A stretch of 64,000 bases of DNA, from the NCBI RefSeq assembly GCF_015277815.1, contig NZ_CP063813.1, positions 310,001 to 374,000 on the forward strand. The letters are read 5' to 3'. Made by a program: the position numbers and the translations under genes. This DNA comes from Microbacterium atlanticum (GTDB lineage Bacteria > Actinomycetota > Actinomycetes > Actinomycetales > Microbacteriaceae). The notes beneath the pieces are model-generated. The model was not told the origin of the DNA. It saw nothing but the letters and a program-made list of their open reading frames with translations, and ran no database searches. Of the stretch, positions 1-64,000 are shown in pieces (position 1 is the first letter of the stretch; each line of letters begins with the position of its first letter).

Positions 1-586
1 CGATCGCGATCTCGCGCTCGTACAGCACGGACGTGGTCAGCATGGCGGCGCCCATCATGAGGCGCTGCACGGTGATCACCTCGGTTCTTTCTGCGACGGA
101 GGGATAGGGCGCCCCATGGATCAGAGTGCTTTCCTGGCCGGGGTTGATCCACAGTTCGGGCCACCGCTCTCTGCCGTCGCCGACCGCTTCGAGGGCCGGT
201 CGGTCAGACGTCACCGCGAACGGCGTCTCCGTCGAGGCGACGGCCGCCACCCCGGCTGTGTGGGCGTAGTCCACCAGATTCCGCACGCGATCGTGGCGCC
301 AGAGGTCGTCCTGATCGAGGAAGGCCACCCAGCGCCCGCGCGCATGCGCGAGGCCACGATTTCGCGCGACGGCCACGCCGAAGTTCTCCTGGGCGAGAAC
401 CGTGCGGGCGACGCCGGATCGCCGTGCGATGTCGAGCGAGTCGTCGGTTGAGCCGTCATCAACGATGATGACCTCCAACTCCGTATAGTCCTGCGCGCCG
501 AGGCTCTCCAGTGTGGCGGCGAGATGCTGAGAGCCGTTGTAGGTCGGCACGATGACCGTGACGAGGTCATGCGGTGTGGACGGCAT
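1..586 (-). CDS. Family 2 glycosyltransferase, C-terminus outside the window
   Basis: Cytoplasmic inverting GT2 enzyme that would add one sugar to a surface polysaccharide. The frame is open from an ATG at 586 to the left edge, so the C-terminus is missing. The N-terminus shows the GT2 strand VIVPTYNGS (residues 11-19), the nucleotide-binding VDDGSTDDS (42-50), and the metal-binding DXD-like block FLDQDD (89-94). It starts 11 bp after the acetyltransferase stop on the same strand, so the two are probably cotranscribed. The donor and acceptor sugars cannot be read from the sequence. Confidence 0.85.
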   Translation of the reverse strand, partial: MPSTPHDLVTVIVPTYNGSQHLAATLESLGAQDYTELEVIIVDDGSTDDSLDIARRSGVARTVLAQENFGVAVARNRGLAHARGRWVAFLDQDDLWRHDRVRNLVDYAHTAGVAAVASTETPFAVTSDRPALEAVGDGRERWPELWINPGQESTLIHGAPYPSVAERTEVITVQRLMMGAAMLTTSVLYEREIAI

Positions 587-597
587 CGACGTCCCGT

Positions 598-1191
598 TCA
601 GACGAATCGCTTGGCGTACCCCAGCCGGTACGTCAGGTCACGCGAGCGATGGCGGATGAAGCGAGCGGGATTCCCGCCGACGAGGGCGAACGGCTCGACG
701 TCCTTGGTCACGACGGACCCGGCAGCCACGACGGCTCCTCGCCCGATCGTCACTCCGGGCAGCACGATGGAATGGCTGGACACCCACGCGTAGTCTTCGA
801 CGATCACGGGCGCACCGACCTCTGCGAAGTCTGCCGAGTCGACGTCGTGCTGTCGCGTGTATACGGTCACATGGCTGCCGAAGTTGACGCAGTCGCCGAT
901 CGTGAGACCGCTTCGTCCGTCGAGGAACGCGGAATCTCCGATGGTGCAGTACCGGCCGATGCGAATCGACTCGGGCGCATAGAACTCGGCGCGCCAATGG
1001 ATGCTCGACGTCGGGTGCATCTGCAGTCCGGCTCGGCGGTAGAAGTACCCGCGCACGCGGTGCGACGGGAAGTATCCAAGGTCGGCGAGGAGGCGAAGGC
1101 GGAGGTCACCCCACACATCGCGCCATCTCCCGACGGCGGACCGCACGGGTGTCGGGGCGATCGCTTTGATCGTCTGGCGAACACTCGACAT
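598..1191 (-). CDS. Left-handed beta-helix O-acetyltransferase (hexapeptide-repeat, WcaF/CatB-like)
   Basis: Probable acetyl-CoA-dependent O-acetyltransferase that decorates the polysaccharide built by neighbouring enzymes. The 197-residue product has hexapeptide repeats from about residue 75 (IRIGRYCTIGDS, LTIGDCVNFGS, VTIGRGAVVAAGSVV) and ends with the family signature VGGNPARFIR. The catalytic His is probably H115 in TRQHD. The chosen ATG at 1191 has an AAGGGGG ribosome site about 6 nt upstream. An in-frame start at 1302 would overlap the divergent gene and adds a sequence that does not look like protein. Sugar specificity is unknown. Confidence 0.85.
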   Translation of the reverse strand: MSSVRQTIKAIAPTPVRSAVGRWRDVWGDLRLRLLADLGYFPSHRVRGYFYRRAGLQMHPTSSIHWRAEFYAPESIRIGRYCTIGDSAFLDGRSGLTIGDCVNFGSHVTVYTRQHDVDSADFAEVGAPVIVEDYAWVSSHSIVLPGVTIGRGAVVAAGSVVTKDVEPFALVGGNPARFIRHRSRDLTYRLGYAKRFV

Positions 1192-1276
1192 AGAGACCCC
1201 CTTTCGAACCTCGGCACCGATCGGTGGACTCGAATCTAGTTGAATGGAACCGGTGCGAACAGCAGAGGGGGCTGCC

Positions 1277-2134
1277 ATGACCAGGCGCATCGGCGCGTAC
1301 ATCCTCCCCGCCGACGTCGTCTGGCTCGAGAAGACGCTCGGGCGCTACTACGGTCTGGTCGATGTGATCGTCGTGCCAGTACCCGTCGACGGCCGCGGCT
1401 GGACCGGCGCGCCGATCCCCGTCGACGCGGCGCTCGCCGTGATCGATCGGGTCGACGAGCGACGGATCGCGCGCCGTCTCGAAGGCCGGTGGACAGACGA
1501 GGCCAACCCGATGCGGGCCGACACAGCGCAGCGTCAGGCAGCGCTTGACGCGCTCGCCGACGAGGTGGACTGGGTGATCCAGCTCGACAACGACGAGCTC
1601 CTCCCCGACACCGCCGCGCTACTGGGAGCGATCGATGAGGCGGAACGTCGGGGCCTAGACGCGGTGGAGTGGCCGATGCGGGTGCTGTATCGTCGCACGA
1701 CGCGACGCGTGTGGGAGGTCGTGGGGTCCCGCCTCGAGCCACGCTACGACTTCCCTGGTGCAGTCGCCGTGCGTCCCAAGGTCCGCCTCACCGACGCCCG
1801 TCGGGTGGAAGGGTCGTTCCTCCGGCCTGTTGTTCGCGGCGACAGTTCCTCGCTGCAGCTCACCCGCCCGGCCGAGGACGGCGAGCATCGCTGGATCAGC
1901 CTTCCGCCGGAGGCAGCGGTGATACACAACTCCTGGGCGCGGCGGCCACATGAGATTCGCCAGAAGACCCGGTCGTGGGGGCACGCCAACGGGTGGCGGG
2001 GAACCCTCTACTATTTCGCCGTCTGGCTCCCGGTGCCGCTCACCTGGCGATGGCTGCGCGATGTGCACCCGTTCGCGCGCGGCCTGTGGCCGCGGTTGCA
2101 GCCTCGCCCTCTCTCGCCACCAGAGCGCGACTGA
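1277..2134 (+). CDS. GT2-like glycosyltransferase family protein
   Basis: A 285-residue cytoplasmic protein related to the Glyco_tranf_2_4 group. The clearest mark is WVIQLDNDE (about residues 99-107), a DXD-type nucleotide-sugar and metal site after the predicted Rossmann-like half. A C-terminal segment with VIHNSW and many Arg and Trp residues is typical of this group. ATG at 1277 is preceded by GAGGGGG. An upstream in-frame ATG at 1244 lacks a ribosome site and crowds the divergent acetyltransferase. It begins a plus-strand run of four sugar-transfer genes. Acceptor and donor are unknown. Confidence 0.7.
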   Translation: MTRRIGAYILPADVVWLEKTLGRYYGLVDVIVVPVPVDGRGWTGAPIPVDAALAVIDRVDERRIARRLEGRWTDEANPMRADTAQRQAALDALADEVDWVIQLDNDELLPDTAALLGAIDEAERRGLDAVEWPMRVLYRRTTRRVWEVVGSRLEPRYDFPGAVAVRPKVRLTDARRVEGSFLRPVVRGDSSSLQLTRPAEDGEHRWISLPPEAAVIHNSWARRPHEIRQKTRSWGHANGWRGTLYYFAVWLPVPLTWRWLRDVHPFARGLWPRLQPRPLSPPERD

Positions 2135-2171
2135 CGGCCGGCACTTAGACTCCCCCCGTGGAGCCCGCACG

Positions 2172-3758
2172 ATGACAGGCACCCGGATACCGTCGCCGAT
2201 GCCTACGCTGACGACGCCGGTTCGTGGGCGTCGCGAGCTCGTCGCGATGGCCGCTGTCGTCGTCGCGTTCGCCTGCGCGGTGCGCCTCGCGTGGCTGGAC
2301 CGGCAGAGCTACTGGGTGGATGAACAGTGGTCCGTGGGTGTCGCATCTCTACCCCTCGCGGATTCGCTGCACACGATCAAGACGGAGGTCCACCCGCCGG
2401 TCTATCAGCTGTTGTTGTGGGCTTGGGTGCATCTCGGCGGGACCGACGCCGCATGGACGCGCGCCCTCAGCACCGCGTTCGGCTTGCTGGGCGTGTTCCT
2501 CGCATACTGGCTGTTGCGGAGAAGTGAGCTCGACCTGCGACTGCGGCTTCTCATCGTGGCCGGCAGCGCCGCAGCAGGCATGGCCATCGTCTACGCGCAG
2601 GAGGCGCGTTCCTATTCCCTCCTCTGGTGCTGTGCTCTGGCGGTTACAGCTCTCACGATCAGACTGACGGCCGCCTGTCCTCACCAGCCTCAGCGCGGGC
2701 TGGTGGCGGGGTGGGTTCTGTGGGGCGCGGCGTTGTCGGCCACGCATCTCTTCGGCGCTCTGCTGCTGGTCGTCGCCGGAGCTGTGGCCCTGGGGTGGCG
2801 GCGGCTCCGACCGAGCCTCATCACCGCCATGACTGGTCTCGCCGTGGCGCCTCAACTCCTCTGGCAGATCTGGGGAGTCTTCACCCCGCAGTTCGGCGGT
2901 GCCACCAGCTGGATCCCGCGGCCCGCGTCAGGCGAACTGGCAGAGCTTGCGACCACTCTGTTCTCGGTCGACGGTCTGGAGATGACCGATGGCGGGTTCG
3001 CGTGGAGGTCGTGGGCGGGTGTCGTCTTCTGCGCCGTGGTCGCTACGATCCTCTGGTCTCTCTCGTATCGAGGGGGCGCGCCGTCCGCCGTCGACGTCGG
3101 CCCGCGGTCCTCGGCTCGAGACGCTGCGACGACGCTGCTACTGATCGCCATCGTGGTCACCGTCCTCGCCTGGACGGTCTCGCAGTTCGTCCACGTCTGG
3201 ACGCTTCGCAACCTGATCGTGATCCTCCCCGCCGCTACGTGGGGCGTCATCGCGGCTCTGTTCGCCGTTGCGGCGCGCGCTCGCCTCGAGTCGGTTTTCA
3301 CGGCATTTCTTCTCGCGTGCCTGGCTGCGAATCTCGGGTGGGTCGCCGCGAACCTACAGGCGCCGTACAAGACCGATTTCGACGCGGTGTCCCGGTACCT
3401 GGACGCCGAGCGGCGGGCCGACCCTGACGCACTGTTCGTGGGCAACTTCACGCCGAACTGGTTGCTGTCGAGCGGGCTGCCGACTGATCGGCGCTACCGC
3501 GAATGGCTGATGTCGCCGTCGGTGCAACGGGATGCTGCCGATCTTGCAACGCTCGAGACCCGCCCGGGCGTGACGGTGTACACCTACTGGGTCGGAAGCG
3601 GGGACGGGGTCGAAGATGCGGCTGAAGTGTTGCTGAGCCAAGCGTCGAGCCATGCTGAATGCGAGAGGCTACCGATCTTCGGCCTGGTAGTCGTTCGCTG
3701 CGAGTCTCCGCACGTTCCTGGGTACGATCAGGTGCCTACCGAGGGAGATCGGAATTGA
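2172..3758 (+). CDS. Polytopic GT-C type glycosyltransferase (GT39/PMT/ArnT-like)
   Basis: A 528-residue membrane protein with about ten hydrophobic segments and a non-membrane C-terminal part of about 120 residues. The first external loop carries WVDEQWS (Asp50-Glu51), the acidic pair that marks GT-C enzymes using polyprenyl-phosphate sugars. Next comes EVHPPVYQLLLW, also typical of the family. It probably glycosylates a lipid-linked or exported glycan on the outer face of the membrane. The ATG at 2172 follows a GGAG. The open frame upstream to 1950 overlaps the previous gene and looks non-coding. The stop overlaps the next start by 4 bp. Confidence 0.8.
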   Translation: MTGTRIPSPMPTLTTPVRGRRELVAMAAVVVAFACAVRLAWLDRQSYWVDEQWSVGVASLPLADSLHTIKTEVHPPVYQLLLWAWVHLGGTDAAWTRALSTAFGLLGVFLAYWLLRRSELDLRLRLLIVAGSAAAGMAIVYAQEARSYSLLWCCALAVTALTIRLTAACPHQPQRGLVAGWVLWGAALSATHLFGALLLVVAGAVALGWRRLRPSLITAMTGLAVAPQLLWQIWGVFTPQFGGATSWIPRPASGELAELATTLFSVDGLEMTDGGFAWRSWAGVVFCAVVATILWSLSYRGGAPSAVDVGPRSSARDAATTLLLIAIVVTVLAWTVSQFVHVWTLRNLIVILPAATWGVIAALFAVAARARLESVFTAFLLACLAANLGWVAANLQAPYKTDFDAVSRYLDAERRADPDALFVGNFTPNWLLSSGLPTDRRYREWLMSPSVQRDAADLATLETRPGVTVYTYWVGSGDGVEDAAEVLLSQASSHAECERLPIFGLVVVRCESPHVPGYDQVPTEGDRN

Positions 3759-4669
3759 ACGTCGAGCCAGTCGAGTTTGTTGTGAACTGCTTCGAGCGCA
3801 ACATCGTCCAAGTGACCCGTCCGGGGGCTCTGGAAGCCGCAGTGGCACAGCACCGATATCCTTTCGCCCTACGCACCCTGCTCGTGAACAACGTTGCGGA
3901 TCGCCCCCTCGCCGCCCGTCTGGCTCAGGCGGCCGTCGATCGCGGCGAGATCGACCGGTTCGCGTTCGTTGAGGATCACCTGGACCGCGCGCTGAGAGTT
4001 ACAGGGCTTCGGAGGTCGGATTTCGGCCGCTATCTTCATTGGTCAGATTGCTGCCTGGTTGCACTCACGCTCGATGGGCCGGAACTGTTGTGCTACGTGG
4101 ACGTGGATCTCGCACTGCGCGGCGATGGCAGCTGGGTCTCCGCGAGCCTCGCTGCGTTCAAGACCGACTCCAGGCTCTGCGTCGCAAACCCGAATTGGCG
4201 AATGGCAGACGGCGCTACGTCGGTGGCGGAGGAATCTGACGAATCAGCCGAGGGCATATTCATCGGCTACGGATTCACGGATCAGGTCTTCCTGTGTCGG
4301 CGGTCGGATTTCTGCCGGCCACTGATGAACCGTTGGCTCCCGCTGGTGCTCTCCTCGCCTGCATCAGCGCGGTACTTCGGATGGCAGGCGCCACGGCACA
4401 ACACGCTCTTCTTCGAGCAGATCGTCGACGCATTCATGCGGCGGAAGAGGATGATGCGCCTGACCTTGACCGGATGGGAGTTCGAGCCGATTCCGCTGAG
4501 CTCGTACCCGGCGCGTGGCTTGGTCGAACGGGCAGCAGGTCGTTTCAACGGCGTCGCGCTCCGCATCATTCGGTGGGGTCGACGTAGGTTCGGGTGGACG
4601 GATCCACGACTGCGCGTGTCTGGTCTTCTCGACTCTGCGTTCGCTGTCTCTGGCGCTCAGCAGACATGA
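3755..4669 (+). CDS. Probable glycosyltransferase-like protein of unknown family (TTG start)
   Basis: A 304-residue protein I do not recognise at family level. It has a Rossmann-like opening (EFVVNCFERN) and the segment LLCYVDVDLAL, where D116 and D118 form a DXD-like pair after a hydrophobic strand, as in GT-A enzymes. HWSDC lies near 95-99. The start is taken as TTG at 3755 because GAGGGAG stands 7 nt upstream and the TTGA overlap couples it to the preceding gene. The remaining upstream frame lies inside that gene. Base composition is lower in GC than clpC (roughly 58 versus 67 percent in sampled lines), suggesting recent transfer. Confidence 0.6.
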   Translation: MNVEPVEFVVNCFERNIVQVTRPGALEAAVAQHRYPFALRTLLVNNVADRPLAARLAQAAVDRGEIDRFAFVEDHLDRALRVTGLRRSDFGRYLHWSDCCLVALTLDGPELLCYVDVDLALRGDGSWVSASLAAFKTDSRLCVANPNWRMADGATSVAEESDESAEGIFIGYGFTDQVFLCRRSDFCRPLMNRWLPLVLSSPASARYFGWQAPRHNTLFFEQIVDAFMRRKRMMRLTLTGWEFEPIPLSSYPARGLVERAAGRFNGVALRIIRWGRRRFGWTDPRLRVSGLLDSAFAVSGAQQT

Positions 4670-4775
4670 CGTCTGGTCCGTCGGTTAGGCGCCCGACGCT
4701 CGATGCCCCATCGGGCGTACGCTCAGGCGAGCTCGGAAGGCGGGGCGGTGTGCTCCGCGAATCGAGGTGTTCTCG

Positions 4776-5690
4776 ATGCACGTCGCGATCGTCCTGAATT
4801 GGCATGGACGAGCTGACACGCTGGAGTGTGTGCGATCCATCCTGGACGGGGATGCCGACACCGAGGTCCTCGTGGTCGACAACGGCTCGTTCGACGGGGT
4901 GGTGGAAACCCTGGCGGGGACACCACGCGTGAGTACGTTGCAGCTCCTGCGCAACCTCGGGTTCTCCGGAGGCATGAACCGCGGTATCGAGTGGGCCCTC
5001 GGACACGGCGCGGACACGATCACGATTCTCAACAACGACACCGTCGTGCCACCTGGCGCGCTGCCTCGCCTCGCCTCGCTCGCGGCCGACGCCATCGCGG
5101 TCAGTCCAACCGTCTTCTATAGGGACGACCCCGGCCGCATCTGGTTCGGCGGCGGCACCCTCGACATGCCCGACGGCTACCCGCATCACACCGCCCAGGC
5201 CGACTTGGCGTCCTGTGTGAACGGTGTTCGGGTGACCGACGTGCTCGCCGGATGCTGCATCACGGCGTCGGCTCCGACCTGGCGGGCTGTCGGGCTCTTC
5301 GACGAACGATTCTTCCTCAACTTCGAGGACTCGGAGTGGAGTTTGCGCGCGCGGTCTCGCGGCATCCGTCTGCTCGTCGCTTGCGACGTGCGTATCCTCC
5401 ACGCCGTATCGGCATCGTTCACCGGGGCCGCGGCGACGCTGGGAAGCTTCTACTTCCTCCGCAACGGGCTGCTCTTCTCAAAGCTCGCGGGTGCCGGCCC
5501 CGCGGCGCGGGTGCGCTTCCTGCGTCGTTTCGGTCTGGCGGGGCTGCGCCGGCGTTCGTGGCGTGGCCGAAGCCGTGGACTCGTCGTCGCGGGCTGGGCG
5601 GCCGCCTGCTACCTGACGCGACGATTCGGCGAAGCGCCTGGGGCGTTGCGTCGGCGCGTCACTCGCTGGGCCTCTCAGCCGACCGTGTAG
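4776..5690 (+). CDS. Family 2 glycosyltransferase (rhamnosyltransferase WbbL-like)
   Basis: A 304-residue cytoplasmic GT2 enzyme. It shows IVLNWHG at the N-terminus, VDNGS (34-38), LLRNLGFSGGMNRG, the metal site NND (86-88), and the late block DERFFLNFEDSEWSLRARSRG seen in dTDP-rhamnose-type transferases. The ATG at 4776 has GAGGTG 6 nt upstream. An in-frame GTG at 4767 lies within that ribosome site and is less likely. The last 16 bp overlap the end of the convergent ABC ATPase gene. Rhamnosyl transfer is a family-based guess. Confidence 0.85.
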   Translation: MHVAIVLNWHGRADTLECVRSILDGDADTEVLVVDNGSFDGVVETLAGTPRVSTLQLLRNLGFSGGMNRGIEWALGHGADTITILNNDTVVPPGALPRLASLAADAIAVSPTVFYRDDPGRIWFGGGTLDMPDGYPHHTAQADLASCVNGVRVTDVLAGCCITASAPTWRAVGLFDERFFLNFEDSEWSLRARSRGIRLLVACDVRILHAVSASFTGAAATLGSFYFLRNGLLFSKLAGAGPAARVRFLRRFGLAGLRRRSWRGRSRGLVVAGWAAACYLTRRFGEAPGALRRRVTRWASQPTV

Positions 5691-6883
5691 GTGAAGTCGC
5701 TGAGAACCGCGCCGCCGGCAGTCGCCTCGGGGTCGGAGAACTCGGGATAAGGCAGGTCGGGAAGGATCTCGAATGAGGCGGCCGCCTCCCAGGCGTCGAG
5801 GATGCCCGCACGGCACACGAACACGTCGACGGAGTAGCGCCCCGGCCGCAGCCACAGACCGTCAATAGAAAGGCTCAGGCGCTGAGGGCGCGCCGGATCC
5901 AGCCAGACATCATGCACCCTGGAGTCGCATTGTGCGAGGACGACGCCGTTCGCATCGTTCACGTGCGCCGAGACGTAGTACGGGCGGCCGCCCGCCGAAC
6001 CCGCGGCGACCTCGATCTGCACCATCTTGGTATCGGCCACGTGGAAAGTACCGTCGGTGGTGACCGCCGCCGCCCGCACTTCCCCCGATCCCGGGCGGCG
6101 GGATGCCTCGACCTGAGCGGTCGCGAAGTCATCGAACGACTCGCGATAACGCGCCATGACGTCCGCAACGGCGCCCTGCGCTACAAGGCGCCCGGACTGC
6201 AGGAACATCGCCGAGGTGCACAGGTTGAGCACCGTCTGCATCTGGTGGCTCACGTACAGCACCGTCCGGCCGTCCCTCGCGGCATCCCTCAGCTTCGCCA
6301 GCGACTTCCGTTGGAACTCGGCGTCGCCCACGGCGAGCACCTCGTCGATCGCCAAGATCTCGGTGTCGAGGTGCGCGGCGACGGCGAACGCGAGGCGCAC
6401 GTACATGCCCGACGAGTAGCGCTTGACGGGCGTGTCGAGGAACTTCTCCACACCTGCGAAGTCCACGATCTGGTCGAAGCGGCGGATGATCTCGCGGCGC
6501 CGCATGCCCAGCAGTGTGCCGTTGAGGAAGATGTTCTCGCGACCGGTCAATTCGGGGTGAAAGCCCGTTCCCACCTCGAGCAGACTTCCGACGCGGCCGC
6601 GCAGCTCGATGCGGCCCGTGGTGGGAGCCGTGATCCGGGTCAGCAGCTTGAGGAGCGTGGACTTGCCGGCCCCGTTGCGACCGATGATGCCGACCGCCTC
6701 GCCCGCGGGAACCTCGAAATCCAGTGCGTGAAGGGCGTCGAACAGCTCCACGTCCGTGCGGCGGAAGGGCCGTTTCGCGAACTCGACGATGGCCTCGCTG
6801 GCACGGTTCGGGCGGCTGCGGTGGCTGATCCGATACGTCTTGGAGACGTTGGAGGCGATGATCGCGGCGGTGCCGTGCGTCAC
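5675..6883 (-). CDS. Polysaccharide/teichoic acid export ABC transporter ATP-binding protein (Wzt/TagH-like)
   Basis: A 402-residue ATPase that powers export of a lipid-linked polysaccharide. Walker A is GRNGAGKS (68-75), the signature is YSSGM (156-160), Walker B is ILAIDE (176-181), and the switch region contains SHQ. Residues from about 260 form a beta-rich C-terminal domain like the substrate-reading domain of Wzt. The partner permease is the gene at 9941-10759, not an immediate neighbour: three genes of another kind lie between them, although the pair is usually contiguous. The start is the ATG at 6883, and no better one is seen. Confidence 0.9.
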   Translation of the reverse strand: MTHGTAAIIASNVSKTYRISHRSRPNRASEAIVEFAKRPFRRTDVELFDALHALDFEVPAGEAVGIIGRNGAGKSTLLKLLTRITAPTTGRIELRGRVGSLLEVGTGFHPELTGRENIFLNGTLLGMRRREIIRRFDQIVDFAGVEKFLDTPVKRYSSGMYVRLAFAVAAHLDTEILAIDEVLAVGDAEFQRKSLAKLRDAARDGRTVLYVSHQMQTVLNLCTSAMFLQSGRLVAQGAVADVMARYRESFDDFATAQVEASRRPGSGEVRAAAVTTDGTFHVADTKMVQIEVAAGSAGGRPYYVSAHVNDANGVVLAQCDSRVHDVWLDPARPQRLSLSIDGLWLRPGRYSVDVFVCRAGILDAWEAAASFEILPDLPYPEFSDPEATAGGAVLSDFTYTVG

Positions 6884-7090
6884 GTGGCCCTCAGCTTTCA
6901 GGTCGACGAGATGACGGGTGTGTTCGCCTGGGGAATTACGGTATCATCGCCAGCATCGCCGTCAGTGGCGCGCTGGGGTATTCGATTCTTGGGGCATCGA
7001 ATCGTCTGGGTCATATCACACTGTCCCGTACAGCCATAGAATGTCGTCCGCCGCGAACAGTCGTTGCGGCAGACTCTGGGGAGGGTCGCG

Positions 7091-7738
7091 ATGAGCGAAT
7101 TCAACGAGCAGGAAAAGTCGGGCGGCGTCAGCCGACGGACTGTCACCAAGGCGATGGCGTGGGCGGTTCCCGCGATCGCGATCGCAGCGCCGGTACCGGC
7201 GTTCGCCGGGGCGAGTCAGGGCACGATCCAGCTCACGGGTCAGAACTGCAAGCTGCCGGGCAACTCTGTCGGCGCCTTCTCCGACGGCGCGGTGTTCCTC
7301 ATGACGATCACGAATACCACGGCTCAGCCGGTCACCATCTCGATCACCAGCGTCGTGCGTGGCAGCGCGACGCAGAGCGGCGCCCAGGTCAACGTCGTCA
7401 AGGTCGGCCCCGGAAACCAGACCGGGTGTTGCACCCTTCTCAGCACGACCTTCACGGTCGGCGCGAACTCGTCGGGCACCTATGCCCTGGTCACGAGCGA
7501 CTGGGGCAACAGCGCCAGCAACGACGTGTCGGTGAACTACACCCTGCAGGTGGGTGCGAATCCTGCCGTGCCGCAGCCGCCTGCCACAGGCACCGCAGGC
7601 GGCCTTCCGCCTATGGGATTCAACAACACGTCATGCGGCCAGAACACCGGAAGCTGCACGTTCAGCGAGGCCCGTCAGAGGTGCATCCTCGACGCCTTCC
7701 CCGAGTTCACCTGCACGCCGGCGTGCACCAACTCGTGA
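7091..7738 (+). CDS. Tat-exported, cysteine-rich protein of unknown function
   Basis: A 215-residue protein with a twin-arginine signal: S14-R15-R16-T-V-T-K, a hydrophobic stretch, then a likely cut after AFA (39). The mature part is Thr/Ser/Asn/Val rich, suggesting a beta-sandwich. It has eight Cys, among them a CC pair, two in TSCGQNTGSC, one in RC, and two in the tail FTCTPACTNS, which ends in Ser. I recognise no family. The ATG at 7091 is chosen because it places the Tat motif normally. An earlier in-frame start at 7064 lacks that advantage. It is followed after 62 bp by the MauE-thioredoxin fusion, a plausible disulfide-forming partner. Confidence 0.75.
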   Translation: MSEFNEQEKSGGVSRRTVTKAMAWAVPAIAIAAPVPAFAGASQGTIQLTGQNCKLPGNSVGAFSDGAVFLMTITNTTAQPVTISITSVVRGSATQSGAQVNVVKVGPGNQTGCCTLLSTTFTVGANSSGTYALVTSDWGNSASNDVSVNYTLQVGANPAVPQPPATGTAGGLPPMGFNNTSCGQNTGSCTFSEARQRCILDAFPEFTCTPACTNS

Positions 7739-7800
7739 AGTCGTGTCCGTCCGTTTTTCACTTCCGGCTGCGCGGGTGCGCGTCGCCGTAGCATCGACGC

Positions 7801-8832
7801 ATGCCTGACGCACTCCTGGCGGCGTTCCCCCTTGTGCTGGCAGCCGTACTCATCGCCAGCGGTGTCAGCAAGCTGAGAAACCCCGAAGACCTGCAGGGCT
7901 GGGCCGACCTGGGCGTGCCCCGTGGCCTTCGGCGCGAATGGCTCCTCCGGTTCCATCCTGCGGGGGAGATCGTCCTCGGTGTCGCGCTGGCTGTGCTGGG
8001 CGGCATCCTCGGACTGCTCGCCGCGCTCGCGGCGGTGGGCCTCATGAGCGCCTACACCTGGCTGGTGGTGCGGGCCGTCTCGCGTGACGAGGACACCAGC
8101 TGCGCGTGCTTCGGCGTCCGGAAGAAGGTGACGCGCGTCACCGTGGTGCGCAATGCGTGGCTCACGGCGATCGCCGTCGCCGCCGCGTTCAGCATCTGGA
8201 CCGCTCCGACTCTGGGCGGCGTTCTGGTCGCGGGCTGGCCTGTGGTGCCCGCCCTGGCGCTGGCTGCCGTCACAACGGCGCTGGTGATGTGGCCTGACGA
8301 TGCGCCGCAGTTCGCACGCGACAGCGGACCCATGGCCGATGCGGCTCAGAGTCCTCGGTCCGAGAGTGCCGACGAAAGCGACGAACTGGATTACATCCGC
8401 ACGCGGACACCCGCTGTCTCGGTGACGCTCGCCGACGGGACGGCTACCGATCTGCGGGCGCTCACCGAACTGCGGCCAGTCCTTCTCCTCCTGGTCTCGC
8501 CGACATGCGGATGGTGCGAACCGATCGTCGCCCAGCGTCAGGCGTGGCGCGAGCTGCTTCCGGAGGTCGACGTGCGGCTGCTGCTCACCGATCCGCCCGA
8601 GTCGAGCCCGTGGACCGAGACCGATGAACCGCAGTCGCTCCATGACACCGGCGGTCGTGTCGCAGCGTCGCTCGCCGACTTCATCCCGTCGCCGAGTGCG
8701 GTGCTGCTCGGCGCCGACGGTCTGCTTGCCGGTGGGCCGGTGGTCGGCGACGCCATCAAGTCCTTCATCGACGACATCTACGAGAGCTTGCACGGCGTTC
8801 GGCCGCCGGTTCCAGCTTCGGGTAAGGCTTAA
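7801..8832 (+). CDS. MauE/DoxX-family membrane redox protein fused to a thioredoxin-like domain
   Basis: A 343-residue fusion. Residues 1-165 have four membrane segments and the MauE-type Cys pair CACF (C101, C103). Residues 200-343 resemble a thioredoxin or TlpA fold with CGWC (C236, C239) and the cis-Pro region IPSPSAVLLG. MauE proteins help form disulfides in methylamine dehydrogenase, and the fused domain would pass or accept electrons outside the membrane. The neighbouring Cys-rich Tat protein is the obvious candidate substrate, which is inference. ATG at 7801 gives a normal membrane N-terminus. The last 4 bp overlap the convergent kinase-like gene. Confidence 0.85.
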   Translation: MPDALLAAFPLVLAAVLIASGVSKLRNPEDLQGWADLGVPRGLRREWLLRFHPAGEIVLGVALAVLGGILGLLAALAAVGLMSAYTWLVVRAVSRDEDTSCACFGVRKKVTRVTVVRNAWLTAIAVAAAFSIWTAPTLGGVLVAGWPVVPALALAAVTTALVMWPDDAPQFARDSGPMADAAQSPRSESADESDELDYIRTRTPAVSVTLADGTATDLRALTELRPVLLLLVSPTCGWCEPIVAQRQAWRELLPEVDVRLLLTDPPESSPWTETDEPQSLHDTGGRVAASLADFIPSPSAVLLGADGLLAGGPVVGDAIKSFIDDIYESLHGVRPPVPASGKA

Positions 8833-9923
8833 GCGCGAATCATCAGCCCCGCGTCGACGAGCTCTGCGAGCGATGCCCGGACGAGGCTCGCCGCGTCCAC
8901 GCCGTCGGGGTGTCCGTGAACGCTGATGGCCATGCCGACGAGCGCGGTCACGGGCGTCGGCTGCGCCGTCGCGTGCCAGAGCGAGGGTGCGATCCCATCG
9001 AGAACGACGACGCGGGTGGATGCCTCGTGGTCTCGCACGAGGAGCGCCAGGCGACCGTCTTCCAGCGCGAGCCAGTCCAGCGCCTCGACACGACGATAGG
9101 AGGAAGCAGCGAGCGGACGGGAAACGACGGCGACAGCAGCCGGCTCTACCGGGCCGGCCACGGGCCCGGGCGGTGTGGGCTCCCGCGCCCCCAGCTCTTG
9201 CACAACCGCCACGAGGCTCTCGGCGTCGCTGTAGACGACACGCTGCACGCCGCCGACCGACTCCACGTGCGAGGCGATCACATGCAGTGGCGCGGGCAGC
9301 GTCCCGAGAAAGCTGCTCTGCTCGGCGAGGGCTGTGATGCCCTCCGCGAGGTCGACTCGCTCGGAACGCGGCGTCGTCGCGGAGTCATCCCGCTCCAGCA
9401 GCACAAGGGCGGCCAGCCGCAACGGCATGGTCGGAAGCGGCAGAAGGTTCAGCTCGGTCGGACTCCGCTGGACCTTCAGGACCTGGTCATCCTCCATCAG
9501 CGACAGCGGCTTCCGGTACGGATGCACCGTGCCGTCCGCAGCGATGCCGACGGATTCATCGGAAACATAGCCGAAGCGGGTCCCGAGAATGCGCGAAGCG
9601 GTCGTCTTCCCACGTCCGGACGGGCCGACGAGCGCGACGACCCTGCCGTCTGCGGTCGCGAGTCCGGCGGCGTGCAGCATGAGAAGTTCCCCAGCTCGTG
9701 CTTCCAGTGCCGCGAGCGTCACCTCCGTCGACAGCGCCGAGAGCATCGACCGCGTCGGAAGAGAGCCATGCGCTGGGACAGTCGCGGCCGTGTCGACAGC
9801 GGCGCGCTCCACAACGCCGTCGCGCCAGGCGGCCTGCGTCGCCGCCCACGCTTCGTCGGACAGGGCTGAGCCGTCGATGCGCACCACCGTACCGAGGGCA
9901 TCGACGGACAGGGTGCGGGTCAC
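8829..9923 (-). CDS. HPrK-like kinase fused to a PqqD-like (RRE-type) domain
   Basis: A 364-residue protein. The segment LLMLHAAG...VVALVG followed by Walker A GPSGRGKT (100-107) and SDE (121-123) is the pattern of HPr-kinase-related proteins found with modified peptides, such as the kinase of paeninodin-type lasso peptides. Residues about 276-362 (from YRRVEALDWLALEDG to LVDAGLMIR) match the winged-helix layout of PqqD, the usual peptide-recognition element of RiPP enzymes. No radical-SAM or cyclase gene lies nearby. The substrate is unknown; the Tat protein two genes away is a candidate. It is convergent with the MauE fusion and runs toward it from the permease side. Confidence 0.8.
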   Translation of the reverse strand: MTRTLSVDALGTVVRIDGSALSDEAWAATQAAWRDGVVERAAVDTAATVPAHGSLPTRSMLSALSTEVTLAALEARAGELLMLHAAGLATADGRVVALVGPSGRGKTTASRILGTRFGYVSDESVGIAADGTVHPYRKPLSLMEDDQVLKVQRSPTELNLLPLPTMPLRLAALVLLERDDSATTPRSERVDLAEGITALAEQSSFLGTLPAPLHVIASHVESVGGVQRVVYSDAESLVAVVQELGAREPTPPGPVAGPVEPAAVAVVSRPLAASSYRRVEALDWLALEDGRLALLVRDHEASTRVVVLDGIAPSLWHATAQPTPVTALVGMAISVHGHPDGVDAASLVRASLAELVDAGLMIRA

Positions 9924-9940
9924 TGCGACAGCCTAAGGGC

Positions 9941-10759
9941 TCAGATGAGGTCGGCGAACACCCGTTCGTATCGCTGGAAGATCGCCGCGCCGACGAAGAG
10001 CACCAGAACGGCCACGACGACCGATCCGACCAGTTGCCAGACGGGTGGTGCGGTCGTTCCGAGCGTGGACCAGCGGAAGCCGTCGAGCATCCAGGCGAGG
10101 GGATTGGCGAGGAACAGTGGCTGGAGGGCCGGCGGGATCGCATCCGTCGCGTATGCGACCGGCGTCGCGAACAACGCCACCTGCAGGATCCACGGCAGCA
10201 CGTACTGGACGTCCCGGTACTTGACCATCCACGCGGACGCCGCGAGCCCTGCACCGACGGCCGTCGCAGTGATGATCAGGACCCAGATCGGAACGAGCAG
10301 CACCGGCCAGCCAGGGTTCACCGTGAATGCGAACAGTAGGACGACGCCGAAACCGAAACCCACTGCGAAGTCCAGCAGCGTCGGGCCTGCCGCGGACAAC
10401 GGAACCAGCATGCGGGGGAAGAACACTTTCGAGACCAGCGCCTGATTGGCCACCATCGACGACGCGGAACGGGAGAGCGTGCTGGCGAAAAGGGTCCACG
10501 CGAGCATGCTCATGTACGAGAACAAGAAGTACGGAACGCCGCCGGTGGGCAGCTGCGCGACAGCGCCGAACACGATCGCGAAGATGCCGGCAGCTGCCAG
10601 CGGCTGCAACAGCACCCACGCGACTCCGATGAAAGTCTGCCGGTAGCGGAGCACGACGTCACGCTGAGCGAAACGCAGGGCGACCTCACGCGCATCCCAC
10701 AACTCCCGCCACGGCGGCAGCGCCAACCGGCCGGGAGGCGTGATGACGGTCGGGCGCAC
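9941..10759 (-). CDS. Polysaccharide export ABC transporter permease (Wzm/TagG-like)
   Basis: A 272-residue ABC-2 type membrane protein with six predicted membrane segments. The front, LWDAREVALRFAQRDVVLRYRQT, is the conserved cytoplasmic helix of Wzm/TagG permeases, and the middle block VSKVFFPRMLVPLSA is also typical. It should pair with the Wzt-like ATPase at 5675-6883. I chose the GTG at 10759 because it puts the conserved helix about 20 residues in. The longer open frame to 10882 overlaps the upstream glycosyltransferase gene and is unlike the family. The ribosome site is weak, so the start is uncertain. Confidence 0.85.
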   Translation of the reverse strand: MRPTVITPPGRLALPPWRELWDAREVALRFAQRDVVLRYRQTFIGVAWVLLQPLAAAGIFAIVFGAVAQLPTGGVPYFLFSYMSMLAWTLFASTLSRSASSMVANQALVSKVFFPRMLVPLSAAGPTLLDFAVGFGFGVVLLFAFTVNPGWPVLLVPIWVLIITATAVGAGLAASAWMVKYRDVQYVLPWILQVALFATPVAYATDAIPPALQPLFLANPLAWMLDGFRWSTLGTTAPPVWQLVGSVVVAVLVLFVGAAIFQRYERVFADLI

Positions 10760-10829
10760 GTGTTGATGGTACCGGGGGATGTCGTTAGAGTGCCGCGAGG
10801 CGTGGTCGTGCCTCACCGCGACCGGGCTG

Positions 10830-11948
10830 TCAGGAGGCGTGCACCCGGGTGAGCACGCCCCGCATGGCTGCGGCGCGGTCATCCCACCCGGCGACCGCTA
10901 CGTCGGTCCCGTCGGGAAAGCTTGTGGCGGCGGGCACCAGCTCCGCGACTGCGGCAGGGAACCCGGATGCCGCAACCACACGGACGCGCGGATCGTCTGC
11001 GTCGCGGAAGCCGGCGACCGGGGTCGAGACGACTGGACGGCCGACGGCCGCGTATTCGTAGAGCTTGATCGGGTCGAGACTGTCGGTGAACGGCGAGACG
11101 ACGTGCGGGACGACGAGCGCGTCGGCGTGCTGCAGGTATGCGATCACGTCTTCGTGTGGACGCGGGCCGAGCAAGACGACGCCGGCGGCGCTGAGGCGGG
11201 TCGTCGCGGCGGAAGTCAGCGCGTTGGGGCCGACGAGCACGAGTGATGCGCGGAGCGACAGGGCTGCTGCGGTTCGCACGCAGAGGTCGAGGTCGAGCCG
11301 GTCGGTGTGCAGGGTGCCGACGTAGACCGCCGCAGCTGCCGGCAGGTCGCGGGGGCGAGGTTTCTTTGCGCGGTAGGCAGCGACGTCGACCGCGTTCGGG
11401 ATCAGGTGGATCGCCCCGCGCCGCGCGCCGGACTTGCGTCGCATGAGCTCCGGTGAGCAGACCACCACCTCCCGCGCGTGCCGCAGCAGCCAGTTCTCGT
11501 CGGCGCGGATGCGATCGATCTCGGCGGACGGGCGATCCGCGGCCACCCAGTCGTCGGTGACGTCGTAGAGCGTCGGCCAGCCCGTGAGGCGGGCGAGCGG
11601 GGCCGCGCTCGGATCGTTCAACCACAGCACAGCCTCCGAGAACCCGGCGCGCCGCGTCGCCTCGAGCACGCTGCGCGCGAGGCGCTCATCGGCGCGAGCA
11701 TCGATTGATCTGGGCAGGAGCTTCACCGGCCGGAACCGCAAGAGACGGCCGTCGAAGCCCGACTCCTCGGTGAGGCGCTGCCCGCGCCGCGGCAGTCGGC
11801 GCGACACGACGTCGTGCAGCGGGTCTGCCGCCGGCTCGACGAACAGCACGCGGAGGGCCGGATCCGTGTGAAGCAGCCGGGACACCAGATGCTGGTTGCG
11901 CCGCCATACGTCGTCCCATGCCTCAAGGGACACGACCACGAGGTTCAC
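10830..11948 (-). CDS. GT1/GT4-type glycosyltransferase (TuaH-like)
   Basis: A 372-residue GT-B enzyme of the TuaH group, which acts in teichuronic acid synthesis in Bacillus. Marks are VVVSLEAWDDVWRRNQ at the N-terminus, YDVTDDW (128-134), IPNAVD, VGTLH, and the sugar-nucleotide site DPIKLYEYAAVGRPVVST. GTG at 11948 is the start: its GTGA overlaps the stop of the upstream GT4 gene, and AGAAGGG lies ahead of it. The open frame extending to 12404 lies entirely inside that upstream gene. It is the last glycosyltransferase of a translationally coupled minus-strand set. Confidence 0.85.
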   Translation of the reverse strand: MNLVVVSLEAWDDVWRRNQHLVSRLLHTDPALRVLFVEPAADPLHDVVSRRLPRRGQRLTEESGFDGRLLRFRPVKLLPRSIDARADERLARSVLEATRRAGFSEAVLWLNDPSAAPLARLTGWPTLYDVTDDWVAADRPSAEIDRIRADENWLLRHAREVVVCSPELMRRKSGARRGAIHLIPNAVDVAAYRAKKPRPRDLPAAAAVYVGTLHTDRLDLDLCVRTAAALSLRASLVLVGPNALTSAATTRLSAAGVVLLGPRPHEDVIAYLQHADALVVPHVVSPFTDSLDPIKLYEYAAVGRPVVSTPVAGFRDADDPRVRVVAASGFPAAVAELVPAATSFPDGTDVAVAGWDDRAAAMRGVLTRVHAS

Positions 11949-12994
11949 CCGCGAGCCCTTCTCATGCGTCCGGCGATCGCCGCTCGATATACCGCGTCGG
12001 TACGGGCGGCCTGAGCCGCAAGTGAGAACTCCGCCCGCTGACGGGACTGCCCCGCCGAGCCGAGCGCTGCGCGCCCCCCGTCGTCGTCGGCGAGTTCCCG
12101 CAGGTTCCGTGCCGCGGCATCCGTGTCCTCCGGGGAGTACAGCGCGCGAGGATCGAGACCCTCCAGGATCTCGTGGTGCCCGCCGGCGTCCGCGGCAATC
12201 ACGGGAGTTCCCATCGACATCGCTTCGAGGACGGCCAGACCGAGTCCTTCGGCCGTGCAGGGGGCGAGAAGCATCCCTGCGCTTCGCATGAGGAGCGGAA
12301 CGTCGTCGCGGAAGCCGAGGAAGCGGACTGTCACCCCGAGCTCTGCGGCGAGCGACTGGAGGGCAACACGCTCGGCACCGTCCCCGGCGATCTCGAGCAT
12401 CCACCCACGATCCTGCAGGTGTGAAGCCGCGAAGGCGCGCAGGCCGAGATCGGTGCGCTTCTCCGCCTCCAGCCGTTGAACCATGAGAACAGTGCGCGCG
12501 CGAGGGAGGGGCGCGTTGCCATCATCCTGCACACCGGCGTGCACGACCGTACTCGGTCGGCCCAGAGAGGCTGCGACGGCATGACTGATGGCGATCTCGG
12601 CATCGATCCGGTCGCCGATCACTCGGTCGAACGGAATGCGCGTACCGCGGCCACGGACGCCGACGAAGTGTCTCGTCGACACGATCGCGGGAGGGCGGCG
12701 GTAGCCGGCGAGCGCAGCCACCGCCGCGACGTCGGCTGCTGTCATGTGGGTGTTGACGACGTCCGCGTCATGCGCCTCGCGGATCGCCCGACATGTCGTG
12801 ATCGTGCGCGCGGCAGGGGTGAACGCGATGCCGTGGGCGGCGAGGGTGCGCTCCATCCGCTGGGCAGCCCCGCCGATGACGCGAACCTCATGACCGTCCA
12901 GCGCCTGCCGGGTCGCCAGCCGCAACACGAACTGCTCAACTCCGGCGAAGGCGCCGGAGCGTGTGGCGTGGACGATGCGCAGGCGGTCGGTCAT
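11945..12994 (-). CDS. Family 4 glycosyltransferase
   Basis: A 349-residue retaining GT-B enzyme. The N-terminal domain opens with RIVHATRSGAFAGVEQFVLRLA and contains STRHF (106-110). The C-terminal domain has RLEAEKR (174-180) and the E-x7-E motif around E249 and E257 (CTAEGLGLAVLEAMSMG), which binds the donor. Both ends overlap neighbours by 4 bp (ATGA and GTGA), indicating one operon with tight translational coupling. Donor and acceptor are not evident. Confidence 0.9.
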   Translation of the reverse strand: MTDRLRIVHATRSGAFAGVEQFVLRLATRQALDGHEVRVIGGAAQRMERTLAAHGIAFTPAARTITTCRAIREAHDADVVNTHMTAADVAAVAALAGYRRPPAIVSTRHFVGVRGRGTRIPFDRVIGDRIDAEIAISHAVAASLGRPSTVVHAGVQDDGNAPLPRARTVLMVQRLEAEKRTDLGLRAFAASHLQDRGWMLEIAGDGAERVALQSLAAELGVTVRFLGFRDDVPLLMRSAGMLLAPCTAEGLGLAVLEAMSMGTPVIAADAGGHHEILEGLDPRALYSPEDTDAAARNLRELADDDGGRAALGSAGQSRQRAEFSLAAQAARTDAVYRAAIAGRMRRARG

Positions 12995-14187
12995 CGGCGC
13001 CGGGGTTCCTTGGTGCCGGGGCCACCGCGTCCGACGGAAGGGGCGCTGCTCGCCGCTTCCGCCGCCCTCTCCGCCTCGATCTCGCGGGCCAGCTCCAGAT
13101 ACTGCTCGGCCACTGCACGCCAGGAGTAGCCGGTCACGCTCGCCCGTGCACGTGCGGCGAACGCGCCGCTGGGGTGTGCAGCCAGGCGTTCGAGTCGATC
13201 GCCGATCTGTTCCGCGTCACGGTCGACCAGGTAGCCGTTCTCCCCGTCGACGACGACCTCCGGCGCGACTCCTACCCGTGTCGCGACGAGCGGGAGTCCG
13301 GAGGCGAGCGCTTCGAGGAAGACGAGCCCGCTCGATTCGTAGACGCTCGGCAGCACGAACATGTCGGCTGCGGCGTAATACGCCTTCAGGCCGTGCTGCT
13401 CGCCGAGCAGGAGGACGCGGTCTGCCACGCCGAGCTTCTGAGCCAGGCGTCGGGAGTCGTCGACCATCTTGCGCGCGCCTCCGACGACGAGAAGAAGCAC
13501 GGTGGGGGCATGCGTGAGCGCCTCGATGGCGAGGGGAAGGCCCTTCCGATCGAACTCATGGCCGACGAAGAGGGCGACCCGGTCCTCCTCGTCCAACTCG
13601 AACACTCGACGGGCTTCGGCCCTTTCGTCGCTTGTCGGGGGTCGGTACTCATCCAGGTCGACCCCGTTGGAGATGATCCTCACCGGCGGACCGACGCGCC
13701 CGTACGAGGAGACGAGTGTCTGCTCTTCGGCTGCCGTCAGCACGACGATGCGGCGGTGAGCGTGCCCACGGTAACGCTTGCGGTCGCGAAAGTGCACATA
13801 TATCCGGGAGGGATCCTTGAGCAGCCTCAGGCCCGCCCGGCCACGGGCCCGCATCGCCGCGAACAGCACGCCGTGATTGACGTACACGTCGCCGATCGTG
13901 ACGTTGCTGTGGACGATCGACACCGCATCCGGTCGCTCGGCGAGAAAATCTCTCGCTCGTCGCGTGCCCTCCGTCGACATCCACACTACGCGCCACGAGG
14001 ACGCGAGCCGGGCGGTGCGCCTGCCCCGGACCGCGATCGGTTCCCGCTCGCCGGCGCGCGCCTGCGTGTAGGTGTAAGCCTCGACGTCGGCGCCGAGGCT
14101 GCGCAGCGCGCGATCGAGATTCCACGCCACTCCCGCGACGCCTGAGCCCGGTCGCATGAAGGGGACGATCTGCACGATGCGGGTCAT
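12991..14187 (-). CDS. Family 4 glycosyltransferase
   Basis: A 398-residue GT-B enzyme with an N-terminal MTRIVQIVPFMRPGSGVAGVAWNLD, a central VLTAAEE, ISNGVDLDEYRPP, VGHEFDRKGLPLAIEAL, and the donor-binding YESSGLVFLEALASGLP with its two Glu. It ends in a charged, probably disordered tail. ATG at 14187 is preferred to the in-frame ATG at 14202 because GAAGAGGG lies just before it and family members begin at this point. The stop overlaps the next gene's start by 4 bp. Confidence 0.9.
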   Translation of the reverse strand: MTRIVQIVPFMRPGSGVAGVAWNLDRALRSLGADVEAYTYTQARAGEREPIAVRGRRTARLASSWRVVWMSTEGTRRARDFLAERPDAVSIVHSNVTIGDVYVNHGVLFAAMRARGRAGLRLLKDPSRIYVHFRDRKRYRGHAHRRIVVLTAAEEQTLVSSYGRVGPPVRIISNGVDLDEYRPPTSDERAEARRVFELDEEDRVALFVGHEFDRKGLPLAIEALTHAPTVLLLVVGGARKMVDDSRRLAQKLGVADRVLLLGEQHGLKAYYAAADMFVLPSVYESSGLVFLEALASGLPLVATRVGVAPEVVVDGENGYLVDRDAEQIGDRLERLAAHPSGAFAARARASVTGYSWRAVAEQYLELAREIEAERAAEAASSAPSVGRGGPGTKEPRRR

Positions 14188-14303
14188 GTGCGCCCTCTTC
14201 ATCTCGATCCGGGCTCGGTGCCCTCAGCCTAGCTGCGCCGTCGCCACGCAACGCGGTGACCTGAGATCCATGGTCAGCGGTAGCTGATCGAGTCCGCCCC
14301 TAC

Positions 14304-15383
14304 TCATCTCTGCCGATGGGGGCCCGCGGAGGCCGCACCGCGGCTCGCACGTGGCCGTTTCGGACGTCCCGTCACCCAACCGAGCAGCCACTCGACCGGC
14401 CCCGTGCCCACGAAGCGCCACCAGGCCCAACCGACCAGGACCACGAGCGGCACCGTGAGCACCCACCCCAAGAGGATGGTGTCAACGGGGAGGCCGAGGC
14501 TGCCCGCCCATACCGCGATGATCCCGACGTGCAGGAGGTAGAGGCTGAGGGCGACCTCGCCACAGGCGCGGATCGGCACGAAAAGACCATCGATCACCCG
14601 GCGTGGACGGGGGCGCGTGACTGTCGCGAGCCAGACCACTGCCACGTACGTCGCGAAGACCAGACCCACGTCATGAAGCGTGTCGGGATAACTGCCCGAA
14701 ACTTCGGGCCAGCCGAGCATCCGCTCCCCGAGCGGGCGCACGAGGTAGGTGATCGGAGCGGCGACCAGCATCCACTGCAGCCATCGGTCCCGACGGAAGC
14801 CGTGACGCAGGAGGAGCGCCCCGAAGAGAAAGAAAGGGAGCAGATTCGTGAGGCGGTACGACGTGCCGAGCGCCGCCCACGTCGCAAGCTGCTGTGTCGC
14901 CCAGTGCCACTCGGGGCTCGTGGACGCGAGCCCGCGAGCCCAGGCGTTCAGCGGTGCGCTCACGATGACGGCGAAGATCGTGGCCATGACGAGCCAGCCG
15001 GTTCGCAACTTCAGCAACGGCACGCCGACGATCAGCAGGAGTCCGAGGTAGGCCAGGATGATCACGACCCACGAGCCCCATGTAGCCATCCACAGCCCCA
15101 GGACGATCAAGGCGAGCCCGCGGAGCCATTGCTGACCGAGCGTCGGCCACCAGCGCGGCGCCCGATCCCAGACGATCTGCGCGGACATCCCCATCACCAG
15201 TGCGAACAGAGGTGAGGCCAGGTCGTTCACGTTGGCGACGACGAAGACCATCGACGCGCTCGCATCCGGGAAGAAGAGCATGGCGTGGGCCAGCAGCATC
15301 GCGATGATCGCGACGCCGCGAAGGACGTCCGGCACGACCAAGCGCCCCGCAGGCGCAGGAGGAGCGGTGATCACGGACCCCAC
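14304..15383 (-). CDS. Membrane acyltransferase-like protein (HGSNAT/DUF1624-DUF418-like)
   Basis: A 359-residue protein with about ten membrane segments. It opens with RLVVPDVLRGVAIIAMLLAH, the hallmark of heparan-glucosaminide-acetyltransferase-like and DUF418 proteins. It closes with LSLYLLHVGI and WAWWRFVGTGPVEWLL, as in DUF418. In a polysaccharide locus it may move acyl groups across the membrane onto the glycan. The family has few characterised members, so this is inference. It lies 40 bp after the GT4-GT2 fusion gene and 116 bp before the GT4 genes on the same strand. Confidence 0.7.
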   Translation of the reverse strand: MGSVITAPPAPAGRLVVPDVLRGVAIIAMLLAHAMLFFPDASASMVFVVANVNDLASPLFALVMGMSAQIVWDRAPRWWPTLGQQWLRGLALIVLGLWMATWGSWVVIILAYLGLLLIVGVPLLKLRTGWLVMATIFAVIVSAPLNAWARGLASTSPEWHWATQQLATWAALGTSYRLTNLLPFFLFGALLLRHGFRRDRWLQWMLVAAPITYLVRPLGERMLGWPEVSGSYPDTLHDVGLVFATYVAVVWLATVTRPRPRRVIDGLFVPIRACGEVALSLYLLHVGIIAVWAGSLGLPVDTILLGWVLTVPLVVLVGWAWWRFVGTGPVEWLLGWVTGRPKRPRASRGAASAGPHRQR

Positions 15384-15423
15384 CAGGGCCGCGACGCGCG
15401 CCGTGAAGAGTCGTGGCGCGCAC

Positions 15424-17439
15424 TCATCGCGAGGACAGCCTGCGCTCGACTCGCACGGGCCCCAGCCGGTACAGGGCCGCGCGGCGCCTGGCCTCGCGTG
15501 CTCGATCTCTGTCCAGCATGATGGCGCGAGCCATCGCGCCGAACCACACGCCGGCGCGCGTCACCTGCCACCCCACGGTACCGAAGTGCTTGCGGAAATA
15601 GCGTTCCTGGGAGGCGTGGAACTGTGCTTCGCGGAGTCGGGCGTCGTTGCTGGTCGCCGCGCCCTCGTGCACCGCGGCGACGTCCGTCACGACTGCGTGG
15701 CGCCAGTCGAGGCGATGCGCACGGTAGGCCCAGTCCGTCTCCTCCGCGTAGAGGAAGAACCTCTCGTCGAGCCCGCCGAGCTGCGACAGCGCCTCGGCGC
15801 GAAGCATCAGCACTGCTCCGATGACGTACGAGCCACCGCGTTGGTAGGCGCCCAGTCCGAGAGCCTCCAGCCAGGAGTTCAGGGGCGAAGGGAACGGCCA
15901 CGCGACGCGGGCTCGTCGGCCCGCGGCATCCGTCTGCTCCGGCGCGACGCTTGCGAGGCGCGGATCGGCCCGTAGCGATGCCTGCAGCTCGGCGATCCTC
16001 GCCGGCTCGATGCGGGCATCGGGATTGAGCAGCAGCACGTCGGCATCGGGGAGGAGCCGGTTCGCCAGCCCGTGGTTCACACCGGCGGCGAAGCCGCCGT
16101 TGCGGCCTGGGTCGAGATAGCGGACTCCGAGTCGCGCGCACAGGTCGGCGATCTCGGCTGACGACGAGTTGTCCACGACGGTCACCGGCAGAGCAGCGAC
16201 CGGCTCGAGCGCTTGGCGCAGGAGGCCGGGTGCTCCGTAAGCGACGACGATGATCTCGACATCCCGCGGAGCGCCGTCGACGTCGTGGAGAACGGACCGG
16301 TACAGGTCCAGGTACTCATCGGCGACCGACTCCCACGAGCACTCGGCGGCACGCTCGAGCCCGAGGGCACGCAACTCCGCTGCGCGAGCAGTGCCTGCTT
16401 CGATGAGGGCCGCTGCAAGACCGGGGACATCAGGATCCGCCGGATCGAGCGGCACGACGATGCCCGCGCCTCCCACGACGTCGGGCAGGGCGCCCGCGGC
16501 GCTCGAGACCACCGGCGTTCCGCACGCCATCGCCTCGACGGCGACCCTGCCGAACTGCTCGGTCCACGTGGCTGTCGGGAGGGATGGCACCGCGAGGACA
16601 TCGAGCGATCGATAGAAGGCCGGCGCATCGGAAGGCTGTATTCCGCCCAGCATCTCGACGCGGGCGTCCAGTCCTCGGCTGCTGATCTGACGGTCCAGCT
16701 CGTCCTGAAGGGGCCCGCCGCCGGCGATGCGCAGGCGGAGACCCGGCTCGGCGGCGACCGCGTCGAGCAGCAGTCCGATCCCCTTCTCGGGCACCAGGCG
16801 CCCGAGGAAGCCGACGACGACGGGCGGGCGACCCGGGGCAGAAGGACTTTCACCCGCAGCCGTTGCGGCGGCCTCGGCATCTGCGCCCGACGGTCGAGGC
16901 GGCTCCGGAGTTGGGGCGAACTCATCGGTGTCTACGCCGAGCGGGATCGTGCGGGCGCGACCGTCGAATCCCTTGCGTTCGGCGATCCTTGCCGCGGCGG
17001 CATTGCAAGCAGACACCGCCGCCGCGCTGCGAAGCGCCGCACGCTCCAGCCAGCGGAAGGGGACCGGATACCTCTTGTCGAGATTCTGCGCCGTGTAAAG
17101 GAGGATCGGCGCACGGACGCCTGCCAGCCGGCGGAGCAGGCGCACTTCCGCAGTCGCCAGCGAGAAAGGCTCCTCGTGGATGTCAACGACATCCCATCCC
17201 CGGCGAAGCGAGCGCAGGATCGGCCGCGGCTCGTAGAGGAACAGCGCAGGGTGGGTCCCCCACGTCCGCACGGGCGTGACCTTCTCGCCGGGGCGAGGGT
17301 GAGGGGTCACCGGGACACCCCCTTCGACCCAGCGCGCGGCGCAGATCACGTCGACATCGACTCCGCGGGCGGCGAGGGCGCGTTCACGGCCGCGCCAGGC
17401 GTCCACCCCGGCGCTGTGCGAGATCCTGAGCACCCGCAC
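15424..17439 (-). CDS. Bifunctional GT4-GT2 fusion glycosyltransferase
   Basis: A 671-residue fusion. Residues 1-385 are a GT-B family 4 enzyme: VRVLRISHS start, GFLGRLVPEKGIGLLLDAV, and EQFGRVAVEAMACG with Glu near 294 and 302. Residues from about 393 are a family 2 enzyme: EIIVVAYG, VDNSSS, GRNGGFAAGVNHGL, LLLNPDAR near 467, and DERFFLYAEETDWAYRAHR. It could add two consecutive sugars. GTG at 17439 is preferred because it yields the usual MRVLRISHS opening and has a G-rich ribosome site. An in-frame GTG at 17457 is the alternative. Confidence 0.88.
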   Translation of the reverse strand: MRVLRISHSAGVDAWRGRERALAARGVDVDVICAARWVEGGVPVTPHPRPGEKVTPVRTWGTHPALFLYEPRPILRSLRRGWDVVDIHEEPFSLATAEVRLLRRLAGVRAPILLYTAQNLDKRYPVPFRWLERAALRSAAAVSACNAAAARIAERKGFDGRARTIPLGVDTDEFAPTPEPPRPSGADAEAAATAAGESPSAPGRPPVVVGFLGRLVPEKGIGLLLDAVAAEPGLRLRIAGGGPLQDELDRQISSRGLDARVEMLGGIQPSDAPAFYRSLDVLAVPSLPTATWTEQFGRVAVEAMACGTPVVSSAAGALPDVVGGAGIVVPLDPADPDVPGLAAALIEAGTARAAELRALGLERAAECSWESVADEYLDLYRSVLHDVDGAPRDVEIIVVAYGAPGLLRQALEPVAALPVTVVDNSSSAEIADLCARLGVRYLDPGRNGGFAAGVNHGLANRLLPDADVLLLNPDARIEPARIAELQASLRADPRLASVAPEQTDAAGRRARVAWPFPSPLNSWLEALGLGAYQRGGSYVIGAVLMLRAEALSQLGGLDERFFLYAEETDWAYRAHRLDWRHAVVTDVAAVHEGAATSNDARLREAQFHASQERYFRKHFGTVGWQVTRAGVWFGAMARAIMLDRDRAREARRRAALYRLGPVRVERRLSSR

Positions 17440-17526
17440 CCGCCCACCCCCGTACACTCGACTGGCGAAACTCTATCGGGCGACGTGCCTCGCGGAATGA
17501 GGCCGACCAGCAGACCGGGAGGTCGA

Positions 17527-18693
17527 GTGGACGACCGAGGCTTGTCCGCGCGCATCCTCTTCCTGAGCCATTCGACCGTCGCCGGCGGTGCGGAACTCGC
17601 TCTCGTGAGGATCCTCAACGCCGGACCGCGCTGGAACGCGGTCGTGCTGCTCCCGCGGTCGCCGGCCGGACGCGGGGCATTCCGCGCCGTGACGAGCGTG
17701 CCGGTCATGTCCACCGGCGTCGGCCAGCGCTTCGGCGCGAGTACCGCCGGTGTGGTCCCGCAGATCGTCAACGCGGCGCGTCTCGTCATCCAGGCAGCGG
17801 CGACGCGCGTCCACCCCGCGTTCCGGTCGGCAGACATCGCGGTGGCCAACTCGACACGCGCGTCCGCGTACGGTGCGCTCGCGGCGATCACCTCCCGCAC
17901 GCCGTTCGTCGTGCATGTGCGCGACCTTGCGGAGGCCGAGGCGCTCGGCGCCGCGGGAGCAGCGATCATGCGCCGCCTGGTCCTCCCGCGAGCCGATGGA
18001 GTGATCGCCGACACCCAGCGCGCGCTCAGTGCAGCGCAGCCATACATCCGGTCCGGCACGTCGAGGGCTGTGATCCCCAGCGCATCGGCACTCGTCCGAC
18101 GCGAGGCGCGTGCACGTCGGAGCGGCCCCACCGTGGTGGGCATGCTCGCGCGCATCGATCCTTGGAAAGGGCAGGAGCTGCTGCTGGATGCGTTCGCGCG
18201 CGCGTTCCCCGACGGGGACGAGCGCCTGGAGTTCGCCGGCGGAGCGCCGTTCGGGCACGACGGCTTCGCCGCGCACCTGCGCCATCGCGCGGAGGAGCTG
18301 GGTGTCGGGCCTCGTGTCACCCTCCTCGGTCACGTCGATGACGTCGATGCGGTCCTCCACCGCTGGGACATCGCCGTGCAGGCTTCGCTGCGCCCCGAGC
18401 CCTTGGGGCAGAACGTCCTCCAGTACCTCGCTGCGGGGTGCGCGACGGTCGTCGCCGACGAAGGCGGCCCCGTCGAGTGGGTGCAGAACGGGGTGAACGG
18501 GCGGCGGTTCGCACCTCGGGATGCCGAGGCGCTGGCGAGCGAGCTGCGGGAGCTGGCGGCCGACCCCGCGCTGCGCCACGCCCTCGGCGTGGCCGCCATC
18601 CACACCCCGGGCTTGCGCACCGACGCAGAGATCGCCGCGGAGCACCGGCGCTTCTACGCCGACGTCCTATCGCAGACGCGGAGTCGACGGTGA
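17527..18693 (+). CDS. Family 4 glycosyltransferase
   Basis: A 388-residue GT-B enzyme: RILFLSHSTVAGGAELALVRIL at the N-terminus, then a Pro/Ala-rich acceptor domain, VGMLARIDPWKGQELLLDAF, and the donor site RPEPLGQNVLQYLAAGCATVVAD. GTG at 17527 follows GGGAGG by about 4 nt; an ATG at 17497 is a possible alternative start. The open frame that runs back to 16213 is antisense to the fusion gene and was not used. It is divergent from that fusion, with 87 bp for promoters. Its stop overlaps the phosphatase start by 4 bp. Confidence 0.85.
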   Translation: MDDRGLSARILFLSHSTVAGGAELALVRILNAGPRWNAVVLLPRSPAGRGAFRAVTSVPVMSTGVGQRFGASTAGVVPQIVNAARLVIQAAATRVHPAFRSADIAVANSTRASAYGALAAITSRTPFVVHVRDLAEAEALGAAGAAIMRRLVLPRADGVIADTQRALSAAQPYIRSGTSRAVIPSASALVRREARARRSGPTVVGMLARIDPWKGQELLLDAFARAFPDGDERLEFAGGAPFGHDGFAAHLRHRAEELGVGPRVTLLGHVDDVDAVLHRWDIAVQASLRPEPLGQNVLQYLAAGCATVVADEGGPVEWVQNGVNGRRFAPRDAEALASELRELAADPALRHALGVAAIHTPGLRTDAEIAAEHRRFYADVLSQTRSRR

Positions 18694-19325
18694 GCGAGTC
18701 CTTCACGGTGCTCACCGTGTGCACCGGCAACCTCCACCGGTCCGCGCTCGCCGCCGAGCTCCTCGATACGTGGGCGGGCTGGTACCTGCCGTCCGACCTG
18801 CGAGCGGCCGTGATCGTCTCCAGCGCGGGCACGCACGCGCCCGTGGGCGAGCCGATGGGACCCCGGACGCGCCGCTTCGCCTCGAGCCTCGGTGCGGCAG
18901 AGCGCGGCCATCGCGCCCGCCTGCTCACCGATCCACTGGTCGCCGAGGCGGATCTCATCCTGGCGGCATCTCGCGCTCATCATGACGAGATCGTCCGGCG
19001 GGTGCCGCGAGCCATGCGGCGAACGTTCACCATCCGGGAGGCCGGCCGCCTCGCAACGCTGATCGGCGCTGGGCCTCCGGCATCCGTTGCCGACCTCATC
19101 GGCGTCGTCGCTTCGTGGGCCGAGCACCGCGCCGACGTCGCTGCGACCACTCTGGAAGACGAGGACATCATCGATCCGCAGGGCAAGGACGCCTCGGCGA
19201 CGGAGGAGATGGTCCGCCAAGAGGTGCCCGCCCTGGTGGCGGTGGCGACCACGCTGTGGGGCATGCCGCGGGGGGATGCCGAGGCCTACGTCCGTGCCGC
19301 CGCCGATCCCGCATCCCTGCCCTGA
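18690..19325 (+). CDS. Low-molecular-weight protein-tyrosine-phosphatase-like protein (Wzb-like)
   Basis: A 211-residue protein with the phosphatase P-loop CTGNLHRS (C11 to R17-S18), directly after the first strand, and a possible DP acid loop at IIDP (near 161). Such enzymes (Wzb, PtpA) remove phosphate from tyrosine kinases that control polysaccharide chain length. No such kinase is in the window. The product is longer than the usual 150 residues. GTG at 18690 overlaps the stop of the preceding GT4 gene (GTGA), so the two are coupled. Confidence 0.8.
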   Translation: MSESFTVLTVCTGNLHRSALAAELLDTWAGWYLPSDLRAAVIVSSAGTHAPVGEPMGPRTRRFASSLGAAERGHRARLLTDPLVAEADLILAASRAHHDEIVRRVPRAMRRTFTIREAGRLATLIGAGPPASVADLIGVVASWAEHRADVAATTLEDEDIIDPQGKDASATEEMVRQEVPALVAVATTLWGMPRGDAEAYVRAAADPASLP

Positions 19326-19464
19326 TGTGACCGTGCCCCGGGACGCCCTCCCCGGATCGTGACCTTCACGTGATCGGCGCGATGAGATTCCCGCGTGATC
19401 TGCGACACCATAGGGGTGACGGATGCTGCGGCAAGCGGCATCCGCGATCCTGAAGGAGGCTCGC

Positions 19465-20199
19465 ATGCCCGTTCGCTCCCGCTCCCTGGTCGCCGGCCTC
19501 GGCATGGCGCTGCTGGCCGCGGGGCTGCTGACCGCGTGCGCGACCCCCGCCGGCGACAGCGGCTCGACGTCGGGGACGCCGTCCGAGACGGCGCCCGCCG
19601 GCAGCACCGAGATCGAGGTGGAGGCGGCCTGGCTCGACGGCGGGCGCATGATCGGCCTCGTCACCGAGGGGTCTTCGACCTGCGTGCCGACCGCCGGTGA
19701 GGTGGCCTACGACAACGGCGTGCTCGAGGTCGAGTTCATCGAGCCGCCTGCCGACACGGCCTGCACCCGCGACCTCGTGCCGCGCGTCACCGTGGTGGGC
19801 CTCCCGGAGGGCGTCGACACGACCCGTGAGCTCGAGGTGCGCGTGACCGGCGAGGGCTACCACGGTGAGGCCGATCTCGACCCGGTGCCCGGCCTCGACC
19901 AGAGCGGCGAGACGGACTACCTCCCGTCGGCCGGGTGGACCGACAAGGACGGCCAGTTCGTGATCCTCACCTGGGGCTCGTCGACCTGCGTGCCCGTGAT
20001 CGAGAACGTCGAAGGGGCGGGCGCAGAGGTCACCGTCACGTTCGCGACGCCGCCGGCGGACCAGCCCTGCACGGCCGACATGGCCCCGCGCGGCGTCGTC
20101 GCGCAGGTCGAGGGCGTCGACGACGACGCCGAGGTGTTCGCCATCCTCACAGGCGGCGAGTTCGACAACGTGCGCGTCCCGATCATCGGCCACGAATGA
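19465..20199 (+). CDS. Lipoprotein with an internal tandem repeat, function unknown
   Basis: A 244-residue secreted lipoprotein: signal peptide and lipobox LLTAC with the lipidated Cys at 25, then a Ser/Thr/Gly-rich linker. The remainder is two related units of about 95 residues. Each carries SSTCVP, then PPAD..C, then an acidic V-G/E-V-D stretch, so each may fold as a small beta domain with one disulfide. I recognise no function. GGAGG precedes the ATG at 19465; an in-frame ATG at 19423 would spoil the signal peptide. It is convergent with the XRE gene across a strong hairpin. Confidence 0.75.
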   Translation: MPVRSRSLVAGLGMALLAAGLLTACATPAGDSGSTSGTPSETAPAGSTEIEVEAAWLDGGRMIGLVTEGSSTCVPTAGEVAYDNGVLEVEFIEPPADTACTRDLVPRVTVVGLPEGVDTTRELEVRVTGEGYHGEADLDPVPGLDQSGETDYLPSAGWTDKDGQFVILTWGSSTCVPVIENVEGAGAEVTVTFATPPADQPCTADMAPRGVVAQVEGVDDDAEVFAILTGGEFDNVRVPIIGHE

Positions 20200-20205
20200 C
20201 GGCGG

Positions 20206-20244
20206 CGGAGAGCGGATGCCGCACCTCGCGGCATCCGCTCTCCG
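20206..20244. terminator. Bidirectional hairpin between lipoprotein and XRE genes
   Basis: A perfect 17-bp inverted repeat (20206-20222 with 20228-20244) and a 5-nt loop lie between two convergent stops at 20199 and 20246. There is no long T run. The arms contain GGATGCC and GGCATCC. Confidence 0.8.
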
Positions 20245-20245
20245 T

Positions 20246-20476
20246 TCAGTCCGCGCGCACGAGCAGCTCGCCGATCTCGCAGTCCAGCGCCCGGCAGATC
20301 GCCGACAGCGTGGAGTAGCGGATCGCCCGGGCGCGGTCGTTCTTGAGGATCGACAGGTTCACCACCGAGACGCCGACGAGCTCCGACAGACGGGTGAGCG
20401 TCATGCCCCGCTCGTGCAGCAGCTCGTCCAGCCGGCAGTGGACACCGCTCGGACCCTCGTCTTCGGCGGGGGTCAT
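20246..20476 (-). CDS. XRE-family helix-turn-helix regulator (YozG-like)
   Basis: A 76-residue Cro/CI-type DNA-binding protein. The helix-turn-helix is LTRLSELVGVSVVNLSILKN, followed by KNDRARAIRYSTLSAICRALDCEIGELL, the typical ending of the small regulators paired with DUF2975 membrane proteins (YozG/YoaS in Bacillus). The ATG at 20476 overlaps the stop of the DUF2975 gene by 4 bp. It probably represses its own operon through the palindrome at 21119-21137. The trigger is unknown. Confidence 0.88.
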   Translation of the reverse strand: MTPAEDEGPSGVHCRLDELLHERGMTLTRLSELVGVSVVNLSILKNDRARAIRYSTLSAICRALDCEIGELLVRAD

Positions 20477-21090
20477 ACCAGCAGCTCGGTCTCGCGCTGC
20501 AGCCGGGCGCCCACGGTGAACACGGTGGTCGCCATCGCGGCGACGAACGCGGCGAGGAACAGCGACGACACGTCCACGCTCATGAGCACGTTGTCGAACG
20601 TGCCGTCCGAGATCGAGCGGAACGCGTCGTTTGCGACCATGTTGCCGAAGAACGGCACCCCGGCGATCCCCACGAGCCACGCGACTCCGGCCGTGGCGAT
20701 CAGGGCCGTGTTGCGCCGGCTGAACACGCGCCCGCGCAGCACCGAGACAGTGACAGCGATGAGGCATCCGACCACCGTCGCGATGGTCGCGACCGCGAGG
20801 ACCTGCTCGATCACGAGGGCCCCCATCCCGGCGAGCGAGAGCGTGTCGGGCAGGAGGAGGGCGGTCTGCAGCTCCACCTCGCGCATGTCGCCGCCGGGGC
20901 CGATCGGCGCCTGGCCGATGGTCCCCGAGAACTCCCCGGGGATCTCGAATCGGCCGTTCACGGCATCGACGACGCGCGCGACGCTGCCGTAGACCGTCCA
21001 GCCGACGAGCACCACCCCCACGATGATGAAGAACCACATCGCCAGGGCATCGGCCCGGCTGAGCGTGCGGTCCCGAGCGGGACGGCTCAT
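20473..21090 (-). CDS. DUF2975 membrane protein
   Basis: A 205-residue protein with four predicted membrane segments (about 16-36, 85-120, 130-150 and 170-195) and an external loop of about 45 residues after the first. The arrangement and the coupled downstream XRE gene match DUF2975 proteins, whose function is unknown. It is the first gene of a two-gene operon with a well-formed operator immediately upstream. ATG at 21090 has GGAG in the leader. Confidence 0.8.
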   Translation of the reverse strand: MSRPARDRTLSRADALAMWFFIIVGVVLVGWTVYGSVARVVDAVNGRFEIPGEFSGTIGQAPIGPGGDMREVELQTALLLPDTLSLAGMGALVIEQVLAVATIATVVGCLIAVTVSVLRGRVFSRRNTALIATAGVAWLVGIAGVPFFGNMVANDAFRSISDGTFDNVLMSVDVSSLFLAAFVAAMATTVFTVGARLQRETELLV

Positions 21091-21104
21091 GACATCTCCT
21101 CACA

Positions 21105-21137
21105 TATCGATAAACGTTGTTATCGAAAAACGATAAC
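21105..21137. promoter_or_regulatory. Operator of the DUF2975-XRE operon
   Basis: GTTATCG (21119-21125) and CGATAAC (21131-21137) form a perfect palindrome around AAAAA. A related element, TATCGATAAACG at 21105-21116, repeats in direct orientation as TATCGAAAAACG at 21121-21132, 16 bp apart. The block is AT-rich, lies 15-47 bp ahead of the start at 21090, and fits a dimeric XRE repressor site. That the neighbouring XRE protein binds it is inference. Confidence 0.75.
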
Positions 21138-21292
21138 CGAACGGATGCCTCGGCGCAAGGCCTCCGTCACCGCCGTCGAGTCGTCGCTATGCCCACGGCG
21201 AACACGGCCATGCCGCAATGGCCCGCTGGCTACCCTCGATGTAAGGCGCAGTGGGACCTACCGACCCGAGGCGCCCCGGAGGAGTGAACGAG

Positions 21293-23818
<2,526 letters not shown>

Positions 23819-23830
23819 CTCGTGAGTTCA

Positions 23831-23864
23831 CGAGGGGACGGATGCTGCGGCATCCGTCCCCTCG
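23831..23864. terminator. Hairpin after clpC
   Basis: A perfect 15-bp inverted repeat (23831-23845 with 23850-23864), loop TGCG, starts 13 bp after the clpC stop and ends 16 bp before the stop of the convergent gene at 23880. The arms again contain GGATGC and GCATCC. It could end both transcripts. Confidence 0.85.
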
Positions 23865-23879
23865 CGTGTGTCCGGCGAC

Positions 23880-24482
23880 CTACTCGTCGTGAACGGAGTG
23901 GCCGCCGCTGAGGTCGAGCGCGATCGGAGGGGCACCGACGGCGAGGTGGAAGCGGGCGAGCCCGGTCTCCACCGGCACCTCGAAGATCGCGAGAGCGTCC
24001 AGCGCGTGCCCCGCCGTAAGCTCCTCGTCGCTGAGCATCGACACCGTGGGCGCATAGCGCTCGCCGTCCGCACTGAGCGCGACACCCGCGGCGGGGAACT
24101 CCATCGGCGCGTCCCCGGCCCGAAGCAGCACCTCGACGGCGACGCGCTTGAACCCCTCGGGAACCGCATCCGACATCGCCATGGACATCGACGGCATCCC
24201 CGCCGCGGCGAACTTGTCAGGGTCGTCCGGATGCATGAGCCGCATCGGGTCGTCCATCACCCACGCGGCGTTCACGGTCGCCGTGCCGCCGTCGTACTCG
24301 ATCGGAACGCCGACGGATGCCTCGGACGTGCGCAGCCAGAAGCCCCAGATCGCGATCGCCGCGATCAGTGAAGCCGACAGCGCCAGCACTGCCCACCACG
24401 CGACGGGGCTGCGGCGACGCGTGGTGTCGGCCGCCATGGCAGGCGTCACGGACGTGCGCCGCCGCGTCACAGTGTCGCCCAT
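23880..24482 (-). CDS. Single-pass membrane protein with Met-rich extracellular segment
   Basis: A 200-residue protein: a cytoplasmic Arg/Thr-rich start, one membrane segment (about 28-50), and an extracytoplasmic domain. Within it lie MRLMHPDDPDKF and GMPSMSMAMSD (Met at 96, 99, 101 and 103). Closely spaced Met and His residues like these often bind copper in periplasmic copper proteins. It is divergent from the large multicopper-oxidase-like gene, so a role in supplying or sensing copper is a reasonable guess, not shown. ATG at 24482 has a GGGGGGA leader. Longer frames to 25049 overlap the oxidase gene. Confidence 0.65.
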   Translation of the reverse strand: MGDTVTRRRTSVTPAMAADTTRRRSPVAWWAVLALSASLIAAIAIWGFWLRTSEASVGVPIEYDGGTATVNAAWVMDDPMRLMHPDDPDKFAAAGMPSMSMAMSDAVPEGFKRVAVEVLLRAGDAPMEFPAAGVALSADGERYAPTVSMLSDEELTAGHALDALAIFEVPVETGLARFHLAVGAPPIALDLSGGHSVHDE

Positions 24483-24525
24483 CGTCCCCCCAGACGTCGG
24501 CCGGTCGACCACCCTTACGGTGAGA

Positions 24526-24564
24526 CTGCACATCTTAGGCCATTCATGAGCAATCTGTGCAGAT
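24526..24564. promoter_or_regulatory. Inverted repeat in the oxidase/Met-rich divergent promoter
   Basis: CTGCACA (24526-24532) and TGTGCAG (24556-24562) face each other across 23 nt in an AT-richer stretch. The second arm lies in the local near-palindrome ATCTGTGCAGAT. A TATGCT at 24614 may be the -10 of the oxidase gene. This could be a regulator site for the divergent pair; it is weak evidence. Confidence 0.35.
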
Positions 24565-24713
24565 CCTGAGGGCCGAAACTGTGAGAGCCCTTTCATCTTC
24601 CTCACTCGGTCCCTATGCTGACGACTGACCGCCCGGCACTGGGGAAGCGACGGAAGCGGTCGCGCGAGAGGCCGAGCCTCACGGGCCTCACGCGTTGGCA
24701 CTGGGGAGTGCTC

Positions 24714-27700
24714 ATGCAGGCGATGCGCATCCGTGACGGCATTCTCGTCGTTGGACCGGTGGTGGTGCCGGCCGCGTGCGCGGTGCTGCTGGCGACGATC
24801 TTCGCCGGCGCTCATTCCGGTCCGGCGACCGTCGTGAACGCGGGGTGGCTGCTTCCGCCGGCCGTCATCGCGTTCTGGGTGCTGGCGGTCTTCACGCGCC
24901 GGGGCCGGACGGGATCCCCGGTCCGGGACCGGCTCGCAGGCCTCGCCATCGCCGGCGTGCTCGCGATCGCGTCGACCATCCTTCTCGGCATCGCGCGCGT
25001 CGGCGCCGGCGCCGCGCCAGGGCACTCGGGCCACGCGGGTCAGACGCAAGCGGGTTCGCTCGAGGCCGCTGTGGCGGACGCGTCCGTGCTCGCGCCCGCG
25101 GTGCTCGTCATCGCGGTGCTGACTCCGTTCGCCGCCGCCGTCGCCCGTGCTGCCCGGTCCGGAGCGGGAGGGATCTCACGGCGTCGGCGTCGGCTGCTCG
25201 CGCCCGTCGCCGCGACGGTCGGCGCTCTGCTGGCCGCGACGCTTCCCGCTCTCGTGGCACCCGCTGCGCAGGCATCCGTCCCACCGGCGCCTGCCTGCGA
25301 CGCCGCATCCGCTGTGCGCGTGTACGACATCGCGGCCGTCAACGCCTTCATCCCGTACTCGCGCTGGCAGAACGACTCGCGCGTGCCCGAACCCGACCCG
25401 GTCGTGGACGGCGTCGACCACCTCACTGACGGCGACCCCGGCGGCATGCTGTTCGTGCTGCAGCGCGACAAGCTCGCTGTGCAGAACTGGCACGTGCCGC
25501 TGGTGGGCACCGCCGCGGACGGCTACGCCGGTGACCCCGCCGACGGCCGGCGGCTGCGCCCGCGGCCGCTCGTGCTGCGCGCCAACGTCGGCGAGTGCGT
25601 CGCGATCACCCTCACCAACGAGCTCGACCCCGAGGCCGTCGCCGGCTTCCTGCCGCAGATCGATCCACGCGTGGCGCTGCGCGCCTTCGGCGTCTCGTAC
25701 AACGCCGCCTCATCCGGCGGCGCCGCCGTCGGGTACAGCCCCGACGGATCGATCGGCGTGGGGGAATCGCGCACCTACTTCTGGGTCGCTCCGAAGTCCG
25801 AGGGTGTCTACCTGTTCCGCGACGAGGGCATGGCCGTCGCCGCCGTCGACGACGGCGGGGCCGCCGAGCACGGGCTGTACGGAGCGCTGGCGGTGCAGCC
25901 CAGCGGCGCCCGCTGGTTCGACCCGGTAACCGGTCGGGAGCTGTCGTCCTCGGTTCCCGACCAGCAGTACGCCGCCGTTGCCGACCAGTCCGGGGACCTC
26001 TACATCGACGCCGTGATCGCCGACGCCTATCAGCGTCGCTTCCGGGAGTCCGTGATCATCAGCCAGGACATCCTTCCGATGCAGGACCGCGCCGATCTGC
26101 CTCCCGAGGAGCTCGCGCTGCTGCCCGAGCCCTTCGAGCGCTTCGGCATGAACTTCGGCTCGGATCCGGAGCCCAAGCGCATCGGCTTCAACCTGGAGGG
26201 CACCGAGCGCTGGTGCGAGGACTGCAGCACCGAAGAGACCGTGCTCTCGTCGTGGGTGTACGGAGACCCCGGAATGGTCAAGCTCGCGTCCGGATCCGGG
26301 CCGTGGCTGCCCCAGGCGCCGGACTTCGGCGGCGACGACCCGCTCTCTGCGCCCGGCGGGCTGGTCGCCGACAACATCGAGGACTGTGGGCTGCTTCTCA
26401 CCACCGCCGCCGGCGAGACCAGACCCGCCTCGTGCTACGTCACGAACGTGACCCGTGCCTACCAGGGCGATCCGATCAAGATCCGCTTCGCGCACGCCGG
26501 CAACTACGAGACCCACGTGTTCCACCTCCACGCGCACACGTGGCCCGCCGAGCCCGACGACGCGGGACCTGCCGGAACCGTGCCGCCGCGCCCGACGCCC
26601 GAGGCTCAGCCGCGCGCGACGACCATCGACTCGAAGACCTACTCGCCCTGGACGGCCTTCACCGCGGATCTCAACTACGGTGCCGGGGCGCGCGTCGGCA
26701 CCGTCGGCGACGCGATCTTCCACTGCCACCTCTACACCCACTTCTCGCACGGGTTCTGGATGCTCATGCGCGTGCACGACGTGCTCGAGGACGGCTCGAG
26801 CGCTCTGCCCGACGGCACTCGGGTGGCGCCGTGGGTGCCGCTGGCCGCGGTGGCTCCCGACCTGGGGATGGCCGCGACCGTGCCGCCGCCGAAGAACCTC
26901 CCCACCTTCGATGTGCCCGGCTACCCGCGATTCATTCCCGGGGAATGGGGCGCACGGGCGCCGCAGCCGCCGCTCAGCGTCTGGCAGCGGGAATTCGACG
27001 TGAACGGCGACCCCGTGCTCGATGCCGAGGGCGATCCCGTGGAACAGGTGGTGATGCGGCACGCCGGCACCACGGCGCTCGACCCCGCACTGCTGGCGGC
27101 CACGCAGGACGTCGTCGTCGACGTCGACGTCGGCACGCTCACCCTGTCGTTCGCCGGCGCCGATGTCGACGTCGCGCTTCCCGCGACCGCCGAGCAGATC
27201 GCTGCCGCGCTCGAGTCCCTCGACGACGTCGACCGCGTCACGGTGACGGGGGCGGGAACCGCCGCCGACCCGTGGCGCGTCCGTCTCGACGCATGGCGTG
27301 CCACGGCCGACCTCACCATCGGCGCCGACGTGGCCCCGTCGGGCACCGCGACGACCACGCCGAGCGCCGGATTCACGCCCGCCGATCCCGCCACCGCGCG
27401 GACGGCGCACCGGCTCGCGGTGGAGCGCAACGTGCAGCAGACCTACCATGAGGCGCGCGGCACTGAGCCCGTGCCCGGCGCTCCGCTCGTCGATCCGTGC
27501 CCCGCTGACGCGCGGGTGGTGACATATCGCGTGTCGCTCATCCAGATGCCGCTCTGGTACACCGGCGACGCCGGCAACGGCTGGCGGGACGTGCAGGGGC
27601 GCATCCTCGTGGCCGATCAGGACGTCGACGCCGTGCTGGCCGGTGAGAAGCAGCCGGAGCCGCTGTTCTACCGGGTCAACTCCGGCGACTGCATCGACTT

Positions 27701-30700
27701 CGAGCTGACCAACCGGTCGCCGAACGTCATCGGCGACGACGCCTACCAGCAGCTGATGATGACGAACATGGCCGGGTCGCACATCCACCTGGTGAACTTC
27801 GACGTACTCGCCTCGGACGGTGCATCCAACGGGTGGAACTATCAGCAGGCGGCATTCAGCGAGGACCAGGCCGCATACAGCACAGCGCTTCTGGCCGGCG
27901 ACATCGACTGCGCGGTGGGTGCGGTGTGCCTCCCGGCGATGCCGACGGGCCGCGACCCGGTCGCCGAGGCCGAGGATCCACGGGGCAACTGGCTTCACGA
28001 GGGCCAGACGATCAAGGAGCGCTGGTACGCCGACTACGAGCTGCGCACGGTGTTCAACCATGACCACCACTTCGCCGGCACCCTTCAGAATCGCGGATTG
28101 TTCTCTGCGCTGCTGGTCGAGCCGGCAGGATTCGACTCCCGGCATCCGTACACGGGCGAATGGCTGCAGCCGATCAACCAGGCGGCGCACGCCGCCGCTG
28201 CCGGCAAGCCGCAGTGCGTGGCGGCCTGCGTCGGCGAGGCGCGGGGCGCGGCGATGGACATGATCGGCCCCGCCGTGGCTCCCACCGGTGAGGAGGGCTG
28301 GACGCCGGACGACTTCCGCGAGTTCGGGCTCGCCGTCGCCGACTTCGTGCCGCTGTTCACGAAGTCGGCCACCCACGCCGACATCCTCGATCCGCTGAAC
28401 GCCTTGGAGCCGCCGCATCAGCCGCTGGGGGCGCCCGAGGGCGACCAGGGCGGAATGGCGATCAACTACCGCGCCGCCCCGCTCGCGGATCGGCAGTTCG
28501 CCGGGCCGGCGCCGGAGCCGCCCGCTGCGCCCGGGGCGGCGCTCACGGACGAGCAGCTCGCCGCGGCCGGCTGGGTCGACCCGGCGTACGTGTTCAGCTC
28601 ACGCGTATGGGGCGACCCCGACACGCCGATTCTGCGCGCGAACCGCGGAGACACCGTGCGGTTCCGCCTGATCCAGGGGTCGCACGAGGAGATGCACAAC
28701 TTCACCGTGCACGGCCTCCGGTGGAAGAACGACCCGAACGATCCCGCCGCCCCGTACATCAACGCGAGGCCGATCGGCGTCTCGGAGGCATTCAACATCG
28801 ATGCCGTCGGAGTGGACTGCGGATTGGGGGCGGCCGGTCCGTGCTTCCGCCCCACGGAGGGCGATGCGCCGCGGGTCGCGGACTTCCTCTACGGCGGCCC
28901 GGGCGTGGAAGACCTGTGGTTCGGTGTCTGGGGGATCATGCGGGTCTTCGACCAGACGGCCGGCAACGGGGGACTCCTGCCCCTGCCCGACAACGCGACC
29001 GCACTGCCCGTGGGGAACGCGCTTCCGCCGCCTGACCCGGTCGCTCCGGTGCCGCAGGCCGTGCCGACGCCGGCCTGTCCCGCGGCCGCGCCGGTGAAGT
29101 CGTACGACGTGTCGGCGATCAGTCACGACATCGCGTACAACCGCTACGGCGATCACGACCCGTTCGGGCTCGCGTACGTGCTCACCGAAGACGCCGACGC
29201 CGTGCGGTCGGGGGCGAAGCCGCTCGAGCCGCTGGTCCTGCGGGTGAACGAGGGCGACTGCATCCAGGTGACGCTGCGCAATGAGGTCGACTGGGAGCAC
29301 TTCAACACGCACGGCCGGCTCGGCACGCTCGACGGCGACGCGCCCATGCCGCTGGAGCCGGTATGGCCCGAGGAGCGCGCACCGGGTGAGCCGGTTGAGC
29401 CGGAACCGGGGAGCGGCGTGCCGTGGGTGGCCGGGAACCGGGTGTCGCTGCATCCGTCCCTCGTGAGCTACGACGTGCGCACCTCGGACGGCACGACCGT
29501 CGGCTACAACTTCGACCAGACCGCGGGCCCAGGGCAGTCGGTCGAGTACACCTGGTTCGCCGACGAGGTGGTCTACCAGGACCCCAACGCCGCGCCGGCG
29601 CTGACCGACGGAGAGCTGGGCGTCGTGCCGCTTCTCGCCTACGGCGACGTGCGCGGCACCCGCCACCACGGTCTCCTCGCCGCGCTGGCCGTCGGCCCAG
29701 GTGATGCGATCTACCACGATCCGCTCACGGGTGAGCGTGTGCACTCCGGCGCGCAGGTCGACGTCGACCCGTTGGGCGAGGGCACTGATTACCGTGACGC
29801 GGTGGTGTTCCAGCACAACGGGCTGAACATCCGTGACGCCGAGGGTCGTCCCATGCTCGATCCGATCATCGGTGACTGGCCCGACAAGGGCGAGCGCGCG
29901 ATCAGCTACGCAAACGCTCCCGTTCACCGCCGCCTCGGGCTGACGCATCCGCTCGTCGACAAGTTCGTCGATCCGCCGATCGACCCCGAGGGCCCGCCGT
30001 TCAGCGACGCCGACTTCGGCGACCGGATCGCCAACGTCTTCAGCTCGACCTATCCGATCGACACCGGCGGCGGGCCCGTCCCCATCGGCGACCCGGACAC
30101 GCCCATCGTGCGCGCCTACAACGGCGACCCGCTGCGGCTCCACGTCGTGGCGGCGGGGGACCGCGCCCGCGTGGTGCAGTACGCGGTGCAGGGCCACAAC
30201 TGGCTCGAGCACGCGTTCGATGCCGGGTCGGTCCGCGCCGGGACTCAGGGCTCGATCGCGACGGGCAGTGCGCACACGTTCCACATGCCCGCCGCGGGCG
30301 GCGACCTGCAGGCCGTCGGCGACTACCGATACGGCGTGGAGAACGGCACCATGGGCCTGTCGGCGGGGAGCTGGGGGATCGTGCGGGTCTACCAGCAGCC
30401 CACGCCGCCGATGGCGCGCGTGCTGACACCGCTTGCGCAGTGCCCGAACCCGTTCCTCGGCTGCAACCCGCTACGGGTGCTGAACGAGAGCCTGACGCCG
30501 GTGGCGGGGATGCCGCGCCTGGACGTCGGAGCCACCCCGGATGCCACCGCTGTCGGCGGAAACGTGGAGGTGTCCGCTGCGCTCCTGATCGGCGAGGACC
30601 CCTCCGGGCCCGGGCGCCCGGTCGCCTTCACGTGGCCCGAGGGAGGGGACGTGCGCAGCGAGGTGCGCACGACCGACTCGTCCGGCATCGCGCGCCTCGA

Positions 30701-32120
30701 CATCGAGGTCGCCGAGTATCCGCCAGGAGGCGTGCTCGAGGTCGGAGCCGCGGCGACCGTTGCGTTCACGGACGGGCGGCCGCCCATGGACGTGGTGGGT
30801 GGGGCACGCGTCCTGGTGCTGGATCCGGCGGATACGACCGGACCGCACGTGGTCGCCGTCGAACCGCCCGACGGTGCGAACGGCGTCGCACGCTCAACGC
30901 GGCTCGTTCTCAACTTCTCGGAGCGCGTGGATCCGGCTTCGCTCGCCGGCGCTGTCCGGCTGGTCCGTGAAGCGACGGGTGAGGCCGTCGAGGCGGAGCT
31001 CATCGAACAGCACGGTGACGACGTCAGCCGGTCCTCGGTCATGCTCACGCCGGCTCAGCCGCTGCACACCGGTCGGTTCCGCGTCGACGTCGACACGGCG
31101 GTGACCGACCTTCTCGGCAACACGATGGCGGAAGCGCACTCCAGCACATTCGATGTGGTCCACACCACTCTCAGCCGGATCGGCGGAGGGGACCGATTCG
31201 AGACGGCCGCACTGGTCAGCGCCGAGGGATTCCCCGACGGAGCGGGGACGGTGTTCGTCGCGAGCGGTCGCGCATTCCCGGACGCCCTCGCCGGAGGCCC
31301 GGCAGCCGCTGCGCTGGACGCGCCCATCCTCCTCGTCGAACCGGATGGTCCAGTGCCGCCCGCGACGGCGGCCGAGCTGTCGCGGCTGATGCCGCTGCAC
31401 ATCGTCGTCCTCGGCGGACCCGCGGCCGTCTCCGATGCGGTGGTCGACGCGCTGCGTGCGCAGCTGCCGCCGGGCGGGACTGTCGAGCGGCGTGCCGGCG
31501 CCGACCGGTACGGAACCGCAGCGGCGATCAGCGCCTCGGTGTTCCCCGCGGCGGACCGGGTGTTCATAGCGAGCGGCCGGGACTTCCCGGACGCGCTCTC
31601 GGGTGCGGCCGTCGCCGCGGGGCTCGGTGCGCCGGTGCTCCTCACGGCGCCGACGACGCTCCCGGAGTCGACCGCGGCCGAGGTGAGCAGGCTCGCTCCG
31701 GCCGAGGTGGTCATCCTCGGCGGGCCCAGCGCCGTCTCGGCGGCGGTCGCGGACGCCGTCGCGGCGACGACCGGGGTATCGCCGCAGCGGTGGGCCGGGC
31801 CGACGCGCTACGAGACGGCGGCCGCCATCAGCGCTGAGGTCATCCCGGACGGACCCACCGCCTCGGTCGCGCTGGCGACCGGCGCGAACTTCCCCGACGC
31901 GCTCGCGGCGGCCCCGGTGGTCGGTCCGCGTGGAGCACCCATCATCCTGCTGCCGCCGGCCGGCCCGATTCCCGACGACGTGATCCGCGAGCTGCGACGG
32001 CTGGATCCGATGACGCTGCAGGTCCTCGGCGGCCCGGCGGCGGTGAGCGACGCTCAGGTCCAGACGGTGCTGACGGCTGTGGCATCCGCTGGCGACGGTC
32101 CGCCCGCCGTTCCCCAGTGA
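24714..32120 (+). CDS. Giant wall-anchored six-cupredoxin multicopper-oxidase-like protein
   Basis: A 2468-residue surface protein. Order: four or five membrane segments (about 9-190), three related units beginning near residues 194, 928 and 1453, each apparently two cupredoxin-like domains, then an SbsA-type Ig domain (about 2040-2145) and three CWB2 wall-binding repeats (about 2153-2466). Copper-site motifs: HVFHLHAH near 600, FHCHLYTH near 669, HIHLVNFD near 1022, NHDHHF near 1114, and HEEMHNFTVHG near 1323. The third unit keeps few His pairs. The architecture recalls ceruloplasmin and giant bacterial Mn oxidases. Substrate could be Mn, Fe or Cu; unknown. GGGGAG precedes ATG 24714; an ATG at 24615 has no ribosome site. 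Confidence 0.85.
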   Translation: MQAMRIRDGILVVGPVVVPAACAVLLATIFAGAHSGPATVVNAGWLLPPAVIAFWVLAVFTRRGRTGSPVRDRLAGLAIAGVLAIASTILLGIARVGAGAAPGHSGHAGQTQAGSLEAAVADASVLAPAVLVIAVLTPFAAAVARAARSGAGGISRRRRRLLAPVAATVGALLAATLPALVAPAAQASVPPAPACDAASAVRVYDIAAVNAFIPYSRWQNDSRVPEPDPVVDGVDHLTDGDPGGMLFVLQRDKLAVQNWHVPLVGTAADGYAGDPADGRRLRPRPLVLRANVGECVAITLTNELDPEAVAGFLPQIDPRVALRAFGVSYNAASSGGAAVGYSPDGSIGVGESRTYFWVAPKSEGVYLFRDEGMAVAAVDDGGAAEHGLYGALAVQPSGARWFDPVTGRELSSSVPDQQYAAVADQSGDLYIDAVIADAYQRRFRESVIISQDILPMQDRADLPPEELALLPEPFERFGMNFGSDPEPKRIGFNLEGTERWCEDCSTEETVLSSWVYGDPGMVKLASGSGPWLPQAPDFGGDDPLSAPGGLVADNIEDCGLLLTTAAGETRPASCYVTNVTRAYQGDPIKIRFAHAGNYETHVFHLHAHTWPAEPDDAGPAGTVPPRPTPEAQPRATTIDSKTYSPWTAFTADLNYGAGARVGTVGDAIFHCHLYTHFSHGFWMLMRVHDVLEDGSSALPDGTRVAPWVPLAAVAPDLGMAATVPPPKNLPTFDVPGYPRFIPGEWGARAPQPPLSVWQREFDVNGDPVLDAEGDPVEQVVMRHAGTTALDPALLAATQDVVVDVDVGTLTLSFAGADVDVALPATAEQIAAALESLDDVDRVTVTGAGTAADPWRVRLDAWRATADLTIGADVAPSGTATTTPSAGFTPADPATARTAHRLAVERNVQQTYHEARGTEPVPGAPLVDPCPADARVVTYRVSLIQMPLWYTGDAGNGWRDVQGRILVADQDVDAVLAGEKQPEPLFYRVNSGDCIDFELTNRSPNVIGDDAYQQLMMTNMAGSHIHLVNFDVLASDGASNGWNYQQAAFSEDQAAYSTALLAGDIDCAVGAVCLPAMPTGRDPVAEAEDPRGNWLHEGQTIKERWYADYELRTVFNHDHHFAGTLQNRGLFSALLVEPAGFDSRHPYTGEWLQPINQAAHAAAAGKPQCVAACVGEARGAAMDMIGPAVAPTGEEGWTPDDFREFGLAVADFVPLFTKSATHADILDPLNALEPPHQPLGAPEGDQGGMAINYRAAPLADRQFAGPAPEPPAAPGAALTDEQLAAAGWVDPAYVFSSRVWGDPDTPILRANRGDTVRFRLIQGSHEEMHNFTVHGLRWKNDPNDPAAPYINARPIGVSEAFNIDAVGVDCGLGAAGPCFRPTEGDAPRVADFLYGGPGVEDLWFGVWGIMRVFDQTAGNGGLLPLPDNATALPVGNALPPPDPVAPVPQAVPTPACPAAAPVKSYDVSAISHDIAYNRYGDHDPFGLAYVLTEDADAVRSGAKPLEPLVLRVNEGDCIQVTLRNEVDWEHFNTHGRLGTLDGDAPMPLEPVWPEERAPGEPVEPEPGSGVPWVAGNRVSLHPSLVSYDVRTSDGTTVGYNFDQTAGPGQSVEYTWFADEVVYQDPNAAPALTDGELGVVPLLAYGDVRGTRHHGLLAALAVGPGDAIYHDPLTGERVHSGAQVDVDPLGEGTDYRDAVVFQHNGLNIRDAEGRPMLDPIIGDWPDKGERAISYANAPVHRRLGLTHPLVDKFVDPPIDPEGPPFSDADFGDRIANVFSSTYPIDTGGGPVPIGDPDTPIVRAYNGDPLRLHVVAAGDRARVVQYAVQGHNWLEHAFDAGSVRAGTQGSIATGSAHTFHMPAAGGDLQAVGDYRYGVENGTMGLSAGSWGIVRVYQQPTPPMARVLTPLAQCPNPFLGCNPLRVLNESLTPVAGMPRLDVGATPDATAVGGNVEVSAALLIGEDPSGPGRPVAFTWPEGGDVRSEVRTTDSSGIARLDIEVAEYPPGGVLEVGAAATVAFTDGRPPMDVVGGARVLVLDPADTTGPHVVAVEPPDGANGVARSTRLVLNFSERVDPASLAGAVRLVREATGEAVEAELIEQHGDDVSRSSVMLTPAQPLHTGRFRVDVDTAVTDLLGNTMAEAHSSTFDVVHTTLSRIGGGDRFETAALVSAEGFPDGAGTVFVASGRAFPDALAGGPAAAALDAPILLVEPDGPVPPATAAELSRLMPLHIVVLGGPAAVSDAVVDALRAQLPPGGTVERRAGADRYGTAAAISASVFPAADRVFIASGRDFPDALSGAAVAAGLGAPVLLTAPTTLPESTAAEVSRLAPAEVVILGGPSAVSAAVADAVAATTGVSPQRWAGPTRYETAAAISAEVIPDGPTASVALATGANFPDALAAAPVVGPRGAPIILLPPAGPIPDDVIRELRRLDPMTLQVLGGPAAVSDAQVQTVLTAVASAGDGPPAVPQ

Positions 32121-32223
32121 CGGGGGCGGCCCTGTCCCGAACGCGCACTGTGCCGTTTCGCCCGGCCGGAGACGTCGTGTGCGCGATTCGAGGCCGGGGA
32201 GTGCAGGGATCTACGCTGGACGG

Positions 32224-32727
32224 ATGGCAGAGTTCACGGTGCGGCCCGCGCGCACGCGCGACATCCGCCGCATCCAGGCACTCCTCGAGCCGTTCGTGCA
32301 GCGACGCATCCTGCTCGGCAAGGACCTCGTCGTGCTCTACGAGGCGACGCAGCAGTTCCTGGTCGCGGAGGACGCCGGGGGCGAGCTGATCGGCTGCGGA
32401 GCGCTCCACGTCATGTGGGAGGACCTCGGCGAGGTCCGCACGCTCCTCGTCGCCGACGGGTGGCTGCGGCACGGGGTGGGGCGCGCGCTCGTCGAAGGAC
32501 TGGAGGAGAACGCCCGCACGCTGGGGCTCTCGCGGCTGTTCTGCCTGACGTTCGAGGTCGACTTCTTCACGCGACGCGGCTTCGAGCCGATCGGCGAGCA
32601 GGTCGTCGATCCCGACGTGTACTCGCAGCTGATCCGCTCCCCTGATGAGGGCGTCGCGGAGTTCCTCGATCTCGCGCACGTGAAGCCGAACACCCTCGGC
32701 AACACGCGGATGATCAAGCGCCTCTGA
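32224..32727 (+). CDS. Amino-acid N-acetyltransferase, GNAT type (N-acetylglutamate synthase)
   Basis: A 167-residue GNAT protein, probably making N-acetylglutamate for arginine synthesis, as the short actinobacterial ArgA-type enzymes do. It shows VRPARTRDIRRIQALLEPFVQRRILL, GCGALHVMWEDLGEVRTLLV, the acetyl-CoA loop around GWLRHGVGRALV (Q/RxxGxG-like), and the ending FEVDFFTRRGFEPI. ATG at 32224 starts right before the conserved first strand; the in-frame start at 32179 adds only linker-like residues. No other arginine genes are nearby. Confidence 0.8.
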   Translation: MAEFTVRPARTRDIRRIQALLEPFVQRRILLGKDLVVLYEATQQFLVAEDAGGELIGCGALHVMWEDLGEVRTLLVADGWLRHGVGRALVEGLEENARTLGLSRLFCLTFEVDFFTRRGFEPIGEQVVDPDVYSQLIRSPDEGVAEFLDLAHVKPNTLGNTRMIKRL

Positions 32728-32820
32728 CAGCGGGCGCCGGGAGGGTCGCGTCGACGTCGTGTCCGGGCATCCGGGGCGTGCCGACCGGCGACGGCGCCGC
32801 CCGGAGTTAGCCTGGTCATC

Positions 32821-33522
32821 ATGACCGGCACCACTCCGCGCCGCCGCCACTCCCTGGCGGTCTACCGTCGCCGGCGCCTGGTCGTTCTCGTGGCGCTGCT
32901 GGCCATCGCGGGACTCGTGTGGCTGCTGGTCGCCCAGCCCTGGCGCGGATCGGCCGAGGAGTCGGACCCCACCGGTCAGCGCACGTCGTCGCAGAACACG
33001 GCGGACTCGCTGCCGGTGCCGTCGCCCGGGCAGACTCCCGAGCCGTCGGGCACCGGGGCGGTGGAGGGCGCGCTGGTCGAGGGCGCCACGCCTGCTCCCG
33101 GCGCGACCCCCGTCGCCCAGGAGTGCGTCGCCAGCGAGCTGACGGTGGAGCCCGTGACCTCGGCCGACACGTTCACCGGCGACCAGAAGCCGCAGTTCTC
33201 GATCGAACTCACCAACAACGGTCCCGACTGCACGCTCAACGTCGGCACCAGCGCGCAGTCCTTCACGGTCACCAGCGGCGACGACGTGTGGTGGCGCTCG
33301 ACCGACTGCCAGAGCGAGCCCAGCGACATGATCGTCCTCATCACCGCGGGGCAGACCGTCACCAGCGCGGCACCGCTGGAGTGGGACCGCACGCGCTCCG
33401 CCGTGGGGACCTGCGGTGACACGACCCGCCCCGTCGCGCCCGGCGGAGGCGCGTCGTACCACCTGTCGGTCGAGATCGGCGGCATCGCGTCGACCGAGCC
33501 GAAGCAGTTCCTGCTGTACTGA
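32821..33522 (+). CDS. Membrane-anchored extracellular protein, function unknown
   Basis: A 233-residue protein: Arg-rich cytoplasmic start, one membrane segment (about 19-39), a Ser/Thr/Pro/Gly linker to about 100, then a beta-rich domain with ECVASELTVEPV and FSIELTNNGPDCTLNVG, resembling a small Ig-like fold with two or three Cys pairs. It looks like a conserved actinobacterial hypothetical protein. I cannot assign a role. The ATG at 32821 is the only sensible start. It is convergent with the next gene, 26 bp away. Confidence 0.75.
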   Translation: MTGTTPRRRHSLAVYRRRRLVVLVALLAIAGLVWLLVAQPWRGSAEESDPTGQRTSSQNTADSLPVPSPGQTPEPSGTGAVEGALVEGATPAPGATPVAQECVASELTVEPVTSADTFTGDQKPQFSIELTNNGPDCTLNVGTSAQSFTVTSGDDVWWRSTDCQSEPSDMIVLITAGQTVTSAAPLEWDRTRSAVGTCGDTTRPVAPGGGASYHLSVEIGGIASTEPKQFLLY

Positions 33523-33548
33523 CGCGGGCGAACGGCGCGCCCGGCGGG

Positions 33549-33881
33549 TCACCCGCCCGGCGAGGCATCCGTGTCGCCCGTCCCGTCCACCGCGCTCGCC
33601 CACACCCAGCAGCGGTACTCGGTGCCCGAGATGCGGAAGCGGATCGCGATCGCCCGAGGCGTCCACATGCAGGCCTCGGCATCGACCTGGATCGGCGTGC
33701 CGCCGAACCGCACCCACGCCCTCACGGGCTTGGGCTTCGGATCCGTCGTGCAGGGCAGATCGTCGAGCCGGAGCTCGAGCCGTGTCAGGGTCTCGAGCGG
33801 GCCGCCGGCGGCCACCCGCTGCAGGATCCTCTCGCCCATCAGCCGGTCGTAATGGTCGGCGTACCGCCTGTTCGTGCCCAC
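33549..33881 (-). CDS. Small conserved hypothetical protein
   Basis: A 110-residue cytoplasmic protein starting with GTG at 33881, 6 nt after a strong GGAGGAGGGAG. The longer frame to 33911 uses an upstream ATG and would cover that ribosome site. It opens with GTNRRYADHYDRLMGERIL and ends in a Trp-rich beta segment (VRAWVRFGGTPIQVDAEACMW...YRCWVWASAV). I know similar proteins only as Microbacteriaceae hypotheticals. It is divergent from the DUF6504-like gene, with an SOS-like box between them. Confidence 0.75.
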   Translation of the reverse strand: MGTNRRYADHYDRLMGERILQRVAAGGPLETLTRLELRLDDLPCTTDPKPKPVRAWVRFGGTPIQVDAEACMWTPRAIAIRFRISGTEYRCWVWASAVDGTGDTDASPGG

Positions 33882-33922
33882 TGCCGGCTCCCTCCTCCGG
33901 CCCACCGCCACTCTACCGAGTA

Positions 33923-33938
33923 TCGAAGATGTGTTCTA
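33923..33938. promoter_or_regulatory. SOS (LexA)-like box
   Basis: TCGAAGATGTGTTCTA matches the actinobacterial LexA consensus TCGAAC-N4-GTTCGA at 10 of 12 fixed positions. It ends 12 bp before the start of the DUF6504-like gene and lies in the 69-bp divergent promoter it shares with the gene at 33549-33881. LexA control is inference. Confidence 0.5.
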
Positions 33939-33950
33939 TTCTGTTATGCC

Positions 33951-34211
33951 ATGACGACCTCTCATCTCGAACATGACGCAACCATATGGATGACCGACGA
34001 CATCCCCGCGCGCATGTTCTACGCGGGTCGCCGCTGGCGCGTCAGCGATGTGCCGACTCGGCTGCGGGAATCCATCTGGGCCATGCCGCTCGAGCGGGGA
34101 CGCGGCATGTACGGCTGGCGGTTCCAGGCGACCAGCGACGCCGGCGAGGTCGTGATGTTCGACGTCTACCGCGACGGCGTCGACTGGCATGTGCACCACA
34201 CCTACACGTGA
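33951..34211 (+). CDS. DUF6504-like small protein
   Basis: An 86-residue protein with ARMFYAGRRWRVSDVPTRL and GWRFQATSDAGEVVMFDVYRDG, the pattern I associate with DUF6504, a small actinobacterial family with members near error-prone polymerase genes (from memory). No polymerase gene is in this window. The SOS-like box immediately upstream fits a damage-response role. The ATG at 33951 has no clear ribosome site and the transcript may be nearly leaderless. The earlier in-frame start at 33852 overlaps the divergent gene. Confidence 0.65.
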   Translation: MTTSHLEHDATIWMTDDIPARMFYAGRRWRVSDVPTRLRESIWAMPLERGRGMYGWRFQATSDAGEVVMFDVYRDGVDWHVHHTYT

Positions 34212-34228
34212 GCATGCGCCCGGACGCC

Positions 34229-34263
34229 GCGAAGCGGGGCGTTCCCAGTCCGCCCCGCTCCGC
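34229..34263. terminator. Hairpin between DUF6504-like and permease genes
   Basis: A 13-bp inverted repeat with one mismatch (34229-34241 with 34251-34263) and 9-nt loop lies between convergent stops at 34211 and 34293. Confidence 0.65.
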
Positions 34264-34292
34264 TTCCCCACACCGAGGTGTCAGCCGAACAC

Positions 34293-35861
34293 CTAGGTCC
34301 TGTCGTCGAAGATCTGTCCCTCCATCGCGTCGTATCCCTCGGCCTGCGGGTCGCCGTGCGCGCCGCCGGAGAGCGCGTACTCCTCTTCGGGAGAGAGCAC
34401 GAGCCGGTGGCGGAAGAAGAGGCCGAAGCCCACGAGCAGCACCACGTAGACGACTGCGATCGCGATGATCGCCGGAAGGAAGGTCGGGTTCAGCAGGAAG
34501 CCGACGAAGATCAGCAAGGCGATCGCCGCCGCGATGACGGCGCCGGGGATGCCCCACGGGCTGCGATACGGCCGCTCCACGTCCGGCAGCTTCCTGCGGA
34601 GGAGGACGAACGACACCATCTGCAGGAAGTACGCCAGCACGGCGCCCCACACCGCGATGTTGAGGACGATCGCGCCCGCGACGCTGCCCGAGCCGCCGGT
34701 GAACTCGATGATGAGCAAAGCGATGAAGCCGATCACGGCGCCGATCACGAGCGCCACCCACGGCGTCTTGCGCTTGCCGGTGAGCGACAGGAACCGGGGA
34801 TAGTAGCCGGCGCGCGACAGCGAGTACATGTTGCGGCCGTACGCGAACATGATGCCCTGCAGCGAGGCGAGGAGTCCCACCAGGGCGAAGAGCGCCAGGA
34901 CCGCGGCCAGGCCGTCGCCGACGATCGCCCGGAAGCCGTCCAGCAGCGGCTCGGCGGCCACGCCCGTGGCCTCGGCGCCCAGCACGCCGGTGTTGAGGAA
35001 GAGCACGAGCAGACCGGTGACGATGAGCGTGCCGCGTGCCCAGAACCCGGCACGAGGGATGTCGCGCACCGGGTCGTGCGACTCCTCCGCGGCCAGCGGC
35101 AGCTCCTCGATGCCGAGGAAGAACCACATCGCGAACGGCAGGGCGAACAGGATCGGGAGCACGCCGTGCGGCAGGAACTCGGTCTGGCCGGGATCCGGGG
35201 CGATGTCCCACAGGTTCGCCCACTGGAAGGCGCCGGAGAAGATCGCCATCGCCGAGAACACCAGGATGATGCCGATCGAGATGACCGAGACGACGATCGC
35301 GAACTTGAACGAGATGCTGGCGCCGGCGGCGTTCAGCGCAATGAAGACGGCGTACAGGATGATCCACCACACCCAGCCGGGCAGCGACACCCCGAGCAGC
35401 TCGGAGGTGATCGCGTCGGCATACGACGCCGAGAAGAAGACGATGACGGCGGTCGTCGCGACGTATTCGATGGTCTCGGCGGCGCCGGTGATGAGGCCTC
35501 CCCAGGGGCCCATCGCGGAGCGGGCGAACGAGTAGGCCCCGCCGGTGTGGGGCATCGCCGCGGCCATCTCGCCGATCGAGAAGATCATGCCGTAGTACAT
35601 CGCCACCAGGATCACGAAGGCGATGAGCATGCCGCCGAATCCGGCGAAGTCGATGCCGAAGTTCCAGCCGGAGAAGTCGCCCGAGATGACGGCGGCCACG
35701 GCGAGGCCCCACAGCCCCCAGACGCCGGCGGCGCGCTTGAGCCCGCGCTTCTCGAAGTACTCTTGGCCGGCGCGTGTATAGGTCGCTCCGGCGACCTTCG
35801 CGGATCCTGCGGTGGACGGTGCCGGACGATCCGGCCGTGCTGCACTGCTCGCTTGGGACAT
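34293..35861 (-). CDS. APC-family amine/amino-acid permease (ethanolamine permease-like)
   Basis: A 522-residue transporter with about 12 membrane segments. It has YFEKRGLKRAAGVWGLWGLAVAAVISGDFSGWNFG near the start, GEMAAAMPHTGGAYSFARSAMGPWGG, and the mid-protein IEELPLAAEESHDPVRDIPRA, all characteristic of the ethanolamine permease branch of the APC superfamily. It is divergent from the gamma-glutamyl ligase gene with 184 bp between them and very probably imports the amine degraded by that cassette. The Asp/Glu-rich tail is cytoplasmic. Confidence 0.85.
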   Translation of the reverse strand: MSQASSAARPDRPAPSTAGSAKVAGATYTRAGQEYFEKRGLKRAAGVWGLWGLAVAAVISGDFSGWNFGIDFAGFGGMLIAFVILVAMYYGMIFSIGEMAAAMPHTGGAYSFARSAMGPWGGLITGAAETIEYVATTAVIVFFSASYADAITSELLGVSLPGWVWWIILYAVFIALNAAGASISFKFAIVVSVISIGIILVFSAMAIFSGAFQWANLWDIAPDPGQTEFLPHGVLPILFALPFAMWFFLGIEELPLAAEESHDPVRDIPRAGFWARGTLIVTGLLVLFLNTGVLGAEATGVAAEPLLDGFRAIVGDGLAAVLALFALVGLLASLQGIMFAYGRNMYSLSRAGYYPRFLSLTGKRKTPWVALVIGAVIGFIALLIIEFTGGSGSVAGAIVLNIAVWGAVLAYFLQMVSFVLLRRKLPDVERPYRSPWGIPGAVIAAAIALLIFVGFLLNPTFLPAIIAIAVVYVVLLVGFGLFFRHRLVLSPEEEYALSGGAHGDPQAEGYDAMEGQIFDDRT

Positions 35862-36045
35862 CGGTCCTCCAGTGATGGGCGAAGGAAGGGGCGCTCGGGT
35901 CGCGCGCTTGCACTTGTCGCAAATTGTGGCGCTATTGGTGGGCTGTGTCTACCTTTGCATCGGATTTTCGTTAGAGTGAGCGCGGGCCCGCGGCTGGGCA
36001 TGGTGGCGTCGGCGACGCGTCGCACGCCGACACGGAGGAGGACGG

Positions 36046-37401
36046 ATGCCGGGAAACCTCACCGTCGAGCAGCTGAACGACCGGATCGCGACCGGCGACA
36101 TCGACACCGTCGTCGTCGCGTTCGCCGACGCGCAGGGGCGCCTGGTGGGCAAGCGCGTCTCGGCGCGCCTCTTCCAGGAGGAGGTGCTGCCGAACGGCGC
36201 AGAGGCCTGCAACTACCTGCTCTCGGTCGACGTCGACATGAACACCGTCGACGGCTACGCGATGTCGAGCTGGGAGACCGGCTACGGCGACATGATGCTC
36301 CGCCCCGACCCGGCGACGCTGCGGCTCGTCCCGTGGCTGCCGGGGTCGGCGCTGGTGATGGCCGATCTCGCGTGGGAAGGCGGCGATCCCGTCGTGCAGT
36401 CGCCGCGCGACATCCTCGACCGGCAGCGGCAGCGCCTCGCCGACCGCGGCCTCGTCGCCTACTCCGGCACCGAGCTGGAGTTCATCGTCTTCGACGACAC
36501 CTACCGCCAGGCCTGGGCGAAGGGCTACCGCGACCTCACGCCCTCAACCGACTACAACGTCGACTACGACCTGCTCGCCTCGGGGCGGCTCGAGCCGCTG
36601 CTGCGCGACATCCGCCTCAAGATGGACGGCGCCGGGCTGTACACGGAGGGCGTGAAGGGGGAGTGCAACCTCGGACAGCAGGAGATCGCCTTCCGCTATG
36701 CGGAGGTGCTCGAGACCGCCGACCAGCACGCGATCTACAAGAACGGCGCGAAGGCCATCGCCGAGCAGCACGGCAAGGCGCTGACGTTCATGGCGAAGTT
36801 CAACGAGCGCGAGGGCAACAGCTGCCACATCCACCTCTCGCTGCGGTCCGAGGCGGGTGACCCCGTGATGGCGGGCGACGGCGCACACGGCTTCAGCCCG
36901 CTGATGGAGCACTGGATCGCGGGCATCCTCGCGACACTGCGCGAGTTCACGCTGCTGTACGCGCCGAACATCAACTCGTACAAGCGGTTCGCCAAGGGCT
37001 CGTTCGCCCCGACCGGCATCGCCTGGGGCGTCGACAACCGCACGTGCGCGCTGCGCGTGGTCGGGCACGGCTCGTCGCTGCGCGTGGAGAACCGGGTGCC
37101 CGGCGGCGACGTCAACCCGTATCTCGGCATCGCCGCGATCATCGCCGGCGGCCTGCACGGCCTCGAGCACGAACTGCCGATGCCCGAGGCCCTCGCCGGG
37201 AACGCCTACACGTCGGGCGTCGACCACCTCCCCACCACGCTGCGCGAGGCTGCTGCGCTGTTCGACCGGTCGGCGATCGCGCGCGCCGCGTTCGGCGACG
37301 ACATGGTCGAGCACTATCTGAATCAGGCGCGCATCGAGATCGAGGCGTACGACGCGGCCGTGACGGACTGGGAGCGGGTGCGTGGCTTCGAGCGACTCTG
37401 A
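36046..37401 (+). CDS. Glutamine-synthetase-like gamma-glutamyl-amine ligase (GlnA3/GlnA4 type)
   Basis: A 451-residue GS-fold enzyme that probably joins glutamate to an amine with ATP: gamma-glutamylethanolamide or gamma-glutamylpolyamine synthetase rather than true glutamine synthetase. GS marks: SSWETGYGDMMLRPD, GTELEFIVFDD, EGVKGECNLGQQEIAFRYAEVLETADQH, MAKFNEREGNSCHIHLSL (metal and ATP binding), NSYKRF and the VRVVG-like RVVGHGSSLRVENR. It leads a plus-strand operon whose next gene overlaps by 20 bp. The context favours ethanolamine as substrate. Confidence 0.88.
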   Translation: MPGNLTVEQLNDRIATGDIDTVVVAFADAQGRLVGKRVSARLFQEEVLPNGAEACNYLLSVDVDMNTVDGYAMSSWETGYGDMMLRPDPATLRLVPWLPGSALVMADLAWEGGDPVVQSPRDILDRQRQRLADRGLVAYSGTELEFIVFDDTYRQAWAKGYRDLTPSTDYNVDYDLLASGRLEPLLRDIRLKMDGAGLYTEGVKGECNLGQQEIAFRYAEVLETADQHAIYKNGAKAIAEQHGKALTFMAKFNEREGNSCHIHLSLRSEAGDPVMAGDGAHGFSPLMEHWIAGILATLREFTLLYAPNINSYKRFAKGSFAPTGIAWGVDNRTCALRVVGHGSSLRVENRVPGGDVNPYLGIAAIIAGGLHGLEHELPMPEALAGNAYTSGVDHLPTTLREAAALFDRSAIARAAFGDDMVEHYLNQARIEIEAYDAAVTDWERVRGFERL

Positions 37402-38137
37402 ACGGCGCAAGCCCGTCATCGGCCTGACGACCTACCTCGAGCAGGCGAAGCAGGGGGTGTGGGATGTCCGGGCGGCATTCCTGCCGCAGGTGTACTTCGA
37501 CTCGGTGACCGCGTCGGGCGGCGTCGCGGTGCTGCTTCCGCCGCAGCCGGATCCGGATGCCGCCGCCGACGCCGTCCTGGACGGCCTCGACGGTCTCATC
37601 CTGACCGGGGGCCTCGACGTCCAGCCCGAGCTGTACGGTGCGGAGCGGCATCCGACCACCGACCCGGCGCGTCCGGAGCGCGACGCGTGGGAGCTGGCGC
37701 TCTTCCGCGGAGCGGAGGAGCGAGAGATGCCGGTGCTGGCGATCTGCCGCGGCCTCCAGCTCGTCAACGTGGCGCGGGGCGGCACGCTGCACCAGCACCT
37801 GCCGGAGGCGCTGGGCACGGAGCGGTACCGGGTGGGTGGCGGCGTCTTCGCCACCAACGAGGTGCTCGTCGACGACGGCACCCGCCTCGCGGGCCTTGTG
37901 GGGGCGGGCCCCATGGACGTGCACAGCTACCACCACCAGGGGATCGACCGGCTCGGCGAAGGCCTGGTCGTCACGGCGCGCGCCGACGACGGGCTGATCC
38001 AGGCGTTCGAGTCCGACGGCGACGGCTATGTCATGGGGGTGCAGTGGCACCCCGAGCAGAACCAGGAGGATCGCCGCCTGTTCGCAGGGCTTGTGGCGGA
38101 GGCATCCGTCTACGCGTCCCGGGAGGTCCGCGCATGA
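37382..38137 (+). CDS. Gamma-glutamyl hydrolase, class I amidotransferase fold (PuuD-like)
   Basis: A 251-residue hydrolase that would release glutamate from a gamma-glutamylated product. It has KPVIGLTTYLE at the start, LTGGLDVQPELYG, the nucleophile elbow ICRGLQLVNV (C122), and the catalytic pair in VQWHPEQN (H223, E225). These are the marks of PuuD, which cleaves gamma-glutamyl-GABA. GTG at 37382, inside the end of the ligase gene, is chosen because of the G-rich leader and the expected N-terminus. Its stop overlaps the next start by 4 bp. Confidence 0.9.
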   Translation: MASSDSERRKPVIGLTTYLEQAKQGVWDVRAAFLPQVYFDSVTASGGVAVLLPPQPDPDAAADAVLDGLDGLILTGGLDVQPELYGAERHPTTDPARPERDAWELALFRGAEEREMPVLAICRGLQLVNVARGGTLHQHLPEALGTERYRVGGGVFATNEVLVDDGTRLAGLVGAGPMDVHSYHHQGIDRLGEGLVVTARADDGLIQAFESDGDGYVMGVQWHPEQNQEDRRLFAGLVAEASVYASREVRA

Positions 38138-39492
38138 CTGCGACGTTCACGCTCATCAACCCGGCGACCGCGCGGCCGATCCGCGAGATCGCGCGTGCCG
38201 ATGAGGCGCAGACGGATGCCGCGATCGCGCGGGCCGTCGCGGCGCAGCGGTCGTGGGCGGCGCTCCCGCCGGTCGCCCGGGCCGACGCCCTGCGGGCCTT
38301 CGCGCGCGTCGTCGAGGACCACGTCGAGGAGCTTGCGCACCTCGAGGTGCTGAACTCGGGGCATCCGATCGGCTCGGCGCGGTGGGAGGCGTCGCACGTC
38401 GCCCAGGTGCTGAACTTCTCCGCCGGTGCGCCCGAGCGGCTGTCGGGCCAGCAGATCCCGGTGGCGGGTGGGCTCGACGTGACGTTCCACGAGCCCTACG
38501 GGGTCGTCGGCGTCATCGTGCCGTGGAACTTCCCGATGACGATCGCGTCATGGGGCTTCGCCCCCGCCCTCGCCGCGGGCAACGCCGTCGTCCTCAAACC
38601 GGCCGAGCTGACGCCGCTCACTGCGCTGCGTCTGGGCGAGCTCGCCCTCGAGGCGGGACTGCCCGAGGGTCTGTTCGAAGTCGTGACCGGATCGGGCTCG
38701 GTCGTCGGCCAGCGCTTCGTGTCGCACCCCGATGTGCGCAAGGTCGTCTTCACCGGCTCGACATCGGTGGGCGTCGACGTCGCCGCGGGATGCGCACGGG
38801 AGCTGAAGCCGGTGACCCTCGAGCTCGGCGGCAAGAGCGCGAACATCGTGTTCGCCGACGCCGACCTCGAGAAGGCCGCCGCTTCGGCGCCGGGCGCCGT
38901 GTTCGACAACGCCGGCCAGGACTGCTGCGCCCGCAGCCGCATCCTGGTCGAGCGCTCGGCGTACGACCGGTTCCTGGAGCTGCTCGAACCCGCGGTGCGG
39001 GCCTGGCGGGTGGGCGACCCGGGCGACGAGAGCACCGAGATGGGGCCGCTGATCTCGGCATCCCACCGCTCCACCGTCGAGGGTTTCCTCGAAGGCGCGA
39101 ACGTCGCGTTCCGCGGCTCGGCCCCTGACGGCGACGGATTCTGGTTCGCGCCCGCCGTGGTGCTCGCAGAGCGCGGCGACCGCCTCGCGCAGGACGAGGT
39201 GTTCGGGCCCGTCGTGGCGGTGCTGCCGTTCGACGACGAAGCCGACGCCATCCGGCTCGCCAACGACACCATCTACGGCCTCGCCGGCTCCATCTGGACC
39301 GAGAACCTCGGCCGCGCCGTGCGGGTCTCGCGCGGGGTCAAGAGCGGCGTGCTGTCGGTCAACTCGCACTCGTCGGTGCGGTACTGGACGCCGTTCGGCG
39401 GCATGAAGGCCTCGGGCCTGGGCCGCGAGCTCGGCCCGGACGCGGCCGAGCACTTCACCGAGACCAAGAACGTCTTCTTCGCGACGGACTGA
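38134..39492 (+). CDS. NAD(P)-dependent aldehyde dehydrogenase (PuuC-like)
   Basis: A 452-residue ALDH-superfamily enzyme oxidising an aldehyde to an acid. It shows VIVPWNFPMTIASWG, LKPAELTPLTALRLGEL, the cofactor loop VFTGSTSVGVDV, the catalytic Glu in LELGGKSANIVF (about 230), the catalytic Cys in GQDCCARSR (about 266-267), and EVFGPVVAV. ATG at 38134 follows GGGAGGT; the frame upstream to 37459 lies inside the hydrolase gene. In this operon it probably handles a gamma-glutamylated aldehyde. Confidence 0.92.
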   Translation: MTATFTLINPATARPIREIARADEAQTDAAIARAVAAQRSWAALPPVARADALRAFARVVEDHVEELAHLEVLNSGHPIGSARWEASHVAQVLNFSAGAPERLSGQQIPVAGGLDVTFHEPYGVVGVIVPWNFPMTIASWGFAPALAAGNAVVLKPAELTPLTALRLGELALEAGLPEGLFEVVTGSGSVVGQRFVSHPDVRKVVFTGSTSVGVDVAAGCARELKPVTLELGGKSANIVFADADLEKAAASAPGAVFDNAGQDCCARSRILVERSAYDRFLELLEPAVRAWRVGDPGDESTEMGPLISASHRSTVEGFLEGANVAFRGSAPDGDGFWFAPAVVLAERGDRLAQDEVFGPVVAVLPFDDEADAIRLANDTIYGLAGSIWTENLGRAVRVSRGVKSGVLSVNSHSSVRYWTPFGGMKASGLGRELGPDAAEHFTETKNVFFATD

Positions 39493-39503
39493 GAGGGAAC
39501 ACC

Positions 39504-40277
39504 ATGGATCTGACCGCGAGACTGAAGGACCGGGTCGCCATCGTCACGGGCGGAGCGTCGGGGATCGGGCTGGCGACGGCGCGGCGCTTCGCCGCCGAGG
39601 GGGCGCGCGTCGTGATCGCCGACCTCGACCCTGAGGCGGGCGAGGTGGCCGCCGACACGGTCGACGGGGTGTTCCGCAAGGTGGACGTCGCCGACGAGAG
39701 CGAGGTCAACGCCGTGTTCGACGGCGTCGCGGCCGAGTTCGGGCGGATCGACATCGCGTTCAACAACGCCGGCATCTCGCCGGCCGACGACGACTCCATC
39801 GAGACCACCGAGCTGCCGGCCTGGGACCGTGTGCAGGACGTCAACCTCAAGAGCGTGTACCTGTGCTCGCGCGCGGCGCTGCGCCACATGGTGCCCGCGG
39901 GCAAGGGCTCGATCATCAACACCGCGTCGTTCGTCGCCCTGCTGGGGTCGGCGACGTCGCAGATCTCCTACACCGCCTCGAAGGGCGGGGTGCTGGCGAT
40001 GACGCGCGAGCTCGGCGTGCAGTTCGCCCGGCAGGGAGTGCGTGTGAACGCCCTCTGCCCGGGCCCCGTCAACACGCCGCTGCTGCAGGAGCTGTTCGCC
40101 AAGGACCCGGAGCGCGCGCAGCGCCGGCTGGTGCACGTGCCGATGGGCCGGTTCGCCGAGCCCGAGGAGCTGGCCGCCGCCGTCGCCTTCCTCGCCTCGG
40201 ACGACGCCTCGTTCATCACGGCGACCGCCTTCGTGGTCGACGGCGGCATCACCAACGCCTACGTCACGCCGCTGTAG
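39504..40277 (+). CDS. Short-chain dehydrogenase/reductase
   Basis: A 257-residue classical SDR: cofactor motif TGGASGIGLAT near residue 14, Asp in IADLDP favouring NAD, NNAGIS, a catalytic Ser near 143, and the YxxxK pair SYTASKGG (about Y156-K160). In the putrescine (Puu) pathway this position is filled by an FAD amine oxidase. An alcohol-oxidising SDR instead suggests that the gamma-glutamylated compound carries a hydroxyl, as ethanolamine would. It begins 11 bp after the ALDH stop. Confidence 0.9.
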   Translation: MDLTARLKDRVAIVTGGASGIGLATARRFAAEGARVVIADLDPEAGEVAADTVDGVFRKVDVADESEVNAVFDGVAAEFGRIDIAFNNAGISPADDDSIETTELPAWDRVQDVNLKSVYLCSRAALRHMVPAGKGSIINTASFVALLGSATSQISYTASKGGVLAMTRELGVQFARQGVRVNALCPGPVNTPLLQELFAKDPERAQRRLVHVPMGRFAEPEELAAAVAFLASDDASFITATAFVVDGGITNAYVTPL

Positions 40278-40462
40278 GGACTGGCCGTGGTGACCTCGTG
40301 TGTCATGACTCCACCTCGGCGTGAGGTGCCTTCGCCCCCACCCCCGGTATTCCGCGGCGGGGCCGGGCGTGGTGCGCGGCTCAGGCGGAGTTGCGGCACG
40401 GGTGCGCCTCGCCGGCGCCGGCGCGCGCAGATGGACTCCCGATCGGATGCCGGGGCCCCAAC

Positions 40463-41179
40463 GTGACCGACGCGCCGCTGCACGAGGTGCGCAAGGCCGT
40501 GTACCGGCCGGTGCGCGAGGGCAACGCGCTCGAAGACACCGTCGCCCGGCTCGCCCAGACCATCCGCCTGGGCGTCGTCGCCCCGGGGGAGTCGCTGCCG
40601 TCGGAACGCGAGCTGGCCGTGCTGTACGCGGTGAGCCGCGACACCGTCCGCGAGGCCATCCGCGAGCTCGCCGACACCGGCTACCTGGTGCGCCGCCGCG
40701 GGCGCTACGGCGGGACGTTCGTCGCCGACCCGCTGCCGCAGCCGCCGCACCCGCGCGACGTCGCCGCCGCGGAGTTCGAGGACGTCCTCGGCCTCCGCCG
40801 CGTGCTCGAGGCCGGCGCCGCCCGCGCCGCGGCCGGACGGACGCTGGACGCGTCGGCCCGCGAGGTGCTGTGGGCCCGGTACGAGGCCGTGGCCGAGGCA
40901 TCCGCCGCCGACTACCGCCGGCTCGACACGCTGCTGCACTTGACGATCGCCGAGCTCGCCGGCATCCCGTCGCTCGTCGCGCTCGCCGCCGAGAACCGCG
41001 CGAAGGTCAACGAGTGGCTCGACACGTTCCCCCTCCTTCCGCGCAACATCGAGCACTCCAACGCCCAGCACGAGCACATCGTGACCGCGATCCTCGCCGG
41101 GAGACCGGATGCCGCCGAGGCGGCGATCCTCGAACACCTCGCCGGTTCGGAGGCGCTGCTGCGCGGCTTCCTCGCCTGA
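40463..41179 (+). CDS. GntR-family regulator, FadR (FCD) subgroup
   Basis: A 238-residue repressor or activator. The winged helix includes PSERELAVLYAVSRDTVREAIRELADTGYLVRRRGRYGG; the C-terminal helical FCD domain has FEDVLGLRRVLEAGAARAAA and HLTIAELAGIPSLVALAAENR with acidic and His residues for a metal or ligand. It follows the amine cassette on the same strand after 185 bp and probably controls it. GTG at 40463 places the first strand as in family members; an open frame back to 40391 adds only nondescript residues. Confidence 0.88.
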   Translation: MTDAPLHEVRKAVYRPVREGNALEDTVARLAQTIRLGVVAPGESLPSERELAVLYAVSRDTVREAIRELADTGYLVRRRGRYGGTFVADPLPQPPHPRDVAAAEFEDVLGLRRVLEAGAARAAAGRTLDASAREVLWARYEAVAEASAADYRRLDTLLHLTIAELAGIPSLVALAAENRAKVNEWLDTFPLLPRNIEHSNAQHEHIVTAILAGRPDAAEAAILEHLAGSEALLRGFLA

Positions 41180-41253
41180 GGCGCCGGTCGTCTTGCTCGA
41201 CGCCGGTGGATCGGCGAGCGGCGCGGACCGGTGTTCCGCCTACGCTGGAGGAC

Positions 41254-41664
41254 GTGGCAGGCAAGAAGCGCGCGAAGAAGTCGACGGAGCCGCTGGAGTT
41301 CCGCAACACGCAGCTGACCGACGCGCTGCAGACCCAGGACATGGCGGCGGTGGCGTTCGCGCTGCGCCACGGACCGACCGTCGTGCCGCTCATGCGCCCG
41401 GGTCAGCGCGACAACCCGCTCGACGTCGGCGAGGTCTGGACCTACCGCGACCCCGACACCGGCGACATCGCGCTGCTGCTCTTCAGCGACGCCGCACACA
41501 AGCCCGCAAGCCTGCCGCCCGGAGTCGCGCTGCAGTCGCCGGCGTGGCTGCGCGCGTTCCTCGGCGCCCACGAGGCCGAGATCACCACGGTGTTCTTCGA
41601 CATCGCCGGACCGCACCCGCTGCAGGCGGCGCCGGCCGACCTGATCGCCGCGCTCGACGCCTGA
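41254..41664 (+). CDS. SseB-like conserved hypothetical protein
   Basis: A 136-residue protein: Lys-rich N-terminus (GKKRAKKSTEPLEFRN), then MAAVAFALRHGPTVVPLMRPG, DIALLLFSDAAHKPASLPPGVAL and SPAWLRAFLGAHEAEI. This resembles the N-terminal domain of SseB proteins, whose role is unclear. GTG at 41254 is preceded by GGAG. Confidence in the family is moderate; that the gene is real is more certain because the frame keeps the codon pattern of its neighbours. Confidence 0.65.
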   Translation: MAGKKRAKKSTEPLEFRNTQLTDALQTQDMAAVAFALRHGPTVVPLMRPGQRDNPLDVGEVWTYRDPDTGDIALLLFSDAAHKPASLPPGVALQSPAWLRAFLGAHEAEITTVFFDIAGPHPLQAAPADLIAALDA

Positions 41665-41726
41665 GAAGGCCCCGACACTCCGAAACGCAGGTTGCGTCGA
41701 GGGGCGCCGCGGGGCAGACTCGCCGG

Positions 41727-41831
41727 ATGGAATTCCTGGTCGTGGGACTCGTCTGCGCCGCCGGTCTGATCATTCCGGTCGCCCTGGGCATGTCGCCCTC
41801 CGAGCGGCGACGTCGTCCTCGCGGCCGCTAG
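41727..41831 (+). CDS. Possible 34-residue membrane microprotein
   Basis: A short frame encoding one hydrophobic segment (FLVVGLVCAAGLIIPVALG) followed by SPSERRRRPRGR, a typical single-pass, positive-inside layout. It lies between the SseB-like gene and the end of radA. The ribosome site is weak, so this may not be expressed. Confidence 0.35.
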   Translation: MEFLVVGLVCAAGLIIPVALGMSPSERRRRPRGR

Positions 41832-41858
41832 CTCGGGGTTGGGCGAGAGCGCGCAGGT

Positions 41859-43226
41859 TCAGAACTCCGGGATGTCCTCCCCCGGCCGGCCCTTCGCGCG
41901 CACCTTCACGTCGCGGACCGCACCGCCCAGCGAACCCGATCGGTGGTCGATGACATCGCGATAGCCGAGCCGGGCTCCTTCGCTGCGGCGCTGCGGTGCC
42001 TGGGTCACCGGCCGCACCTCGCCGGCGAGGCTGAGCTCGCCGACCGCGGCGATGTGCCGGGGGATGGTCCACCCCTCGACGGCGCTGGCCACGGCCAGCG
42101 CGATGGCGAGGTCGGCCGCCGGCTCGGCGAACCGCACACCGCCCACCGTGGACACGTAGACGTCCTGGTCGGAGGTCTTGATCTCCATCCGCTTCTCGAG
42201 CACGGCGAGCACGGTCGCCACACGCGCAGCGTCGACGCCGTTCACGATGCGCCGCGGGTTGCCCGACTTGCTCGCGATGGTCAGCGCCTGCACTTCGACC
42301 GGGAGCGCGCGGCGTCCTTCCAGGGCGATCGAGACGCAGGTGCCCGGCTCGGTGCTGCCGTGTCCGAGAAAGAGCGCGCTCGGGTCGGGGACCTCCGCGA
42401 TGCCGGCGCCGGTCATGTCGAAGCATCCGACCTCGTCCGTCGGGCCGAAGCGGTTCTTCAGCGCCCGCACGAACCGCAGCGACGTCTGGCGATCGCCCTC
42501 GAACTGGCACACCACGTCGACGAGGTGCTCGAGGATGCGCGGACCCGCGATGGACCCGTCCTTCGTGACGTGTCCCACGATGATCGTCGGGAGACCGCGC
42601 TCTTTCGCGACGCGGATCAGCGTCGCGGCCACCTCGCGCACCTGCGACGGATGCCCCGCCATTCCTTCGGAGAGCGCCGACGACACCGTTTGCACGGAGT
42701 CGACGATCAGGAGATCGGGCGCGACGTCGTCGACATGCCCGAGGATCGTGGCGAGGTCGGTCTCGCTCGCGAGGTACAGCTCGTCGTGCAGCGCTCCGGT
42801 GCGCTCGGCGCGCAGTCGCACCTGCGCCGTGGACTCCTCGGCGCTCGCGTACAGCACACGCCGGCCCTCGCGAGCCGACTGGGCCGCCACCTCGAGCAGC
42901 AGGGTGGACTTGCCGACGCCCGGTTCGCCCGAGAGCAGGATGGCCGCCCCCGGCACGAGCCCGCCGCCGAGGACGCGATCGAACTCGCCGACGCCGGTCG
43001 TGCGCCGCGGGGCGTCGGACGTGTCGATGCGCGTGATCGGCTGCGCAGCGCGCGTGGCGCCGGGGGAGACGGGCGCGATCGCGCGGACGATGCCGGTCTG
43101 CTCCGCGGCCTCGACCACCGTGCCCCACTGCTGGCACTCGCCGCACCGCCCCACCCACCGTAGCGTCGTCCAGCCGCACTCGGTGCAGCGGTAGGGCGCG
43201 GTCTGCGTGGGGCGTCGGGCTGCCAT
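41859..43226 (-). CDS. radA: DNA repair and recombination protein RadA (Sms)
   Basis: A 455-residue RecA-like ATPase that helps process recombination intermediates. It has the N-terminal zinc finger C14-x2-C17...C28-x2-C31, Walker A GEPGVGKS (100-107), the RadA signature KNRFG (257-261), and a C-terminal Lon-protease-like domain (VYVSTVGGVRFAEPAADLAIALA). ATG at 43226 starts the conserved MAARRPTQ; the frame continuing to 44444 runs antisense-free through the ldh gene but does not look like RadA. Length is normal. Confidence 0.96.
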   Translation of the reverse strand: MAARRPTQTAPYRCTECGWTTLRWVGRCGECQQWGTVVEAAEQTGIVRAIAPVSPGATRAAQPITRIDTSDAPRRTTGVGEFDRVLGGGLVPGAAILLSGEPGVGKSTLLLEVAAQSAREGRRVLYASAEESTAQVRLRAERTGALHDELYLASETDLATILGHVDDVAPDLLIVDSVQTVSSALSEGMAGHPSQVREVAATLIRVAKERGLPTIIVGHVTKDGSIAGPRILEHLVDVVCQFEGDRQTSLRFVRALKNRFGPTDEVGCFDMTGAGIAEVPDPSALFLGHGSTEPGTCVSIALEGRRALPVEVQALTIASKSGNPRRIVNGVDAARVATVLAVLEKRMEIKTSDQDVYVSTVGGVRFAEPAADLAIALAVASAVEGWTIPRHIAAVGELSLAGEVRPVTQAPQRRSEGARLGYRDVIDHRSGSLGGAVRDVKVRAKGRPGEDIPEF

Positions 43227-43390
43227 GGCCCCAGCGTACGTCGCGCCGGCGACATCCCCGGGCGGCCTCGCTGCGCGGCCGACGAGTCGAGGCGTTCCGG
43301 CCCGGTCGAGGCGTTCCGAGCGTGCGGAACACCACGGATGGAACGGGATGCCTCGACTCGCGGCCCGCGTCGGCCCGCTGCCCTCGCGCG

Positions 43391-44344
43391 TCAGTCCCGC
43401 AGCGAGTCGGCGACCTTCTTGAGCGCATCGGCGGATGCGCGGAACAGCTCGAGCTCGCGGTCGTCGAACTTCGTCTCGCGGATCGGCACGGCGCCGGTCG
43501 CGCTCACCACCGACGGGACCGAGAGGGCCACCCCGTCCACGCCGTGGAAGCGGCTCAGCACCGTTGAGACGGGCATGACCGCGCGCTGGTCGTTGAGGAT
43601 CGCCTCGATGATGCGCGCGCTGGACAGACCGATGGCGTAGTTGGTCGCGCCCTTGCCCTGGATCACCTTGTACGCGGCATCGCGGACGTCGACGGCGATC
43701 TGGTCCAGCTCCTCGACGGTCATGCGGTCGCCGCGCGGCGTCACCCACTCGAGGATCGGGACCGTGCCGATGGTGGCTTTGGACCACAGCGGGAACTCGG
43801 TGTCGCCGTGCTCGCCGACGATGTAGGCGTGCACGCTCGAGGTCGAGACGCCGGCGCGCTCGGCCAGCTTCCACCGCAGCCGGGAGGTGTCCAGCACCGT
43901 GCCGGAGGCGAAGATGCGCTCGGGCGGCAGCCCGGTGTCCTCCTGCGCGAGCACGGTGAGGACGTCGCAGGGGTTGGTGACGACGACGTAGATGGCGTCG
44001 GGAGCCGCCTCGAGCAGCTGCGGCATCATCTTCTTCATGATCCCGGCGTTCACGCCGGCGAGCTCGATGCGGGTCTGCCCCGGGTGCTGCTTCGCGCCGG
44101 CCGTGATCACGACGACGTGCGATCCCTCGACGACCGAGAGGTCGCTGCCGCCGACGATGTCGCTGGAGCCGGTGAACTGCGTGCCGTGCGCAAGATCGAG
44201 CACCTCCGCCTCGACCTTCTCGGTCGCGATGTCGTAGAGCGCGACGTGCCGGGCCGATCCCCGGATGAGGGCCGCGTAGGCCGCGCTGGAGCCGACGCTG
44301 CCGGCCCCGACGATGGTGACTTTCGAGTTCTCGATCACAGCCAT
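43391..44344 (-). CDS. ldh: L-lactate dehydrogenase
   Basis: A 317-residue NAD-dependent enzyme converting pyruvate and L-lactate. It has VTIVGAGSVGSS, Q86 in AGAKQHPGQTR (the residue that gives lactate rather than malate specificity), R92, VTNPCDVLT, and the active site LDTSRLR with the catalytic His in VGEHGDTE (H179). ATG at 44344 is the first in the conserved frame; the open frame to 44689 has no support. It lies 164 bp downstream of the end of the radA gene on the same strand. Confidence 0.95.
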   Translation of the reverse strand: MAVIENSKVTIVGAGSVGSSAAYAALIRGSARHVALYDIATEKVEAEVLDLAHGTQFTGSSDIVGGSDLSVVEGSHVVVITAGAKQHPGQTRIELAGVNAGIMKKMMPQLLEAAPDAIYVVVTNPCDVLTVLAQEDTGLPPERIFASGTVLDTSRLRWKLAERAGVSTSSVHAYIVGEHGDTEFPLWSKATIGTVPILEWVTPRGDRMTVEELDQIAVDVRDAAYKVIQGKGATNYAIGLSSARIIEAILNDQRAVMPVSTVLSRFHGVDGVALSVPSVVSATGAVPIRETKFDDRELELFRASADALKKVADSLRD

Positions 44345-44412
44345 GCCGCCAGTCTGGCAGTGCCGGGCGGGCTGCGGCCAGCGCGTGCGAGCGCGACGAC
44401 GGACAGGACGAG

Positions 44413-44447
44413 CGGATGCCGCCGACCGCGCCGGGTCGCGGCATCCG
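44413..44447. terminator. Hairpin downstream of the MFS gene
   Basis: CGGATGCCGC (44413-44422) pairs with GCGGCATCCG (44438-44447), and additional pairs can form in between. It lies 10-44 bp past the stop of the minus-strand MFS gene at 44457 and ahead of the ldh start. Confidence 0.6.
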
Positions 44448-44456
44448 TCGCTCTCC

Positions 44457-45872
44457 TCACCCCGGCGGCGCCTCGCTGTCGGCCGGGGGATTGCGGATGC
44501 CGAGGAACGACGTGATTCCGCCCGCGAACATGAGCGCGGCCGTGACGATCGCGGCGCGATGGAAGCCGTCGAGGTCGAGGGTCCCGCCGACGATCGTGGC
44601 GAGCAGGGCGATGGCGATGAGTCCGGCGACGCGGGCCACCGCATTGTTGACGGCCGACGCAATGCCCGAGCGGTCGGGGCCGATGGCACCGAGGATCGCC
44701 GAGGTGAGGGGTGCGACCGTGAGCGCGAGACCGATGCCCATCACGACCATGCTCGGAAACACCTGCCACCAGTACGAGAAGTCCTCGCCGACCGTGAGCA
44801 GCAGGAGGGCGCCGACGCCCATCGTGATCGGGCCGACGGTCATGAACAGGCGCGGGCCCCACTTGCCGCTGAGGGCGCCGACGCGCGAGCTGAACAGGAT
44901 GAGGAGGATCGTGGTGGGCAGGCTCGCGAGTCCCGCGAGGGTTGCGGCCAGCCCGGCGCCCTCCTGCAGGTAGACCACCACGACGAGGCCGTTGAGGGCG
45001 AGCGCGCCGTAGATGAAGGTCGTCGCGACGTTGCCCGTCCAGAAGTTGCGGACGCCGAAGAGGTCGAGCGGCAGGATCGGGTTGCGCACCGTGCGCTGGC
45101 GGAGGATGAACAGCACGAACAGCGCCGCTCCGACCACGAGCGGCAGCCAGATCGTCGGAGAGGACCAGCCGAAGTTGGGCTGCTCGATGAGCGCGTAGAC
45201 CATGCCGCCGAGGCCCAGGGTGCACATCGCGGCGCCGAGCCAGTCGATGGCGGCGCCGGGCTTGCGGGTGTCGCGGAAGCCGCCGCGCGCGAGCAGCACC
45301 AGCGTCACCCCGATGGGGATCACGTTGATGAGGAAGGCGAGCCGCCACGACCACAGGTCGACCAGCAGTCCGCCGATGAGCGGGCCGACGATCATCGCCG
45401 ACGTGGTCATGGCCGTCCAGATTCCGATCGCGCGGCCCTGCGCGCGACCGGAGAAGTTGGAGGTGATGAGCGCGAGCGAGCTGGGAACGAGGAAGGCGCC
45501 CGCGGCTCCCTGCACGCCTCGCGCGATGATGAGGAACTCGGCGGTCGGGGCCGCGGCGATCGCGACCGAGGCGACGCCGAAGCCGATCAGCCCGATGCGC
45601 AGCACCAGCACGCGCCCGTAGGCGTCGCTGACCGACCCCGCGACCAGGATCAGCGCGCCCAGCGTGATGAGGTAGGCGTCGACGACCCACTGCTGCGTCG
45701 TGATCCCGCCGCCGAGCTCGTCGCTGATGGCGGGGAGGGCGACGTTGACGATCGTGCCGTCGAGGAAGGCCACGAACGAGCCGAGCACCGCGATCCACAG
45801 GACGAACCGCTGCGTCGTCGACATGCGCGCGGCGGCGACGGGCGTGTCGGCCCCTGGCTGCTGGTCGGTCAC
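44457..45872 (-). CDS. MFS drug/proton antiporter, DHA2 (EmrB/QacA) family
   Basis: A 471-residue membrane protein with about 14 predicted segments, the DHA2 layout. Seen: FVAFLDGTIVNVALPAIS in segment 1 (the D-G-T-I-V-N-V-A-L-P signature of this family), QQWVVDAYLITLGALILVAGSVSDAYGRV as motif A region, and GAFLVPSSLALI. Such pumps export toxic organic compounds. No regulator lies beside it. The start at 45872 is the natural one, with a normal cytoplasmic N-terminus. Confidence 0.9.
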   Translation of the reverse strand: MTDQQPGADTPVAAARMSTTQRFVLWIAVLGSFVAFLDGTIVNVALPAISDELGGGITTQQWVVDAYLITLGALILVAGSVSDAYGRVLVLRIGLIGFGVASVAIAAAPTAEFLIIARGVQGAAGAFLVPSSLALITSNFSGRAQGRAIGIWTAMTTSAMIVGPLIGGLLVDLWSWRLAFLINVIPIGVTLVLLARGGFRDTRKPGAAIDWLGAAMCTLGLGGMVYALIEQPNFGWSSPTIWLPLVVGAALFVLFILRQRTVRNPILPLDLFGVRNFWTGNVATTFIYGALALNGLVVVVYLQEGAGLAATLAGLASLPTTILLILFSSRVGALSGKWGPRLFMTVGPITMGVGALLLLTVGEDFSYWWQVFPSMVVMGIGLALTVAPLTSAILGAIGPDRSGIASAVNNAVARVAGLIAIALLATIVGGTLDLDGFHRAAIVTAALMFAGGITSFLGIRNPPADSEAPPG

Positions 45873-45999
45873 GACATCACGCTAGACCCGTCCGACGACA
45901 TCGCGGCGGGTTCGGACCACGCGGTGCGCGAAGACGGGCGGCCGCCGTACGATGACGGCAGCACCGTCCGGTGCCCACCGAACCCTCGCGGGAGCTGCG

Positions 46000-46851
46000 A
46001 TGTGTCGTTGGCTGGCCTATACGGGGGAGCCGCTGCGGCCCGCCACCCTCATCCTCGACGCGCAGCACTCCGTCGTCGCGATGTCGCAGAACTCGCCGCT
46101 CGGAGCCGAGACCGTCAACGGCGACGGCTTCGGCTTCGGCTGGTACCCCGCAGACGCGGGAAGGACGGATGCCGCGGGCCCGAGGCATCCGTTCGTGTTC
46201 CGCAGCATCGAGCCGGCCTGGAACGACCAGAACCTGCGTGAGATCAGCCGCGCGGTCGTCAGCCCGCTCTTCTTCGCGCACGTCCGTGCGGCCGCCGGCC
46301 CGCCCATCCAGCAGACGAACTGCCACCCGTTCCGGCACGACGGGTGGCTGTTCATGCACAACGGCGCCATCGCGCAGTTCGGGCTGATCAAGCGCGATCT
46401 CACGCTCGCCGTCGACCCCGCGCTGTACCCGCTCATCCAGGGGACGACGGACTCCGAGGTGCTCTTCCACCTGGCGCTCACCTACGGGCTCGCGGATGAT
46501 CCGATCGCGGCCGTGGGTGCCGCCATCCGCCGCGTCGAGGAGCTGGGCCACGCCGCCGGAGTGCGGTTCCCGATGCAGGGGACGCTGGCGGTGTCGGACG
46601 GGAAGACGCTGTGGGCGTTCCGGTACTCGTCGCAGGGACGCTCGCGCACGCTGTTCCACTCCGCGGATGTGCCGACCCTCCGCGCCATGTATCCCGGCGC
46701 GGAGCGCCTGTCGCTGTTCGGCGACCACGCCCAGGTCGTCGTGTCGGAGCCGCTCAACGAGCTGCCCGGCGTCTTCCACGAGGTCGGCGAGTCCACCGTC
46801 GCGGTGCTCGACCCCGACGGCTACCACCACCGCGACTTCCTTCCCGCCTGA
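46000..46851 (+). CDS. Class II glutamine amidotransferase domain protein (YafJ/EgtC-like)
   Basis: A 283-residue Ntn-hydrolase. ATG at 46000 gives MCRWLAYTGEP, so Cys2 becomes the N-terminal nucleophile after Met removal; GGGAG precedes it. Other marks are NGDGFGFGWYP, FFAHVRAA, NCHPFRHDGWLFMHNGAI and GTTDSEVLF. It lacks a synthase domain and may act alone on a gamma-glutamyl compound, like EgtC in ergothioneine synthesis, though no egt genes are nearby. Substrate unknown. Confidence 0.85.
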   Translation: MCRWLAYTGEPLRPATLILDAQHSVVAMSQNSPLGAETVNGDGFGFGWYPADAGRTDAAGPRHPFVFRSIEPAWNDQNLREISRAVVSPLFFAHVRAAAGPPIQQTNCHPFRHDGWLFMHNGAIAQFGLIKRDLTLAVDPALYPLIQGTTDSEVLFHLALTYGLADDPIAAVGAAIRRVEELGHAAGVRFPMQGTLAVSDGKTLWAFRYSSQGRSRTLFHSADVPTLRAMYPGAERLSLFGDHAQVVVSEPLNELPGVFHEVGESTVAVLDPDGYHHRDFLPA

Positions 46852-46940
46852 GCTCGCGTCCTGTCCTCCCCTGCCGCTAAGCTCGTCGCCACTCGCCGCT
46901 TCCGGCATCCCTCGCGCCCTGCACACGCAAAGGCCCGCCC

Positions 46941-47570
46941 GTGGATCTAAACGTCCTGCTCGCCTTCGCCCTCGCGGCCGCCGTCGCGATCGCGATCCCC
47001 GGTCCCACCGTGCTGCTTGCGCTCGCCAACGGATCCCGCTACGGAGTGCGCCGCGCGACGTTCGGGATGCTGGGCGCCGTCGCCTCCGACATCGTGCTGG
47101 TGATCGCCGTCGGCGTGGGACTCGGGGCGCTGCTGCTGGCGAGCGAGACGGCGTTCACCATCGTGAAATGGGTGGGCGTGGCCTACTTGGCCTTCCTCGG
47201 GCTGCGGATGCTGCTCTCTCGGGGGGCCCTGCTGCACGGCGATCCGACGGCGGATCCTCGCGGCGCTCGGGGTGCGCTGTTCACCAAGAGCTTCGTCGTC
47301 GCGGTGACCAACCCGAAGGGCTACCTCTTCGTGGGGGCGCTCCTGCCCCAGTTCATCGATCCGGCCGCTGCACAGCTTCCCCAGTACCTCGTCATCGGGA
47401 CGGTGTTCTGCGCGCTCGACCTCACGATCATGCTCGCGTACGCCGTGCTGGGCTCGCAGGCCATCCGCGTGCTCAAGCGGCAAGGGGCGGTGTGGATCGA
47501 GCGGGTGTGCGGCGGCATCCTTCTCGCGCTCGCCGCGTGGCTCGCCGGCGCCCGCCGCGCCGCAACGTAG
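46941..47570 (+). CDS. LysE/RhtB-family exporter
   Basis: A 209-residue membrane protein with about six segments: AAAVAIAIPGPTVLLALANGSRYGVRRATFGMLGA, WVGVAYLAFLGLRML, FTKSFVVAVTNPKGYLFVGALLPQFI, which is the LysE/RhtB pattern. These proteins export amino acids or small metabolites. The start is GTG at 46941. It lies 89 bp after the amidotransferase gene and 70 bp before tRNA-Ser on the same strand. Substrate unknown. Confidence 0.88.
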   Translation: MDLNVLLAFALAAAVAIAIPGPTVLLALANGSRYGVRRATFGMLGAVASDIVLVIAVGVGLGALLLASETAFTIVKWVGVAYLAFLGLRMLLSRGALLHGDPTADPRGARGALFTKSFVVAVTNPKGYLFVGALLPQFIDPAAAQLPQYLVIGTVFCALDLTIMLAYAVLGSQAIRVLKRQGAVWIERVCGGILLALAAWLAGARRAAT

Positions 47571-47639
47571 TCCCGTGTCGATGTCCCGGCCGATCGCCTC
47601 GATTGGCGGGTTGGCACGGCGTGACGTAAACTCGTCGGC

Positions 47640-47730
47640 GGTGACGTGTCCGAGCGGCCGAAGGTGCAACTCTCGAAAAGTTGTGTAGGGTAACCCCCTA
47701 CCGTGGGTTCAAATCCCACCGTCACCGCCA
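47640..47730 (+). tRNA. tRNA-Ser (anticodon CGA)
   Basis: A cloverleaf folds: acceptor GGTGACG (47640-47646) pairs with CGTCACC (47720-47726), followed by discriminator G and an encoded CCA. The anticodon stem CAACT/AGTTG encloses CTCGAAA, anticodon CGA, reading UCG. The long variable arm (TGTAGGG...CCCTAC) and the T arm with GGTTCAAATCC are as expected for serine tRNA. Confidence 0.97.
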
Positions 47731-47767
47731 TAAAAACCCCAGGTCAGGCCCGATTAATTCAGTTAAC

Positions 47768-47787
47768 GGGAACAAACTGGGAACAAA
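47768..47787 (+). repeat. Tandem GGGAACAAA repeats beside tRNA-Ser
   Basis: Two exact 9-bp copies start 11 bp apart, 38 bp past the end of the tRNA. Similar doublets can be integrase arm-binding sites. Only the repeat is seen; its role is inference. Confidence 0.5.
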
Positions 47788-47796
47788 ACGGAAACA

Positions 47797-47825
47797 GCCG
47801 TCGCGACATCATCGCGGCGGCTTTT
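47797..47825 (+). terminator. Rho-independent terminator after tRNA-Ser
   Basis: A 10-bp stem (47797-47806 with 47812-47821, one G-U pair), a 5-nt loop, and TTTT at 47822-47825. It would end transcripts from the tRNA on the plus strand. Confidence 0.75.
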
Positions 47826-48151
47826 CCTGTTGATCGGGGATTTGTCGATTACTGACGGGTGCCGCGTTCGCGGCACGCGAGAGTCCCACCATAGGTAGAT
47901 CACCGCCGCTGCGAGAAATACCTGATCAGTCGCCCTTTCCGGTAGCCCGGATCGGCGTCTCGCGGCCTAAGCGCGATGAATTCTGTTCCCATATTGTTCT
48001 CACGTGCCGAACGGCCAGTCGAACTCCCGCGGAATCTCGCGGATTCTGGACCCACTTACGGTGGGTTGGAGCACCACCGCAGTTCTGAAGCGGAACGCTG
48101 ACAACGTCGGACCAGGTCTCTCATTGGCCCTGGCCGATTTCCAGCCGCCCA

Positions 48152-49198
48152 CTACTGCCGCCAGACGTCGCCGAGCGTCGAACGCCGAGGCACGAGATGC
48201 GGCTCTAGCGTGATCGTGCGGTTCGGTGTGCTCGGGTCGTCGATGTGCTGCAGCAGCAGTTCCGCGGCGGCACGGCCCATCTCTTCTCCCGGTTGAGCAA
48301 CTGTCGTCACCGGAATGGCGCTCTCGGCCGCGAAGTGGTTGTCGTCGTACCCGGTCACTGCGACGTCGACGGGTACTCGGAACCCCGGCGTCTCGTTCAA
48401 CACCTGTATCAGGCCGATCGCGATCAGGTCGGATGCGGCGATGACGGCGTCGTATTCACCGGCTCCTCGTCGGATGATCTCGTGTCCGGCTTGGCGTCCG
48501 TGCTGGAGATTCAGCCCGCCGACCTCGAGCGTGTCCAGCTGCGCGTCGGCGATCTCCGCGACTGCGTGCGCGACGCCTTCCCGGCGGGCCCGCACTGCTG
48601 TGAGGAACATCGGCCCTCCCACGAAGAGCAGCCGCCGGCGACCGAGCGCGAGAAGGTGGCGGGCCGCCAGAGCGCCGCCGTGCCCTTCGTCCACGATGAC
48701 GCCCGCATAGGCCAGTGTCGGCGATTCGTAGTTGACGAGGACGATCGGTGTAGTGGGTGCCGGGAGAAGGGAGGACTGCGCGAAGGGAGTATCGAGCGGG
48801 GCGAAGATGATGCCCGCCACCCGTGACGCTTCGAAAAGCTCGAGGTTGCGGACCTCGCGCTCGCGATCCACGTCGGAGTTCGTGATCATCACGTTGAGCG
48901 AGTGTCGTCGCATGACCGACTCGGCGCCCCGTGCGATGTCGACGAAGAAGGAGTTGCCGAGGTCTGCCACGACCAGGCCGATGGCGTTGCTCGTGCCGAC
49001 AGCGAGGGACCGGGCGGCGTCGTTCCGAACGAAGCCGAGCTCGGCAATGGATGCCTGGACCTTGCGCCGAGTCTTGTCCGTGACCTTGTCCGGGCTGTTG
49101 AGGACGTTGGACACGGTCCCGATCGACACCTGAGCGTGCGCTGCCACGTCGGCCATACTCGGGCGGCCGCTGCTCGGACTGCGAAGCTGACCCGCCAT
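48152..49198 (-). CDS. LacI-family transcriptional repressor
   Basis: A 348-residue regulator. The headpiece has MADVAAHAQVSIGTVSNVLN, with hinge-helix residues continuing to VRNDAARSLAVGTSNAIGLVVADLGNSFF. The rest is a periplasmic-binding-protein-like sensor domain containing VIAASDLIAIGLIQVL and VTGYDDNHFAAES. ATG at 49198 follows GAGAGGG. It is divergent from the sugar-import operon, and two copies of TGAAGCGCTTCA lie between, so it most probably represses that operon. The inducer is presumably an imported oligosaccharide. Confidence 0.93.
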   Translation of the reverse strand: MAGQLRSPSSGRPSMADVAAHAQVSIGTVSNVLNSPDKVTDKTRRKVQASIAELGFVRNDAARSLAVGTSNAIGLVVADLGNSFFVDIARGAESVMRRHSLNVMITNSDVDREREVRNLELFEASRVAGIIFAPLDTPFAQSSLLPAPTTPIVLVNYESPTLAYAGVIVDEGHGGALAARHLLALGRRRLLFVGGPMFLTAVRARREGVAHAVAEIADAQLDTLEVGGLNLQHGRQAGHEIIRRGAGEYDAVIAASDLIAIGLIQVLNETPGFRVPVDVAVTGYDDNHFAAESAIPVTTVAQPGEEMGRAAAELLLQHIDDPSTPNRTITLEPHLVPRRSTLGDVWRQ

Positions 49199-49275
49199 TG
49201 ATGCCCTCTCGTCGACTCCGACTCCGCATCGAACCGGATGCCTCGACCTTAGCCCAACGCGAAGCGGCGGAAAAA

Positions 49276-49287
49276 TGAAGCGCTTCA
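49276..49287. promoter_or_regulatory. LacI-type operator, distal copy
   Basis: TGAAGCGCTTCA is a perfect 12-bp palindrome with the central CG typical of LacI/GalR sites. It is upstream of the -35 element of the importer promoter. Its centre is 65 bp from the proximal copy, about six helical turns. Confidence 0.8.
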
Positions 49288-49304
49288 CAAACTGATAACG
49301 CTGA

Positions 49305-49333
49305 TTGACAACACGAGGCGAGCATGCCATCTT
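49305..49333 (+). promoter_or_regulatory. Probable sigma-70-type promoter of the sugar importer operon
   Basis: A perfect TTGACA (49305-49310) followed after 17 bp by CATCTT (49328-49333) as a weaker -10. Transcription would start beside the proximal operator, as expected for repression. Confidence 0.5.
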
Positions 49334-49340
49334 TCATTCT

Positions 49341-49352
49341 TGAAGCGCTTCA
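49341..49352. promoter_or_regulatory. LacI-type operator, proximal copy
   Basis: A second exact TGAAGCGCTTCA, here part of a 14-bp palindrome (49340-49353). It overlaps the probable transcription start and precedes the AAGGAGG of the binding-protein gene. Confidence 0.8.
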
Positions 49353-49382
49353 AAGATGGAGCGTCGCTTTCAAGGAGGAACA

Positions 49383-50714
49383 ATGACCACAGCAACGAGG
49401 CACATGGGGCGCCTGCTGCCGGTAGTGGCCATCGTCGGCGCGAGCGCATTCGTCCTCGCGGGCTGCAGTGGCAGCGCCGACAACGGAACCACAGGCGATG
49501 ACAGCGCAGCGGCCAAGAGCGACGGCGAGTTCAGCGTGCTCAGCCAGACGCAGAACACCGTCATCGCGGGAACTCTCGAGGCGCTCGCGGGCGACCAGTG
49601 CGAGACGGCTGACGAGACGGCATCTCTCAAGGTCGATTCGGTCGACGGCACGACGTGGGACCAGCAGCTGCAGGTGCTCGCGGGCAACAATGCTCTGTCG
49701 GACTTCGGCATGGCGGGCGGCACCCCGGCTCTGATGCAGGAGTTCATCGAGGCCGGCCTCGTGGTCGACCTCAGCGCGGAGCTCGACAAGCTCGGCGTCG
49801 CAGATCGCATCGTGCCGGCCGCCGAATCGACCATCAAGGCCCTCTACGGCCAGGACGCGCTCTACGCGCTTCCGACCGAGCTCAACATCGAAGGCTTCTG
49901 GTACAACAAGCAGTTGCTCGAGGACGCAGGCATCGAGCCGCCCGCCACCTGGGACGAGCTCGCCGACGCGGCGGCCACCCTGCAGGACGCGGGCGTTCAG
50001 CCGTTCGTCGCCGCGGGCAAGGACGGATGGCCTGTCACACGCTTGGTGGGCAACTATCTCTTCCGCTCCCTCGGTGCCGACGCGCTGCAGAAGGTCGCCG
50101 ACGGTGAGGCATCGCTCACCGACCCCGAGTACGTGGCTGCGGCAGACGCGATCGCCGAGTTCGGCTCCGAGGGCTACTTCGGTGACGCTGCCGGCTCCAT
50201 CGACTACAACACGGCCATGAACCAGTTCCTCACCGGTGACGGTGCGTTCTTCTACATGGGCAGCTGGGCGCTGGGTAACTTCAACGACTCCGAGCAGAAC
50301 AAGATCGGGGCCGACAACATCGGCTTCCTGCCCTTCCCCGCCGTCGAGGGCGGCGCCGGCAGCGCCGACGAGGTCCCTGCGAACGTCGGCATCCCCACCA
50401 TGTTCACCACCAGCGGCTGGGACGAGGGCTCGGCCCAGTGGCTGGAGTGCATCGCGACCGGCTACGGCGACACGGCTCTCAACGAGTTCGGTCAGGTGAC
50501 CGGCTTCGTCGTCGACAACCCGCCGGCTGAGCAGTCCGAACTGACCACCACCGTCCAGCAGGTCATCGCCGATGCCCCTGGTTCGGTGCTGTGGTTCGAG
50601 GCGGCGTTCTCGCCCGAAGCGACCTCCGTCAGCCAGACCAACGGTGGCGGACTCGCCACCGGAACGCTCTCCGGACAGGAGTTCATGGAACTCGTCCAGG
50701 CCGCGAACGGCTGA
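49383..50714 (+). CDS. Sugar ABC transporter substrate-binding lipoprotein
   Basis: A 443-residue extracellular solute-binding protein of the family 1 (MalE/UgpB) type. The signal ends in the lipobox LAGC with Cys28 lipidated. Other marks are LSDFGMAGGTPALMQEFIEAGLVVDLS, YALPTELNIEGFWYNKQLLEDAGIEPPATWDEL and FFYMGSWALGNF. It should bind an oligosaccharide freed by the secreted GH30 and pass it to the two permeases. ATG at 49383 follows AAGGAGG; the frame from 49356 would remove that site. Confidence 0.95.
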   Translation: MTTATRHMGRLLPVVAIVGASAFVLAGCSGSADNGTTGDDSAAAKSDGEFSVLSQTQNTVIAGTLEALAGDQCETADETASLKVDSVDGTTWDQQLQVLAGNNALSDFGMAGGTPALMQEFIEAGLVVDLSAELDKLGVADRIVPAAESTIKALYGQDALYALPTELNIEGFWYNKQLLEDAGIEPPATWDELADAAATLQDAGVQPFVAAGKDGWPVTRLVGNYLFRSLGADALQKVADGEASLTDPEYVAAADAIAEFGSEGYFGDAAGSIDYNTAMNQFLTGDGAFFYMGSWALGNFNDSEQNKIGADNIGFLPFPAVEGGAGSADEVPANVGIPTMFTTSGWDEGSAQWLECIATGYGDTALNEFGQVTGFVVDNPPAEQSELTTTVQQVIADAPGSVLWFEAAFSPEATSVSQTNGGGLATGTLSGQEFMELVQAANG

Positions 50715-50730
50715 GCACGCACCACCTAGA

Positions 50731-50760
50731 GGCGGGGTCGGGCCCACGTCCGACCCCGCC
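50731..50760 (+). terminator. Stem-loop between binding protein and permease genes
   Basis: An 11-bp perfect stem (50731-50741 with 50750-50760) with 8-nt loop, 16 bp after the stop at 50714. Such stems commonly reduce downstream expression so that binding protein exceeds permease. Whether it terminates is unknown. Confidence 0.65.
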
Positions 50761-50780
50761 CTCCACACCAAGGAACATCC

Positions 50781-51665
50781 ATGCAACGCATGCTCAGCGA
50801 CTGGCGCGCGATCCTCGTGCTCCTCGGCCCCGCATTCCTCGTCTACACCTCGGTGATGCTGGTCCCCATCTTCTGGTCCGCCGGCTACACCTTCTTCGAG
50901 GGCAACGCGATTCGCGGCTTCGAGTTCGTCGGGTTCGCCAACTTCATCGAGTTCTTCCAGGACCCCACGGCGATGCAGGCGGTCGGATTCACGATCCGCT
51001 ACGCCATCGTGCTGACTCTGCTGCAAGTCACCGCGGGCTACGGCCTCGCACTGCTGTACACCTTCGTTCTCAAGCGCGGCGGCGCGCTCACCCGCACCCT
51101 GGTGTTCTTCCCCGTCATCCTTCCCACGGTCGCCGTCGCGTTGCTGTTCAGCCGGCTCTTCGAGGCCGCCCCCGCAACCGGCCCGGTGAACTCGCTCATC
51201 ATCCTTCTCGGCGGTCCGAACGTGGACTGGTTCGGACAGCCGGACGCATCTTTCTGGGTCATCATCCTGATGGACGTGTGGCGCTCCATGGGGTTCTACG
51301 CCGTGCTCCTCTACGCCGGCATCGTGGAGATCCCGGATGAGCTCATCGAGTCCGCGCGACTCGACGGCGCGAACGGCTGGCGGCTCGTCCGCTCCGTGGT
51401 GCTCCCTCTCTCGCTGCCGGTGCTCCTCTCCGCACTGATCTTCTCCATCAACGGGACGCTCAAGGTGTTCGACACCGTCGTCGCCCTCACCAACGGCGGA
51501 CCCGGCACATCCACGACGCCGCTGACCGTCTACATGTTCCGCACCGCGTTCAGCTTCGGCCAATACGGCTACGGAAGCACCGTGGCGCTGATGCTGACCA
51601 TCCTCTGCCTCGTCGTGACGGTGTTCATCTTCCGCTCCACTCGACGCGATCTCACGAAGGGCTGA
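50781..51665 (+). CDS. Sugar ABC transporter permease (MalF/UgpA type)
   Basis: A 294-residue membrane protein with six predicted segments. The EAA loop that contacts the ATPase is ELIESARLDGANGWRLVRSV. It starts 66 bp after the binding-protein stop and is followed after 3 bp by the second permease. No ATPase gene is nearby, so a shared MsmK-type ATPase elsewhere is expected. Confidence 0.93.
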   Translation: MQRMLSDWRAILVLLGPAFLVYTSVMLVPIFWSAGYTFFEGNAIRGFEFVGFANFIEFFQDPTAMQAVGFTIRYAIVLTLLQVTAGYGLALLYTFVLKRGGALTRTLVFFPVILPTVAVALLFSRLFEAAPATGPVNSLIILLGGPNVDWFGQPDASFWVIILMDVWRSMGFYAVLLYAGIVEIPDELIESARLDGANGWRLVRSVVLPLSLPVLLSALIFSINGTLKVFDTVVALTNGGPGTSTTPLTVYMFRTAFSFGQYGYGSTVALMLTILCLVVTVFIFRSTRRDLTKG

Positions 51666-51668
51666 CCC

Positions 51669-52580
51669 GTGTCCGCACTCATCGCCGAGCCGACCACGAC
51701 CGCGTCGCCGACCATCCAACGACCCGAGACGGGCCATCGAGGCCGCGGCATCCGGAAGTTCTTCCGAAAGCTGCCGGTCATCATCGGGGTCTTCATCCTG
51801 CTCGTCATCGTCGTCTACCCGCTCGTATGGCTTCTGCTGGGGTCGTTCAAAACGCAGGACGAGTTCCTCAGCGAACCATTCTGGGCTCTCCCACGGCAGT
51901 GGGGGTTCGACAACTACATCGAAGCATTCGTCGGTGGCGGCCTGGGCACCTACATCCGCAACAGCGTGCTCGCCGTCTTCCCCTCCATCATCCTCATCGT
52001 GCTCTTCGGCACCGCGGCCGGCTTCGCGCTCGAGGTCATGGTGTGGAAGGGCCGCGGCGTGGTGCTGCTGATGTTCCTCGCCGGCATCATGATCCCGGTC
52101 CAGATGATCCTGCTGCCCCTGTTCACCATCTACTTCAGGCTCCACCTGACGGGCACGCTCTGGCCGCTGATCATCACGTACGTCGCGATCGGCATGCCGC
52201 TGACGGTGTTCATGATGGCCACGTACTTCCGAAACGTGCCGCGTGAGGTCTTCGAAGCGGCGACGATCGACGGCGCGAACATCTACCGCCTGTTCTGGAC
52301 CGTCGGTCTTCCCCTCGTCCGCAACGCGGTCTTCACCGTCGCGCTCGTGCAGTTCTTCTTCATCTGGAACGACCTCCTCGTCGCGCTGACGTTCGTCAAC
52401 ACGCAGGAGCTGCGCACCATCCAGGTCGGACTGCTCAACTTCACCGGACAGTACGGCGCCATCAATTACGGGCCCATGTTCGCCGGCATCGCCGTGAACG
52501 TCGTGGGCACCCTGATCCTCTACCTCTTCCTCAACCAGCAGGTGATGCGAGGACTGACCGCGGGGTCGGTGAAAGGCTGA
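51669..52580 (+). CDS. Sugar ABC transporter permease (MalG/UgpE type)
   Basis: A 303-residue membrane protein with six predicted segments, EAA loop REVFEAATIDGANIYRLFW, and a long polar N-terminal tail before the first segment near residue 35. The start is GTG at 51669. It completes the heterodimeric channel with the preceding gene and is followed at once by the GH78 gene. Confidence 0.93.
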   Translation: MSALIAEPTTTASPTIQRPETGHRGRGIRKFFRKLPVIIGVFILLVIVVYPLVWLLLGSFKTQDEFLSEPFWALPRQWGFDNYIEAFVGGGLGTYIRNSVLAVFPSIILIVLFGTAAGFALEVMVWKGRGVVLLMFLAGIMIPVQMILLPLFTIYFRLHLTGTLWPLIITYVAIGMPLTVFMMATYFRNVPREVFEAATIDGANIYRLFWTVGLPLVRNAVFTVALVQFFFIWNDLLVALTFVNTQELRTIQVGLLNFTGQYGAINYGPMFAGIAVNVVGTLILYLFLNQQVMRGLTAGSVKG

Positions 52581-52581
52581 C

Positions 52582-55188
52582 ATGGCACCGGCGATCACGG
52601 AGATCTGGCTCGAAAACCGTCGCGGCGGACGCATGGTCGGAATCGACGAGGCGGCTCCCCGGCTGTCCTTCATCCCTTGCGAGCCCGCCACCTCATACGA
52701 ACTGGAGTTCACCCCCTACGGCGGCGCATCCGTCTCGACCACGGTCAGCGGCACCAGGCTCCTCGCCTGGCCGTTTCCGGCGCTGGAAGCGCGAGGCGGT
52801 GGGATGCTGCGCCTGCGGCCCGACGCGGCCGGTGAGTGGTCCGAGCCGATGCGGATCGAACGAGGCATCGGGAACGACTGGCAGGTGGACTTCGTCAGTC
52901 CGTCCGAGCGTGCCGACGCCGGAGAACCGCGCCCCGGCTACCTCCTGCGAGCGTCGTTCGACCTCGGCGCCCTCGCCGCGGAACTCATCAGCCGCGCTCG
53001 CATCTACTCCACGGCACATGGCGTCTACGAACTCGAACTGAACGGCCGCCCGGTCTCCGACGACCGGCTGGCGCCCGGATGGACAAGCTACCGGCACCGC
53101 CTCCGCTACCAGACGCACGACATCACCGATCGCCTGCGCAGCGGCGTCAATGTCGTCGGCGCATGGCTCGCAGACGGCTGGTACCGGGGCCACATCGGCT
53201 TCGACGGCGGACTCTGGGACATCTACGGCACCGACGTCGCGCTACTGCTCCAGCTCGAGGTCACCACCATCGACGGAGCGACCTCCGTCGTCCCGCTCAC
53301 GTGGCGATGGGCACCGTCTCCCATCGCCGCCGTCGGACTCTACGAGGGCGAGACGTTCGACGCTCGCCGCCACGACCCGCTGTGGTCGACAGCGGAATAC
53401 GACGCGAACGCCTGGCCCTTCGCGACCGTTCTCGGCCGCGAGAGGTTCACCGCCCGCATCGAGGCGCCCACCGCGCTTCCCGTCCGGGAAATCGAGACGA
53501 TCCCGCCACGCTCCATCGAGCACCGGGACAACGGGCGCATCCGGCTCGACTTCGGCCAGAACATCTCCGGGGTGCTGCGGATCCGGCCGAGGGCAGACGC
53601 CGGCCGTGTGATCCGGCTGCACCATGCCGAGGTGATCGAAGACGGCGAACTCGGAACCCGACCTCTGCGCGCGGCGACGTCCGTCGACACCTACATCGCC
53701 GCCGGCCACGACGGCGAGGTCTACACCCCGCGTTTCACCGTCCATGGGTTCCAGTACGCCGAGATCGAAGGGTGGCAGGGAGCGCTGACCGCGAACGATG
53801 TAGAAGCGGTCGTGATCCACACCGACATGCAGCGCACCGGCGGATTCAGCTCCTCTCACGACGGCCTGAACCAGTTGCACTCCAACGTGGTGTGGAGCAT
53901 GCGTGACAACTTCGTCGACCTGCCCACCGACTGCCCGCAGCGCGACGAGCGGGTCGGATGGACTGGCGACATCCAGATCTTCGCCCCGACCGCCCTGCGG
54001 CTCTACGCCGCGCACGGCACCCTCACCGGATGGTTGCGCGACCTGGCGGTCGAGCAATGGGACGACGGTCACGTGCCGCAATTCGTCCCCTGGGTCGAGT
54101 GCGGGTTCCCCAACTTCCCCACCGCGGCGTGGGGCGACGCGGCGGTCATCGTGCCATGGGAGATGTACCGCAACGACGGCGACGTGAAGATCCTCGCCGA
54201 GCAGTACGACAGCATGAAGGCCTGGGTCGATCTCGTCGACCGCCTCACCGGCCACACCGGCCTCTGGAATGACGGGTTCCAACTCGGCGACTGGCTGGAC
54301 CCGAAGGCGCCTCCGCACGACCCCGGCGAATCCCACACCGACCGTCACCTGGTCGCCACGGCCTACCACGTCAAGACGGCACGGATCCTGGCGAGCACCG
54401 CCGACCTCCTCGGCCGGAACGACGACGCCACCCACTACGCGCACGTAGCGGCCCGGGCGACCCGGGCGTTCCAGGACGAGTACGTCAGCCCGTCCGGACG
54501 CGTCGTGAGCGATACGAGCACCGCGATCGCCCTCGCCCTGGTGTTCGACCTCTTCCACGACGCGCAGCAGGCAGCCGCCGCCGGCGAACGGCTCGCCGAG
54601 CTGGTGGAACGCAGCGGATTCCGCATCTCCACCGGGTTCGTGGGCACCCCGATCATCTGCGACGCGCTCGTCCTGGCAGGAAAGCCCGACCACGCATACC
54701 GGCTGCTGCTGCAGGACCAGCTGCCGTCGTGGCTGTACCCGGTGTCGATGGGTGCGACCACGATCTGGGAGCGGTGGGACAGCATGCTCCCGGACGGGAG
54801 CATCAACCCCGGCGACATGACCTCGTTCAATCACTACGCGCTGGGCGGGGTCGCCGACTTCCTGCACCGGGCCGTCGCGGGGCTGGAACCCGTCGCGCCC
54901 GGGTGGACCGCCATCCGGTTCGCGCCCATTCCAGGAGGATCGCTCACGAGCGCGTCCGCCAGCTACGACTCCGTCCTCGGCACGGCCAGCAGTTCGTGGC
55001 AGCACGACCACGACACCTTCACGCTGACCGTCGAGGTCCCGGTGGGCTCCACGGGCGAAGTCGTTCTTCCGGGCAGCGGCGAGGCCATCGCGGTCGGTCC
55101 GGGAACGCACACCTACACGACGACCCTCCGCGCAGGCGGCCCGGACGGTGCTCACCTCGAGCCGCAGCGGCATCCCATCGAAGCCTGA
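52582..55188 (+). CDS. Alpha-L-rhamnosidase, GH78
   Basis: An 868-residue enzyme that removes terminal alpha-L-rhamnose. It has beta-rich N-terminal domains, then an (alpha/alpha)6 barrel with LPTDCPQRDERVGWTGD (about 446), GDWLDPKAPP (about 571) and the later acidic motif TIWERWDSM (about 728) with the catalytic Glu, as in bacterial GH78. No signal peptide, so it acts on imported oligosaccharides. It begins 1 bp after the permease stop (ATG at 52582), fully within the operon. Confidence 0.92.
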   Translation: MAPAITEIWLENRRGGRMVGIDEAAPRLSFIPCEPATSYELEFTPYGGASVSTTVSGTRLLAWPFPALEARGGGMLRLRPDAAGEWSEPMRIERGIGNDWQVDFVSPSERADAGEPRPGYLLRASFDLGALAAELISRARIYSTAHGVYELELNGRPVSDDRLAPGWTSYRHRLRYQTHDITDRLRSGVNVVGAWLADGWYRGHIGFDGGLWDIYGTDVALLLQLEVTTIDGATSVVPLTWRWAPSPIAAVGLYEGETFDARRHDPLWSTAEYDANAWPFATVLGRERFTARIEAPTALPVREIETIPPRSIEHRDNGRIRLDFGQNISGVLRIRPRADAGRVIRLHHAEVIEDGELGTRPLRAATSVDTYIAAGHDGEVYTPRFTVHGFQYAEIEGWQGALTANDVEAVVIHTDMQRTGGFSSSHDGLNQLHSNVVWSMRDNFVDLPTDCPQRDERVGWTGDIQIFAPTALRLYAAHGTLTGWLRDLAVEQWDDGHVPQFVPWVECGFPNFPTAAWGDAAVIVPWEMYRNDGDVKILAEQYDSMKAWVDLVDRLTGHTGLWNDGFQLGDWLDPKAPPHDPGESHTDRHLVATAYHVKTARILASTADLLGRNDDATHYAHVAARATRAFQDEYVSPSGRVVSDTSTAIALALVFDLFHDAQQAAAAGERLAELVERSGFRISTGFVGTPIICDALVLAGKPDHAYRLLLQDQLPSWLYPVSMGATTIWERWDSMLPDGSINPGDMTSFNHYALGGVADFLHRAVAGLEPVAPGWTAIRFAPIPGGSLTSASASYDSVLGTASSSWQHDHDTFTLTVEVPVGSTGEVVLPGSGEAIAVGPGTHTYTTTLRAGGPDGAHLEPQRHPIEA

Positions 55189-55216
55189 CCCTCGCCAACG
55201 GCGAAGAAAGACAGCA

Positions 55217-56263
55217 ATGACATCACCCCGCACCAGCATTACCCCCGGCCAGGTCTGGCTCGACACCTCCGGTGAGCGCATCCACACACACGGCGGTTCC
55301 GTCATCACCGTCGGCGACACCTTCTACTGGTACGGCGAGAACAAGGAGCGCTCAACCCCGGGGAGCGGCATCTGGCACTGGGGCGTCCGCGCCTACAGCT
55401 CCAAGGACCTCTACAACTGGCAGGACGAGGGGCTCATCATCCCCCCGGACCAAGACGACGAGGAATCGCCCCTTCACCCGCACCAGCTGCTGGACCGCCC
55501 CCACATCATCTACAACCAGCACACCGCGAAGTACGTGTGCTGGGTGAAGGTGATGACGAAAGGCTCCATCCAGCGCTCGACCGTGCTCACCGCCGACCAC
55601 ATCCTCGGTCCCTACACGATCGAGCGCACCTGGCTGCGACCGCTGGATATGAGCGCGGGCGACTTCGATCTCGTCGTCGACCCGGAGGACGGCAAGGCGT
55701 ATTACTACTTCGAGCGCGTCCACTCGGAGATGATCTGCGCAGACCTCACGACGGATTACACGGACGTGACCGGGTACTACTCCACCCACTTCCCGCAGCC
55801 GCAGCCTCCGTTCGTACGAGAGGCGCCGGCGTATTTCCGCCGGAACCGCAAGCACTACCTCCTCACCTCCGGAACGACGGGGTACTACCCCAACCCGTCC
55901 GAAGCGGCAGTCGCGGCCAGCTACCACGGTCCGTTCGAGGTACTCGGCGACCTGCACCCCACCGACGAGTCACGCACGTCCTTCCACTCGCAGATCTCGT
56001 CGGTCTTCAAACACCCCGGCAAGAAGGACCTCTACATCGCGATCGCCGACCGCTGGCTTCCCCGGTACCTGGATCACGGCGCGCGAGCCCATCAGGCCTT
56101 CGTCGACCACTTCGCGCCGGGCAAGGACGGCGACGAGCCGATGGAGGAGTTCGCCGACGTCGACACGACCATCGCGGACTACGTATGGCTGCCGATCCGG
56201 TTCGACGGTGACCGCCCGGTCATCGACTGGCATGACGAATGGAGAATCGAAGACTTCGACTGA
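55217..56263 (+). CDS. GH43-family glycoside hydrolase (galactanase-like subfamily)
   Basis: A 348-residue five-bladed beta-propeller enzyme without a signal peptide. The opening (WLDTSGERIHTHGGSVITVGDTFYWYGENK) has the HGG and YWYGE pattern of GH43 members such as subfamily 24 exo-beta-1,3-galactanases. Later blocks are DFDLVVDPEDGKAYYYFER and LTSGTTGYYPNPSEAA. Exact substrate is inferred, not shown. ATG at 55217, 28 bp after the GH78 stop; the frame from 55148 overlaps that gene. Confidence 0.8.
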   Translation: MTSPRTSITPGQVWLDTSGERIHTHGGSVITVGDTFYWYGENKERSTPGSGIWHWGVRAYSSKDLYNWQDEGLIIPPDQDDEESPLHPHQLLDRPHIIYNQHTAKYVCWVKVMTKGSIQRSTVLTADHILGPYTIERTWLRPLDMSAGDFDLVVDPEDGKAYYYFERVHSEMICADLTTDYTDVTGYYSTHFPQPQPPFVREAPAYFRRNRKHYLLTSGTTGYYPNPSEAAVAASYHGPFEVLGDLHPTDESRTSFHSQISSVFKHPGKKDLYIAIADRWLPRYLDHGARAHQAFVDHFAPGKDGDEPMEEFADVDTTIADYVWLPIRFDGDRPVIDWHDEWRIEDFD

Positions 56264-56270
56264 GCAGTGT

Positions 56271-56302
56271 CCGGCCCGGGCGCGTTGATGCGCCCGGGCC
56301 GG
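56271..56302 (+). terminator. Hairpin between GH43 and GH30 genes
   Basis: A perfect 13-bp stem (56271-56283 with 56290-56302) with 6-nt loop, starting 8 bp after the GH43 stop. It may end the LacI-controlled transcript, leaving GH30 to its own promoter. Confidence 0.75.
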
Positions 56303-56360
56303 TGACGTATGTGCGGACACCGCAACCACAGTGTGCCTCGATGAGCAAAGGAGCTTGTCC

Positions 56361-59258
56361 ATGTCCAGACCTGTCCAAGAGAACCGCCGCAAAGTCGCCG
56401 CCGTCGCCGTAGCCGGCCTGGTGGCACTGGCGATCCAGCCCCTCGCGGCTGCGCCGGCCGCCGCATCCACCGGGGCCGGCGGTGCCGTCTCCGTCACGTA
56501 CACCTCTTACAACGTCGACGAGGGCAGTCATCGGCTCTCGCCGCAACCCGACAAGACGCTCACCCCGATGAGCAACAGCTCGGCGATGACGATCAACGTC
56601 GACCCGTCCGTCTCGTATCAGTCCTACGAGGGGTGGGGTTCTTCGCTCGAGGATGCCACCATCTACCACCTGCAGCGGCTGAGCTCGACCAGCCGCGAGA
56701 GCGCGCTGCAAGCCCTCGTCAGCCGCGCCAACGGCAACAACATGAACCTGTGGCGCACCACCATCGGGTGCGCCGACTTCTGCCGCACCGCGAAGACGAC
56801 GGGATTCTGGACATACGCCGACAACAACGGCGTGGCCGACCCGACGCTCTCCTCCTTCTCCATCGCGAGAGACATCAGCGACGGCAAGATCGCCATTATG
56901 CAGCGCATGCGGCAGATCAACCCGGAACTCCGCTTCTATGCGTCGCTCTGGTCGCCGCCGGCGTGGATGAAGACCAACAACAGCATCACCGGTCCGGAAG
57001 GCTATTTCGGGCACTGCAAGACCGACGGCACCGAACCGCGTGTGCAGCACGGCAACACCGGTCCTCACCACACGGGGTCATCCAACGATTACTACCCGGT
57101 GCTCGCCGACTACTACGTCAAGTATGTGCAGGCCTACGCCGCGCAGGGCATCCCGATCTATGCGGTCACGCTGCAGAACGAACCCGACATCCAGATGCCG
57201 TATCCGACGACTTGCTTCACCCCCGGTCAGATGCAGGACTTCGCCAAGATCCTCAAGCAGAAGTTCACCGCTGCCGGGATCACGTCGAAGATCTGGGGGA
57301 TGGACGCCAACCTCACCGGCGACACTTTCAAGTACACCGACGCGCTCCTCGGCGACGCCGCCACCAACCCGGCCGTGGACGGCATCGCCTTCCACAACTA
57401 CGACAACACCACCATGTGGCAGCCCAACGCTGTCGCGGCGCAGTATCCGACGAAGACTCAGCACATGACGGAGATCACGCAGGGTGCGAACAAACTCATC
57501 GAGTTCTTCCGCGGCGGCGTGAGCAGCTACTCCGGGTGGGCGACGATGTTCGAGTACTCGATGTGCAACGCCGTCGACGACACCACGAACGACATCGTGC
57601 TGTGCAACGCCGGACCCAGCTGGTGGATGGACCGCAAGGTGAGCACGACCGACCCCGACGCCGACACCCCCTCCCTCATCTCTCCGAGAGCAGGCGACCC
57701 GACGCAGTACGACCTCAACGGCTGGTACTACATCTGGGGACAGTTCTCCCGCAGCATCCAACTCGGCGCCAAGCGCATCGACAGCACCGATCGGATGGGC
57801 ACCATCTCGAACGTCGCCTTCCAGAACCCGGACGGCACCGTGGTCATCGTCGTCGCCAACCGACCCGACGCCACCGGCCTGCCCGAGTCGAACCCGGCCC
57901 GCTTCAACACCACCCAGCTGAACACGGCGGCAGCTCCGATCCGGATCGCGACGCCCGACGGCGAGTTCACCGACACCATCCCGGGCGACACGATCGCCAC
58001 GTACGTGTACACCCCGACCACCGGCAATGCCATCAGCAAAGCCGGGTGGAGCGCGTCGGCGACGAACACATGGGACGCGTTCACCCCGGCTCAGGCCATC
58101 GACGGGAACCCGCGAACCCGCTGGATGTCGGGCGTCGACCAGAGCTCCGGTCAGTCGTTCACCCTCGATCTGGGCGCATCGCGCACCTTCGACCAGATCT
58201 CGCTAAACCAGATCGCCTTCCCCACCGACTCTCCGGGAAGCTACACGGTGCAGACCTCCCCAGACGGGACGACCTGGAGCGGCACGGTCTCCTACGGCAA
58301 CGGGACATCCTCGTTCACCAACATCTCCTTCGCACCGGCGACTGCGCGGTACATCCGGATCAACCTCACCGCAGCGGCCGGGAAGTGGTGGACCATCGGC
58401 GACGTCAGCGTCTACAACAGCCAGGCAGGGCTGCTGCCGAAGAACGCGGGGGCGGCCACGGCATCACTGACAGGAAGCGGCACGTCGGCGGCGGCGGCCT
58501 GGGACGGCACGGCGGGTACACGCTGGACAACCGGTGCCGCACAGGCGTCCGGGCAGTGGCTGCGCCTCGACCTGGGCGCGACCCGCACCTTCACGGCGCT
58601 CGAACTGGATGCAGGAGTGTGGTCAGGCGACTACCCGCGCGGCTACACCATCCACGTCTCAAACGACGGAGTCACCTGGGGAAGTGCGGTGGCCACCGGA
58701 AGCGGCACCTCCCACATCACCCATATCGCCACGGGCACCCGCAGCGCGCGGTACGTCCGCGTGCAGCTCACAGCAGCGTCCAGCACGAATTGGTGGAGCG
58801 TGGCCGAGGCGCGTGTCTACAACGGGGCACGGTCCACCACCACAGGCGTGACGTGGTCCTCGTTGTCTCACACCGGCTGGACGGCATCCGCGTCAGCAGC
58901 CTCCGCCTCGGCGGGGCTCGGCATCGACCAGTGGCTGGACTCCCGCTGGCAGTCCGGCCAAGCGCAGAGCAACAACGAGTGGTACGAGATCGACCTCGGT
59001 GCCGCCCGCACGTTCAAGGGCGTCCAGCTCATCCAGACCGGCGGCCCCGACAACGGGGGTGGCGACTACCCCCGCGGCTACGAGGTGTACACGTCCAACG
59101 ACAAAGTCACCTGGACGAAGGTCGCAGCGGGCGACGGGTACGGCGTCGTGAACGCACTGTTCGCGTCGCGGACGGCGCGGTACATCAGCATCCACAACAC
59201 GGGGACGGATGCCTCGCACTGGTGGTCCGTCGGAATGGTGAACGTCTTGACCGACTAG
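56361..59258 (+). CDS. Secreted GH30 glycoside hydrolase with three CBM32-like domains
   Basis: A 965-residue extracellular enzyme. A Sec signal (RRKVAAVAVAGLVALAIQPLAAAPAAAS) is followed by a GH30 barrel with YEGWGSSLEDATIYHL, acid/base Glu in QNEPD (about 272-273) and nucleophile Glu in MTEIT (about 370). Three F5/8C (CBM32-like) domains start near 556, 692 and 830, each with RW and a closing V-YN motif. It resembles galactan- or glucan-cleaving GH30 enzymes; the exact linkage is not certain. ATG at 56361 follows AAAGGAG. Confidence 0.88.
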   Translation: MSRPVQENRRKVAAVAVAGLVALAIQPLAAAPAAASTGAGGAVSVTYTSYNVDEGSHRLSPQPDKTLTPMSNSSAMTINVDPSVSYQSYEGWGSSLEDATIYHLQRLSSTSRESALQALVSRANGNNMNLWRTTIGCADFCRTAKTTGFWTYADNNGVADPTLSSFSIARDISDGKIAIMQRMRQINPELRFYASLWSPPAWMKTNNSITGPEGYFGHCKTDGTEPRVQHGNTGPHHTGSSNDYYPVLADYYVKYVQAYAAQGIPIYAVTLQNEPDIQMPYPTTCFTPGQMQDFAKILKQKFTAAGITSKIWGMDANLTGDTFKYTDALLGDAATNPAVDGIAFHNYDNTTMWQPNAVAAQYPTKTQHMTEITQGANKLIEFFRGGVSSYSGWATMFEYSMCNAVDDTTNDIVLCNAGPSWWMDRKVSTTDPDADTPSLISPRAGDPTQYDLNGWYYIWGQFSRSIQLGAKRIDSTDRMGTISNVAFQNPDGTVVIVVANRPDATGLPESNPARFNTTQLNTAAAPIRIATPDGEFTDTIPGDTIATYVYTPTTGNAISKAGWSASATNTWDAFTPAQAIDGNPRTRWMSGVDQSSGQSFTLDLGASRTFDQISLNQIAFPTDSPGSYTVQTSPDGTTWSGTVSYGNGTSSFTNISFAPATARYIRINLTAAAGKWWTIGDVSVYNSQAGLLPKNAGAATASLTGSGTSAAAAWDGTAGTRWTTGAAQASGQWLRLDLGATRTFTALELDAGVWSGDYPRGYTIHVSNDGVTWGSAVATGSGTSHITHIATGTRSARYVRVQLTAASSTNWWSVAEARVYNGARSTTTGVTWSSLSHTGWTASASAASASAGLGIDQWLDSRWQSGQAQSNNEWYEIDLGAARTFKGVQLIQTGGPDNGGGDYPRGYEVYTSNDKVTWTKVAAGDGYGVVNALFASRTARYISIHNTGTDASHWWSVGMVNVLTD

Positions 59259-59264
59259 CGACAG

Positions 59265-59298
59265 GAGGGCCGGCGTCCCTGATGGGATGCCGGCCCTC
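59265..59298. terminator. Bidirectional hairpin between GH30 and GH3 genes
   Basis: A 15-bp stem (59265-59279 with 59284-59298, one G-U pair) with loop TGAT lies between the convergent stops at 59258 and 59315. One arm holds GGGATGCC. Confidence 0.8.
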
Positions 59299-59314
59299 TC
59301 GTTGCGCTGGAACG

Positions 59315-61987
59315 TCAGCCCGCGGGGATGACGGTCTTGGTCGTGGCGCGGATATCGGAGGAGGAGCTGCCGATCTCGAGCGTCACCGAACCGGTGGCGG
59401 TGGTCCAGGCATCCGCTTCCGTATTCCAGTACTGGAACGCGTGCTCGTCGAGGACAACGGTCACTTCCGCCGACTGCTTCGAGTCGAGCGTCACGGATGC
59501 CCAGCCGGCCAGCTGCTTCTCCGGCGATGAGACGCCCGGCAGACTCCCGACGTACACCTGGACCTTCTCGGTGCCCGTCAGCTTGCCCTGGTTGCGCACG
59601 GTGACGGTGGCAGTCGTCCGGGTCTCGCCGTCGACAGTGGTGGTGCCGAGCGTGACCTTCTTGTCGTACTTGAACGAGGTGTACGACAGTCCGTGACCGA
59701 ACGAGAACAGCGGAGCCGCGTCGTTGGCAAGGTATGCCTTGTAGCCGACGTTCAGTCCCTCGTCGTAGCGCACCTCGGGCTCGACGACGGCGAGCGTGTC
59801 GAACTCGTTGGTGATGCCGGTGTCAGCAACCTGCGCCTCACTCGCCGGGAAGGTGATCGGCAGCTTGCCCGACGGGTTGGTCTCACCGAAGAGCACCGAA
59901 GCGACGGCGTCGCCCTGAGCCTGCCCGCCGTACCAGGCCTGCACGACACCTTCGACGTCGTTCAGCCACGGCATGAGCACCGCGCCGCTGGTGGCGAGCA
60001 CCACGATCGTGCGCTTGTTGGCCTTGGCGACGGCCGAGACCAGGGCGTCCTGGTTCTGGGGCAGGGTCAGGTCGCCGCGGTCGGCCGCCTCGCCCGTGTA
60101 GTCGCGGACCACCACAACAGCGACATCAGCAGCCGCGGCCGCGTCGACAGCTGCCTGCTGGCTCGCCGTCGTCGTGCCCTTCGGCGGCGTCCAGCCGAGG
60201 CGGACCATGGCGCCCGCCTGGTCGTTCAGACCGCCGTCGAACTGGTTGGGGGCGTCCGTGGCGTATTCCACCACGACGGGGTAGGACTGACCGGCTTTCA
60301 GGCTGAGCTTGGCCTGGTCGGTGCCGTACACGTCGTTGTCGCCCGTTGCCGGGGAGATGACCTGGGTGTCGCCGATGGTCAGCGACGCCTGACCGATCTG
60401 CGAGAGCCCGAAGGTGTACTCGCCGGTGGTCGGCGCGGTGATGGAGCCCGTCCAGCGTGCCGTGATGGGTCCGACGGCGAACAGCGCCGGGACGTTCTCG
60501 ACCTGGGAGGTGTTGATCATCGTGCCGGAGATCCCGGTGCGAAGGTTCACCTGCGAGTCGACGCGGTCGAGCGTCATGCCCATCGTGGTTGCCGTATATG
60601 AGACGTTCAGTCCGTCGCCCAGCTCTCCGCCCGACGGGGTGAGGACATCGGACGGCACAGGGGCGAGGCCGGTCAGAGTGTCGCCCAGGCTGACGGGGTC
60701 GCCGCCGGCCGTGTAGGTGACCTGCGCGTCGCCCGCGGCCGCCTCGATGCCATCGAGGATGGTGGTGAGGTCGGCCGGGTTCTGCACCGCTCCACTGCCG
60801 CCGCCGTCGATGTAGTGGTCCGCGTCGGCGCCGATGACGGCGATGGAGCCGACCTTCTTCCCGGCGTTCAGCGGGAGCGCCGACTTGTCGTTCTGCAGGA
60901 GGACGATGCCCTCCGTGGCGACCTTCTCGGCGACGGCGTCGTGCTCGGCGAGCACGTCCGCGGGCAGCGCGTCGGATGCGGGCTGGGGGAAGACATCCCA
61001 GTTCGCGGGCGGGTTGTCGATGGTGCCCTGCGAGAAGAGCGCGTAGAGAACGCGGCGAGTGGCGTCATCGACGCGCTCCTCGCTGACAGTGCCGTCGAGC
61101 ACGGCCTGCTTCAGGTTGCTCGCCGAAAACTCGATCCCGGGGCCGGCCACGTCGAGGCCGTTCTCGTAGTCCGCGAACGAGTGGGTGGCGTTGAAGTCGC
61201 TGGAGATGTAGCCCTTGAAGCCGAGGTCGTTCTTCAGGATGTCGTTCTGGAGAGTGCCGTTGCCGCACGAGTACTCGCCGTTGACCTTGTTGAAGGCGCA
61301 CATCACGGCGCCCGGGTCGGCGGCGATCACCGGCTCCCACGGGCGGGTGTAGACCTCGCGCAGCGTGCGCTCGTCCACGACCACGTTCACGTGCCCGCGA
61401 CGGGTCTCCTGATTGTTCAAGTTGTAGTGCTTGACGATGGAGTGGACCGGGTTGGACTCCTGGCCGACGACCTGGCCGGTCGCGATGGCGCCGTTGAGCA
61501 GCGGGTCCTCGCCGAAGGACTCCCACTGCCGGCCGTTGTACGGGCTGCGAACGAGGTCCATCGTCGGTCCGGCGATGCTGGTGTAGCCGGCGCGCCACGC
61601 CTCGTCACCCGACACGTCTCCGTAGGCCTCAGCAAGTTCGGGGTCCCAGGTCGAGGCGAGGGCGACTCCCGCGGGGAGCGCGGTGGTGTCGATGTCGGTC
61701 GCGGAGAGGCCGCAGCATCCGTCCTTGCCGCGGATGGCGGGAATCAGGCGCTCGGGCAGGCCCGCGCCGCCGGACTGGATGAGCATGGTGATCTTCTCAT
61801 CGAGGCTGAGCTCGGCGAGAAGGAGATCGGTGCGATCGTCAGCGGACAGCGACGGGTCCATCCAAGGCACCTCGTCGTTGGCCGCGGACGCGGGCGCGGC
61901 CGTCAGGCCGACGAGCAGCGAGGCCACCGCGAGCGCTGCTACGGTGGTCAGCCGTGCGCGCCGCGGGGGCGAAGAAGACATGGGCAT
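59315..61987 (-). CDS. Secreted GH3 beta-glycosidase with PA14 insertion
   Basis: An 890-residue extracellular enzyme with a Sec signal ending near APASA. The GH3 barrel has KHYNLNNQETRRGHVNVVVDERTLREVY and the nucleophile D264 in YISSDFNATHSF. A PA14 domain (about 500-610) is inserted into the second domain, and an Fn3-like domain ends the protein. PA14 restricts the active site in beta-glucosidases and similar enzymes. ATG at 61987 has GGAG 7 nt upstream; the frame to 62074 has no support. It lacks an anchor. Confidence 0.9.
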   Translation of the reverse strand: MPMSSSPPRRARLTTVAALAVASLLVGLTAAPASAANDEVPWMDPSLSADDRTDLLLAELSLDEKITMLIQSGGAGLPERLIPAIRGKDGCCGLSATDIDTTALPAGVALASTWDPELAEAYGDVSGDEAWRAGYTSIAGPTMDLVRSPYNGRQWESFGEDPLLNGAIATGQVVGQESNPVHSIVKHYNLNNQETRRGHVNVVVDERTLREVYTRPWEPVIAADPGAVMCAFNKVNGEYSCGNGTLQNDILKNDLGFKGYISSDFNATHSFADYENGLDVAGPGIEFSASNLKQAVLDGTVSEERVDDATRRVLYALFSQGTIDNPPANWDVFPQPASDALPADVLAEHDAVAEKVATEGIVLLQNDKSALPLNAGKKVGSIAVIGADADHYIDGGGSGAVQNPADLTTILDGIEAAAGDAQVTYTAGGDPVSLGDTLTGLAPVPSDVLTPSGGELGDGLNVSYTATTMGMTLDRVDSQVNLRTGISGTMINTSQVENVPALFAVGPITARWTGSITAPTTGEYTFGLSQIGQASLTIGDTQVISPATGDNDVYGTDQAKLSLKAGQSYPVVVEYATDAPNQFDGGLNDQAGAMVRLGWTPPKGTTTASQQAAVDAAAAADVAVVVVRDYTGEAADRGDLTLPQNQDALVSAVAKANKRTIVVLATSGAVLMPWLNDVEGVVQAWYGGQAQGDAVASVLFGETNPSGKLPITFPASEAQVADTGITNEFDTLAVVEPEVRYDEGLNVGYKAYLANDAAPLFSFGHGLSYTSFKYDKKVTLGTTTVDGETRTTATVTVRNQGKLTGTEKVQVYVGSLPGVSSPEKQLAGWASVTLDSKQSAEVTVVLDEHAFQYWNTEADAWTTATGSVTLEIGSSSSDIRATTKTVIPAG

Positions 61988-62011
61988 GCTGGGCTCCAAG
62001 TGGTTGGGGTG

Positions 62012-62044
62012 GGGAGAGGCATACGAGATCCATATGCCTCTCCC
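62012..62044. promoter_or_regulatory. Inverted repeat between GH3 and LysR genes (probable LysR site)
   Basis: A perfect 12-bp inverted repeat (62012-62023 with 62033-62044) with 9-nt spacer, centred in the 140-bp divergent promoter. It contains ATA-N9-TAT, which fits the T-N11-A core of LysR-type binding sites. Regulation of GH3 by the neighbouring LysR protein is inference. Confidence 0.6.
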
Positions 62045-62127
62045 ATGCAAACATTCGCAGCGACGACGGAACAAGGCGCAACCGGCTACCGGACATTAGA
62101 CTCGGCCTAAGGTGCGGGGAGGCGGGC

Positions 62128-63052
62128 ATGCCCGAGTTGCCGGTCAGGACCATCCGCTATGTCGTGGCACTCGCGGAGGAGAGGAACTTCGGCCGCGCCG
62201 CCGAGAAGCTCGGCATCGCGACCCCTTCGCTGAGCGTGCAGGTCTCCCGGCTCGAGGCGCTGCTGGGGGCGCCGCTGTTCCTCCGGGCGCAAGGGCGTGG
62301 AGCTCACCCGCCTCGGCGAAGAGTTTCTTGTCGCGTCCCGGGCTGTTCTGGACGCCGACGACGACATGCAATCGTGGTTGACCCGCACCATGGGAACCGG
62401 AGGCTCGATCCGGGTCGGGCTGGTTGCGGGCGGCATGTTCGATCTGGGCTCGCAGGTGCTGGCCACGCTCCGCGCCGAACGTCCCGACCTCGAGATCACG
62501 CTCGTCACCGTGCCGTTCGGTGGAGTGATACCGCACATCCTGAACGGCCAGGCAGACGTCGTGGTCACAGCCGCGCCCTTCACTTCCGCGCCCGATGCCG
62601 GCGTGCGAAGCGCTCACATCCGTGACTCGCGGCGTGTGCTCGTAGTGTCCCGGGAACATCCTCTCGCCAAACGGCCCGCGGTGGTGCTGTCTGATATCGC
62701 GAATGAGACGTTCGTGGTGCCGACCGGTGTCGACGCGGAGACCCTGGCGTGGTGGGTCATCGACCCGCGACCGGACGGGACGGTGCCCAAGCAGGTGGCT
62801 GTAGGACCGGACTTTGAGGGCATCCTCGCGGCCGTGGGCGCTGGCCTGGGTGTCAACATCACCGCCGCGGAAGCCCAGCTCGCGTACGACCGGGCCGATC
62901 TCCGATACATCCCCATCACCGATGCGCGCCCGAGCCAGATCGTCGCGGTGTTCGCTGCTGGGCGTCGGGACCCGCTGCTGCGGTCCTTCATCGCTGCTGC
63001 GCGCGCGTTCGGCGACCCGCCTCAGACCAGCGCGAGCAAGCGGCGGGCGTGA
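62128..63052 (+). pseudogene. LysR-family regulator with a frameshift near codon 57
   Basis: The first part (ATG 62128, ribosome site GGGGAGG) encodes the LysR helix-turn-helix: RYVVALAEERNFGRAAEKLGIATPSLSVQVSRLEALLGAPLF. At about 62292-62297 the frame is lost, and the rest (VELTRLGEEFLVASRAV to the end at 63052) continues one frame over. Removing one G from the GGG near 62293 would give RAQGVELTRLG, the family consensus, and a 307-residue normal-length protein. This is either a real inactivation or a sequencing error in the G run. The effector domain after the break is intact. Confidence 0.8.
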
Positions 63053-63069
63053 GGAATGGGGGGTACGCG

Positions 63070-63105
63070 AAGAGGGGGCGGATGCCGCAGCATCCGCCCC
63101 CTCTT
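63070..63105. terminator. Bidirectional hairpin between LysR and permease genes
   Basis: A perfect 16-bp stem (63070-63085 with 63090-63105) with loop CGCA, between the LysR stop at 63052 and the convergent permease stop at 63122, ending with a short T run. It carries GGATGC and GCATCC in its arms. Confidence 0.85.
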
Positions 63106-63121
63106 TCGGCTTACGGTTCGC

Positions 63122-63946
63122 TCAGCCCTTGACGGCTCCGCTGGTCATGCCGGCGACGATCTGCTTCTGGAAGAAGATGTACATGATCAGCGGCGGGATC
63201 GTGATCAGCAGGATGTTCGTGAACAGCAGGTTCCACTGCGTCGAGAACTGGCTCGAGAAGTTGTAGAGCGTCAGCTGCACGGTGGGCTCGCCCGGCAGGA
63301 AGTACAGCGGGTTCTGGAAGTCGTTGAAGACGAACACCGACTGCACCACGATGATCGTGACGATCACGCTCTTGAGCAGCGGGAATGCGACGGTGAAGAA
63401 GAGTCGCAGGGGTCCGGCGCCGTCGATCGTCGCCGCCTCGTCGAGTTCCCGCGGGATCGTCGAGATGAACGCCCGGAACATCAGCACGCAGAACGAGAGT
63501 CCGAACGCGACCTCGATGAGGATCAGTCCGGGCAGGTTGCCGAACAGCTCCAGACCCTGCAGCACCCAGATCGTCGGTACGACGGCCGGCGGGATGATCA
63601 GGCCGCTCAGCACCAGGAAGTTGATCAGCGGGTTGAGCTTGCTCGGCCGGCGCTGCAGCACCCACCCGACCATCGCCGAGAACACCACCATCAGCGTGAC
63701 GGACGCGACGGTGAGGATGGTCGAGTTGATGAACGCCCAGATGAGCATGAAGTCGCGAGCCGTGACCACCTCGACGAGGTTCTCGAAGAACGCGAACTGC
63801 TCGGGCCAGCTGAACTGGAGGAGGGATGCCTCCTGCTGCGGCTTCATCGCGGTCAGCAGGATGAAGCTGAACGGGACGATGAACACCACCAGGGCGACGA
63901 TGATGGCGATGACGCCGACGACGTTGCGGCGGACGGCGGCGATCAC
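63122..63946 (-). CDS. Sugar ABC transporter permease (MalG type), second system
   Basis: A 274-residue protein with six predicted membrane segments and EAA loop RELDEAATIDGAGPLRLFF. The start is GTG at 63946, whose GTGA overlaps the stop of the upstream permease. It belongs to a second carbohydrate importer that enters from the right and is convergent with the LysR gene. The substrate is unknown; nearness to the GH3 suggests a beta-linked oligosaccharide. Confidence 0.92.
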   Translation of the reverse strand: MIAAVRRNVVGVIAIIVALVVFIVPFSFILLTAMKPQQEASLLQFSWPEQFAFFENLVEVVTARDFMLIWAFINSTILTVASVTLMVVFSAMVGWVLQRRPSKLNPLINFLVLSGLIIPPAVVPTIWVLQGLELFGNLPGLILIEVAFGLSFCVLMFRAFISTIPRELDEAATIDGAGPLRLFFTVAFPLLKSVIVTIIVVQSVFVFNDFQNPLYFLPGEPTVQLTLYNFSSQFSTQWNLLFTNILLITIPPLIMYIFFQKQIVAGMTSGAVKG

Positions 63947-64000
63947 TGCTCGACCTGCTTCCGGTTGAGGGCCCAGAAGATGGGCACGATGACGGCCGTC
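63943..64000 (-). CDS. C-terminal end of a sugar ABC permease (MalF type), truncated by the window
   Basis: Eighteen codons remain: the frame reads TAVIVPIFWALNRKQVEQ and stops at 63943-63945. A hydrophobic helix and a short charged tail are what a MalF-type partner would show, and it overlaps the start of the MalG-type gene by 4 bp. The rest lies right of the window. Confidence 0.75.
   Translation of the reverse strand, partial: TAVIVPIFWALNRKQVEQ

Follow-up and report, generated by a model that had tools for sequence, protein, structure and literature searches.

Modification by a kinase acting together with a nucleotidyltransferase has been described for lasso peptides, for which PMC9266682 offers a precedent for phosphorylation combined with tagging. 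As described in PMC9266682 and PMC7533575, the paeninodin (PadeK) and pseudomycoidin (PsmK and PsmN) clusters combine an HPrK-type kinase, a PqqD-type recognition protein and a nucleotidyltransferase. The literature searched held no functional account of such a set outside lasso peptides, and the searchable literature held no published description of the whole gene combination reported here. This combination includes a MauE-type protein; MauE acts in the maturation of methylamine dehydrogenase.

Genes of the locus

Our analysis concerns a 64,000-nucleotide stretch of the Microbacterium atlanticum genome, here called the window, to which all positions refer. A preliminary description had placed a Tat-signal Cys-rich protein, a MauE-thioredoxin-like (MauE-Trx) protein and an HPrK-like kinase with a PqqD domain between the wzt and wzm genes of a polysaccharide exporter, and all of these elements were confirmed, the three ORFs being found at the positions given and also by coding-potential gene calls. 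The features of the locus are as follows.

5675-6883, minus strand: Wzt ABC ATPase (ABC ATPase match), divergent from the Tat gene
7091-7738, plus strand: Tat-signal Cys-rich protein of the KAMAW leader subtype, 215 aa, 8 Cys
7130-7213, plus strand: leader/predicted Tat signal SRRTVTKAMAWAVPAIAIAAPVPAFAGA, the conserved common element
7211-7612, plus strand: one modeled Ig-like beta-sandwich domain, then a Cys-rich tail (model mean pLDDT 78)
7801-8832, plus strand: MauE-Trx membrane thiol oxidoreductase, 343 aa (PF07291, 1e-20; co-occurrence)
8101-8109, plus strand: CxC of the MauE half, C101 and C103, invariant in 47/47
8506-8517, plus strand: thioredoxin-like CGWC, C236 and C239, both Cys invariant in 47/47
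8829-9923, minus strand: kinase of predicted HPrK/PEPCK fold with a C-terminal PqqD domain, 364 aa
8832-9110, minus strand: PqqD-like (RRE) domain, residues 272-364 of the kinase
9600-9626, minus strand: Walker A motif GPSGRGKTT of the kinase, K106 invariant
9941-10759, minus strand: Wzm ABC-2 polysaccharide permease, same strand as the kinase, 17 bp upstream
14304-15335, minus strand: membrane acyltransferase of the HGSNAT/Acyl_transf_3 type
18690-19325, plus strand: low-molecular-weight (LMW) phosphatase

The Wzt protein belongs to the ABC ATPases and shows a Wzt_C match that stays below threshold. In a Pfam scan of 10 locus proteins, 8 fell into sugar-related or acyl/hexapeptide families and 2 had no match, and the cluster of the membrane acyltransferase was seen within 6 kb of the kinase in 11 regions. 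A single operon comprising the Tat, MauE-Trx and kinase genes is ruled out by the gene orientations because the minus-strand kinase gene lies 17 bp downstream of wzm and converges with the MauE-Trx gene. Nor is the module limited to exactly three genes, as had been proposed, since a stand-alone PqqD gene overlapping a nucleotidyltransferase gene approximately 7 kb upstream of the window also belongs to it. The split of the exporter pair, previously regarded as part of the module, is a local feature: relatives of the window's wzt/wzm pair occur in just 2 of the 148 kinase-bearing regions, and in one relative (G137, locus L230) the two genes are parted by a Tat gene alone, as opposed to three genes here.

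Kinase and PqqD-type proteins

The AlphaFold model of the kinase (pLDDT 93.1) matches both PEPCK and HPrK/P and, on the basis of this model, the fold is that of the HPrK/PEPCK superfamily. Residues H84, K106, D122 and E123 are invariant in an alignment of 40 homologues, and the top NCBIfam match is HprK_rel_A (TIGR04352) at 24.5 bits, far below the cut-off of 200. The C-terminal domain is of the PqqD type. While its sequence alone yielded no Pfam match, PF05402 was matched by 9 of the 13 aligned kinase PqqD domains, a set including its own copy, and the profile of these domains matched solved PqqD-family chains in the PDB (E value of 3.8e-4). The four PDB matches comprised a PqqD family protein, TbiB1 (a lasso protein), a lasso PqqD chaperone and one unrelated chain (E value of 0.58). 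Comparison with the second PqqD domain by hhalign gave an E value of 2.5e-7. PqqD proteins consist of strands followed by three helices, and residues 272-364 were modeled in just this order, as the preliminary description had anticipated.

The stand-alone PqqD of the same genome scored 32.9 bits against PF05402, above the cut-off of 23.4, and had no match to TIGR04353 at an E value of 0.1; the best of the relatives' stand-alone PqqD proteins tried against TIGR04353 reached 24.1 bits, below the cut-off of 35. The accompanying nucleotidyltransferase matched NTP_transf_5 at 23.9 bits, below the cut-off of 31.2. After removal of identical kinases, a stand-alone PqqD was found in 22 of the 89 regions with a single-PqqD kinase (none in the stretch seen for the other 67) vs 0 of 26 near double-PqqD kinases (p 0.0033), and with a nucleotidyltransferase in view the difference was 20/38 vs 0/19 (p 5.6e-5). 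In this comparison, a second PqqD domain fused to the kinase, as found in some relatives, and a stand-alone PqqD were mutually exclusive in the regions seen.

Tat proteins, their leader and MauE-Trx

The Tat protein carries an SRRTVTK motif, a hydrophobic region and an A-x-A site, and on these sequence features it is predicted to be Tat exported. Its modeled Ig-like domain gave structure matches to generic beta-sandwiches only. A common leader precedes mature domains of near-random identity: in the KGAAW and KAMAW groups, the leaders are 77-79% identical, in contrast to 28-32% for the mature parts (26% after shuffling), and leaders outside these two groups are just 60% identical. The leader-bearing proteins listed range from 107 to 765 aa and have Tat signals, and no common C-terminal Ser was visible among them.

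The MauE half of MauE-Trx matches PF07291 at 74.8 bits (cut-off 27), which, together with the redox Cys pairs, places it among the MauE/DoxX oxidoreductases. The thioredoxin-like half is recognized at the motif level, by its invariant CxxC, and gave no notable match in Pfam or PDB searches. Cysteine content and MauE-Trx are linked: in the dereplicated set, where the fetched region also contains MauE-Trx, 19 of 22 Tat proteins have at least two mature Cys, as opposed to 9 of 28 where it does not (p 1.3e-4), the exceptions being three of the 22 that lack Cys. Furthermore, the KAMAW subtype was found in 13 genomes, all of which carry MauE-Trx, with 0.7-10.6 kb between the two genes.

Co-occurrence across genomes

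Two samples were examined, one of 149 Microbacterium genomes and one of 349 genomes of the family. Within the genus, the kinase is present in 55 genomes and the Tat motif in 29, of which 28 are kinase positive (p 5.6e-14; because the genomes are related, the p values of this analysis overstate independence), and the reversed motif pattern, used as a control, occurs in 0/149. MauE-Trx was found in 21 genomes, 20 of them kinase positive (p 2.5e-9), and the co-occurrence that the preliminary description had called for was observed, as kinase, MauE-Trx and Tat motif are found together in 20/149 genomes. NTP_transf_5 occurs in 50 genomes (in 34 above the cut-off), 45 of which have the kinase (p 1.2e-22), and this pairing holds also where the kinase sits elsewhere. 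In the family sample, 40 genomes carry the kinase and 15 the motif, with 13 of the latter kinase positive (p 7.4e-12). The motif as written is absent from 27 of the 55 kinase-positive genomes, a strict-motif Tat gene was not found in 63 of 110 distinct kinase regions, and two genomes (G233 and G393) have motif variants and no kinase. Collectively, these gene families constitute a recurrent system, despite the local character of the wzt/wzm split.

Proposed function and alternatives

It is a serious possibility that the locus encodes a leader-guided protein modification system within a polysaccharide locus. The stand-alone PqqD and the PqqD domain of the kinase would recognize the conserved N-terminal leader of the Tat-exported surface proteins, which would double as the Tat signal. 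Phosphorylation of the Tat protein by the HPrK-like kinase may then take place in the cytoplasm, giving a phosphate on which the NTP_transf_5 nucleotidyltransferase could place a nucleotidyl or sugar group, by analogy with PadeK/PsmK and PsmN on lasso precursors. The folded protein would leave through the Tat pathway, with signal peptidase removing the leader afterward, and in Cys-bearing members MauE-Trx might form or shuffle disulfides at the membrane. Several observations weigh against this reading: the listed Tat proteins show no common C-terminal Ser, the kinase has Asp-Glu in place of the lasso Asp-Asp, leaders outside the two main groups are less alike, the motif as written is absent from many kinase-positive genomes and regions, and most single-PqqD kinase regions show no stand-alone PqqD in the stretch seen. 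The logic of the preliminary description, namely, PqqD recognition, perhaps phosphorylation, export and disulfide formation, is the best current reading. More tentatively, the Tat signal could act as a RiPP-style leader, with PqqD/RRE-directed attachment of a phospho-linked nucleotide or sugar to folded surface proteins before export, a product possibly tied to the polysaccharide, and MauE-Trx serving the disulfide clients.

Somewhat unlikely, in our view, is that the kinase, PqqD and nucleotidyltransferase act on another partner in the locus, such as Wzc, the DUF4012 protein, a lipid-linked sugar or a small peptide missing from the annotation, with the Tat proteins being co-located surface products that share a signal for reasons of export or signal peptidase cleavage. 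Wzc is indeed the commonest counted neighbor in the kinase regions of relatives (72/110), with a signal peptidase I variant (51/110), DUF4012 (42/110) and an AraC-type protein (42/110) also frequent. Mirror-tree analysis gave a kinase-leader rho of 0.13 (Mantel p 0.054) and, in the subset with Wzc, 0.19 for kinase-leader vs 0.21 for Wzc-leader, showing no special leader-kinase tie and no support for their direct coevolution. However, motif genes outside the locus, found, for example, at 8 sites across the chromosome of genome G121, still follow the kinase at the genome level, and in the M. atlanticum genome, where neither the signal peptidase variant nor the AraC-type protein has a close counterpart, one Tat-motif gene persists together with the kinase, PqqD and the nucleotidyltransferase.

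HPrK proper is a regulatory enzyme, and an LMW phosphatase (35/110) occurs in the same regions as Wzc, so that kinase, phosphatase and Wzc might, through phosphorylation, steer the length of polysaccharide chains or their export, with PqqD as an adaptor only; this is rather improbable, as it leaves the nucleotidyltransferase pairing and the leader unexplained. Mere co-inheritance of an accessory island without functional coupling is very improbable: the samples are phylogenetically structured and the statistics ignore kinship, but the pattern recurs after removal of the 7 own-genus genomes from the family sample (11/13 motif genomes kinase positive; p 3.6e-10), within genus g12 (motif and kinase concordant in 7/7 genomes) and for unlinked genes, and none of the counted parts occurred in any of 20 random regions.

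If leader-guided modification proves true, full-size exported proteins would be subject to a new kind of modification directed by a leader, and RRE-dependent modification would extend from small peptides to folded Tat-exported proteins and be tied to polysaccharide loci. In one genome, a motif-bearing Tat gene, a kinase of this family, an NTP_transf_5 match, a PqqD match and MauE-Trx are each present once; function is testable there because the candidate substrate set is definite and has one diagnostic leader.

Comparison with known systems

The flanking genes resemble Wzm-Wzt exporters in matching ABC ATPase and ABC-2 permease families, but the pair is parted by three genes. MauE-Trx shares PF07291 and the invariant CxC and CxxC pairs with MauE/DoxX-type oxidoreductases; however, it goes with Tat-signal Cys proteins and not with methylamine dehydrogenase maturation. 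The HPr-rel-A system (TIGR04352 kinase and TIGR04353 PqqD_rel_X), compared by family names only, likewise joins an HPrK-like kinase to a small PqqD, and both the top NCBIfam match of the window kinase and the stand-alone PqqD of one relative land there. Nevertheless, the system described here falls below both curated cut-offs, has a PqqD fused to the kinase and adds Tat-leader proteins and MauE-Trx. The phosphorylated or glycosylated lasso clusters, as presented in PMC9266682 and PMC7533575, share the HPrK-type kinase, PqqD-type protein and nucleotidyltransferase. In contrast to the Asp-Asp of the lasso kinases, the window kinase has Asp-Glu (H84, K106, D122, then Glu; positions equated by eye), and, whereas lasso precursors are short, the associated leader proteins are full-size proteins with Tat signals.

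Results

The redox and kinase genes belong to a larger set

Open reading frames and gene calls confirmed the preliminary description of three genes at the polysaccharide exporter genes wzt and wzm:

Tat-signal protein; 215 aa, 8 Cys; gene divergent from wzt
MauE-thioredoxin-like membrane protein (MauE-Trx); 343 aa; 62 bp after the Tat gene
HPrK/PEPCK-fold kinase with a C-terminal PqqD domain; 364 aa; minus strand, 17 bp behind wzm, its stop overlapping that of MauE-Trx

Because of this gene spacing, the kinase gene is probably part of the wzm transcription unit, with the Tat gene and MauE-Trx forming a separate one. The structure model of the Tat protein comprises one Ig-like beta-sandwich and a Cys-rich tail (pLDDT 78). 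The window spans positions 310001-374000 of its host genome (3.71 Mb, one contig). Upstream of it, this genome encodes two further components, which overlap by 4 bp; a Wzy_C gene and Wzc come next:

302835-303122; stand-alone PqqD protein, 95 aa (PF05402, 32.9 bits)
302035-302838; NTP_transf_5-type nucleotidyltransferase with a DxD motif (23.9 bits, below the cut-off of 31.2)

The genes of the proposed three-gene module are real, but its limit was drawn too narrowly: the functional set is the kinase, PqqD, the nucleotidyltransferase and Tat-leader proteins, plus MauE-Trx for the Cys-bearing ones. An intermediate arrangement was seen in genome G137 (region L230, 17489-19998), where a Tat gene of the KAMAW leader subtype lies alone between wzt (83% identical) and wzm (77%), the kinase and MauE-Trx genes being located elsewhere in the locus.

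The components co-occur across genomes

The kinase (E at most 1e-15) was found in 55 of 149 Microbacterium genomes, MauE-Trx in 21, NTP_transf_5 in 50 and PF05402 in 42. Kinase-positive were 20 of the 21 MauE-Trx genomes, 45/50 with NTP_transf_5, 28 of 29 with the Tat pattern and 37/42 with PF05402, the last figure including the kinase's own PqqD domains. Furthermore, the Tat pattern was present in all 20 genomes carrying both kinase and MauE-Trx, while the reversed pattern matched in 0/149. The kinase-negative exceptions were G030 for MauE-Trx (77% complete), G023 for the Tat pattern (83% complete), and G010, G028, G030, G094 and G097 for the nucleotidyltransferase. Two of these, G010 (C1:1656903-1666973) and G094 (C1:215609-236022), carry strong NTP_transf_5 matches (111 and 132 bits) and PqqD 10-20 kb apart, possibly as ordinary RiPP/lasso clusters. 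Expansions were also observed, with five kinase matches in G093 and eight Tat-motif sites in G121.

A family-wide draw of 349 genomes yielded the kinase in 40 and the Tat pattern in 15, of which 13 were kinase-positive (11 of 13 when seven own-genus genomes were left out). In one genus (g12, n=7), kinase and pattern were both confined to the same four genomes. Among the pattern-positive genomes of the family draw, G233 and G393 were the exceptions, with diverged motifs and no kinase at E 0.001 except short P-loop matches. Co-occurrence exceeds chance by far in the samples searched, to be read with caution as the genomes are related.

Kinase neighborhoods

Of 141 regions (the window, L011 and other fetched stretches), 110 with distinct kinases were kept, after leaving out 5 without a kinase called by our own gene finder and 26 identical copies. 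These contained strict-motif Tat genes (47/110), MauE-Trx (31/110), the nucleotidyltransferase (56/110), Wzc (72/110), a signal peptidase I variant (51/110) and an AraC-type protein (42/110); none of the six neighbor types occurred in 20 stretches chosen elsewhere in 13 of the genomes that carry these regions. In the genus sample, a second kinase context, beside argS, was found in 15 regions and has few Tat genes (4/16 kinase entries with one within 8 kb). Of 159 named loci, 80 were kept; most belong to Microbacterium, the other genera being Tessaracoccus, Agromyces, Herbiconiux, Compostimonas, Cryobacterium, Pseudoclavibacter, Paenarthrobacter and Arthrobacter. In the protein database, 39 homologues lie closest to the kinase (P0002-P0040); 16 of them come from contigs equal in length to a contig bearing one of the listed Tat-protein homologues, suggesting that these contigs are the same. 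A Microbacterium-like kinase/Tat/DUF4012/Wzc region filed as Stenotrophomonas maltophilia (L152, JACEFY010000021.1) is probably contamination of that assembly.

The window kinase has one PqqD domain, and 10 of 40 aligned kinase homologues have a second. Stand-alone PqqD genes accompanied 28/113 single-PqqD versus 0/30 double-PqqD kinases in all fetched regions (p 0.0012), 22/89 versus 0/26 with identical kinases removed (p 0.0033), and 20/38 versus 0/19 among the latter where a nucleotidyltransferase was in view (p 5.6e-5). This absence wherever the kinase has a double PqqD ties the stand-alone protein to the kinase. Most single-PqqD regions show no stand-alone copy within the fetched stretch; the gene may be more distant there, like that of the window's own genome, or missing. 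In region L144 (10001-11421), a stand-alone PqqD gene directly follows a single-PqqD kinase, and the leader is of the type DRRKLLKIGAWAAP, as in double-PqqD relatives; the arrangement resembles the site of a recent fission or fusion.

Dissimilar Tat proteins share a leader

The regions' Tat proteins have a common N-terminal block, SRRT(V/I)(V/T)K(GA/AM)AW(S/A)VP..A.AxPxAxAS. In pairs with mature parts less than 60% identical, leaders of the KGAAW (51 proteins) and KAMAW (20) subtypes were 77-79% identical, the mature parts 28-32% and shuffled sequences 26%; leaders of the remaining 27 proteins were 60% identical. Genes with the motif occur both next to the kinase and far from it. A recognition element common to proteins that differ in all else would look like this, which is not proof; the leader may serve export or cleavage. 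A mirror-tree comparison of 56 regions revealed no special kinase-leader link (rho 0.13, Mantel p 0.054), and in the subset with Wzc the leader correlated at 0.19 with the kinase and 0.21 with Wzc.

MauE-Trx tracks Cys-bearing Tat proteins

The four Cys of MauE-Trx (CxC, CxxC) were invariant in 47/47 distinct homologues from the regions. The window's own leader subtype, TKAMAW, occurred in 13 of 149 genomes, all 13 MauE-Trx-positive, at 0.7 kb from MauE-Trx in the own genome and 7.1-10.6 kb in the other 12. Among 20 KAMAW proteins, all had at least 2 Cys and 19 at least 4. At least 2 mature Cys were present in 19/22 dereplicated Tat proteins with MauE-Trx in the fetched region versus 9/28 without (40/49 versus 14/40 before dereplication). 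Four of these nine are KAMAW proteins: two (L230, L233) have MauE-Trx in the next fetched stretch, one (L198) lies on a short contig, and one (L207) has no MauE-Trx in view. That MauE-Trx serves the disulfides of exported Tat-leader proteins is likely, and is the best-supported functional statement here.

Discussion

In lasso precursor modification, PsmK phosphorylates a C-terminal Ser, and hexoses on the phosphorylated Ser require PsmN, with sugar transfer by PsmN itself left open in the review (PMC9266682). PqqD-type B1 proteins are described as binding leaders (PMC7533575). Since the families of this precedent (kinase, nucleotidyltransferase and PqqD) are all present and a leader-bearing protein family tracks them, leader-guided modification is the model that we favor. 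Modification would take place in the cytoplasm, followed by Tat export and leader cleavage, an order that fits the transport of folded proteins by Tat. A close copy of the signal peptidase I variant was not found in the window's own genome, so a general signal peptidase would have to cleave the leader there. The two copies of this variant (exemplified by L047:7571-8272) that were inspected from these loci are Cys-rich, which is unusual for signal peptidase I.

No paper describing the complete set, from kinase to MauE-Trx, was found among open-licence PubMed Central articles. The set was not assigned to the NCBIfam HPr-rel-A system because the curated cut-offs of both TIGR04352 and TIGR04353 were tested and neither was reached. 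It probably works in a manner similar to the lasso kinase/nucleotidyltransferase pair.
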